Origin: Bacteroidales bacterium
GTDB taxonomy: Bacteria > Bacteroidota > Bacteroidia > Bacteroidales > JAADJA01
DNA: 38,094 bases
Direction of reading: 5' to 3'
NCBI GenBank assembly: GCA_016933115.1
Contig: JAFGBL010000082.1
Location: forward strand, 1-38,094
Positions 1 to 38,094 of the stretch are shown piece after piece. The first letter of the stretch is position 1, and each line of letters begins with the position of its first letter. The notes below the pieces were generated by a model. It did not search any database and was not told where the DNA came from. It was given only the letters and a program-made list of their open reading frames with translations. The translations under genes were made by a program, and so were the position numbers.

Positions 1-348
1 AATCAGTATGAAACCGTTTTCATTATGACTCCCGTTTTATCTGAAGAACAGATGAAGGAAACGGTAAAAAAGTTCAGAGATTATCTGACTGACAAGGGTG
101 CTGAAATTGTCTTTGAGGACAATTGGGGAATGCGGAAGCTGTCATATCCCATTCAGAAAAAATCAACAGGATTTTATCATTTGGTCGAATTTAAAGCCGA
201 AGGAGATATCATCCGTGATTATGAAGTCGCTTTTAAGCGTGATGAGAGAATCTTAAGGTTCCTGACGGTTAAATTGGATAAGCACGCAGTTGCTTACAAT
301 GAAAAGAAACGCAAAAAAGCCAAGGAAAAACAAGCAGCTGAAGTTTAA
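1..348 (+). CDS. rpsF: 30S ribosomal protein S6 (5' end cut off by window)
   Basis: Small-subunit ribosomal protein S6, which binds 16S rRNA as a partner of S18. The reading frame is open from base 1 and reads [14 protein letters not shown] before the first internal ATG at 25. In this family the residues NQYET follow directly after the initiator Met, so only about one codon is missing and the ATG at 25 is not the true start. The core shows GxRKLSYPI and the GFYHLVEF strand, and the tail is Lys-rich ([10 protein letters not shown]), as usual in Bacteroidota S6. It is followed 23 bp later by rpsR and then rplI, the classic operon order. Identification is secure from sequence and context. Confidence 0.95.
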
Positions 349-371
349 TTAACTTAAAAATTGTAATCAAA

Positions 372-641
372 ATGGCACAGACAAATTCAGACATCAAATA
401 CTTAACGCCGATAGCAGTTGATACCAAAAGGAAGAAATACTGTCGGTTTTTAAAGAACAGGATCAAATACATCGATTATAAAGATGGAGATTTCCTGCTA
501 CGGTTCGTAAATGAACAAGGTAAAATTTTACCCAGAAGGATCACAGGAACTTCTACCAAATACCAGAAAAAAGTTGCTCAGGCTATTAAAAGGGCCAGGC
601 ATCTTGCAATATTACCTTATGTTGGTGATTTATTAAAATAA
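372..641 (+). CDS. rpsR: 30S ribosomal protein S18
   Basis: Small-subunit ribosomal protein S18, the partner of S6 on the platform of the 30S subunit. The 89-residue product has the typical core: KKYCRFLKN, then IDYKD, then [18 protein letters not shown] and a basic [18 protein letters not shown] helix ending in LPYV. Length is normal for Bacteroidota. The ATG at 372 follows an AT-rich leader with no strong Shine-Dalgarno sequence, which is common in this phylum. It lies between rpsF (23 bp upstream) and rplI (13 bp downstream) and is surely cotranscribed with both. Confidence 0.96.
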
Positions 642-654
642 GGAGGAAGCTATT

Positions 655-1104
655 ATGGAAATAATTTTAAAACAAGATATACAGGGATTGGGATATACCA
701 ATGATATCATAAAGGTTAAAGACGGCTATGCCAGAAATTACCTGATCCCAAAAGGATTTGCCATCTCTGCTACAGGGATAAACAGAAAAATTCTAGCTGA
801 AAACCTCAGGCAAAAAGCATTTAAAGAAGACAGGATCATCAAGGAAGCTGAAACACTTGCTAAAGCACTTGAAGGGATTACAGTTAAAATAGGTGCTAAA
901 GCTGCCGAAACAGGTAAGATTTTCGGATCGGTCAATAACATCCAGTTAGCCGAGGCAATCAAGGAACAGTTCAAATACGATATTGATCGGAAAAAGATTG
1001 TGTTGGATGCTGAGCACATTAAAGAACTGGGAACCTACACCGCCGATATTAATCTGCATAAAGAGGTGAAAGCTAAAATAAACTTTGAAGTAGTTGCTGA
1101 ATAG
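655..1104 (+). CDS. rplI: 50S ribosomal protein L9
   Basis: Large-subunit protein L9, which binds 23S rRNA domain V at the base of the L1 stalk. The 149-residue product shows the N-terminal domain (MEIILKQDIQGLGYTNDIIKVKDGYARNYLIPKG, residues about 1-35, given here only as a landmark run of conserved Gly, Lys and Tyr positions), a long connecting helix (about 45-75) and the C-terminal domain with GKIFGSV near residue 88. A clear AGGAGG lies 8-13 bp before the ATG at 655, one of the few strong Shine-Dalgarno sites in the window, and it fixes the start. It is the last gene of the rpsF-rpsR-rplI operon; an intrinsic terminator follows 24 bp after the stop. Confidence 0.96.
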   Translation: MEIILKQDIQGLGYTNDIIKVKDGYARNYLIPKGFAISATGINRKILAENLRQKAFKEDRIIKEAETLAKALEGITVKIGAKAAETGKIFGSVNNIQLAEAIKEQFKYDIDRKKIVLDAEHIKELGTYTADINLHKEVKAKINFEVVAE

Positions 1105-1128
1105 TTGAAGGTTTACACATAAAATCAG

Positions 1129-1157
1129 AAAAACCCGGGAAGTATTTCCGGGTTTTT
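1129..1157 (+). terminator. Intrinsic terminator after rplI
   Basis: A 10-bp perfect stem, AAAAACCCGG paired with CCGGGTTTTT, extended inward by weaker pairs around a GTA loop and ending in a T-run followed by CTTTTC. It closes the ribosomal protein operon. Its A-run on the other side could also let it work on the minus strand. Confidence 0.85.
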
Positions 1158-1243
1158 CTTTTCAGGTCGATTTTTGGAGAGAGATATAAAGTGAAGAGGA
1201 AAGTTCTTTGATTCAAATTATTTTTATACTCATTATCGTGTTT

Positions 1244-1399
1244 CTATTTAATAATCTCAAATTTTGTCTTCGGTTGATTGTTATCTGCTTTTTTCTGCTC
1301 TGCTAGCGAAGAACAACCGATAAGCCTTATCAACAGAAAAAGAACTGCTACATACAATAAAATTGAGATCGAAATTTTTATGGATACTTTCGCTTCCAT
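1244..1399 (-). CDS. Small membrane peptide or lipoprotein, 51 aa (unrecognised)
   Basis: A short minus-strand frame from ATG at 1399 to TAG at 1244. The product starts MEAKVSIKISIS, continues with a hydrophobic stretch (about residues 12-28, ILLYVAVLFLLIRLIG), reaches Cys29 in the context LIGCSS, and ends with a polar Lys-rich tail. This is the layout of a lipoprotein signal (LIGC as lipobox), although the single Arg inside the hydrophobic run and the short mature part also fit a one-pass membrane peptide. No family is recognised. It lies downstream of the response-regulator gene on the same strand. Its start codon is 47 bp from the 50-bp element at 1446-1495, much like the 36-bp spacing between the second copy of that element and the 113-aa gene frame ending at 10712. 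That shared geometry is the main argument that it is real. Confidence 0.45.
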   Translation of the reverse strand: MEAKVSIKISISILLYVAVLFLLIRLIGCSSLAEQKKADNNQPKTKFEIIK

Positions 1400-1445
1400 T
1401 TTTTCTGTTTATGTTGTAAAAATAAATACTGCAACAATGAAAAGC

Positions 1446-1495
1446 ATGGCAGAAAACCACTGGGAAAAAAAATGGCAGAAAACCACTGGTTTTTT
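1446..1495. repeat. 50-bp element, copy A: two 18-bp direct units plus T-run
   Basis: The unit ATGGCAGAAAACCACTGG occurs at 1446-1463 and again at 1472-1489, with starts 26 bp apart, an A-rich 8-bp spacer between them and TTTTTT after the second unit. The whole block matches 11062-11111 at 48 of 50 positions; the flanks do not match. Each unit contains a small dyad (CCACTGG), and the second unit plus the T-run can fold as AAAACC-ACT-GGTTTT, a weak hairpin. On the minus strand it lies downstream of the response-regulator gene and upstream of the 51-aa gene. It could be an operator, a promoter part, a weak terminator, or the edge of an inserted segment. Confidence 0.85.
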
Positions 1496-1534
1496 GGTTA
1501 GAAAAATCTGTTGCAGATATTAAATAATGGAAGA

Positions 1535-2173
1535 TTAATCGATAAGGTCATTCTCAACTGCCCACCTAACAAGGCCTGCCGTATTTTTTGCTCCGGCCTT
1601 GGCAAGTAAGTTGGCCCGATGACCTTCGACGGTATGGAAACTCACGATCAACTTTTCTGCGATTTCCTGGCTGGAAAATTCCTTACAGATCAAATTTAAA
1701 ATTTCCCGTTCACGTTCTGTCAATTTGGGGAATAGGGATTTTGTATTTTCGGCTTTCAATTCCTGGGTCACCAAAGATAATGATAAACGGTCGCTAAAAT
1801 ATTTCTCACCGGTAAATACTTTATTGATCGCCTGAATCAACTCATCTTTACTCGAATCTTTGAGCAAATATCCACGGGCTCCGTTCTTAATCATCCTTTT
1901 TACAAATCTTTTTTCACCAAACTGTGATAACGCAATGATCCGGACATTTGGAAATTTTCTGCTGACCATACGGGTACAATCCAGGCCATCAAGTTTGGGC
2001 ATGTTTATATCCATAAGAATAACATTGATGTCACTTCTATCATCAAGTATTTTCAAAACCTGGTAACCGTCATTGGCTTCAGCCGCAACTTTAATGTCCT
2101 GGCAATCTTCGAGGGTGGATCTAATTCCATCAATCATTAATTGATGGTCATCGGCTATAAGTAAGTTTATCAT
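1535..2173 (-). CDS. NarL/LuxR-family response regulator
   Basis: A two-domain transcription factor of 212 residues. The receiver domain has the acidic pair D8 D9, the phospho-acceptor D55 (ILMDINMP), the switch residue S83 and the conserved K105 (LLKDSS). The C-terminal GerE-type helix-turn-helix starts at LTEREREIL (about residue 150) and contains the recognition segment SFHTVEGHRANLLAK. Family knowledge says such proteins are phosphorylated by HisKA_3 kinases, dimerise and bind DNA. Three such kinases lie directly upstream on the same strand and no second regulator of this class is visible, so it is probably their common partner. It has its own candidate promoter at 2200-2231, so it may be made independently of the kinases. 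Its DNA targets are unknown; the 50-bp elements at 1446 and 11062 are candidates. Confidence 0.93.
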   Translation of the reverse strand: MINLLIADDHQLMIDGIRSTLEDCQDIKVAAEANDGYQVLKILDDRSDINVILMDINMPKLDGLDCTRMVSRKFPNVRIIALSQFGEKRFVKRMIKNGARGYLLKDSSKDELIQAINKVFTGEKYFSDRLSLSLVTQELKAENTKSLFPKLTEREREILNLICKEFSSQEIAEKLIVSFHTVEGHRANLLAKAGAKNTAGLVRWAVENDLID

Positions 2174-2199
2174 GATCTGATTTGGATTGGATTAATGTA

Positions 2200-2231
2200 C
2201 AAATTTACACATAATGCATTTTATTGTCAAT
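2200..2231 (-). promoter_or_regulatory. Candidate Bacteroidota-type promoter of the response regulator
   Basis: Read on the minus strand, TAAATTTG (2207-2200) matches TAnnTTTG exactly. ATTG (2231-2228) lies 20 bp upstream and matches three of four positions of the -33 element TTTG. The predicted transcript would start near 2193, leaving about 20 nt of leader before the ATG at 2173. Confidence 0.5.
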
Positions 2232-2262
2232 AAATAAAATTCAATAGCCAAATTTTTTTGAG

Positions 2263-4359
2263 TTATGTTTTCAACGGAATTTGAATAAAATACTTTACTC
2301 CTTGCAAAGGCTTTGATTCCAGGGTCATTTCTCCATCCAGGAACTTTACGCGCGACTCAATGCTGTTTAATCCCATAGATTTTTCTTTTATTATCTTATC
2401 AGGTTCAAATCCTTTTCCATCGTCCGAAAACTGCAAATTCAACCGATCTGGCTGAAAAGTTATATGGAGGGAAATATTATTTGCCGCTGCGTGTTTTAAG
2501 GTATTATTCAACATTTCCTGCACAATCCGGTAAAGCATTATTTCTGTATTTTCGGGTAATCTGATTTTATCACCGTCGATATTTACTTCTGCATTGGTTT
2601 TTTCTGTTTCATTTATTTGATCAAATAACTCCTCAATGGCTTCGAATAAACCGTATTTGCTGAGGAGACCCGGCATCATCTTGTGAGAGATTTTCCTGAC
2701 TTCGCCAGAAGCCAGTTCCAGCAATTTAGCTGCTTTTTCTATTATTGGTTTATTTTCAACGCTTGGATCATAAATATTTGTAAACTGCATGCGTGCAGTC
2801 GACAATAAAACGCCTAAACCATCGTGCAATTCTCGTGCGATACGTTTTCGTTCTACCTCCTGCCCTTCAACAATCAGGTGCGCAGCCAGTAATTTCTTTT
2901 CTTCTTCGAGTTGTATTATTTTTTGTTCTGCAATAATTTTATCCTTCCTGGCCTTGAGACGGACATATACAAGTGAGAAAGAAATGATCAGGCTAATGAC
3001 CAATCCAATTGCACTAGAAATATTCCTTTGATAAGTCCTTTTTTTCAAGCTCAGGTCCTTATTAAGATTTTCTTTTTCGAGCGCAAGTATCTGAGATTGC
3101 TTTTTTTCATTTTCATATTTCATTTCATACTCAGCAACGGCTTTTTGTATGTCAATTTTTAATAAAGAATCACTGAGTTGATGCTGCAAGGACTGATATT
3201 CAAATGATTTCTTATAATTTCCCTGTAATTCATAAATCTTATAAATATTATAATAAATGCTCTTTTTAAGATTTAAGTCCTTAATTTCATCAGCCAGTAT
3301 CAAGCAGGAGTCATTGATAACCAAAGCCCGGTTATAATCTTTTCGTTTTTCATAAATCAATGCTATATTTATCATATTGGTCAAAATCCCATTTTTCTGA
3401 CCGATCTCCCCGAAAATCTTTATTGCCTTATTATGAAATTCATAGGCTTTTGAATAATCCTGCTGCGCAAAATAGAAACCCCCGATATTATTATAAATAA
3501 ATCCAATTCCCGATTTGTTATGTACTTGTTCGTATATCTGAAGCGCTTTATTATAGTAGAATAATACTGAGTCATAATTTTTCTCATCATCTGCAATCAT
3601 TCCCAAATTGGTATAAGCCAGTGCTATATTCACCTGACTATTGAACCTTGAATTATAATCAATACTTTCCAGGAATTTTTGTTTTGCCTTATCATATTCA
3701 TTAAGCAAATAGTGAACTTGGCCAAGATTAATCAGATTAGGGCCAATTCCTTTTTCATCATCAATCTTTTTAAATAGTTTAATGCTTTCCAAATAATAAT
3801 ATGCGGCACTGTCATAAACTCCATTGAATTTGTAAAAAGTCCCAAATTGTGTGTATACTTTGGCTATTTGGGTGGAGTCATAAATTTCCTGGCTAAAATA
3901 CTTGCACTGCCTGTAGCATTGTATTGCGGAATCTGGAAATCCTTTATACTGATAAATTATTCCCAGGCTATAATATGAATACGCAATCAAGCTTTTATCC
4001 TTGATTGATTCGGATAAATTAAGTGATTTTTTGGCAAAGTATAAGGCACTATCCAAAGTTCCTATTCCCCTGTAAATTTTACTCTTTATATAGAAGGCTT
4101 TTGCAATGCCTTTGAGGTAATTCAAATTACCGGAAATACGTTCCGCTTCTTGCGTAATATAAATAGCTGTATCAGGTTTGTTTCGGTAGAATTTATCAGA
4201 AACGTCCAATAATGCACTCACTTTGAGAGTATCGTCCTTTTGTGCTAATAAACTATCAAGATTGGCAAAATGAGGCTCCTGACCATTGCTTATTTTATTT
4301 GCAATAAACAATGCAAATATAAAAAGCAAAATTAGGTATTGTAATTTGCTGCTAGCCAT
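2263..4359 (-). CDS. TPR-sensor histidine kinase 1 (HisKA_3/NarL class)
   Basis: A 698-residue membrane sensor kinase. Residues 1-27 form a signal or anchor (hydrophobic LQYLILLFIFALFIA). Residues about 45-400 are a series of TPR repeats predicted to be periplasmic, and 405-445 are probably coiled coil. One membrane segment lies near 447-467, followed by a second coiled coil. The dimerisation and phosphotransfer box is ERKRIARELHDGLG with H512. The HATPase domain shows the N box QEMLNNTLKHA (N618, N619), SDDGKGF (D646, D647) and MGLNSI. It should phosphorylate the regulator encoded 89 bp downstream. It is about five residues shorter before the active His than its two neighbours at 4888-6996 and 7423-9528, and its kinase core is a little more diverged. 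The signal is unknown. Confidence 0.92.
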   Translation of the reverse strand: MASSKLQYLILLFIFALFIANKISNGQEPHFANLDSLLAQKDDTLKVSALLDVSDKFYRNKPDTAIYITQEAERISGNLNYLKGIAKAFYIKSKIYRGIGTLDSALYFAKKSLNLSESIKDKSLIAYSYYSLGIIYQYKGFPDSAIQCYRQCKYFSQEIYDSTQIAKVYTQFGTFYKFNGVYDSAAYYYLESIKLFKKIDDEKGIGPNLINLGQVHYLLNEYDKAKQKFLESIDYNSRFNSQVNIALAYTNLGMIADDEKNYDSVLFYYNKALQIYEQVHNKSGIGFIYNNIGGFYFAQQDYSKAYEFHNKAIKIFGEIGQKNGILTNMINIALIYEKRKDYNRALVINDSCLILADEIKDLNLKKSIYYNIYKIYELQGNYKKSFEYQSLQHQLSDSLLKIDIQKAVAEYEMKYENEKKQSQILALEKENLNKDLSLKKRTYQRNISSAIGLVISLIISFSLVYVRLKARKDKIIAEQKIIQLEEEKKLLAAHLIVEGQEVERKRIARELHDGLGVLLSTARMQFTNIYDPSVENKPIIEKAAKLLELASGEVRKISHKMMPGLLSKYGLFEAIEELFDQINETEKTNAEVNIDGDKIRLPENTEIMLYRIVQEMLNNTLKHAAANNISLHITFQPDRLNLQFSDDGKGFEPDKIIKEKSMGLNSIESRVKFLDGEMTLESKPLQGVKYFIQIPLKT

Positions 4360-4381
4360 CAGAATTGTTTTTTGAAGTTTT

Positions 4382-4389
4382 CAAACATA
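4382..4389 (-). promoter_or_regulatory. Possible -7 box upstream of kinase 1
   Basis: TATGTTTG on the minus strand fits TAnnTTTG, 22 bp before the ATG at 4359. No TTTG-like -33 element is seen at the usual distance, so this is a weak call. Confidence 0.3.
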
Positions 4390-4502
4390 TTGATATTATT
4401 GTTTAGTAGGCTTTCTTTATTTTAAATAGCTTATTAAGCAATTATTTATAATTTACATCCTTTTTCATAAATCATAATATATCCTTGACCTTCAGCATGG
4501 AT

Positions 4503-4829
4503 TTAATCATGAATGGCTGAATTTGAATTTTTGATATTCTGGCCTCCCTCGACAACATCTCCAAGATGATTGTAAACCGTCACCAAAACCGCATGAAACA
4601 CCTCATCCCATGGTATTGGCAAACCATTTATTTTAGCCTCATAGCTGGCTTGATTTTGTCCTAGATCAGGAACCACTTTTAATACGACGTTGGTAAGTCG
4701 TCCGGATTTATCGGTTGAATTGTAATCCACCCTGATATTTTGATTTTGAGCTACGGTGACCGTGATATTTGCAAATAAATTTTCCAAAACACCGATCCTT
4801 AATTCTAATGCTGGTTGATAAAGTGCCAT
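4503..4829 (-). CDS. Small protein of unknown function, 108 aa, paired with kinase 1
   Basis: No family recognised. The product begins MALYQPALELRIGVLENLF and has no signal peptide or membrane segment. It alternates short hydrophobic strands (ITVTVAQ, LTNVVLKVVPDL, VFHAVLVTVYNHLGDVV), suggesting a small beta-rich fold, and ends in a polar Asn/Ser-rich tail. It is encoded 143 bp upstream of kinase 1 and 58 bp downstream of kinase 2, on the same strand. It therefore occupies the same slot as the 100-aa product ahead of kinase 2 and the 170-aa product ahead of kinase 3. The leader before its ATG is A-rich with no Shine-Dalgarno sequence. A role as cytoplasmic partner or target of the adjacent kinase is inference from position only. 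Confidence 0.75.
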   Translation of the reverse strand: MALYQPALELRIGVLENLFANITVTVAQNQNIRVDYNSTDKSGRLTNVVLKVVPDLGQNQASYEAKINGLPIPWDEVFHAVLVTVYNHLGDVVEGGQNIKNSNSAIHD

Positions 4830-4887
4830 AATTTTCCCTTTTTTAATTGGTTAACAATGATTTTGCTTTTAAGTAAAATTAAATTCT

Positions 4888-6996
4888 TCAGGTAACAGGA
4901 ACCACAAATGTGTACCTTACCCCTTTTCCAATAGATGATTGAACTTCAAGTTTACCAGCTAAAAACCTGACCCTGGACTGAATATTGGTTAGTCCGAATG
5001 ATTTTTGTTTTAATTTTTCCTCCATATCAAACCCTTTGCCATCGTCCATGTAATCAACTTTTAGCAGCTCAGGCTCTATTTCTATTTTAAGATGAATATT
5101 TTTGGCCTCCGCGTATTTCAAGGTATTGTTGACCATTTCCTGTATGATACGATAAATCATGATTTCTGTGTTTTCCCGCAGCCTTTTGGGTTCGCCCTTG
5201 ATTTCTGCTACTGCATGGATGTTTTCATTCTCATTAACTTGCTCCACCAATTCTTCTACGGCTTCAAAAAGGCCAAATTTGGTCAATAATCCTGGCATCA
5301 TATTGTGTGAAATCCGCCGTACATCTCCTGTAGCCAGTTCGAGTAACTCAGTCGCTCTTTCAATTATTCTTTGGTTTTCAGGTGATTTATCCCGTAGTGT
5401 TGTAAATTGCATTTTCACTGTTGATAAAAGCACGCCCAATCCATCGTGTAATTCCCTGGCAATGCGTTTACGCTCCTCTTCCTGTCCTTCCACTACCAAT
5501 TTGGCTGCCAGCAGTTTCTTTTCTTCCTCGAGTTGTTGTATTTTCTGAGATGCAATAATTTTATCTTTTCCAGCCCTGAGACGAATATTAACAAGTGAAA
5601 AAGTAATAATCAGAATGATCCCCAGTCCGGCGAACAAATAAATGTTTCTCTGAGTGGTTCTTCTCTGCAGAAAGAGATCTTTTTCGAGGTTATCATTTTC
5701 GAGGCTAAGTATTTGCGCCTGGTCCTTTTCCCTTTCATACCGAATCTCAAGTTCATTGATGACCTTAGCTTTTTCGATGTTAAATATAGAATCATTCAGC
5801 TTATGATATAATGTTTGATAGTAAAAGGCTTTATTCATATTATTATTCAATTCGTAAGTTTTGTAAATATTTTTATAAAGTTCCCTCATTCTATTTAAGG
5901 AATTCATTTCCTGAGCCATCTTTAAGCATGAATCATAAACCAGCAATGCCTTATCATAGTTTTTTCTTCTTTCAAATATTAACCCCTGGTTGATGAAGGC
6001 AGCCAAAAAACCATCATCATCTCCCAGTTCTTTGAACAACTTTTTCGCTTCAGAATATTGGTAATATGCCTTGTCGTATTGTTTTTCGGACAGATAGATA
6101 TGTCCGATATTGCTGTATAATATGGTTAATCCGTACTTGTTACCCAGTTCATTGTAAATTTCTTTAGCCTTTCTGAAATAATCCAAAGCCGTATCATTTT
6201 TTTTCTCTTCATATGCGATATTGCCTAAATTACTATAAGCAATCCCAATATACCTTTTATTATTCAGTTTCCGGTTAACCTCAATACTCTCAATCAAATA
6301 TTGTTTCGCACGTTCATAATCATACAGCAAATAATATGTACTTCCCAAATTTACAGTAGCTTTTCCCAAACCATCCCGATAACCCGTTCGCTCGGATAGC
6401 TTTATAAATTCATGAAAATAAAATATGGCAGAATCATATAACGGTTGCGCCAAATACACGGTTCCCAAGCCATTATACACATTGGCTATACCTAACGAAT
6501 CGGATAATTTTTGATATAAATCCAAACTTAACGTGTAGAAATTTTTACTTTTTTGAGGACCTTCAGTGCGGTAAAGTATGTTCCCCATTAAAAAATAATT
6601 GTCGGCAAGCCTTTTTAAATCGTTCACCGAATCGCTATGTTGGATGGCCCGCTGACAATAAAATGCAGCTGAATCAAATTTTCCCAGGTCTTTGTAAGCA
6701 AATCCGATATTGTTCAAAGCATCAATTTTTCCTTCCGGATAATCTATTTTCTTGGATAAATCCAATGCTGCTAAACCAATAACAAGGGATTCTCTGGGAT
6801 TGGTTCGTATCATTTCTTTCGAGAGCAACAAAAGAGAATTCACTCTATCAGGCCCCTCTTTTTTTCGTTCAACTTCCCTTTTCAAACTGTCCAAATCAGC
6901 AATAGCCTGACCAAATAAAAAGTCCAACTCAAATATGAATAGAATGAATGCGGCAAAAACAGTCCTAAAAATTAACGGTACTTGTTTCAATGTCAA
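4888..6996 (-). CDS. TPR-sensor histidine kinase 2 (HisKA_3/NarL class)
   Basis: A 702-residue sensor kinase with an N-terminal signal or anchor (about 8-29), periplasmic TPR repeats (about 50-400) and a coiled coil (about 405-447). One membrane segment follows at 451-472, then a cytoplasmic coiled coil, the HisKA_3 box RIARELHDGLG with H517, and a HATPase domain with QEMVNNTLKYA, MDDGKGFD and FGLTNI. It aligns with kinase 3 without gaps across at least the first 520 residues, including the position of the active His, so the two are direct paralogs. The kinase halves are nearly the same while the TPR halves differ at well over half of positions. It follows the 100-aa gene by 51 bp and precedes the 108-aa gene by 58 bp, consistent with one long transcript. 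Confidence 0.92.
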   Translation of the reverse strand: MTLKQVPLIFRTVFAAFILFIFELDFLFGQAIADLDSLKREVERKKEGPDRVNSLLLLSKEMIRTNPRESLVIGLAALDLSKKIDYPEGKIDALNNIGFAYKDLGKFDSAAFYCQRAIQHSDSVNDLKRLADNYFLMGNILYRTEGPQKSKNFYTLSLDLYQKLSDSLGIANVYNGLGTVYLAQPLYDSAIFYFHEFIKLSERTGYRDGLGKATVNLGSTYYLLYDYERAKQYLIESIEVNRKLNNKRYIGIAYSNLGNIAYEEKKNDTALDYFRKAKEIYNELGNKYGLTILYSNIGHIYLSEKQYDKAYYQYSEAKKLFKELGDDDGFLAAFINQGLIFERRKNYDKALLVYDSCLKMAQEMNSLNRMRELYKNIYKTYELNNNMNKAFYYQTLYHKLNDSIFNIEKAKVINELEIRYEREKDQAQILSLENDNLEKDLFLQRRTTQRNIYLFAGLGIILIITFSLVNIRLRAGKDKIIASQKIQQLEEEKKLLAAKLVVEGQEEERKRIARELHDGLGVLLSTVKMQFTTLRDKSPENQRIIERATELLELATGDVRRISHNMMPGLLTKFGLFEAVEELVEQVNENENIHAVAEIKGEPKRLRENTEIMIYRIIQEMVNNTLKYAEAKNIHLKIEIEPELLKVDYMDDGKGFDMEEKLKQKSFGLTNIQSRVRFLAGKLEVQSSIGKGVRYTFVVPVT

Positions 6997-7047
6997 GAGC
7001 GATTTATTAATTGATAAATTAATATTTCCGGTATGAAATTAATAAAA

Positions 7048-7350
7048 TCATTCCGCAATATCAATTTTTCGTGCCACATTCCCACCGGTAGTTTCTTCAT
7101 CCGAATTGATCTCAATCACCACTTTGTGATATTCACCATCCCAGCCAAGTGTGTGAGATGCCGGAAAAATATCTTCATCACTGTCATCATTAACTAAATA
7201 ATACCTGATGATTGACAGTTGGTTGCCCGAATTGTCCGTTGTCAGATATGAAATACTTTTATTGGCAGGAAGCAGGACTTCAAATGAAGAAATCAATTTG
7301 CTGCTTGAAACTTGCTTTAAACCTGACTGAATTTCATAATAATTTATCAT
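7048..7350 (-). CDS. Small protein of unknown function, 100 aa, paired with kinase 2
   Basis: No family recognised. The protein starts MINYYEIQSGLKQVSSSKLI, has no signal peptide, and reads as alternating beta strands (FEVLLPA, SISYLTT, LSIIRYYLV, YHKVVIEIN) joined by acidic loops (DDSDED, NSDEETTGG). It ends ARKIDIAE. It is strongly acidic. It shares no clear sequence with the 108-aa or 170-aa small proteins, yet occupies the same slot immediately upstream of a TPR kinase. Upstream of it, 72 bp separate it from kinase 3. Codon use and spacing look like those of its neighbours. Function unknown; partner or ligand of kinase 2 is inference. Confidence 0.72.
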   Translation of the reverse strand: MINYYEIQSGLKQVSSSKLISSFEVLLPANKSISYLTTDNSGNQLSIIRYYLVNDDSDEDIFPASHTLGWDGEYHKVVIEINSDEETTGGNVARKIDIAE

Positions 7351-7422
7351 GATACAAAAATTAGAGGTTTATAAAAAGATTACTGAAAATTTCATCTTTT
7401 TTATTTAGGTTATTGCTCATAG

Positions 7423-9528
7423 CTAACAAAGGATTTGAAATGTATACCTCACACCGGCACCAATGGATGTTTCCATTTCCAATTCTCCGCCTAAAAATTT
7501 CACTCTTGATTGAATACTTGTCAATCCAATAGATTTTGACTTGAGTTTTTCATTCAAATCGAAACCTTTACCGTCATCAGAATAGGAAAATTTCATTTTG
7601 TCCGTCGTCACATCAATGTCGAGAACAATATTCTTAGCTTCTGCATACTTCAGGGTATTGTTCACCATTTCCTGAACAATGCGGTAAAGCATGATCTCCG
7701 TATTCTCCGTAAGTCGTTTGTGTTCCCCGTGAATCTCAGTAACCGCATGAATACCTTCACTTTCATCAATCTGTTCAATCAAATCCTCAACAGCCTCAAA
7801 AAAGCCGAATTTGGTCAACAACCCAGGCATCATATTGTGAGAAATCCGCCTGACATCCCCTGAAGCCTGTTCAAGCAATTTGGTGGCCTTATCGATCATA
7901 CTTCGGTTTTGGGGTGAATTATCACGAAGCGTTGTAAATTGCATTTTGGCTGTAGACAAAAGTACACCCAACCCATCGTGCAATTCCCTGGCGATTCTTT
8001 TGCGCTCTTCTTCCTGTCCTTCAACAATTGCGCGGGCAGCCCAAAGTTTCTTCTCTTCTTCCAATTGTATAATCCGTTGTTCGGAGATTATCCTGTTTTT
8101 GTGGGTACGTTGGCGGTAATAGGCAAAAACGAAAATAAAAACAAGTATGGTACCGGATCCGGCGTAAACATAACGGTTTCTTTGTATGGTTCTTTGCCGG
8201 ATGGTATCTTTCATTACCAGTTTTTCATTCTCCAAACTTAGGATGTGGACTGAATCTTTCTCCTTTTCGTACTTTAATTGAAGATTAGCAATGAGCTCAG
8301 CCTTTTCAACACTCATAATACTATCTCTCAATAATTGATAATCCAATAGATATTTGAATGCATTTTCGAAATCCTTTTTCAACCAGTACGAATTATAAAT
8401 ATTAAATAAGAGCTCTACTCTCCTTTCATTCAGATTATATTTCTCTGCAATCAATAAGCATGAATCATAAATTTGTATTGAAGCTTCATAGTTGCCCCGT
8501 TTCTCATTGATTAAACCCTGATTTTTATATGCTATCAGGTAACCTTCAGTATTCCCGAGGCTGGAATAGGACTTTTTAGCTTCTTCATAAAATTGATAAG
8601 CTTTATCATATTCTCCTGTTTCGAGCAAAACATTACCCAACCCTATTTGTGCATTTACCAACCCCAACTGATGGTTGGTCCTTTTGCACAATTCCGAAGC
8701 TTTGGAATAAAAATTCCAGGCACTATCATATTCATGTTTATTGTACATAATATTACCCAGATTATCACATGCCGTACTCACAAAGATCAAATTATTCAAT
8801 TTTTCATTGATCTTAATACTCTCCTTAAAATAGTAAGACGCCCGTTGATAATCCTTCAATTCGTCATAAGCAAGACCCAGGTTTATGAATCCTTTTCCAA
8901 GTAACTCATCGATCTTCAACTTTTCACCAATTCTTATCAATTGTAAATAATAATAAATAGCCGAATCATATTTTGACTGTTTCATCAACATCACCCCGAT
9001 CCCATTCAATGAATTAGCTATTCCTATTGAATCGGCAATTTCTTTAAAAAGATTATAGCTTTTCAAATAATATTCATATCCCGGAGAGGATCCTTTTGTC
9101 CGATAGAGTAAATATCCATAATTTGAATAACCTTCTGCCAGTCGCTTTATATCCTTTGTAGAATCACTCAGTTGAATGGATTTATCGCAATAAATCTTTG
9201 CCGAATCATATTGACCCGACGTAATATAAATTCTGCCTTTTATTGATAAAGCATCGATCAATCCTGGCAAATTGTTCAACTTTTCTGATAAAAGTAACAA
9301 CTTATTGCTGTATGACAGGGCCAGGGAAGGATCATTTTGCATGTACCCCCGGCTCAATTCATAAAGGATTTTGAGTTTTAATGTGTCATCAGGTTGTGAA
9401 TCCAATTGCCGGGTAAGGCTGTCCAAATTTAATCCTGTTTGTCCGAAACAGCAATTTTGCATTTGGCAAAATAAAATGAAACAGGTTATTAAAATACCAT
9501 TCAGCCGGTAAATGTCAGCTCTTAACAT
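7423..9528 (-). CDS. TPR-sensor histidine kinase 3 (HisKA_3/NarL class)
   Basis: A 701-residue sensor kinase with the same plan as its neighbours: signal or anchor at about 9-29 (with CQMQNCC just before the likely cleavage region), TPR repeats about 50-400, coiled coil, membrane segment about 452-470, and H517 in RIARELHDGLG. The HATPase domain has QEMVNNTLKYA, SDDGKGFD and IGLTSI. The paired CC near residue 26 could be a lipobox, but the spacing is unclear. It ends in the short tail FQILC. It is the first kinase in transcription order, 73 bp after the 170-aa gene. The nearly identical kinase core, compared with kinase 2, suggests that both address the same response regulator at 1535-2173. 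Confidence 0.92.
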   Translation of the reverse strand: MLRADIYRLNGILITCFILFCQMQNCCFGQTGLNLDSLTRQLDSQPDDTLKLKILYELSRGYMQNDPSLALSYSNKLLLLSEKLNNLPGLIDALSIKGRIYITSGQYDSAKIYCDKSIQLSDSTKDIKRLAEGYSNYGYLLYRTKGSSPGYEYYLKSYNLFKEIADSIGIANSLNGIGVMLMKQSKYDSAIYYYLQLIRIGEKLKIDELLGKGFINLGLAYDELKDYQRASYYFKESIKINEKLNNLIFVSTACDNLGNIMYNKHEYDSAWNFYSKASELCKRTNHQLGLVNAQIGLGNVLLETGEYDKAYQFYEEAKKSYSSLGNTEGYLIAYKNQGLINEKRGNYEASIQIYDSCLLIAEKYNLNERRVELLFNIYNSYWLKKDFENAFKYLLDYQLLRDSIMSVEKAELIANLQLKYEKEKDSVHILSLENEKLVMKDTIRQRTIQRNRYVYAGSGTILVFIFVFAYYRQRTHKNRIISEQRIIQLEEEKKLWAARAIVEGQEEERKRIARELHDGLGVLLSTAKMQFTTLRDNSPQNRSMIDKATKLLEQASGDVRRISHNMMPGLLTKFGFFEAVEDLIEQIDESEGIHAVTEIHGEHKRLTENTEIMLYRIVQEMVNNTLKYAEAKNIVLDIDVTTDKMKFSYSDDGKGFDLNEKLKSKSIGLTSIQSRVKFLGGELEMETSIGAGVRYTFQILC

Positions 9529-9601
9529 CCAGATAGCATTTTGGAAACAACGATAATTGTATTAAATGCACCTCCCCAATTATACAGGTTAATAAGTGCC
9601 T

Positions 9602-10114
9602 CTATTTTACTTTTTCCAGATTTTCTTCATAATGAATGAACAGGTCCTCAATCAAACTGATTTCAGCTACCTTCTCACATGGTGTTATATTCACGTTTAC
9701 ACTGTGAAATGTACCAGGTAATTGAAAACTAAAATCTTGAGTTTGAGAAGGCCTGCCAATGGCTGGCATTACACACAAATTAAAAGTTGTTATTTGATAA
9801 TCAAGTTTACGCCAATCATTTCCATAATTATCTTTCACTTGCATAAGAAATTTTTCTTTCTCCTCTTTTTGTTTAACTGGATCATTTGGGAATTTTGTCC
9901 GTATATCCTTATATATTTCTTTTACCGGTCTATTGCCAGCAGGGGTCAATTTAATTTCCGGAGTAGTTGAAACATCCCTTAATACTACAAGATTATCTTC
10001 GGGGACTTTTATATAAAGAAACAAGGTAGTTCTGTCATATTGTTTTTCATGTAGTACTTTCAACATGACATTACCAATAATTTCAAAACCTTCTTTTGAT
10101 TTCATTTTGGCCAT
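9602..10114 (-). CDS. Protein of unknown function, 170 aa, paired with kinase 3
   Basis: No family recognised. It starts MAKMKSKEGFEIIGNVMLKV, has no signal peptide, and contains beta-like strands (TTLFLYIKVP, NLVVLRDV, LDYQITTFNLCVM, FHSVNVNITP) around a charged helical middle (residues about 85-112, with VKEIYKDIR and KEEKEKFLMQ). The first 40 residues resemble the start of the 115-aa protein encoded just upstream: a Gly-x-Val-x-Leu strand, a polar turn and then an LYI or IYI strand ending near Pro. The two also share a leader sequence. Both may descend from one ancestral gene, but this rests on reading by eye. It is the small gene immediately before kinase 3. Confidence 0.75.
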   Translation of the reverse strand: MAKMKSKEGFEIIGNVMLKVLHEKQYDRTTLFLYIKVPEDNLVVLRDVSTTPEIKLTPAGNRPVKEIYKDIRTKFPNDPVKQKEEKEKFLMQVKDNYGNDWRKLDYQITTFNLCVMPAIGRPSQTQDFSFQLPGTFHSVNVNITPCEKVAEISLIEDLFIHYEENLEKVK

Positions 10115-10143
10115 GACTTTAAATTTTTTTGGTTTTAGTTAAT
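10115..10143 (-). repeat. Leader shared with the 115-aa gene, copy 1
   Basis: Read on the minus strand, the bases before the ATG are TTAACTAAAAC, a 7-8 nt A-rich insert, then TTAAAGTC and ATG. The leader at 10567-10585 has the same two blocks without the insert. Neither contains a Shine-Dalgarno sequence, so the shared blocks may act in translation or regulation, or may mark duplication. Confidence 0.6.
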
Positions 10144-10218
10144 CTGCTTAAAAAACTGAATTTTTTGTTAAATGATTTCGGGATCATTAAATTTACAACG
10201 AAATCCCTCACAAAATTT

Positions 10219-10566
10219 TTATAAAGCTTCGGTTCTAGCTTGAGATACAGTACCTCCTGGTGGTGGTGGTGGAACAGTATACTCAGCCAATACCTCTTTT
10301 GGTGGAGCCTCAGGAATAGTGTACGCAAAATATTCGGTGTGTGAAAATGGAATTGTACCATTTACTTCATCATAGGCATAAATATAATCTATATCTTCCT
10401 GAATTAATTTTGGCATTTTAAGTTCATTTAATATGGCTTTTTTACCTCCGGGTATGTTGTGAATATATATGGCAACATCCACTGATTGCCCACCTTGCAT
10501 CCAGAACAGGTACAACTCTACCTTTCCATCGATGGAACAATCATAAGCCTTCATTAATAATCCCAT
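10219..10566 (-). CDS. Protein of unknown function, 115 aa, with Pro-rich tail
   Basis: No family recognised. The N-terminal part (about residues 5-45) reads as beta strands (KVELYLFWMQ, SVDVAIYIHNIPGG), a central part is helical or mixed (AILNELKMPKLIQEDIDYIYAYDEV), and the end is a low-complexity Pro-rich tail (PEAPPKEVLAEY, then VPPPPPGG). There is no signal peptide. The first ATG (10566) is used here because the conserved leader abuts it; an alternative start at Met5 would shorten the protein by four residues. It lies between the 113-aa and 170-aa genes on the same strand, with 104-145 bp gaps. The Pro-rich tail would suit a flexible linker or a protein-binding segment. Confidence 0.7.
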   Translation of the reverse strand: MGLLMKAYDCSIDGKVELYLFWMQGGQSVDVAIYIHNIPGGKKAILNELKMPKLIQEDIDYIYAYDEVNGTIPFSHTEYFAYTIPEAPPKEVLAEYTVPPPPPGGTVSQARTEAL

Positions 10567-10585
10567 GACTTTAAGTTTTAGTTAA
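10567..10585 (-). repeat. Leader shared with the 170-aa gene, copy 2
   Basis: On the minus strand this reads TTAACTAAAAC directly followed by TTAAAGTC and the ATG at 10566. The two blocks match the leader at 10115-10143, where an A-rich insert separates them. Confidence 0.6.
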
Positions 10586-10711
10586 ACATTTATTTGATTT
10601 CGGCAAACTTTGCATCTAAGATACAACTATTTTATATATCATGTCAAATGTTATATATCTACATATAGACATTTTTAACTCACCATTCGGAACCTGTTTC
10701 CCTCAAAGACT

Positions 10712-11026
10712 TTATATCAACTCTATATCGGAGTTCTCTGCGGCATTGATTTTCACCCCTTTCACCCAATCGGGCATGGACTTCACCCTGAAAACTACAT
10801 CTACCTCCAATTCCACATTGGTATAATCTTCTCCGGTATTATCCAAAATAAAATCGAGTTCATAAATTCCATCTCCCGGGGGTTTTTCGTATTCCCTTGG
10901 GATGAGGATCGGAGCGATCAATTTTTTCAATTCGGCTATTCCTTTGGCTTTAATAGCCATCAAATCAGGCTCTGCATTTTCCTTTATTATCCGAATATCC
11001 TTTACAAAGCGTATTTTGTTTTCCAT
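10712..11026 (-). CDS. Protein of unknown function, 104 aa, first gene of the signalling island
   Basis: No family recognised with confidence. The start at Met 11026 (MENKIRFVKDIRIIK) is preferred over an in-frame Met nine codons earlier, because the extension (KFAIILHT) lacks any start signal and would run closer to the 50-bp element. The product has an N-terminal basic strand, a helix (LMAIKAKGIAELKKLIAPIL), the turn PPGDGIYELDFIL and a strand pair ELEVDVVFRV before WVKGVKI. The helix followed by paired strands loosely recalls the small Trypco-type domains found beside conflict and signalling genes, but no diagnostic motif is seen. It is the first gene in transcription order, 36 bp downstream (minus sense) of copy B of the 50-bp element, so that element may control the whole array. 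Confidence 0.72.
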   Translation of the reverse strand: MENKIRFVKDIRIIKENAEPDLMAIKAKGIAELKKLIAPILIPREYEKPPGDGIYELDFILDNTGEDYTNVELEVDVVFRVKSMPDWVKGVKINAAENSDIELI

Positions 11027-11061
11027 AGTATGCAAGATTATAGCAAATTTCACTTTGAAAT

Positions 11062-11111
11062 ATAGCAGAAAACCACTGGAAAAAAAAATGGCAGAAAACC
11101 ACTGGTTTTTT
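11062..11111. repeat. 50-bp element, copy B: two 18-bp direct units plus T-run
   Basis: Units at 11062-11079 (ATAGCAGAAAACCACTGG, one mismatch) and 11088-11105 (ATGGCAGAAAACCACTGG), again 26 bp apart with an A-only spacer and a T6 run at 11106-11111. Only two of the 50 positions differ from copy A at 1446-1495, and both copies have the same orientation. It lies between the divergent 104-aa gene (minus) and the methyltransferase gene (plus). On the minus strand TATATTTC, close to the -7 consensus, overlaps the end of the first unit. Confidence 0.85.
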
Positions 11112-11175
11112 ATACATTTTTCAAATTATCCAAAGTATTACCTATTTTTACTTTCATAAATTTTACCATGCAGAA

Positions 11176-11937
11176 ATGCTTTCAAGAAACCGGATACAAT
11201 TCGTAAAATCCTTGCACCAGGCTAAATTCAGGTCACAATCCAAGCAATTTATTGTAGAGGGCCCAAAGCTGGTGGAAGAACTTTTGAAAAGTGACTGGAA
11301 AACAAATCAGTTACTCGCAACCGGGATATGGATCGAAAAAAATATTGCACTTCTTACCAAATCGGTCGAAATCATTGAAATCTCAGAAAAAGAATTATCA
11401 CGGATCAGTGCCCTTAAAACGCCCAACCAAGTGATGGGAATTGCTGAGATGAAGCCAAATGAATCAATTGAAATTACCGGAAAACTCATCCTGATGCTGG
11501 ATGAAATAAAAGACCCGGGCAACATGGGAACCATCATCAGAACATCTGATTGGTTTGGGATAGATCGGATTATTTGCTCTGAAAATTGTGTTAATATTTA
11601 TAATCCCAAGGTCGTTCAGGCAACGATGGGATCTTTATTTCGGGTAAATACTTTTTATACTGATATTCTGCAATATCTGGAAAACTTAAAAGGAAGGGTA
11701 CCGGTTTATGGTACATTGCTGGAAGGTAAAAGCATTTACAATGAAAACTTGACCAGGGACGGGATCGTTCTGATTGGTAACGAATCACATGGACTATCTT
11801 CACAACTGATTCCTTACATTACCCATCGGATAAGTGTTCCACCCTTCGGTTCGCTCGAAAAAAACAGAGCCGAATCATTGAATGCTTCGATTGCTGCGGC
11901 AATTGTACTTTCCGAATTTAGAAGGCAATCTAAATAA
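11176..11937 (+). CDS. SpoU/TrmH-family RNA 2'-O-ribose methyltransferase
   Basis: A 253-residue SAM-dependent RNA methyltransferase of the SPOUT superfamily. The N-terminal substrate-binding domain (about 1-90) has VKSLHQAKFRSQSKQFIVEG and a basic surface. The catalytic knot domain shows the three family motifs: motif 1 DEIKDPGNMGTIIRTSDWFG (about residues 112-131), motif 2 LIGNESHGLS (about 199-208) and motif 3 VPPFGSLEKNRAESLNASIA (near 224-243). The Asn in motif 1 and the Glu/Asn pairs are present, so it should be active. RlmB-like enzymes act on 23S rRNA and TrmH on tRNA; the sequence does not decide between them. It is transcribed away from the signalling island and has no clear operon partner. 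Confidence 0.88.
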   Translation: MLSRNRIQFVKSLHQAKFRSQSKQFIVEGPKLVEELLKSDWKTNQLLATGIWIEKNIALLTKSVEIIEISEKELSRISALKTPNQVMGIAEMKPNESIEITGKLILMLDEIKDPGNMGTIIRTSDWFGIDRIICSENCVNIYNPKVVQATMGSLFRVNTFYTDILQYLENLKGRVPVYGTLLEGKSIYNENLTRDGIVLIGNESHGLSSQLIPYITHRISVPPFGSLEKNRAESLNASIAAAIVLSEFRRQSK

Positions 11938-11958
11938 TCATATTTTGTGCAATATTTC

Positions 11959-11988
11959 TTTGTTTCAACAACATTCTTTATAATTTTG
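11959..11988 (+). promoter_or_regulatory. Bacteroidota-type promoter of the NqrM-like gene
   Basis: TTTG at 11959-11962, an 18-bp spacer, then TAATTTTG at 11981-11988, matching the -33 and -7 consensus exactly. Transcription should begin near 11994, leaving a leader of about 26 nt before the ATG at 12021. Confidence 0.6.
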
Positions 11989-12020
11989 TGTTCTGGTAAT
12001 AAAGAGTAAAAGATTTAGAA

Positions 12021-12236
12021 ATGCTTACAGTAATTCTCATATCAATATTAATGGTTGGATTGGCCATCGCAGGAATTGCCATAAAAATGTTTGTTCAAAA
12101 AGGTGGACAATTTACCAAAACATGCAGTACCATTGAATTTAGCAATGGCGAAAAAGTCGGCTGTGTCTGTGGTGACGGTGACCCCAAAAAATGCGTGAAT
12201 TATGAAAAGCACCATGGTGTGCTGAAAGAAAGCTAA
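12021..12236 (+). CDS. Small four-Cys membrane protein, probable NqrM-like Nqr maturation factor
   Basis: A 71-residue protein with one N-terminal membrane segment (about residues 3-25) and a soluble tail carrying four cysteines: C35, C48, C50 and C58, in a C-x12-C-x-C-x7-C arrangement. NqrM (DUF539) of proteobacteria is a similarly small one-pass protein with four cysteines in a C...CxC...C pattern. It is encoded next to apbE and is needed to mature Na+-NQR, probably by supplying iron to the centre between NqrD and NqrE. Here the gene ends 24 bp from the convergent apbE gene, beside nqrF-nqrA. Size, topology, cysteine pattern and location all fit, but the spacing differs from proteobacterial NqrM, so the call is inference. 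It has its own promoter at 11959-11988. Confidence 0.62.
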   Translation: MLTVILISILMVGLAIAGIAIKMFVQKGGQFTKTCSTIEFSNGEKVGCVCGDGDPKKCVNYEKHHGVLKES

Positions 12237-12260
12237 TTTTACAAATCGCCTCCGATAATT

Positions 12261-13274
12261 TTAATCCATTTCTTCTGTAACAATTTCATTAAAGCCATTT
12301 GTATAGTAGGTTTCAAGATTGCCGTTTTTATCATGGAAGATAAAATAGGCTTCCAAATCCTTTCTGTTTTGAAGAAATTCCTTTGATTTTTCAATCCCCA
12401 ACACCATGAATGCCGTAGCAAATGCATCGGCTGTTGTGCAATCCACGGCCAGAACGGATACACTTAGCAAGGTATGCTGAACCGGATAACCGGTTTTGGG
12501 ATCAATCGTATGGGAATACCGGATGCCGTTTTCCTCATAAAATTTACGATAATTGCCCGAGGTGGCCAGGGCTTTGTCCTTCAGTTCGACAATGGCATTC
12601 AATCCTTCTCCATATCCCGCATTATCTGAAGGTTTTTCTATTCCCACTTTCCAGAATTCGTTTCCTGGTTTTTGTCCTCTGCCCAAAACCTCGCCACCAA
12701 TGTCGATCAGGTAATTTTTGACTCCCTTTTTTTCGAGGAATTTTCCGATCAGATCAACGGAATAACCCTGTGCTATGGCATTGAAGTCAAACTGGACTCC
12801 AGGAGCTTTTTCAATGAAAGAATTTTGAATTGTAACCTTTTGAAACCCAATGAGGGGAAATAAACTATCCACCACATGCTGGTTTACCTTCATCCTGTCC
12901 TTAAAACCGAATCCCCAGGCATTTACCAATGGCCCAACCGTGGGATCAAATGCTCCTCCGGTTTCTTCAAAAACCTGTTTTGACCTATTGAATAAATGAA
13001 TGAAAATCTCATCCGGTTCTACTCCGGATTCATCACGGTTGATCCGTGAAATAATTGAATTTGGAACCCACATTGAAACCGACTGATCAAAAGCCTTTAA
13101 CAACGAATCGATCTGAACCTGATAATTCTTACCATCCGGGCTGTAATATGTTATTGCGTAATAAGTTCCCTGGGTTTCACCTGCAAACTTTACCGGTTTT
13201 ATGTTTTCCTGCTGACAGGAGTAAAGCAGGGCTATACTTAAAGTGCAGAGCAAAAAAAATGGCCTAAATTTCAT
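12261..13274 (-). CDS. apbE: FAD:protein FMN transferase ApbE, lipoprotein
   Basis: Flavin transferase that uses FAD to attach FMN through a phosphoester to Thr residues of NqrB and NqrC on the outer side of the inner membrane. The 337-residue product starts with a lipoprotein signal (MKFRPFFLLCTLSIALLYSC; lipid-bearing C20). Family landmarks follow in order: GTYYAITYY, a long central region with FDFNAIAQGYSVD and LIDIGGEVLGRG, SHTIDPKTGYPV, and the Mg-binding end DCTTADAFATAFMVLG. It lies 88 bp downstream of nqrF on the same strand, and a possible -7 box at 13292-13299 suggests that it can also be transcribed alone. Convergent with the NqrM-like gene. Confidence 0.94.
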   Translation of the reverse strand: MKFRPFFLLCTLSIALLYSCQQENIKPVKFAGETQGTYYAITYYSPDGKNYQVQIDSLLKAFDQSVSMWVPNSIISRINRDESGVEPDEIFIHLFNRSKQVFEETGGAFDPTVGPLVNAWGFGFKDRMKVNQHVVDSLFPLIGFQKVTIQNSFIEKAPGVQFDFNAIAQGYSVDLIGKFLEKKGVKNYLIDIGGEVLGRGQKPGNEFWKVGIEKPSDNAGYGEGLNAIVELKDKALATSGNYRKFYEENGIRYSHTIDPKTGYPVQHTLLSVSVLAVDCTTADAFATAFMVLGIEKSKEFLQNRKDLEAYFIFHDKNGNLETYYTNGFNEIVTEEMD

Positions 13275-13291
13275 TTTTCAATAATTTAAGC

Positions 13292-13299
13292 CAAAAGTA
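13292..13299 (-). promoter_or_regulatory. Possible -7 box of apbE
   Basis: TACTTTTG on the minus strand fits TAnnTTTG, 17 bp before the apbE ATG. No clear -33 element is seen. Confidence 0.35.
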
Positions 13300-13362
13300 A
13301 AAATAAAGGATTTAATAGAATCGTCTATTTCTGCGCCGTTTTATGAATTTTTACATTCCGGA

Positions 13363-14622
13363 TTATCCGCCGAAATCGTCAAATGAGATCATCTCCTCCG
13401 GTACTCCGAAATCGTCAAGCATTTTTAATACAGCCTGGTTCATCATGGGTGGCCCGCAGAAATAATATTCTATTTCTTCAGGCTCCGGATGGTTCTTCAG
13501 GTAATGGTCAATGATCACCTGATGAATAAACCCGGTGTAACCGGTCCAGTTATCTTCCGGTAATGGCTCCGAAAGCGCAATATTAAAAGTAAAATTGGGA
13601 AATTCCTTCTCAATTTCCCTAAATTCTTCTACATAAAACAATTCACGCATAGAACGGCCGCCATACCAGTAAGTTACTTTCCGGTCGGTAGTTTTGAGGG
13701 TGTGGAAAAGATGGAAAATATGAGACCGCAGGGGTGCCATTCCGGCTCCACCACCAATGTACATCATTTCACGCCTGGTGTCCTTAATAAAGAACTCACC
13801 GTATGGTCCTGAAATGGTTACTTTATCTCCCGGTTTCCTCGAAAATACATATGAAGAACAAATTCCCGGGTTTACATTCATAAATGAATTTTTTGCCCGG
13901 TCCCAGGGTGGCGTTGCAATACGAATGTTCAGTTTAATGATGTTTCCTTCAGCCGGGTGGTTGGCCATAGAATATGCACGGAAAATGGTTTCAGGGTTCT
14001 TCATCTTCAAATCCCACATATTGAACTTATCCCAATCTTCATGATATTCTTTCTCAATATCCATATCTTTAAAATAAACTTCACATGGGGGAACATCAAT
14101 CTGGATATATCCGCCGGACTGGAAGTCGAGACTTTCTCCTTCAGGCAATCTTACAACGAATTCCTTGATAAAAGTTGCCACATTGTTGTTTGATATAACT
14201 TCGCATTCCCATTTCTTGATCCCGAAAATTTCCTTCGGAACCTCAATTTTCATATCTTCCCTAACTTTCACCTGGCAACCCAACCGCCAGTTGTTTTGCT
14301 GTTCCTTCCTGGTAAAATATCCAACCTCAGTAGGTAAAATGGATCCGCCCCCTTCCAAAACCCGGCATTTGCACATGGCACAGGTTCCGCCGCCTCCGCA
14401 AGCCGATGGTAAAAATATTTTTTTAGCAGATAAGGTTGACAACAAGGTTGAACCGGGTGACACTACCAGTTTTTTGTCGTCGTTGATGGTAATTGTAACA
14501 TCGCCCTGTGGTGTAAGTTTTTTCCTGGCATAAAGCAACAACAAAACCAGAAGTAAAATAATGATAAGGAATACAATGATTCCGGCGATAATTACCTGAC
14601 CAATTCCTGCAACAAGTAACAT
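13363..14622 (-). CDS. nqrF: Na+-translocating NADH:quinone oxidoreductase subunit F
   Basis: The electron-input subunit, which oxidises NADH and passes electrons through FAD to a [2Fe-2S] cluster. The 419-residue protein has one N-terminal membrane anchor (about 9-31), then a ferredoxin domain with cluster ligands C75, C81, C84 and C116 ([11 protein letters not shown] and LGCQV). A ferredoxin-reductase part follows, with the FAD motif RAYSMA (R215-A220), the NADH-site run [11 protein letters not shown] (about 290-300) and the C-terminal FCGPPMM, ending FDDFGG. All ligands expected for activity are present. Last gene of the nqrA-F operon, 24 bp after nqrE. Confidence 0.97.
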
Positions 14623-14646
14623 ATTTTAATGATTTATTTTATTGTT

Positions 14647-15264
14647 TTACAATTTAATTCCCATAAAGCTCATAAAGGCAATACCCATAAGACCGGTTAT
14701 GATAAATGTAATGCCAAGTCCTTTCAGGGGTCCGGGAACATTTGAATACCTGATCTTTTCCCTGATCGCTGCAATACCCACAATAGCCAAAAACCAGCCT
14801 ACACCGGAACCAAGTCCGAAAGATATGGTTTCACCTATGGTCTGAAACTCTCTTTCCTGCATAAAAAGCGATCCTCCAAGGATTGCACAGTTCACTGCAA
14901 TCAGTGGCAGGAAGATACCAAGAGAATTATATAGAGCAGGTGAAAATTTTTCGATCACCATTTCAACCAACTGAACCATGGAAGCGATGACTGCAATGAA
15001 CATGATAAAACTTAAAAAGCTCAGGTCGACTTCAGCCAGGGATGGACTGATCCATGCCAGTGCTCCGGCGGTCAACAGGTATTTGTTGATCAAAAAATCA
15101 ACCGGAACGGTAATGCCCAAAACAAATACAACGGCAATTCCAAGACCTACAGAAGTTTTAACCGTTTTCGATACCGCCAGGTATGAACACATACCCAAAA
15201 AGTAGGCGAATATCATGTTATCGATAAAGATCGACTTGACGAATATATTAATTAATTCCTGCAT
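14647..15264 (-). CDS. nqrE: Na+-translocating NADH:quinone oxidoreductase subunit E
   Basis: Integral membrane subunit of 205 residues with six hydrophobic segments. Together with NqrD it forms an inverted-repeat pair in the membrane core. Two half-membrane helices carry the cysteines that bind the iron centre between NqrD and NqrE: C26 ([11 protein letters not shown]) and C126 ([10 protein letters not shown]). Both are present. The product begins [20 protein letters not shown] and ends FMGIKL, typical length and ends for the family. It is 21 bp downstream of nqrD. Confidence 0.97.
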
Positions 15265-15285
15265 AACAACTTAATTTAAAGTGAT

Positions 15286-15942
15286 CTAGTCTTCGATTAA
15301 TTCTTTGTTTTTTGAACGTTGAACCCAGATTATTATACCTACGATGATCAATGCCATCGGAGGAAGGATCATCAATCCGTTATTGGTGTAGCCAATATTA
15401 TAAATGCCAACTTTTTCCATTACCGGCAATCCCCAAACGGTTCCTGATCCCAATAATTCCCTGAAAAATGCAACTACGATCAAAATCCAGGCATAACCGG
15501 CTCCATTTCCGATTCCATCCATAAATGAAGGCCAGGGTTTATTTCCCATTGCAAAAGCTTCCAGTCGTCCCATAATGATACAGTTGGTAATGATCAAACC
15601 CACGAATACCGAAAGCTGTTTACTTACTTCATAGGCAAAAGCTTTTAATATCTGGTCGACCAAGATTACCAATGCGGCAATTACGACCAGTTGAACTATG
15701 ATCCTGATCCTTGGGGCGATGGTATTTCTCAACAATGAAATGATAACATTCGCAAAGGCAAGCACAGCTATCACTGAAATGGACATTACTACTGCCGGCT
15801 CCAGTTTTACCGTTACCGCCAGGGCCGAACAAATACCCAGTACCTGAACAGTAATGGGATTTTCCCTGTTTAGTGGAACGGCAAGAAGTTTTTTATTCTT
15901 GGCCGAAAACAAAGGTTCCTTGGGACTTACTTCTGCACTCAT
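15286..15942 (-). CDS. nqrD: Na+-translocating NADH:quinone oxidoreductase subunit D
   Basis: Integral membrane subunit of 218 residues, the partner of NqrE. The iron-centre cysteines are visible at C38 ([10 protein letters not shown]) and C121 ([10 protein letters not shown]), matching those of NqrE in the opposite membrane orientation. The N-terminal 20 residues are cytoplasmic and polar ([18 protein letters not shown]), and the [12 protein letters not shown] motif lies near residue 165. The start codon overlaps the nqrC stop by 4 bp (ATGA), a sign of translational coupling. Confidence 0.97.
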
Positions 15943-16703
15943 GAGTTATTGTGATTTTTAATGTATTCAATATAATTTTCTAAACAATCTTTGATCATGG
16001 CATCTACGCCATTGCTTGTGATTGTCCCTCCCGATATGGCATCCACACCGTGAATTTGCTTATCCGGAGGACGTGTTTTGACACCGCCTTTCACCACTGC
16101 AATGGAAACGAAATTACCATTATCGTCGAACAATTTCTTTCCGATGAATTGATCCTGAAATGGTTTGTAGGCTATCTCAGCGCCCAAACCCGGTGTTTCT
16201 CCCTTGTGGTCAAAAGTCACCCCGAAAATTGTATTGAAATCTGCTTCCAGTGCAATGTTTCCCCAGATGGGACCCCATAATCCTTTGCCCAGCATGGGAA
16301 TAACATAATATTTATTCCCATCCTTTTCACAAACATACAGCGGAAAGGCAGGTTCAACATCTGATTTGCCTGCTTTCAACTCATCCAGTTTGTGCTGCTC
16401 CTCTTTCAGGTTAATCTCAAACGGTCGAATATCACCCTGAACCAACTTACCTCCTTCATAAACGCTGATCAATTCTCCCTTGGAATTGATGGCTTCTTCA
16501 CGGATGACATACTGATCATACAATTTTTCGGCTTCCGATTTTTCACCTGAAACCTGAACCGATTTCAGGATATCCATCATCTTTTCGGTGCGGATATTCT
16601 TTTCCTGAAATGGTTTCAACAGGCTTGAAGCAGATGACAACACCGCCGCTACGATGATGACCATCACCGAAGAATAAATGAAAATGTATCTGTTAGTAAA
16701 CAT
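15939..16703 (-). CDS. nqrC: Na+-translocating NADH:quinone oxidoreductase subunit C
   Basis: Subunit with covalently bound FMN, exposed on the outer face of the membrane and anchored by an N-terminal helix (about 8-30). The FMN attachment motif appears as [10 protein letters not shown] (residues 221-230) with T227 as the acceptor expected for ApbE. The usual form is SGAT, so the third position is Gly rather than Ala. [10 protein letters not shown] (about 141-150) and the [10 protein letters not shown] motif (about 168-177) are the other family hallmarks. Length, 254 residues, is normal. It is 22 bp after nqrB and overlaps nqrD by 4 bp. Confidence 0.96.
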
Positions 16704-16725
16704 TATTGTTCTGTTTTTAATTTCT

Positions 16726-17871
16726 TTATGCCGCTTTAATTTTAACTCTTTTTAACCGCCTTTTAATATTTGACTGTATGATATAATGGTCAATAAGCGG
16801 TGCAAATACATTCATCAGCAGGATGGCAAGCATCATTCCTTCAGGATATGCCGGATTTGCTACCCTGATAATTACCGCCAATACACCGATGAGGAATCCG
16901 TAAATATATTTTCCCATTCCGGTTTGAGAGGCTGTAACCGGATCGGTAGCCATAAATACTGCTCCGAAAGCAAAACCACCTATCACCAGGTGATAATAGG
17001 CCGGCATCGCCATGTAATCATTTATGGCAAACAGGTTAAATATCCATCCCATGACCAGTCCGCCGGCGACCGTCGAAATCATGATCCTCCAGCTTCCAAT
17101 TCCTGTTGCGATTAAAAATATGGCTCCAATTAAAATGGCAAGGGTGGAAGTTTCTCCAACCGAACCTGGAATGAACCCATAAAACATGTCGGAAAACGAA
17201 GGAAGCTTATCCACATCACCAACCAATAAATGGCCCAATGGCGTGGCACCTGAAAAGGCATCGGCTTTTTCTGCAATCCAAACTTTATCTCCCGACATCT
17301 CAGCCGGATATGCAAAAAACAGGAACGCCCTTGCAGTCAATGCAGGATTCAGGATATTCATCCCCGTTCCACCGAAAACCTCCTTACCAATGATCACTGC
17401 AAACACAACTGATAATGCGAGCATCCACAAGGGAATATCGGGTGGGACAATCAGCGGGATCAGAAAACCTGTAACCAGGTATCCCTCGTTCACTTCATGC
17501 CCGCGAATCTGTGCAAAAATAAATTCAATCCCCAACCCTACAACATAGGAAACGATGATCAATGGTAAGACTTTCAAAAATCCGTACCAGAATTGATCCC
17601 AAAAACCCGCCGTTTCTCCCAGTGATATGAAATGCTGGAATCCGACATTCCACATACCGAAAAGTAAAGCCGGGATCAATGCGATCACAACTACGATCAT
17701 GGTACGTTTCATATCCAGTGTATCTCGGATATGACTTCCCCTGAAAGTTACCGTTTTTGGAACATACAGGAAAGTCTCAAAGGCATCAAAGGTGGAATGA
17801 AACTTTTCTAATTTCCCCCCCTTCTCGAACTGAGGTTTGATTTTATCAATATAATTTCTTAACGCCTTCAT
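16726..17871 (-). CDS. nqrB: Na+-translocating NADH:quinone oxidoreductase subunit B
   Basis: The largest membrane subunit (381 residues), carrying covalent FMN and riboflavin and forming the Na+ path. The FMN acceptor is T210 in DAFSGATPLGH, the canonical SGAT motif for ApbE. Other landmarks are RDTLDMKRTMI (about 49-59), the VNEGYLVTGFLIPLI run (about 127-141), GKEVFGGTGMNILNPAL (about 162-178) and the C-terminal NIKRRLKRVKIKAA basic tail. About ten hydrophobic segments are seen. It lies 53 bp after nqrA. Confidence 0.97.
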   Translation of the reverse strand: MKALRNYIDKIKPQFEKGGKLEKFHSTFDAFETFLYVPKTVTFRGSHIRDTLDMKRTMIVVVIALIPALLFGMWNVGFQHFISLGETAGFWDQFWYGFLKVLPLIIVSYVVGLGIEFIFAQIRGHEVNEGYLVTGFLIPLIVPPDIPLWMLALSVVFAVIIGKEVFGGTGMNILNPALTARAFLFFAYPAEMSGDKVWIAEKADAFSGATPLGHLLVGDVDKLPSFSDMFYGFIPGSVGETSTLAILIGAIFLIATGIGSWRIMISTVAGGLVMGWIFNLFAINDYMAMPAYYHLVIGGFAFGAVFMATDPVTASQTGMGKYIYGFLIGVLAVIIRVANPAYPEGMMLAILLMNVFAPLIDHYIIQSNIKRRLKRVKIKAA

Positions 17872-17924
17872 TTATATTTGTTAAATGTTATTTGTTATCA
17901 GTTAAAATTCATTTCCTTTGCAAG

Positions 17925-19274
17925 CTATGACATTTCCTTCAGCATCAGGTCAAGTCCTTCACGCACTATAGATTGCATTTCCGTTTTGGAAGCATCGACA
18001 AATTCACAAAGTGCAAAATCTTCTTCATCAACTTCATAAATACCAAGTTGTTCCATTAAGTCAATATCTTTCACCATAATTGCTTTTAACAACTGCATGG
18101 GATAAATATCCATTGGAAGTACTTTTTCATATTGCCCGGTTAACACAAAAGCCCTGTGAGCGCCATTCATATTGGTATCCAGAGCATATTTTTTGGAAGG
18201 GTTCAACCACGAAAAGAAAGTCTTTGAATAACTGAATTTATTGAATCTTGGCATGGCCCAGCCCAAAAATTCATGGTAATCTCCTTCAGGGATAACGGTA
18301 AGTTGCTGGTCGTAAAACCCGAGGTAACCCACTTTATCAATTTTGGTTCCGGTCAATACGTTGCCACTGATGTACCTTACATTGGCCGAATTTGTATTGT
18401 CCTTCACGAGGGGCAATATGGATGTTCCCGTAATAACTTTGAAATATTGCGGATTTTTAATTTCAGACCCACAAACGGAAATGATCCTGGATGCGTCATA
18501 TATTCCTTCCCTGAACAATTTACCGATGATAATCACAGCCTGAGGATTCAGATACCAAATAATATCTCCTTTATTGATCGGATCGACATGGTGGATCTGT
18601 ACACCTACATTCCCAACAGGATGAGGCCCGGCAAAACGGTTTATCTGAACACCCCGGGCTTCCAGAAATGCCCTGGATTTGGTTTGACCTTCTCTGACAT
18701 TCAGGTGAACCTTGCCCGATGTAAGCATGGTTAGTGCATCCAGCCCAATTTGGAAAGCCTGAACGTCATTTTCGACAATGAAATCGTAGTCGGGTGCCAA
18801 TGGCGCCGAATCAAATGCTGAAATAAAAATGGCTTTAGGGGTATTTTCAGGGTCAGCAATAATGGAATAAGGCCTTTGGCGGAAATAAGCCCACACACCA
18901 CTTTTCAAAAGCTTCTCCAATATCTGCTCCCGGCTCATACTTTTCGGGTCGCCCTTACCGAAGGATTCATATTCCATTTTCCCGTCGGAGTCGATCCTGA
19001 TCTCCAGCATCTTTCGTTTCGCTCCGCGATGTATTTCTGTTACTTTCCCGCTCACCGGTGAGGTAAAAATGATGTTGTCGCGATATTTGTGGAAAAATAC
19101 CGGTGTGCCGGCTTTTACCAGGTCTCCCTCTTTCACAAAAGTCTTTGGAAATACACCCATAAAATCCGGTGGTTTTAAAGCAAATTTATCAGTAGATATG
19201 GCGGTCACTTTTTTTTCGGGTTCCCCCGTTAGCTTGATATCCAGCCCTCTTCTGATCCTATGAACTTCTGACAT
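17925..19274 (-). CDS. nqrA: Na+-translocating NADH:quinone oxidoreductase subunit A
   Basis: Peripheral cytoplasmic subunit of 449 residues, linked to quinone binding. It opens with HRIRRGLDIKLTGEPEK and has the biotinyl-lipoyl-like segment VKEGDLVKAGTPVFF, followed by FTSPVSGKVTEIHRGAKRK (about 73-91). Later come the SGVWAYFRQRPYS motif (about 125-137) and PHPVGNVGVQIHHVDPI (about 209-225). It is the first gene of the nqrABCDEF operon. Upstream, TAAATTTC (minus strand, 19313-19306) is one base off the -7 consensus with a TTTA about 20 bp further up, a weak promoter candidate. Confidence 0.97.
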   Translation of the reverse strand: MSEVHRIRRGLDIKLTGEPEKKVTAISTDKFALKPPDFMGVFPKTFVKEGDLVKAGTPVFFHKYRDNIIFTSPVSGKVTEIHRGAKRKMLEIRIDSDGKMEYESFGKGDPKSMSREQILEKLLKSGVWAYFRQRPYSIIADPENTPKAIFISAFDSAPLAPDYDFIVENDVQAFQIGLDALTMLTSGKVHLNVREGQTKSRAFLEARGVQINRFAGPHPVGNVGVQIHHVDPINKGDIIWYLNPQAVIIIGKLFREGIYDASRIISVCGSEIKNPQYFKVITGTSILPLVKDNTNSANVRYISGNVLTGTKIDKVGYLGFYDQQLTVIPEGDYHEFLGWAMPRFNKFSYSKTFFSWLNPSKKYALDTNMNGAHRAFVLTGQYEKVLPMDIYPMQLLKAIMVKDIDLMEQLGIYEVDEEDFALCEFVDASKTEMQSIVREGLDLMLKEMS

Positions 19275-19550
19275 GTTGTTTATTATATCGTTGGATTATA
19301 TTAATGAAATTTAGATATAAAATTTTAGGTCGCTAAATTAAAAAATCTTGTGAAACTATATATATCAATTTATTGATATTTATCAGTTTTGGGCTTGAGT
19401 CAGAACATATTTAGGCGGTTTCAATTTACCTCTTATCTTATAATTAATTTATTTTCACTGTTTTAGAACTTATAAAAATGGATTCCATTGCTTATTTATA
19501 ATGATTTCGAATAACATTACTGCTTTTTTATCCGGATTACCCAAATCAAC
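19275..19550. other. AT-rich intergenic region between nqrA and the M20 gene
   Basis: No coding frame is convincing here. It holds the divergent promoters. The weak nqrA candidate is at 19306-19337, and runs such as ATATATATCAATTTATTGATAT (around 19352-19372) contain a short dyad that could be an operator or simple AT-rich chance. An open frame running from 19501 into the M20 gene is not regarded as coding, because the promoter box at 19551 lies inside it. Confidence 0.5.
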
Positions 19551-19558
19551 TATCTTTG
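19551..19558 (+). promoter_or_regulatory. Probable -7 box of the M20 amidohydrolase gene
   Basis: TATCTTTG fits TAnnTTTG exactly. The -33 position holds only a T-rich run (19524-19529). Transcription would start near 19564, about 18 nt before the ATG at 19582, which supports that start over the longer frame from 19501. Confidence 0.45.
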
Positions 19559-19581
19559 CTTCATCTTCATTCATATATACG

Positions 19582-20778
19582 ATGGAAGAAATCAGAAAAA
19601 AAATACAAACACTTGCCGAGGCTTACTTTGACGAAATCGTTTCCTTACGGCGAAAAATTCACGCCAACCCTGAACTGGCTTATGATGAACATGAAACGGC
19701 AAAACTGGTAATCGGGTTTTTACGCGAAAATCAAATTAAATTCAAGGAGAAAGTGGCCAAGACGGGTGTTGTAGGTTGGATTAACGATTCAGGCAAAAAT
19801 GTTAAAAATATTGCGCTTAGAGCCGACATGGATGCCCTGCCGATTTTTGAAAAGACGGAGGTGGATTATATTTCAAAAACCCCGGGAAAAATGCACGCCT
19901 GCGGACATGATGTCCATACCGCATCATTACTGGGGGCTGCAAAAATCCTGAATCAATTAAAGAAAGACCTGAATGGTTCGGTAAAATTGATATTCCAGCC
20001 ATCAGAAGAAAAATACCCGGGCGGTGCAAAAGCCATGATCGCGGAGGGTGTGCTCGAAAATCCAAAAACCGGCTACATCTTTGGTCAACATGTGTTCCCC
20101 GAACTGGAATCCGGTAAAGTGGGGATGAAAAGCGGTAAATACATGGCTTCGACCGATGAAGTATTTCTGACAGTCAAAGGACGCGGAGGCCATGGTGCCA
20201 TCCCACATAAAAATGTGGACCCGGTACTGATCGCCTCATATATTGTCATTGCCCTGCAGCAGATCGTCAGCCGGAATTCCAACCCTGCCATGCCGACTGT
20301 TTTGTCATTCGGCAGATTCATTGCCGATGGCCAAACGAATATCATTCCGGATGCAGTAAAGATTTCCGGTATCATTCGCACCTTCGATGAAAACTGGCGT
20401 GCCGAAATAAAAACCCGGATCAGAAAAATTGCAAAATCAGTGGCTGAAGGCATGGGAGGCGAATGCGATGTTTTTATCGACCAGGGTTATCCTTTCCTGG
20501 TCAATGATCCCGGTCTGACTGAAGAAACCCGGCAATTTGCCATTGAATATCTCGGTGCAGAAAATGTAGTTGAACTGGAACTCCGCACAACTGCCGAGGA
20601 TTTTGCCTATTTCAGCCAGCACGTACCGGGATGTTTTTACCGGCTTGGAACCAGGAATGAAGCAAAAGGAATTGTTGCGAACCTTCATACTGCGACCTTT
20701 GATGTGGATGAATCGAGTATAAAAACCGGCATGGGACTGATGGCCTGGATCGCCTTCCGGAAATTATTGAACGGATGA
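19582..20778 (+). CDS. M20-family amidohydrolase (N-acyl amino acid hydrolase type)
   Basis: A 398-residue zinc peptidase/amidohydrolase of the M20D group, which removes acyl groups from amino acids, peptides or related amides. The start at MEEIRKKIQT is chosen because family members begin about 20 residues before SLRRKIHANPELAYDEHET, and because a promoter box lies inside the upstream extension. Metal-site landmarks are C107-G-H109-D110-V-H112 (HACGHDVHT), QPSEEKYPGGA with its Glu pair, GQHVFPELESG, and a late His (LHTATFDVDE). The lid or dimerisation domain lies about 180-290 (GRGGHGAIPH). No signal peptide is seen, so it should be cytoplasmic. The substrate cannot be set from sequence. The DUF5103 gene follows 25 bp later. 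Confidence 0.92.
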   Translation: MEEIRKKIQTLAEAYFDEIVSLRRKIHANPELAYDEHETAKLVIGFLRENQIKFKEKVAKTGVVGWINDSGKNVKNIALRADMDALPIFEKTEVDYISKTPGKMHACGHDVHTASLLGAAKILNQLKKDLNGSVKLIFQPSEEKYPGGAKAMIAEGVLENPKTGYIFGQHVFPELESGKVGMKSGKYMASTDEVFLTVKGRGGHGAIPHKNVDPVLIASYIVIALQQIVSRNSNPAMPTVLSFGRFIADGQTNIIPDAVKISGIIRTFDENWRAEIKTRIRKIAKSVAEGMGGECDVFIDQGYPFLVNDPGLTEETRQFAIEYLGAENVVELELRTTAEDFAYFSQHVPGCFYRLGTRNEAKGIVANLHTATFDVDESSIKTGMGLMAWIAFRKLLNG

Positions 20779-20803
20779 TTGTATTAAACCAATTAGTTTA
20801 AAA

Positions 20804-22102
20804 GTGAGCCATTACCTGGAACTAAATACATTCCTGATTATTATCTTTTTTGTTATCAGTGGATTTCTTAACTCACAGGAATCAGATACTTTAAATAGCA
20901 AACTTGAACCCAATAAAATCTTCATGCCAAACATCAAAACGGTTCAACTCTATCGTGATGGCTGGGAAATGTCGCCTCCCCTTATCAAATTCAACACCGC
21001 AGAAAAACTGAAATTATCCTTCGATGACCTGGATGGTGACCGGAAAGTTTATATGTATACCATCGTCCATTGCAACCCTGAGTGGGAGCCCGAGGATCTT
21101 GAAAATTACCAATATATTGACGGGTACTATGAAGATTACATTACTGATTATTGGTTTTCGATGAATACCATTCAACCTTACACACATTATGAATTGATCT
21201 TTCCGACCCAGGACCTGGCCCCTGCCATTTCGGGAAATTATATTCTTAAGGTTTTTATTGAAAATCCTGACAGCATCTGTTTTACACGGCAATTTATGGT
21301 GGTGGATCAAAAAGTAAAGTTCGAAGCCAAAGTAAAGCAAGCCACCCAACTTGACGACCGTAAAACCAGCCAGGAGATAGATTTTGAAGTGATTGCGAAC
21401 CAATACCGGATCATCAATCCGTACCGCGATTTAAATGTCGTCATCCGTCAAAATGGAAGGTGGGACAATGCCATTTCCAACCTCAAACCCAAAATGGTGA
21501 TCGGCGATAAACTCGATTTCAATTACGACCGGGAAAATGTTTTCAGGGGTGGGAATGAATTCAGAAATATCGATTTTAAGAGCCTGACCTACTATACGGA
21601 AAATGTGATAAAAATTGATTATACCGGAGAAGGATACCAGGTATTTGTGCGAGAGGGTGAAAAACGAACTTTCCAGGTTTACAAAACAGAGTCAGACATC
21701 AATGGCCGCTTTATAGTTAAAACAGAGGACCGCACCCAAACGGCTACCGAGGCCGAATATGTTTATACCCATTTTTTCCTTGCTTATCCGGTTCCCCTGA
21801 TCGATGGGGATATTTACATCATGGGTGAGCTGACCAACTGGAATTTCAATGAGCAAAACAAAATGACGTACAACTTCAAACGAAAGGGGTACGAAAAAAC
21901 ATTGTATTTAAAACAGGGATTTTACGATTATGCTTATATCTTGCTGAACCATGGGGAAAAAGTTGCGGATGAATCGTTTATCGAAGGAAGCCATTGGGAA
22001 ACGGAAAATGATTATACTATTTATATATATAATCGAAACGTTTCCCTGGATTACGATGAATTGATCGGTGTCCATCATCTAAATTCTCTCACCGACCGGT
22101 AG
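20804..22102 (+). CDS. DUF5103 protein, exported
   Basis: A 432-residue protein matching the Bacteroidota DUF5103 family. The start is GTG; a signal peptide follows (FLIIIFFVISGFLNSQES). Downstream ATGs would remove the signal. Family features are the opening IKTVQLYRDGWEMSPPLI, FDDLDGDRKVYMYTIVHCNPEW, and IQPYTHYELIFPT. The C-terminal part (about 335-410: PLIDGDIYIMGELTNWNF, MTYNFKRKGYEKTLYLKQG) looks like an Ig-like or carbohydrate-binding E-set domain. Function is not known; a cell-envelope role is likely. It is 25 bp from the amidohydrolase gene and probably cotranscribed. Confidence 0.85.
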   Translation: MSHYLELNTFLIIIFFVISGFLNSQESDTLNSKLEPNKIFMPNIKTVQLYRDGWEMSPPLIKFNTAEKLKLSFDDLDGDRKVYMYTIVHCNPEWEPEDLENYQYIDGYYEDYITDYWFSMNTIQPYTHYELIFPTQDLAPAISGNYILKVFIENPDSICFTRQFMVVDQKVKFEAKVKQATQLDDRKTSQEIDFEVIANQYRIINPYRDLNVVIRQNGRWDNAISNLKPKMVIGDKLDFNYDRENVFRGGNEFRNIDFKSLTYYTENVIKIDYTGEGYQVFVREGEKRTFQVYKTESDINGRFIVKTEDRTQTATEAEYVYTHFFLAYPVPLIDGDIYIMGELTNWNFNEQNKMTYNFKRKGYEKTLYLKQGFYDYAYILLNHGEKVADESFIEGSHWETENDYTIYIYNRNVSLDYDELIGVHHLNSLTDR

Positions 22103-22121
22103 TTGAAACGGAAATAATTTT

Positions 22122-22151
22122 TTTGCTATTGCAGTTTTTTGACTATATTTG
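22122..22151 (+). promoter_or_regulatory. Bacteroidota-type promoter of the YbaB gene
   Basis: TTTG at 22122-22125, an 18-bp spacer, then TATATTTG at 22144-22151. Both boxes match the consensus, with the same 18-bp spacing as the promoter at 11959-11988. Predicted start near 22157. Confidence 0.62.
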
Positions 22152-22191
22152 AACCTTCTGCGCTCTAAAAATTATTTGATAACAAATTTAA

Positions 22192-22512
22192 ATGCGGAAT
22201 ATGATGGCAGACTTATTTTCGAAACTAAAAGATGCTCGTAAAAGGATTGAGGATGCAAAAAAAAGGCTCAATGACATCATTGTGGAAACCAGTGTGGAAA
22301 ACGGGGCTATAAAAGTAAAGGCCAATGCCAACAAAGTGATCACATCCATCGACATTACACAGGAATTTTATGACAAAGCCGATAAAGAGGCCCTGGAAGA
22401 TATGTTGCTTTCAGCTATTAATATTGCACTCGAAGAAGCAGCGCAAAAAGGGGAGATCGAAATGAAGGAAATTACCCGCGACATGTTACCCAATTTCCCG
22501 GGTCTGGTTTAA
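22192..22512 (+). CDS. YbaB/EbfC nucleoid-associated protein
   Basis: A small DNA-binding protein of the YbaB/EbfC family (about 106 residues), normally a dimer that coats DNA and affects expression. The helix LFSKLKDARKRIEDAKKRLN is followed by the strand pair IIVETSVENGAIKVKANANK and ITSIDI, then an acidic helix (DKEALEDMLLSAINIALEEA) and a short tail with Pro. The start could be the ATG at 22192, 22201 or 22204; the third gives MADLFSKL, the usual family opening. No recR or dnaX is next to it, unlike in many other bacteria. The promoter is at 22122-22151. Confidence 0.85.
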   Translation: MRNMMADLFSKLKDARKRIEDAKKRLNDIIVETSVENGAIKVKANANKVITSIDITQEFYDKADKEALEDMLLSAINIALEEAAQKGEIEMKEITRDMLPNFPGLV

Positions 22513-22550
22513 ATTTTAACTCTAAAATCAGCTGTAAACGCCCTATCATT

Positions 22551-22955
22551 TTGAAAAATTCATTTCGAACTTATTGGATTAAATATTTTGATTACAAAAT
22601 CGGGCTGGCCGGTGGCCTGGTGATGGGCGTCATCGTTTTTTTTATCAATTTCCACGCAACCTCCGATCCGTTTGATTCAACGATTGCCGCCATAAAACAA
22701 GGCATTTATACTTTCCTATTCGGTGGTTGGATCATGAAACTTTGCGAAATACTGGCCATTAAAATAAATCAACAATTCATGGCCGTTTTCCTGGCGATGT
22801 TGATTCCTTCTTTTATTTCTTTATTGTTAACATTTGGCGTTCACAGTATGCGGGGAACACCACGGCCTGTTGAATCTACTATTCCAACAGCCATCTTTGT
22901 TATACCGTCAACTTTGGTTTGGGGGATTATTAAACGTAAAAAAAATCCCGGTTAA
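22551..22955 (+). CDS. Small integral membrane protein, unknown
   Basis: A 134-residue protein with no recognised family. It has a TTG start after a 38-bp gap from the YbaB gene. It has a short basic N-terminus (KNSFRTYWIKYFDYK) and three to four hydrophobic segments: about 17-34 (LAGGLVMGVIVFFINF), 47-65, 75-95 (MAVFLAMLIPSFISLLLTFGV) and 110-127 (AIFVIPSTLVWGII), ending KRKKNPG. It is probably cotranscribed with the YbaB gene. Its stop codon lies inside the terminator at 22943-22965. Confidence 0.7.
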   Translation: MKNSFRTYWIKYFDYKIGLAGGLVMGVIVFFINFHATSDPFDSTIAAIKQGIYTFLFGGWIMKLCEILAIKINQQFMAVFLAMLIPSFISLLLTFGVHSMRGTPRPVESTIPTAIFVIPSTLVWGIIKRKKNPG

Positions 22956-22965
22956 ACCGGGATTT
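22943..22965. terminator. Bidirectional intrinsic terminator
   Basis: Inverted repeat AAATCCCGGTT-A-AACCGGGATTT, an 11-bp perfect dyad flanked by an A-run on the left. It can terminate both the plus-strand gene ending at 22955 and the minus-strand ribonucleotide reductase gene ending at 22994, and it overlaps the stop codon of the former. Confidence 0.8.
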
Positions 22966-22993
22966 ATATTTGAAAATAAATCGAGCTACAATT

Positions 22994-25690
22994 TTACCCA
23001 CACTTCGAATACCCGCACTCTTTACATACCAGACATCCCTCTTTGTACATCAGGCTGCCTTCGGTATGGCACTCGGGACAGGAGCTTTTGGCATCCAGGG
23101 TGCCATCCGGAATGAATTTTTTCAATGCTCTTACAACGCCGTTTTTCCAGGTATTGATGGATTCGTTATCAAAAGTGAGATTATCCACCAGGTTAATCGC
23201 ATAAGGCAACGGCATTCCGTGGCGCAAAATCCCAGATATCAGTTTGGCATAATTCCAGAACTCTTTATTGAACGACCTTGACAATGCCGGAACATTGATC
23301 CTGTATCCGGCCTTATCAACAAATTCAAAATCATACCTGCTTCTGTCGTTTTCGTCTTTGGTTTTGATGACCCAACCTTCGTTTACCCAGGGTGGGAGAT
23401 AAAATTCGTCAGCCTTACCGGTAAAAATCTCATAAGGTTTTTTATCCATCAGGCCAACAACGGCTATCCATTTTTCATAGTCATTCTGGAACCTCACGAT
23501 CTCAGCGTCCAGGTTTCTGGGACGTTTTGGGGCCTTGGTTTCTTTAAATACCGTCTTTTCCTCTGCTTTATTTTCGTTGCTGATCAATACACCGTCGCGC
23601 GAGCCGTCACGGTAAATGGTCATTCCTTTGCAACCGCTTTCCCAGGCAGTCATGTAAACCTTGCTCACCAGATCTTCGGTTGCATCCTTGGGCAGGTTTA
23701 CAGTGACGCTGATGGAATGATCGACCCATTTTTGAACCTCACCCTGCATCCTTACTTTTTCTACCCAATCCACATCGTTGGAAGTAGCTTTGTAATAAGG
23801 CGACTTTTTAATAATGGGTTGTAATTGTTCATCGGTGTAGGTCTTCACTACTTCAAAATCGTAACCGTTTACCTTTAACCATTCCAGGAATTTCGGGTGA
23901 AATACGTTATATTCTTCCCAGGCATCACCCACATCATCAACAAATGAAATATTTACATCTTTATCGTTAGGATTTACTTTTCGTCTTCTTCTGTAAGAAA
24001 TGAGGTAAACAGGTTCTATTCCTGAAGTTGTCTGGGTGCAAATACTCACACTGCCTGTTGGTGCTATCGTTAGCATGGCAATGTTTCGGCGGCCAACCCG
24101 CTGCATTTTTTCATAAACTTTAGGTGCAGATTCCTTGATCCTTTGAATGAATGGATTATTTTTCTCTTTCTCAATATCAAAAATCGTGAAAGGTCCTCTG
24201 TGTTCAGCCAGGTCAACTGAAGAGCGATATGCTTCTATAGCGAGTAATTTGTGTACCTCTACAGAAAAATCAGTGGCTTCCTTAGTGCCATAGCGGCTTC
24301 CGAGCGCGGCGACCATGTCACCTTCGGCAGTGATGCCGATACCGGTCCTTCTTCCCTGCAAAGCTTTTTCCCTGATATTTTCCCATAAATTTCTCTCAAC
24401 TGCCTTTATTTCCTCTTCTTCCGGGTCCGATTTGATTTTTTCAAGGATAGCATCTACCTTTTCAATTTCCAGGTCGATGATGTCATCCATGATCCGTTGA
24501 GCATAGTGTACATGCCTGGTAAACAGCTCAGAATTAAAACTTGCGTTTTCCGTGAAAGGCTCATCCACGTAGCTGTAAAGGTTGATGGCAAGCAACCTGC
24601 AGCTATCGTAAGGGCACAAGGGAATTTCCCCGCACGGATTGGTTGAAACGGTTTTGAATCCCAGGTCGGAATAGCAATCGGGAACTGCTTCACGCGAAAT
24701 GGTATCCCAGAATAAAATGCCCGGCTCAGCAGATGACCAGGCGTTATGAATGATCTTTTCCCACAATTTACCGGCTTCAATTTCGCGGGTAAATACGGGG
24801 TTGTCCGAATCAATCGGGTATTTTTGAAGGTACGTTTTATTTTCCCTCACCGCTTTCATAAATTCATCATCAATCTTCACGGAAACATTGGCCCCGGTAA
24901 CTTTACCTTTGGCCATTTTTGCATCGATGAATTTTTCTGAATCGGGATGTTTGATGGATATCGTCAGCATGAGGGCACCTCTGCGGCCATCCTGGGCAAC
25001 TTCACGGGTTGAATTGGAATAACGCTCCATAAACGGAACAATTCCGGTAGATGTTAAAGCGCTGTTTTTTACAGGGCTTCCTTCCGGCCTGATGTGGCTC
25101 AGGTCATGACCAACTCCACCCCTGCGTTTCATCAATTGAACCTGCTCCTGGTCAATTTTCAGGATTCCGCCATAGGAATCTGAATCACCCTTGTTTCCGA
25201 TTACAAAACAGTTGGATAGCGAAGATATCTGGAAATCATTTCCGATGCCAGCCATGGGGCCGCCTTGTGGAATGATGTATTTGAAATCTTTGAGTAATTG
25301 GTAAATTTCTTCCTCCGGAAGCGGATTTGGATATTTTTTTTCGATCCTGACAATTTCGGAAGCCAGCCTGCGGTGCATATCATCGGGGGTTTCCTCGTAA
25401 ATATTTCCATCACTGTCTTTCAATGCATATTTATTGATCCAAACATTGGCTGCCAGTTCGTCTCCTTTAAAATACCTTGTAGCCTTTTCTCTGACATGCT
25501 CAATCGGTAATGGTTTTAGGGCTTTTTTAATGGTTCTGGTATCGGTGGGTGCTTCACGTTCGGTTACAATTTGCCGGTCCTCTTCAGGAGGTAACGGACG
25601 CTTGCGTTGGTCAAGCACAGTGTTATATGAATTACCTGTTTCACTGATAGCCTGATCTTTTTCCACGTTAGTAAACAAACTGTCGCTCAT
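22994..25690 (-). CDS. nrdJ: Vitamin B12-dependent (class II) ribonucleoside-diphosphate reductase
   Basis: Reduces ribonucleotides to deoxyribonucleotides with an adenosylcobalamin radical, needing neither oxygen nor a separate radical subunit. The 898-residue protein has a barrel of the RNR large-subunit type. Redox cysteine C161 is in SLSNCFVIG, the catalytic set N351, C353 and E355 in STNPCGEIPL, and the likely second redox cysteine C364 in YDSC. PTGSVSICTQTTSGIEP and GCKGMTIYRDGSRDG are typical of NrdJ. The last 30 residues hold a Cys-rich, zinc-ribbon-like tail (CPECH, then CLVCKECGYSKCG), as in many NrdJ proteins, probably used for re-reduction. No cobalamin riboswitch was seen upstream. 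It ends at the shared terminator at 22943-22965. Confidence 0.95.
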   Translation of the reverse strand: MSDSLFTNVEKDQAISETGNSYNTVLDQRKRPLPPEEDRQIVTEREAPTDTRTIKKALKPLPIEHVREKATRYFKGDELAANVWINKYALKDSDGNIYEETPDDMHRRLASEIVRIEKKYPNPLPEEEIYQLLKDFKYIIPQGGPMAGIGNDFQISSLSNCFVIGNKGDSDSYGGILKIDQEQVQLMKRRGGVGHDLSHIRPEGSPVKNSALTSTGIVPFMERYSNSTREVAQDGRRGALMLTISIKHPDSEKFIDAKMAKGKVTGANVSVKIDDEFMKAVRENKTYLQKYPIDSDNPVFTREIEAGKLWEKIIHNAWSSAEPGILFWDTISREAVPDCYSDLGFKTVSTNPCGEIPLCPYDSCRLLAINLYSYVDEPFTENASFNSELFTRHVHYAQRIMDDIIDLEIEKVDAILEKIKSDPEEEEIKAVERNLWENIREKALQGRRTGIGITAEGDMVAALGSRYGTKEATDFSVEVHKLLAIEAYRSSVDLAEHRGPFTIFDIEKEKNNPFIQRIKESAPKVYEKMQRVGRRNIAMLTIAPTGSVSICTQTTSGIEPVYLISYRRRRKVNPNDKDVNISFVDDVGDAWEEYNVFHPKFLEWLKVNGYDFEVVKTYTDEQLQPIIKKSPYYKATSNDVDWVEKVRMQGEVQKWVDHSISVTVNLPKDATEDLVSKVYMTAWESGCKGMTIYRDGSRDGVLISNENKAEEKTVFKETKAPKRPRNLDAEIVRFQNDYEKWIAVVGLMDKKPYEIFTGKADEFYLPPWVNEGWVIKTKDENDRSRYDFEFVDKAGYRINVPALSRSFNKEFWNYAKLISGILRHGMPLPYAINLVDNLTFDNESINTWKNGVVRALKKFIPDGTLDAKSSCPECHTEGSLMYKEGCLVCKECGYSKCG

Positions 25691-26043
25691 TATCTTCTTT
25701 TTTTCGGGTGATAAAAATGTATTCTGTTGATTTTGCGAAAGATAGTACTATACCCAACCTTAAATTTTCGCTGAGCCAAGATACGACACTTTGAAAAGGT
25801 AATGCAAACCCATTTTTAAACATTAAGTTGTTGAAAAATTCATATATGATTGAATTCAACAATAATAACCCCACATATGTTGATTTATTAACATATTCTT
25901 AATAAAAAATTAAGGTTCGCTTTCCTTTTTAACCGATTGTGCCAAACCGTTGTTAATATTGATTTTTAAGGGAAACAAAATTGATTGATCTCCATTTTTC
26001 TAGAAAAAAGAAACTATTCTTCCTAATAAATTTCGCAATTTTT
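25691..26043. other. Intergenic region upstream of nrdJ
   Basis: No gene seen. On the minus strand TATCTTTC (about 25745-25738) is one base off the -7 consensus and could be the nrdJ promoter. I looked for a B12-box (AGYCMGnAGACCKGCCA type) for a cobalamin riboswitch and found none. The region also holds the dyad TTGTTGAAAAATTCATATATGATTGAATTCAACAA (25830-25862, given here by its ends TTGTTGAA and TTCAACAA), a possible operator. Confidence 0.5.
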
Positions 26044-28152
26044 TTATTCACAAAATTTATTGATTTTTTCCCCTGCCGGAACAAAACCCAACTGGTCTGC
26101 TTTTTTAAAGTCTTCACAATAATTTTTATCCCCCGATTGCAGAAGAACCATACCCCTGAAATAATACGCCGGGCCTACATTCGGATTGAGATCCAGCACT
26201 TTGTCAAAATCTTCTTTGGCCCCTATTAAATCTTGTTTATAGTACTTATCCAATCCTCGGTTCAAATAAGCATCCGTGTAATTTGGATTTATTTCAATTG
26301 CACGGTTATAACTCTCAATTGCTTTGTTAACTTTTCCCAGCCTCGACCAGGCAATGCCCATGTTTGCATATGATTCAGCGTGATCGGGTTCGATCTCAAC
26401 GGCTTTTTTAAAATCCCCAATTGCCAGCTCGTTCTGATTTGAATTGAGCCTGGCAAGCCCCCTGTTAAAAACAGCATTCAAATATCCTGGATTCATCTCA
26501 AGTGCAGTTGTATAATCATTGATTGCATCTTTGAAATTACCCAGGTTGTACTTGGCTGTTCCCCTGTTCGCATAAATTTCAGGTGTGGCTCCCTGCGTCC
26601 TGACTACCCTGTCGAAAAGCCGGATCGCCCCTGAAAAATCACCCGTTTTTAATTTTACATATCCGTAATTGCCCAACAATTTTGGGTCTGAACCATTAGC
26701 AGCAATTGCCTTTTCATAATCTTGTAAGGCTTTATCATACACTTTCATATCTGAATAAACCGCTCCACGGTTTGCGTAAGCTTTATAATCATTTTTTCCC
26801 AACATGATTGCCTGGTTAAAATCATTCAGTGCACCGTTCAAATTTCCCCGGTTTTTCCTAAGGCCTCCGCGATTGGTATAAGCAACTTCTGCATCAGGAT
26901 ATTTATGAATGATATCGGTATAAAATGATTCATCATCGCCCCAAACAGGAATCCGGTTGAATGTTTGAAGAGAGATAAATAAAACATATGCAATAAAAAC
27001 AGCTAGTCCGGTTTTCCCGGATAAATTCCTCAACAGTAAAATCCTTTCGATGCCCATGGCTAACAGTAAAAATAAACCGATGGAGGGCAAATAAGCATAA
27101 CGGTCGGCCATGAGATAGTCACCTGCGGGGACCTCAAATATTTTTAAGAGGAGAAAAATGTTAATTCCAAAAAAAAGCAGGGGAAAGGCCAATTCCTTCT
27201 GTTTATTTTTTATCAGTTTATAAAGCAAAATCAGAAATCCTATGGAAAACAAAAGCGTTAAAATAGAATAAAACAAAAATGCTCCTGATATTTCTCCCGG
27301 ATAAGGATAAAAGCCCGAAAGCCCGATCGGGAACAGCAGTTTGACAATATATAAAATGAAGGCATAACTGCCAAATAAAATCCTTTGTGCAAGGGAGAAA
27401 TGCTCCTGGCTCAAATCCTGCCCCCAGGAACTTTTTTGGGCAAATACAGCAACCACTCCAAAAATGACGGCAATCAGGAAAAATGGAATCTTTTCGAGGA
27501 TGATTTTCCGATCCGCCAATTTCCTTCCATAAAAATAATCCACAGCCGGAAGAGTCACTGCCAAAGAGATAGCCATACTTTTGGAAAGGACCGATATCAG
27601 GAACAATACAAGCGATACAATATAAAAATGAACCTTTTTCAGTTCCAGATAATTTAAATAGGCAATCAATGAAGCCAGAAAAAACATGACGAAAAGCACA
27701 TTTTTTCGTTCCGAAGCCCATGCCACCGATTCGACATGTACGGTACCAATTCCAAACAAAAGTGATGTCAGCAGGGCTATTCCGGGGTTTTTTCGCCTGA
27801 AAAGGAGATTCACAAACCAGAAAACTAGAAATACATTAATTAAATGTATGACCAGGTTTGTCAAATGGTAAACCTTTGGGTTCAAACCTCCGACCAAATA
27901 ATCAAAGGACAGGGAAATCAGAGTGATCGGGTGGTAATGGCCGTCGTAATAAATGGTGAAAAGGTGCAGGATATTACTTTGGCTGAAATCATTAATTTTC
28001 GGGTTTTCCAGGATATAGCGGTCATCATCCCAGGTTTTCAGGAAATCATTCTGAAACAAGGGGATATAAACCAGAAAAGTGAAAACCACGATGGCAATAA
28101 GAAATAACCATTGTTTTTGCTTCGACGCTTGTAAAGATTTATACTCCACCAT
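26044..28152 (-). CDS. TMTC-like GT-C membrane glycosyltransferase with TPR tail
   Basis: A 702-residue protein: membrane part about 1-400 with roughly ten hydrophobic segments, then about eight TPR repeats (about 415-690). The first outer loop carries W41-D42-D43-D44 followed by RYILENP, the acidic loop expected of GT-C transferases. It is followed by HPITLISLSFDYLVGGLNP, VHVESVAWASERKNVL and MADRYAYLPSIGLF. These match the layout of TMTC O-mannosyltransferases of eukaryotes and their bacterial homologs, which use lipid-linked sugar donors. Neither donor nor acceptor can be set from sequence. The TPR units are regular (YANRGAVYSDMKVYDKALQDY type). It stands alone, with a possible -7 box at 28175-28182. 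Confidence 0.75.
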   Translation of the reverse strand: MVEYKSLQASKQKQWLFLIAIVVFTFLVYIPLFQNDFLKTWDDDRYILENPKINDFSQSNILHLFTIYYDGHYHPITLISLSFDYLVGGLNPKVYHLTNLVIHLINVFLVFWFVNLLFRRKNPGIALLTSLLFGIGTVHVESVAWASERKNVLFVMFFLASLIAYLNYLELKKVHFYIVSLVLFLISVLSKSMAISLAVTLPAVDYFYGRKLADRKIILEKIPFFLIAVIFGVVAVFAQKSSWGQDLSQEHFSLAQRILFGSYAFILYIVKLLFPIGLSGFYPYPGEISGAFLFYSILTLLFSIGFLILLYKLIKNKQKELAFPLLFFGINIFLLLKIFEVPAGDYLMADRYAYLPSIGLFLLLAMGIERILLLRNLSGKTGLAVFIAYVLFISLQTFNRIPVWGDDESFYTDIIHKYPDAEVAYTNRGGLRKNRGNLNGALNDFNQAIMLGKNDYKAYANRGAVYSDMKVYDKALQDYEKAIAANGSDPKLLGNYGYVKLKTGDFSGAIRLFDRVVRTQGATPEIYANRGTAKYNLGNFKDAINDYTTALEMNPGYLNAVFNRGLARLNSNQNELAIGDFKKAVEIEPDHAESYANMGIAWSRLGKVNKAIESYNRAIEINPNYTDAYLNRGLDKYYKQDLIGAKEDFDKVLDLNPNVGPAYYFRGMVLLQSGDKNYCEDFKKADQLGFVPAGEKINKFCE

Positions 28153-28174
28153 TAAGAATGCATATTGAAGAGGT

Positions 28175-28182
28175 CAAAGATA
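28175..28182 (-). promoter_or_regulatory. Possible -7 box of the TMTC-like gene
   Basis: TATCTTTG on the minus strand fits TAnnTTTG, 22 bp before the ATG at 28152. No -33 element is recognised. Confidence 0.4.
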
Positions 28183-28191
28183 ATATGTTCC

Positions 28192-28233
28192 TTAAAAACC
28201 GAGGATGAGGCTGAAATAAAAAAACAGGGGATC
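28192..28233 (-). pseudogene. Relic of an outer-membrane protein C-terminus
   Basis: Reading the minus strand into the TAA at 28192-28194 gives DPLFFYFSLILGF and stop. The intact barrel gene 400 bp away ends PSVFYFSLSLDF and stop, and the nucleotide runs around both stops also match (AAATAAAAAA and GAGGCTGA blocks on the plus strand). An in-frame TAG lies directly upstream, and no further coding match is seen. It looks like the remaining tip of a second copy of that gene or of a similar barrel gene. Confidence 0.5.
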
Positions 28234-28257
28234 CTATCGACACAGGCCTTCTGACCA

Positions 28258-28600
28258 GTTTTAAGGTCTGAAGGATTTAGGGTACAAGATGCTTCACTTC
28301 GTTCAGCATGTCAATCAATTAATGGGCTTATCGTTTATTTTTTTTTGTCATTCTGAGCAGAGCGAAGCAATCCCTATACTTATTTTTTAAGCAAATTGCC
28401 TGCCTGTCGCCAGCAGGGGTTAGGCTGGATTTATGAAATATTTTATTTACAAGGGCCGGCGCTCACCCTTCGAGGCTGAGCGCCTCAGGGTGTCCACCGC
28501 TTTTGGTACTGTCTTCAAAATGAATGTTCCGTTTTTTTTGTCGCTAGAAGTAATAGCGTCCGAAGGACTCCTTTGGGTAAGAATCTCCTTTAAGTTGCTT
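28258..28600. repeat. Cluster of short palindromic (REP-like) elements
   Basis: Gene-free DNA with several GC-richer dyads. These are ATGCT-N11-AGCAT at 28289-28309, TTCTGAGCAGAGCGAAGCAATC at about 28351-28371 (a widespread intergenic motif type), CCTGCCTGTCGCCAGCAGG at 28399-28417, and CCGAAGGA-C-TCCTTTGG at 28560-28576. The strongest hairpin is listed separately at 28464-28492. The base composition differs from the AT-rich intergenic regions elsewhere. These look like dispersed, non-coding palindromic repeats; only one example of each is in this window. Confidence 0.55.
28464..28492. repeat. Imperfect GC-rich hairpin
   Basis: CACCC...GGGTG outer pairs and GAGGC...GCCTC inner pairs, with a small internal bulge and a TGAGC loop. 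It fits the shape of a bacterial REP-type palindrome; a terminator is less likely, since no T-run follows. Confidence 0.6.
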
Positions 28601-28642
28601 GGGGTTGTAGAGACATAGACCTATGAATAATAGATTCATTGA

Positions 28643-31600
28643 TTAAAAATCGAGGCTGAGACTGAAATAAAAAACGGATGGCTGAACTTCCATATCCTCA
28701 ACTCCCCAGGCCAGGTCGGCCCGGATAAAATAGCCCAGCAAGCGGGTTCTGGCACCAAAACCAAATCCGCCCACAATCGGCTCCTTTTGCACTTTAACGG
28801 TAATGTTCAGGGGTGATTGCCGAACAACTCTTGTATACAAATAATTGTCGTCGGAAAAGGGTTGCAGGCCTGTCCACGCCGTTCCCACATCACCAAAGCC
28901 CACTACCTGAAAATTGTTTAAGAAATCGGATTTGATCGGATGCTTTGCAAAATACCTGAAAACCGGGAACCGAAGTTCACTGTTGAACACGGCAAAACTA
29001 TTTCCATTCCTGATATTTTGGTCAAAACCGCGCATATTAGTGGCAAGGGTCTGGTAAGCATAATTTTGTTCCCTGTCGATGGGTGTGTTTTGGTTGAACC
29101 GTGGGAACAACCAGTTATCGACACCACCCATGTAATAGATCAGTTTATTGTTTCCCAGGGACGTACTTGTTGCAAAGCGGTTGGCCCAAATAAACACCCG
29201 GTGGATACGCTGGTAATTCCTGAAATCGAATCCCAAAACCGCCAGGTTCTGTCCCCTTTGATCGACCAGTTCATAGTATTCGCCGAAAATTTTGAAACGG
29301 GTTCCATAATAAAGGTTCAGACCCAAATCCTTGGTGTTATCAAAAATAAACTCACCTTTGGCTCCCACCCAGTTCCTGAATTCATTGGGCCTGGCCAGGT
29401 TGAAGGCATCGGTGGAAAGATAAACGCCCATTTCGTTTCGGTAGGAGGCAGTTCCCTTGATGGCCATCACTTCATTGAATGGCCAGCTTGCAACATAAAA
29501 AAGTTCATGCGAATAAACCCGGATAATGTTGTTGTAATCTCCATAATTTTCAATGGATTGACGATGGAAGACTATCTCCTTATCCAGCCTTTTCCTGAGG
29601 TTGGCATAGCTGAACAGATATTCATTGTTGGACAAATTCAGGTTTAACCTCACCCCTCCTGTGATCCGGTAATCCTCAAGCAGGTCGGTAACGCCGATCT
29701 TGAACAATGCATTGAATCCGGGATTGAGAAATATCGGAGAACTTCCGCCTGTGAAGGGTTGGTACATTTGGTTCAGGAACGAAAAATCGATCTGGGTAAC
29801 AATTTCATTGATAAAATATTCCACGTTGTAATTCAATCTCTTTGGGGGTTCTTCTTTTTCATCCTTTTTCTGGCCGGGCAGCGGAACATCCAACAATGTA
29901 TATTTCCAGTTTTTATCGGTCGTAATAAAATCCTGCCTCTTAAACTGATAATTGTTTATGTCGATTTTTTCACCCTCTTTTATCGAATCTTCAGAGATAA
30001 TTTCCTGTAAAGCCTCACTTTGCCGAACAGTAGAAAATCCTCTTTGTTTTTGGGACTTGATCACGCCTTGCTTCAATTCCTCACCTTCACCCTGTTCTTT
30101 AACCTGGCCAAACAAATTAACCAGTTCTTCCATGTACAGGGTATTTTCCAATTTAACAGGAATATGAGATTCGGGAGGAACCATGTCATAAACCTGCATC
30201 CGGTATTTTTCATCCTTGTATATGATCTGGGCAAATTTGAACGTTTCGGGTACTACATCCTGATCGAGGATATTGCGTGGATAATCGGTTATGGGAAACG
30301 ACCGGGTATAGTACCTGTAATGGGTAGTTGTATCGATAAAGCTGATGGCACTGTCGAACCTTCCGATGAACCGGTTGTAAATCCCGTTTTTATCACTCAG
30401 GTAGGTGATGTAATTATTTTCATATTCCATGGGCTGGATCTCATTGACAAGAGGTGTTTCGGTCACCCTCCGCATCACGTTGTCAGGATTCTTGAAATTA
30501 TACAGGAACAGGTCATATCGCTTCTGGATTTTACCAGGGTCGTACTCTTCATCAAATCGAATGGTGTCGCTGATCCGGTTGGAACTGAAAATAATTTTAC
30601 CCGAATTATCGATAAATCTGGGATAAAGGTCATCGTAGTGGTCCTTGGTAATTTGGGTGTACGAGTTCGATCCGATATCATAAACAAAAATATCTGACTG
30701 ACCTCGCTGAACTGCTGACATGACCAGGCTAAGCCCGTCATCTGAATAAGCCATATCAAGGACTTTTTCGAACTGGAAAAGGATGACCCGCTCAAATTTC
30801 TTCTCATCCAGAAGATAATAATACATATAAATTTCTCCTTTCCGCTCGACCAAAATAGCCAGTATCCTTCCTGTGGGATGCCATGCCAGCAATGGATAGG
30901 AATAATCAATTTTTTCCTCCAGCCTGAAACCGGCTTTCATCAGCTTCTTTTTCCTGCCGGTGTTCAGATCCTTCATAAATACTTTATATTGCCCTGCCCT
31001 GTTATAGGTATAAGCAATTTTATTTCCATCCGGGCTCAACCTCATCCGGTTGTAAACAAAATCTTTCTTTACTTTCTTCAGGACTGACTCTTCCGGGAAT
31101 TCGCGTGAGTTTTCGAACTGACTGTATCTTTCGCGGTAATAATCCAGGGCTTCTTTTTGAAGATTTTTGAACGAAATTCCCAAAATGTATAAAAATCCGC
31201 TTTCGAGCCTCCTGCTTACCTTGGCCATGTATATGATATTGGAAATGGATGACTCTCCGTATTTTTTGGCAATATAGCGCCAAAAGGCGTGGCCTGCATA
31301 CCTTGCTTCATCACCGGTAAGCTGGTTGAATTTATCAAACCGACCTGATATGATTCCATCCCGAACGTAATTATCAATGGTCGTACTCCAGTCTTCTGAA
31401 ATCATGGAAACCAGGCCGTTCATATACCAGTCGGGGAAAGGGAAAAGTGATGTATTTTTAATTTGTGAGCCGATGGAGCTTCCATAAAGTAACTGATTGA
31501 CGATGGATTGAGCGATACCTGCCCGAATTTGTTGGTCAAAATTTTCGTGGCTTCCATCAAAATAGAGAAATACCTTTTTGCCGATGATGTGTGTAACTCC

Positions 31601-31981
31601 ACCGGTATTGTATCTTTCGTTCTGGATCAGGCCTATATTGCTCTGCTTTAGGTCGGTCAGGTTGTTGAAAACGATGAATTGAATTTTATCATCCAGGCCG
31701 GTATCCAGTTTGTCTTCTACTTCATCCAGAACCTGTTCGGCGTACTCGGCTGTGTATAGTGCCAATTCCTTCCCACCCAGGTAAAAATAAATATCGTATT
31801 TTTCGAATTTGTAAAAAGTCCACAAAAACTCTTTATACTGAACCCGGTTTTTACCGAAATTCATTTGAGAACCATTATAAAACTGGGTAAACGAATCAAA
31901 ATGAAACGCCATCAAAATCAAGGATAGCAAGAGAAGCCTCCTGACCCATTTACCGATAGCTGATAATCCTTCCCTATGCAT
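28643..31981 (-). CDS. Outer-membrane barrel protein with TolB-like propeller
   Basis: A 1112-residue exported protein. Residues 1-33 are a signal peptide (LLLLSLILMAFHFDSFTQ). Residues about 45-290 recall a peptidase-MA-like (gluzincin) domain, but where HExxH is expected it has RAGIAQ (153-158), and PDWYMNGLVSMI (183-194) replaces the usual W-x-x-EG helix; it should be inactive. Residues about 295-640 are PD40/TolB-type propeller repeats (LSPDGNKIAYTYNRAG, WHPTGRILAILVERKG, ISFSSN-like blades). From about 745 to the end it reads as an Omp85/surface-antigen type barrel with alternating strands and a terminal Phe (YFSLSLDF). Such chains are found in Bacteroidota, but their function is unknown. 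It stands alone, with no close promoter seen. Confidence 0.75.
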   Translation of the reverse strand: MHREGLSAIGKWVRRLLLLSLILMAFHFDSFTQFYNGSQMNFGKNRVQYKEFLWTFYKFEKYDIYFYLGGKELALYTAEYAEQVLDEVEDKLDTGLDDKIQFIVFNNLTDLKQSNIGLIQNERYNTGGVTHIIGKKVFLYFDGSHENFDQQIRAGIAQSIVNQLLYGSSIGSQIKNTSLFPFPDWYMNGLVSMISEDWSTTIDNYVRDGIISGRFDKFNQLTGDEARYAGHAFWRYIAKKYGESSISNIIYMAKVSRRLESGFLYILGISFKNLQKEALDYYRERYSQFENSREFPEESVLKKVKKDFVYNRMRLSPDGNKIAYTYNRAGQYKVFMKDLNTGRKKKLMKAGFRLEEKIDYSYPLLAWHPTGRILAILVERKGEIYMYYYLLDEKKFERVILFQFEKVLDMAYSDDGLSLVMSAVQRGQSDIFVYDIGSNSYTQITKDHYDDLYPRFIDNSGKIIFSSNRISDTIRFDEEYDPGKIQKRYDLFLYNFKNPDNVMRRVTETPLVNEIQPMEYENNYITYLSDKNGIYNRFIGRFDSAISFIDTTTHYRYYTRSFPITDYPRNILDQDVVPETFKFAQIIYKDEKYRMQVYDMVPPESHIPVKLENTLYMEELVNLFGQVKEQGEGEELKQGVIKSQKQRGFSTVRQSEALQEIISEDSIKEGEKIDINNYQFKRQDFITTDKNWKYTLLDVPLPGQKKDEKEEPPKRLNYNVEYFINEIVTQIDFSFLNQMYQPFTGGSSPIFLNPGFNALFKIGVTDLLEDYRITGGVRLNLNLSNNEYLFSYANLRKRLDKEIVFHRQSIENYGDYNNIIRVYSHELFYVASWPFNEVMAIKGTASYRNEMGVYLSTDAFNLARPNEFRNWVGAKGEFIFDNTKDLGLNLYYGTRFKIFGEYYELVDQRGQNLAVLGFDFRNYQRIHRVFIWANRFATSTSLGNNKLIYYMGGVDNWLFPRFNQNTPIDREQNYAYQTLATNMRGFDQNIRNGNSFAVFNSELRFPVFRYFAKHPIKSDFLNNFQVVGFGDVGTAWTGLQPFSDDNYLYTRVVRQSPLNITVKVQKEPIVGGFGFGARTRLLGYFIRADLAWGVEDMEVQPSVFYFSLSLDF

Positions 31982-32176
31982 ATTTTTAAACCGGAGGAAA
32001 TATAGAAACCAATATGCTAAATTAACATTTATTAAAAGATGATATTGTTTAAAACGCCTGAAAATTACAAAGGTTTAGTGATTTGGGCAAATTTATTTGA
32101 TTTAAGTACACAGCCAGGATTAAGGTACTAACCCAAAAATCCAAAAACTGAACTCAACTTAGAACTTTGAAACTTT

Positions 32177-33964
32177 CTAGTCCAGTTTCAACACCGCCAG
32201 GAATGCTTGCTGCGGCACTTCTACATTTCCCACCTGCCGCATCCGTTTTTTACCTTTTTTCTGTTTTTCGAGGAGCTTACGTTTCCGGGTGATATCGCCC
32301 CCATAACATTTGGCTGTAACATCTTTTCGTAATGCCTTCACCGTTTCACGGGCAATGACCTTGGCACCGATTGCCGCCTGAATGGCCACATCAAATTGTT
32401 GCCTGGGGATCAATTCCCTGAGTTTTTCGCACATCCGCCGTCCAAAATTGTAGGCATTATCAATGTGGATCAGGGTTGAAAGGGCATCGACAGGTTCACT
32501 ATTGAGCAGGATATCAAGCTTGATCAAACGGGCTTCTTTATAACCCGATTGATGATAATCAAAGGAAGCATAACCCTTGGAAATACTTTTCAACTTATCA
32601 TAAAAATCAAAAACAATTTCACTCAATGGCATTTCAAAAGTGATCTCCACCCGGTCGGTACCAATGTATACCTGGTTTTTCAAAACACCCCGTTTATCGA
32701 TACACAGTTTCATGATGCTACCCACGTATTCCGACTTGGAAATGATCTGGGCAATGATATAGGGCTCTTCAATATGGCCGATGTATTTCTGATCGGGCAT
32801 TCCGGAAGGATTATGGACTTCTATGATTTCTCCTTTGTTGGTAATCACATTAAATGATACGTTGGGCACGGTGGTGATCACATCCATATCGAACTCGCGG
32901 TCGAGCCGTTCCTGTACGATCTCCATGTGCAACAAGCCTAAAAATCCGCACCGGAAGCCAAATCCAAGTGCGGCAGATGATTCGGGTTCAAAACTCAGGG
33001 AGGCATCATTGAGTTGCAGTTTTTCAAGGGAAGCCCGAAGATCTTCATACTCGTCTGCATCGATCGGGTAAATTCCGGCAAAAACCATGGGCTTCACATT
33101 TTTGAAACCCTCAATAGCTATGCTGCATGGCCTTTCAACATGGGTGATGGTATCACCGACCTTTACTTCTTTTGAAGTTTTGATACCTGAAATAATATAG
33201 CCTACATCTCCTGCGCTCAGGGTTTTCTTTGGTTCCAGTTTCAGTTTCATCACACCGATTTCATCGGCATTGTATTCCTTGCGGGTGGCGACAAACTTAA
33301 CAAAATCTCCTTTGTTCACCGTGCCGTTCAATATCCTGAAGTAAGCAATAATACCGCGGTAAGAATTAAAAACCGAATCAAATATCAATGCCTGTAGGGG
33401 TGCTTCAGGGTCGCCTTTGGGATGGGGAACCTTATGAACGATCGCCTCCAGTATCTTGTCGACACCGAAACCGGTTTTACCGCTGGCTTCAATAATATCT
33501 TCCCGTTTGCAACCGATCAGGTCAACGATCTGGTCTTTTACCTCCTCCGGCATAGCAGCTTCCAGGTCCATTTTGTTCAGAACCGGGATGATTTCCAAAT
33601 CATGTTCAATGGCGAGGTAAAGATTGGAGATGGTTTGTGCCTGTATCCCCTGGGTTGCATCCACAATCAGCAAAGCCCCTTCACATGCAGCAATGGAGCG
33701 CGATACTTCGTAAGAAAAATCAACATGCCCGGGAGTATCGATCAGGTTAAGGATGTAATTTTCGTCTTCATGTTCATACTCCATTTGGATGGCATGACTT
33801 TTAATGGTAATGCCCCTTTCGCGTTCAAGATCCATGTCGTCCAGCACCTGCTCCTGCATTTCTCGACCTGTTATGGTACCCGTAAATTCCAGGAGCCTGT
33901 CGGCCAGGGTACTTTTCCCATGATCGATATGGGCGATAATGCAGAAATTGCGAATATTTTTCAA
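32177..33964 (-). CDS. lepA: Translation elongation factor 4 (LepA)
   Basis: Ribosome-bound GTPase of 595 residues. G1 is AHIDHGKST (11-19), switch I lies around RERGITIKS (48-56), G3 is DTPGH (76-80) and G4 is NKMD (130-133). LepA-specific parts follow: the [10 protein letters not shown] region, [19 protein letters not shown], and the C-terminal domain with [25 protein letters not shown] and [15 protein letters not shown]. Length and all motifs are normal. It stands alone, with a possible -7 box at 33992-33999. Confidence 0.97.
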
Positions 33965-33991
33965 ATGTAAATTTCCCTAAATTGTAAGCCA

Positions 33992-33999
33992 CAAAGATA
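33992..33999 (-). promoter_or_regulatory. Possible -7 box of lepA
   Basis: TATCTTTG on the minus strand fits TAnnTTTG, 27 bp before the lepA start codon; predicted leader about 20 nt. No -33 element found. Confidence 0.42.
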
Positions 34000-34297
34000 G
34001 AAATAAGTTTAAAATCCCGAAGTGGAATTTATGTGACAAAAGACAGATTTTAAAGGTTTAGGCTAATAATTAGGTTTATTCAATTTTCCAGGTCAACGAA
34101 ATCAAAATTAGGAAAATAACAAGGCCTTTCAAACAGATACAGGACTTATTGTGTGAAGGGGGTGTTTTTCTGGATGAAAGTTAAAAAATTGAGTATGAAA
34201 ATAATTTATGGCCATATTGATGTAGCCATTTTCCCTTATTCCTTTTTAATAATGAATGAATTTCATTAAATTCCTTCAATATGTTGAAACAATTTAA
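34000..34297. other. Intergenic region between lepA and the ATPase gene
   Basis: No coding frame, RNA gene or clear repeat was recognised. The DNA is AT-rich apart from a short G-run (GTGTGAAGGGGGTG near 34151). It separates divergent genes and presumably holds their upstream control elements. Confidence 0.5.
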
Positions 34298-34305
34298 TAA
34301 ATTTG
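34298..34305 (+). promoter_or_regulatory. Possible -7 box of the ATPase gene
   Basis: TAAATTTG fits TAnnTTTG, 15 bp before the ATG at 34321. It overlaps a TTG that could otherwise serve as an upstream start, so the ATG is preferred. No -33 element found. Confidence 0.35.
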
Positions 34306-34320
34306 CTTCAAAATTATTTA

Positions 34321-35463
34321 ATGAAAACATATATTAACCGTGCAATACGTCAAGTGTTCCTGAATAAACTACAACCCAACAAGGTTTTGGTGCTGCTTGG
34401 AGCCAGGCGCGTGGGTAAAACTCTTTTTCTAAAGAATTTATCAGAAAATTTTCTAAATGAACCTTTCATTTTTTTGAATGGTGAAGATTTGTCAACTGCT
34501 AATGTCCTGAAAGAGCGGACAGTTGAAAATTATAAAAGACTGGTCGGAAATAATAAGATTCTGATCCTGGATGAAGCACAGAAAGTTCCTGAAATAGGAC
34601 TGGTATTAAAGTTAATAGTTGACAGTATTGAGGGAATAAAAGTTATTGCGACCGGGTCATCTGTATTTGATATAACTAACAAATTGGGGGAACCCCTCAC
34701 GGGAAGAAAATACACTTTTTATCTTCATCCGTTTGCCCAGTTGGAATTGTCTGCCTATGAAAATCTGGTCCAGACCAGATCGAATCTTGAAGAACGACTT
34801 ATCTACGGATCCTACCCGGAAGTATTTTTATTGGAAAGTAATCATGACAAAGCTTCTTATCTGACCGAAATTGTCAATTCCTATTTACTGAAAGATATAT
34901 TGGAAACTGATGGTTTAAGAAGTTCGGGTAAAATGCTGAATCTGCTTCGTCTAATTGCTTTTCAGGTGGGCAAGGAGGTTTCTCTGGAAGAATTGGGTAA
35001 CCAGCTTGGGCTAAGCCGGAATACGGTTGAACGTTATCTCGATCTGCTTTCAAAAGTTTTTGTAATTTATAAAATACCCGGTTTCAGCAGAAATCTCAGA
35101 AATGAAGTTACCAAAACCAGCCGATGGTATTTTTATGATAATGGCATTTTAAATGTTTTAACGACAAATTTTAATGCCCTGAGCCTGAGAAATGACACGG
35201 GCAGTTTATGGGAGAATTATGTGATTTCGGAGCGGCTAAAATACCAGCATTACAACCAAATGTTGGTAAACAACTACTTTTGGCGGACCTACCAGCAACA
35301 GGAAATTGATTGGATTGAAGAGCGGAATGGGAAATTACATGCTTATGAAATAAAGTGGAGCAGCCGGAAAAAAACCAAAATCCCTTCTGCATGGGCTAAG
35401 GCCTATCCCGAAAGTATTTTTAAGGTAATTGCTCCGGAGAATTATTTGGAGTGGATAACGTGA
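34321..35463 (+). CDS. AAA-type ATPase with DUF4143 domain
   Basis: A 380-residue protein of the large AAA_14/DUF4143 group, which is common and often horizontally moved in prokaryotes. Walker A is GARRVGKT (27-34), Walker B is ILILDEAQ with D84 and E85, and a sensor-like TGSS lies at 111-114. A winged-helix-like middle (LEELGNQLGLSRNTVERYLDLL, by its ends LEELG and LDLL, about 223-244) precedes the DUF4143 part. The end keeps a nuclease-like D330...E343-x-K345 pattern (EIDWIEERNG, AYEIKW), as in PD-(D/E)xK folds. Biological role unknown. Neighbours give no hint, but it lies beside a partial duplication of the regulator gene, which may mark an insertion. Confidence 0.88.
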   Translation: MKTYINRAIRQVFLNKLQPNKVLVLLGARRVGKTLFLKNLSENFLNEPFIFLNGEDLSTANVLKERTVENYKRLVGNNKILILDEAQKVPEIGLVLKLIVDSIEGIKVIATGSSVFDITNKLGEPLTGRKYTFYLHPFAQLELSAYENLVQTRSNLEERLIYGSYPEVFLLESNHDKASYLTEIVNSYLLKDILETDGLRSSGKMLNLLRLIAFQVGKEVSLEELGNQLGLSRNTVERYLDLLSKVFVIYKIPGFSRNLRNEVTKTSRWYFYDNGILNVLTTNFNALSLRNDTGSLWENYVISERLKYQHYNQMLVNNYFWRTYQQQEIDWIEERNGKLHAYEIKWSSRKKTKIPSAWAKAYPESIFKVIAPENYLEWIT

Positions 35464-35516
35464 ATGCACAATTGATTAACTTTGGCAAATTCCATCTTAT
35501 TAAAGTTACAATGTAA

Positions 35517-35704
35517 GCTAATATACTTAAAGGCATACAAAATTCATTATCCTGTTCATTCACCTTCAAAATGCAATTCTTCCCCTTCCGGTTGATCTTG
35601 ATAAGGTATTGTTTGTTAATAATAACAGATCCGTTGATCTTCATGAATTTTGTTTATTGTAAGGAGGTTTCAATTCGGACTGCGTTTGCCGTAAAAATAG
35701 CCAA
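35517..35704 (-). pseudogene. Broken copy of the LytTR response-regulator C-terminus
   Basis: The minus-strand translation runs TANAVRIETSLQ, a stop, then TKFMKINGSVIINKQYLIK and INRKGKNCILKVNEQ. The intact regulator downstream reads TINIGRIETILPPTKFMKVN and INRKEKKCILKVNDE at the same place. The match covers about 60 residues of the LytTR DNA-binding domain. One stop codon replaces a Pro codon, and a frameshift near 35520-35530 breaks the PSKYI tail. No receiver domain remains. It is a remnant of a second LytTR gene, in the same orientation as the intact one. Confidence 0.8.
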
Positions 35705-35826
35705 CCAGCAGGCAGTGCCAAAATTTCAAATTTTTTACAAAAAAAATTGTCATTACAATGACCAAATTTAATCAACTTGTCAGACTTTTCCCTTCACTTC
35801 CGGGACGAACCTAAAAGACTGGGTGA

Positions 35827-36561
35827 TTAATTTTCCAGCAAATTGATATATTTTGAAGGAATACAAAACGAAATCCTTTCATCGTTCACCTTGAGGATGC
35901 ATTTCTTCTCCTTGCGGTTAATCTCAAACAGAAACTGCTTGTTGATGATAATTGACCTGTTGACCTTCATGAATTTTGTTGGCGGAAGGATGGTTTCAAT
36001 CCGGCCGATATTAATGGTTACTGTTTGTTTTCGATCACCAGTTAAATAGAGGTCGGTGTAGTTACCGTCGGCTTCACAATAAATGATCTCAGCCGGGTTG
36101 ATGAAGATATAGCCTGTGCGGGTGTTAAATTTCAATTTCCCTTCCTGTAACGCCTGGAGCAAGTTTTCGATCCGGTCGAGGCTGGTAACCGATTTTCTTT
36201 CTATTTTGTAGCGATCAAGGGTTTCTTTCAGATCATCAATATCCACCGGTTTTACCAGGTAGTCAAAGGCAGCATGTTTTATGGCTTCGATGGCATATTG
36301 GTTATAGGCAGTGACAAATATTATGGTTGGCGTCAACTTATATTCCTTTAATTCCCTGATCAACTCAAAGCCATCCTTTTTTGGCATATCAATGTCCAGG
36401 AAGATCATATCCGGACTGGTTTGGCGGATGGTCTTCAATGCACTATCAACATTGCTTTCCTTTGACAATACTTTGATCTCTGAAAAATCGGCCAACAGGT
36501 TAGCTATGATATCGCATGCTTCCGGTTCGTCGTCAACAATAATGGCAGTGATCTTTTCCAT
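35827..36561 (-). CDS. LytTR-family response regulator
   Basis: A 244-residue regulator. The receiver domain has D10 D11, phospho-acceptor D56 (IFLDIDMP), T84 (FVTAYNQYAIEA) and K104 (LVKPV). The LytTR DNA-binding domain runs from about 140 to 240, with EIIYCEADGNYTDLYL, PTKFMKVNRSIIINKQ and CILKVNDERISF. Such proteins (LytR/AgrA type) bind DNA through beta strands and pair with LytS/YehU-type kinases. The kinase gene at 36655 lies directly upstream on the same strand, 93 bp away, so the two form a cognate pair. A broken copy of its C-terminal part lies 122 bp downstream. Confidence 0.95.
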   Translation of the reverse strand: MEKITAIIVDDEPEACDIIANLLADFSEIKVLSKESNVDSALKTIRQTSPDMIFLDIDMPKKDGFELIRELKEYKLTPTIIFVTAYNQYAIEAIKHAAFDYLVKPVDIDDLKETLDRYKIERKSVTSLDRIENLLQALQEGKLKFNTRTGYIFINPAEIIYCEADGNYTDLYLTGDRKQTVTINIGRIETILPPTKFMKVNRSIIINKQFLFEINRKEKKCILKVNDERISFCIPSKYINLLEN

Positions 36562-36654
36562 AAGGCAAATTCAATTTATTCTTCTTTTTCTTTAGTACTG
36601 TTAATCAATGGTTTTGTTTCCACCTGAATGAAAAAATATTTTACTACCGATCGA

Positions 36655-38094
36655 CTATTTTCTACTTATAGGTATAGTAATAATTACTTTTGTTCCTCCC
36701 GGAATACCATAGCTGTCATATATATCTTCGATTGTTTGTTCTATTTTAATTTTATAAAGTTTAAAATAAAGGTCATAGATGTTGTTCATAATGGCTAATC
36801 CTTTGCCTGTGCTGAATCCTTTTAACTCCTGGGCTTGTTTTCGGCCAACTCCATTATCTTCCACCATAATTTGAAGATGATCAGCGATTTGATCAATTGC
36901 TATTTTTAATTGCCTGTTTACCTCCAGGTATTTTAACCCGTGTTTCACTGCATTTTCAGCATAATTTTGAATCACCATCTTAGGTACCAGCAATTCCCTG
37001 TTTACCTTTGGATCAATGTTGATCGTAAATTCAAATTTGTCCCGGAACCTGATCTTTTCCAGATCAAGATAATTCCTGGTAAAATCAACTTCTTCCTGAA
37101 GCGTCCTGGTGATCTTATCGGAAACTTCCAGTGATGCACGCACCAGCTTTGAAAACTTTGTAAAATAGCGATATGCCTTTTCCTTGTTTTCCTTGTAAAT
37201 CACTGAGCTGATTGAATTGAGGGCATTGAAAGTAAAATGGGGATCCATCTGGCTTTTGATGGTTTTCAATTGCAATTCTGAAATTTGTTTTTCAGTTTCT
37301 TCCCTTTTCCGCTTTCTTAATCTTAAAATCCACATTGTAAGAAATATGGTGGTTAGAATAATCGCAATTACCAATAAATTAATTGCCATTTTAAAAGCAA
37401 ATGTTTGCCAGAACGCAGGAATTATTTCAAACCTGATTTGTGCGGGTTGACGGCTCCAAATTCCGTCAATATTTTGAGCAAGTACCTCAAAGGTATATTT
37501 TCCCGGGGCCAGATTGGTATACGAGGCATATCTCTCATTCGATGGAGATGACCAGTTCTCGTCATAACCTGCCAATTTATATTTATAGCTTATCTCTTCC
37601 GGGGCATAAAAATGGATGGAATGAAAATTAAACCGGATGTTTTTTAAATAATAGGGTAATTCAAATATGGTATCTGTATTTGCTTGATGTTGAAAAGAGG
37701 TCGGGTAATCAGAATACAAACCTGTTGCCAACAGATCAGTAACGACTATTGCAGGAGGTACCGTATCCTGCTCTAATCTGTCAGGATAAAATTTAACCAC
37801 CCTGTCCGATGCTGCCACCCATATGTTTCCATCCGAGTCTTTTAGAATTCCATTGCGGATGCAATCGAATCCGAGAAATCCATTTGATGCATTCAGAATT
37901 TTTACATTTGTTTCTGAATCATTATAGAAAGCTTCAAGGTCAAGAAGGGCAAGCCCTTTGTTTATCCCCATAAAAAGTCGGGAAGAATCAAGTTCAACAA
38001 AAGAGGCAACCTGTGAATCAAGGATGTCAGGCCTGATCCTTTTAAATTCTTTATAGTCGAAGAAAAATAACCCGGCCATAGTTCCCAGCCAAAG
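36655..38094 (-). CDS. LytS-type sensor kinase with propeller and Y_Y_Y sensor (5' end outside window)
   Basis: The reading frame is open to the window edge, and the residues before the first visible Met read LWLGT, a propeller-blade motif, so the N-terminus is missing. Visible parts in order are the two-component-system propeller blades (ILKDSDGNIWVAASDRVVKF), the Y_Y_Y domain (YKLAGYDENWSS to YTFEVLAQNIDGIWS, about residues 165-209 of the visible chain), one membrane segment (about 229-253), then a His_kinase domain. The phospho-acceptor is in QMDPHFTFNALNS, followed by the N box MVIQNYAENAVKHG and VEDNGVGR. Propeller-Y_Y_Y kinases in Bacteroidota often sense glycans, but no polysaccharide-utilisation genes are visible here. 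It pairs with the LytTR regulator at 35827-36561. Confidence 0.93.
   Translation of the reverse strand, partial: LWLGTMAGLFFFDYKEFKRIRPDILDSQVASFVELDSSRLFMGINKGLALLDLEAFYNDSETNVKILNASNGFLGFDCIRNGILKDSDGNIWVAASDRVVKFYPDRLEQDTVPPAIVVTDLLATGLYSDYPTSFQHQANTDTIFELPYYLKNIRFNFHSIHFYAPEEISYKYKLAGYDENWSSPSNERYASYTNLAPGKYTFEVLAQNIDGIWSRQPAQIRFEIIPAFWQTFAFKMAINLLVIAIILTTIFLTMWILRLRKRKREETEKQISELQLKTIKSQMDPHFTFNALNSISSVIYKENKEKAYRYFTKFSKLVRASLEVSDKITRTLQEEVDFTRNYLDLEKIRFRDKFEFTINIDPKVNRELLVPKMVIQNYAENAVKHGLKYLEVNRQLKIAIDQIADHLQIMVEDNGVGRKQAQELKGFSTGKGLAIMNNIYDLYFKLYKIKIEQTIEDIYDSYGIPGGTKVIITIPISRK

Follow-up and report, generated by a model that had tools for sequence, protein, structure and literature searches.

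A candidate Bacteroidales signalling cassette that pairs small proteins with TPR sensor kinases beside a NarL-type regulator

Why does a bacterial locus place a small gene directly before each of three sensor kinase genes, and a single response regulator gene at its end? We address this question in the window, by which we mean the whole 38,094-nucleotide stretch of Bacteroidales DNA that was analysed. Read 5′ to 3′ on the minus strand, the genes are s104 (10712-11026; 104 aa, no domain match), s115 (10219-10566; 115 aa), s170 (9602-10114; 170 aa), kinase 3 (7423-9528), s100 (7048-7350; 100 aa), kinase 2 (4888-6996; TTG start), s108 (4503-4829; 108 aa), kinase 1 (2263-4359) and a NarL/LuxR-type response regulator (1535-2173), the sole regulator gene of the locus. 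The partner position, immediately 5′ of a kinase gene, is taken by s170, s100 and s108 for kinases 3, 2 and 1, respectively. The first-pass annotation gave the same order and sizes, which agree with the ORF list, but its nine ORFs left out a 51-aa ORF with one predicted transmembrane (TM) helix and no Pfam match that lies 3′ of the regulator (1244-1399, minus strand). Gaps between the genes measure 51-145 bp, and from this layout the genes could plausibly form one operon; scans of the window for promoters (49 versus 42 in shuffled sequence) and terminators (7 versus 6) gave no real excess.

The three kinases share an architecture in which an N-terminal signal or TM segment, a TPR region and a further TM segment precede the HisKA_3 and HATPase_c domains, with the TPR repeats and both catalytic domains recognized by Pfam. 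Hydropathy places the N-terminal segment of kinases 1 and 2 on one side of the TPR region and a single TM segment near residue 450 on the other; the TM segments of kinase 3 fall below the TM threshold used, and their placement is by eye only. We infer that the TPR regions face the periplasm, as do those of the kinase FimS (PMC11053733). The catalytic motifs had been called near-identical, and indeed the H-box ERKRIARELHD is present in all three kinases. Pairwise identity is 62-72% for the kinase cores and 33-40% for the TPR regions. The regulator combines a receiver domain (Response_reg) with a GerE domain and retains the phospho-acceptor Asp and a conserved Lys, so that, together with the catalytic motifs of the kinases, the parts of a two-component system are present. 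Six other NarL-type regulators are encoded in the genome, all on other contigs and 32-43% identical to the window regulator; exclusive convergence of the three kinases on the latter therefore stays a proposal, as does the many-to-one hub suggested by the first-pass annotation.

All five small proteins lack an accepted match in Pfam, NCBIfam, PHROGs and PADLOC, the last of which was scanned for anti-phage defence, and a PDB sequence search returned nothing. The earlier observation that they share little sequence is correct for pairwise identity (19-26%) but overlooks a fast-evolving family, here called smallX, that includes both s100 and s108: a held-out profile, built from relatives without s100 and s108, detects them at E values of 1.7e-13 and 9.3e-8 (Z=10,000). 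Partners from other families are also picked up by the smallX profile, L078 and L084 at E of about 1e-5 and others more weakly, and BLAST aligns s108 with the small protein of L034 (31% identity, E 2e-13). None of s170, s115 and s104 is detected by the profile, and no kinship of s115 or s170 with smallX or with s104 could be demonstrated. Relatives of s115 occur only in loci L037 and L052 of the same genus, adjoining s170 each time; the two genes thus travel together, before kinase 3, before the L037 kinase and in L052. For s170, L037 has a weak relative (E about 1e-3) and L052 another, and a search for loci related to s170 found none. By its alignment, s104 is a second, conserved family distinct from smallX, with 17 relatives at 50-85% identity and an invariant NSDIE near the C-terminal end.

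AlphaFold2, given 18 sequences, models s100 as a seven-stranded Ig-like beta sandwich (mean pLDDT 86.4, pTM 0.76). Foldseek found no match to this model at E≤0.001, and the best VIA-align Z was 5.9, with Ig-like domains in the top rows (Z 5-6). These rows reflect a common Ig-like arrangement, and no solved structure stood out as a relative of smallX. The AlphaFold2 model of s104 is all-beta, at low confidence (pLDDT 59). Neither the small proteins nor s104 contain a predicted TM segment, and no signal peptide was seen by eye. A common C-terminal tail of s104 (NSDIELI) and the partners was also considered and rejected, as profile-profile comparison gave a probability of 0.3% and no match; the best s104-tail window is C-terminal in 8 out of 29 small proteins, against 2 expected, and these are mainly related sequences from outside the genus, with none from the window.

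The small-gene pairing is a property of one kinase clade and goes beyond chance. Every clade kinase whose upstream DNA could be read (27 of 27, counting only kinases with room upstream) has an ORF of 100-179 aa directly 5′ of it; three of these kinases are in the window, and the other 24 are spread over 20 other genomes or MAGs. The next-best related kinases outside the clade (n=7, 28-32% identical) have no convincing small ORF upstream; one is preceded by a doubtful 85-aa ORF with a TTG start and no resemblance, which was not counted as a gene. In a maximum-likelihood tree built from 38 kinases (26 with a small gene, five with unreadable upstream DNA and the seven from outside the clade), one branch, with support of 98/93, separates the seven kinases without a small gene from the other 31. 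The label "no small gene" changes once in 97% of bootstrap trees, and no shuffle out of 500 gave a number as low. The claim that every kinase directly follows a small gene thus extends from the window to all readable kinases of the clade, against no convincing case among the seven kinases outside it. The first-pass annotation had named two patterns that would mark the pairing as accidental, namely small-protein homologs away from TPR kinases and homologous kinases without small genes; neither check refuted it. Every copy of the 100/108-aa family with flanks that could be read directly precedes a TPR kinase, and kinases lacking the small gene number 0 of 27 in the clade, with the seven outside it lying across one tree branch. 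Across 295 sampled genomes of the order, smallX (the 100/108-aa family) turned up only in this genus. A phylum-wide sample of 394 other genomes, which holds few close relatives and was scored for the best two kinase candidates per genome, yielded no clade kinase (E≤1e-85) and no s104.

Comparison with other loci shows that the basic cassette consists of s104, a small protein, a TPR kinase and a NarL regulator, and that it occurs in several uncultured Bacteroidales families. Most of the 16 congeners of the window genome have a TPR kinase close to kinase 2 that lies, as in the window, between rpsF-rpsR-rplI and a SpoU-type methylase gene, with one small gene directly 5′ of the kinase and the regulator 3′. 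The alternating array described for the window is therefore real but is not the basic form, since a single kinase is the rule in most relatives of the locus. Larger versions are L034/L075 (genome G007), in which two kinases and two small genes accompany one regulator, and L013 (G001), which is cut by contig ends and has at least two kinases and at least two small genes 5′ of one regulator; all multi-kinase arrays, that of the window included, have a single regulator gene. The idea that each kinase has its own small gene holds for all clade kinases that could be read and needs amending in two respects: s104 is a separate family, and kinase 3 has two small genes upstream (s115 and s170).

Beyond the genus, the cassette is found in at least four other families, namely f47, f73 and f102, and f32 with no s104 in view. 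Within the 295 genomes sampled from the order, s104 occurs outside its own family in f47, f73 and f102, and a scan of named-genome contigs for s104 gave 17 good loci, all from MAGs and nearly all labelled Bacteroidales or Bacteroidetes, with one "Chlorobiota"; L090, a weak match inside a 600-aa protein, was left out. Where the flanks can be read, the genes that come after s104 are a small ORF and a TPR kinase; the regulator lies either 5′ or 3′ of them. Three genomes carry a second cassette elsewhere (L041, L048 and L049) in the order regulator, small gene, kinase. The f32 locus L109 likewise reads regulator, 126-aa ORF, kinase; in L106, a second f47 locus, the small ORF overlaps the kinase start, and in L079 two small ORFs lie 5′ of the kinase. 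The partner-position ORFs of L106 (3599-4132) and L109 (3577-3957) resemble none of the other partners and are missed by the smallX profiles, and further partner families may exist. At least two unrelated-looking families (s170 type, L106, L109), and probably more, hold the partner position.

The kinase tree also bears on the origin of the array. Kinase 3 is sister to the L037 kinase (support 100/98), likewise preceded by an s115-s170 pair, and kinases 2 and 3 form a group with a kinase of another family (support 95/97). Because the window kinases are not mutual nearest relatives, the array did not arise by recent tandem duplication in this species; both an old array with subsequent losses and an exchange of units fit the tree.

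The components of the cassette evolve at two distinct rates. Over ten loci (45 locus pairs), mean identity is 59% for s104 and 62% for the kinase core, and 23% for the small partner and 28% for the TPR region; the regulator averages 64% (28 pairs). One class thus comprises s104, kinase core and regulator (59-64%) and the other the small partner and the TPR sensor (23-28%). Between close pairs, dN/dS is 0.32-0.41 for the partner, 0.38 for the TPR region, 0.13-0.24 for s104, 0.09-0.16 for the regulator and 0.12 for the kinase core; the values for partner and s104 are well below 1, which identifies them as real coding genes under purifying selection. The split in rates is expected if the specificity of each unit lies in the partner and the TPR region and the rest is shared machinery, and it suggests that the small protein helps to define the input of each kinase. 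Rapid divergence is common in sensor regions and small proteins, however, so the rate classes fall short of proof. A distance-matrix (mirror-tree) comparison of the partner with TPR region and kinase core gave, for the TPR region, r 0.27 (p 0.02) over all 25 pairs, which dropped to r 0.04 once five atypical pairs were removed and was r -0.31 within the genus. As the correlation is lost without the atypical pairs, we do not use it as evidence.

Among known systems, the closest in layout is comQXPA of Bacillus, which likewise has four adjacent genes on one strand, encoding a helper, a small protein that varies, a HisKA_3 kinase and a GerE-type regulator (PMC4008528). ComP carries PF07730 and PF02518 (PMC4008528), and a kinase with both domains lies next to a GerE regulator on one strand in the window. 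The ligand and the receptor input vary in comQXPA and ComA varies least (PMC4008528); the window cassette similarly has a variable input side and a conserved output side. Despite these similarities, the cassette has no ComQ-type isoprenyl transferase (PF00348), s104 being without a Pfam match, none of its small proteins matches the ComX prepeptide (PF05952), and s100, s108, s115 and s170 have no Trp in their last ten residues. Its sensor is a TPR region rather than a multi-TM domain, and up to three kinases accompany one regulator. With ComQ and ComX absent, the window cassette is not a member of the comQXPA group.

The closest sensor is that of FimS-FimR in Porphyromonas gingivalis, also Bacteroidales, a TPR kinase whose periplasmic TPRs lie between two TM segments and which is paired with a response regulator (PMC11053733). 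The NCBIfam FimS model, however, gives the window kinases 86-93 bits against a cut-off of 600; FimS is a single kinase, and the accessible text mentions no small partner gene or s104 (PMC11053733). Several kinases acting on one regulator, as proposed for the window, are known from the GacS multikinase network of Pseudomonas (PMC5992135); that network consists of hybrid kinases scattered in the genome and acting partly on each other, whereas the cassette here is an operon-like array with partner genes and no receiver-bearing kinases. Tuning of a sensor kinase by a small protein, again proposed for the window, has precedents in MgrB, ScrA and other auxiliaries (PMC8534201; PMC12239555). The auxiliaries named are membrane proteins and are not encoded one per kinase in arrays; the window partners are predicted to be soluble and Ig-like. 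The open-licence literature searched contained no description of such a cassette, in line with the earlier claim that no system with this layout has been described, and the signalling cassette looks previously undescribed.

With roughly even confidence, we propose that s104, partner, TPR kinase and NarL regulator form a self-contained signalling cassette in which partner and TPR region set the input. The window would hold an expanded version, with three partner/kinase units sharing s104 and one regulator. The kinases would sense through their periplasmic TPR regions, each small protein would act on the kinase encoded next, as a dedicated protein input or by modulating the input, and the three kinases, with their near-identical phosphotransfer helices, would all phosphorylate the single adjacent regulator; partner and TPR region would decide the response of a unit, and s104, kinase core and regulator would be common machinery. 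Points that weigh against this proposal are the lack of export signals in the small proteins, the failure of partner and TPR distances to covary, the sub-threshold TM segments of kinase 3 and the variety of families in the partner position. It is hardly credible that the layout is due to chance or to false ORFs: only the small size of the genes and the lack of database matches favour this reading, and it conflicts with conservation across families and with dN/dS well below 1. For s104 and smallX it is refuted; s115 and s170 rest on three genomes. Very unlikely, too, is that the small genes are hitch-hikers or regulator targets linked to the kinases by operon inheritance only. Vertical inheritance at the conserved rplI/SpoU methylase site can keep such linkage within the genus, but other families retain the linkage at different genomic sites, second copies within the same genomes (L041, L048, L049) retain it too, and each additional kinase comes with its own small gene.

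Where the small protein acts is a separate matter. Because of the rate classes we lean slightly towards the TPR/input side, a tentative placement that we hold a little short of even confidence; a cytoplasmic modulator of the kinase is somewhat less probable, and other roles take up the remainder. Since the small proteins and s104 have neither signal peptide nor TM segment and the TPR regions are predicted to be periplasmic, direct contact would need an export route; partner and s104 look cytoplasmic and would either act on the cytoplasmic side or be exported into the periplasm. The small proteins could instead work in the cytoplasm and inhibit, activate or scaffold the cytoplasmic part of the kinase or the regulator, similar to Sda/KipI or MzrA and away from the TPR region. 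This rather unlikely alternative agrees with the finding that neither the small proteins nor s104 carry an export signal, and with known examples of accessory proteins whose site of action is the DHp or the catalytic domain (PMC8534201), but kinase core and regulator are conserved (62-64%) and the partners are at 23%, although a partner specific for the core should be under tighter constraint. We consider unlikely a pherotype-like cassette, in which the small protein, whole or in part, would be released and recognized by the TPR region of the cognate kinase, s104 would assist in its production or export, and several such pairs would feed one regulator. Gene order and rate pattern recall comQXPA (PMC4008528), and the FimS TPR region is proposed to bind a polypeptide (PMC11053733). 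However, the partner is a folded domain of 100-150 aa without a leader, the cassette includes no exporter, protease or modifying enzyme, and partner and TPR region do not covary. We regard as quite unlikely the specific version in which Gram-negative cells use each Ig-like protein as cognate ligand of the next TPR kinase, with s104 as helper and arrays feeding one regulator; if the ligand reading were true, cells would read which variants surround them.

The confirmed layout and the conserved pairing make the locus a candidate signalling cassette. To our knowledge, TPR sensor kinases are common in Bacteroidota and the inputs that they sense are mostly unknown. A clade that ties each TPR kinase to one small gene offers a concrete input candidate, and its one-kinase and several-kinase versions are natural comparisons for the merging of signals on one regulator. 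For FimS, the signal is still unknown (PMC11053733).

Direct repeats of 50 bp, identical to each other, bracket the window locus, one at its distal end (1446-1495) and one just 5′ of s104 (11062-11111). Their 17-bp core, TGGCAGAAAACCACTGG, has 13 genome copies at ≤2 mismatches, versus none in the reversed control; apart from the window, copies lie on G000 contigs C91, C107, C169, C212, C219 and C255. All copies carrying the core begin like CATGGCAGAAAACCAC, and the core is partly arranged as a hairpin, GAAAACCAC...GTGGTTTTC. Because the core also occurs at other intergenic sites, partly as hairpins, a dispersed repeat explains them sufficiently, and the readings as transposon ends or regulator sites were not adopted; the repeats may be dispersed intergenic elements or binding sites of the regulator, and the copy 5′ of s104 possibly a promoter-side element.

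Additional small genes flank the cassette. An ORF of 51-73 aa with one TM helix lies 3′ of the regulator in most loci of the genus (for example L083 14368-14589, L082 13992-14159 and L087 5590-5763) and is possibly part of the cassette; the likeness of the 51-aa window ORF to the TM ORFs of related loci (55-73 aa) was judged by eye (...ILLYVAVLFLLIRLI... versus ...YILLYIVVMILLIKLI...). In three families, a secreted protein of about 100 aa is encoded opposite the regulator (L075 16661-16966, L077 9198-9500, L080 9283-9585 and L107 2535-2867, all on the minus strand). It has no Pfam match, evolves fast (dN/dS 0.80 for L077 versus L080) and is a possible regulator target. Both f47 genomes encode a secreted protein with the common stretch CPDCD/CPFCD ... 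DADVHI (L085 15640-16947, this copy without a Pfam match, and L089 12631-13053), one or two genes 3′ of the kinase.
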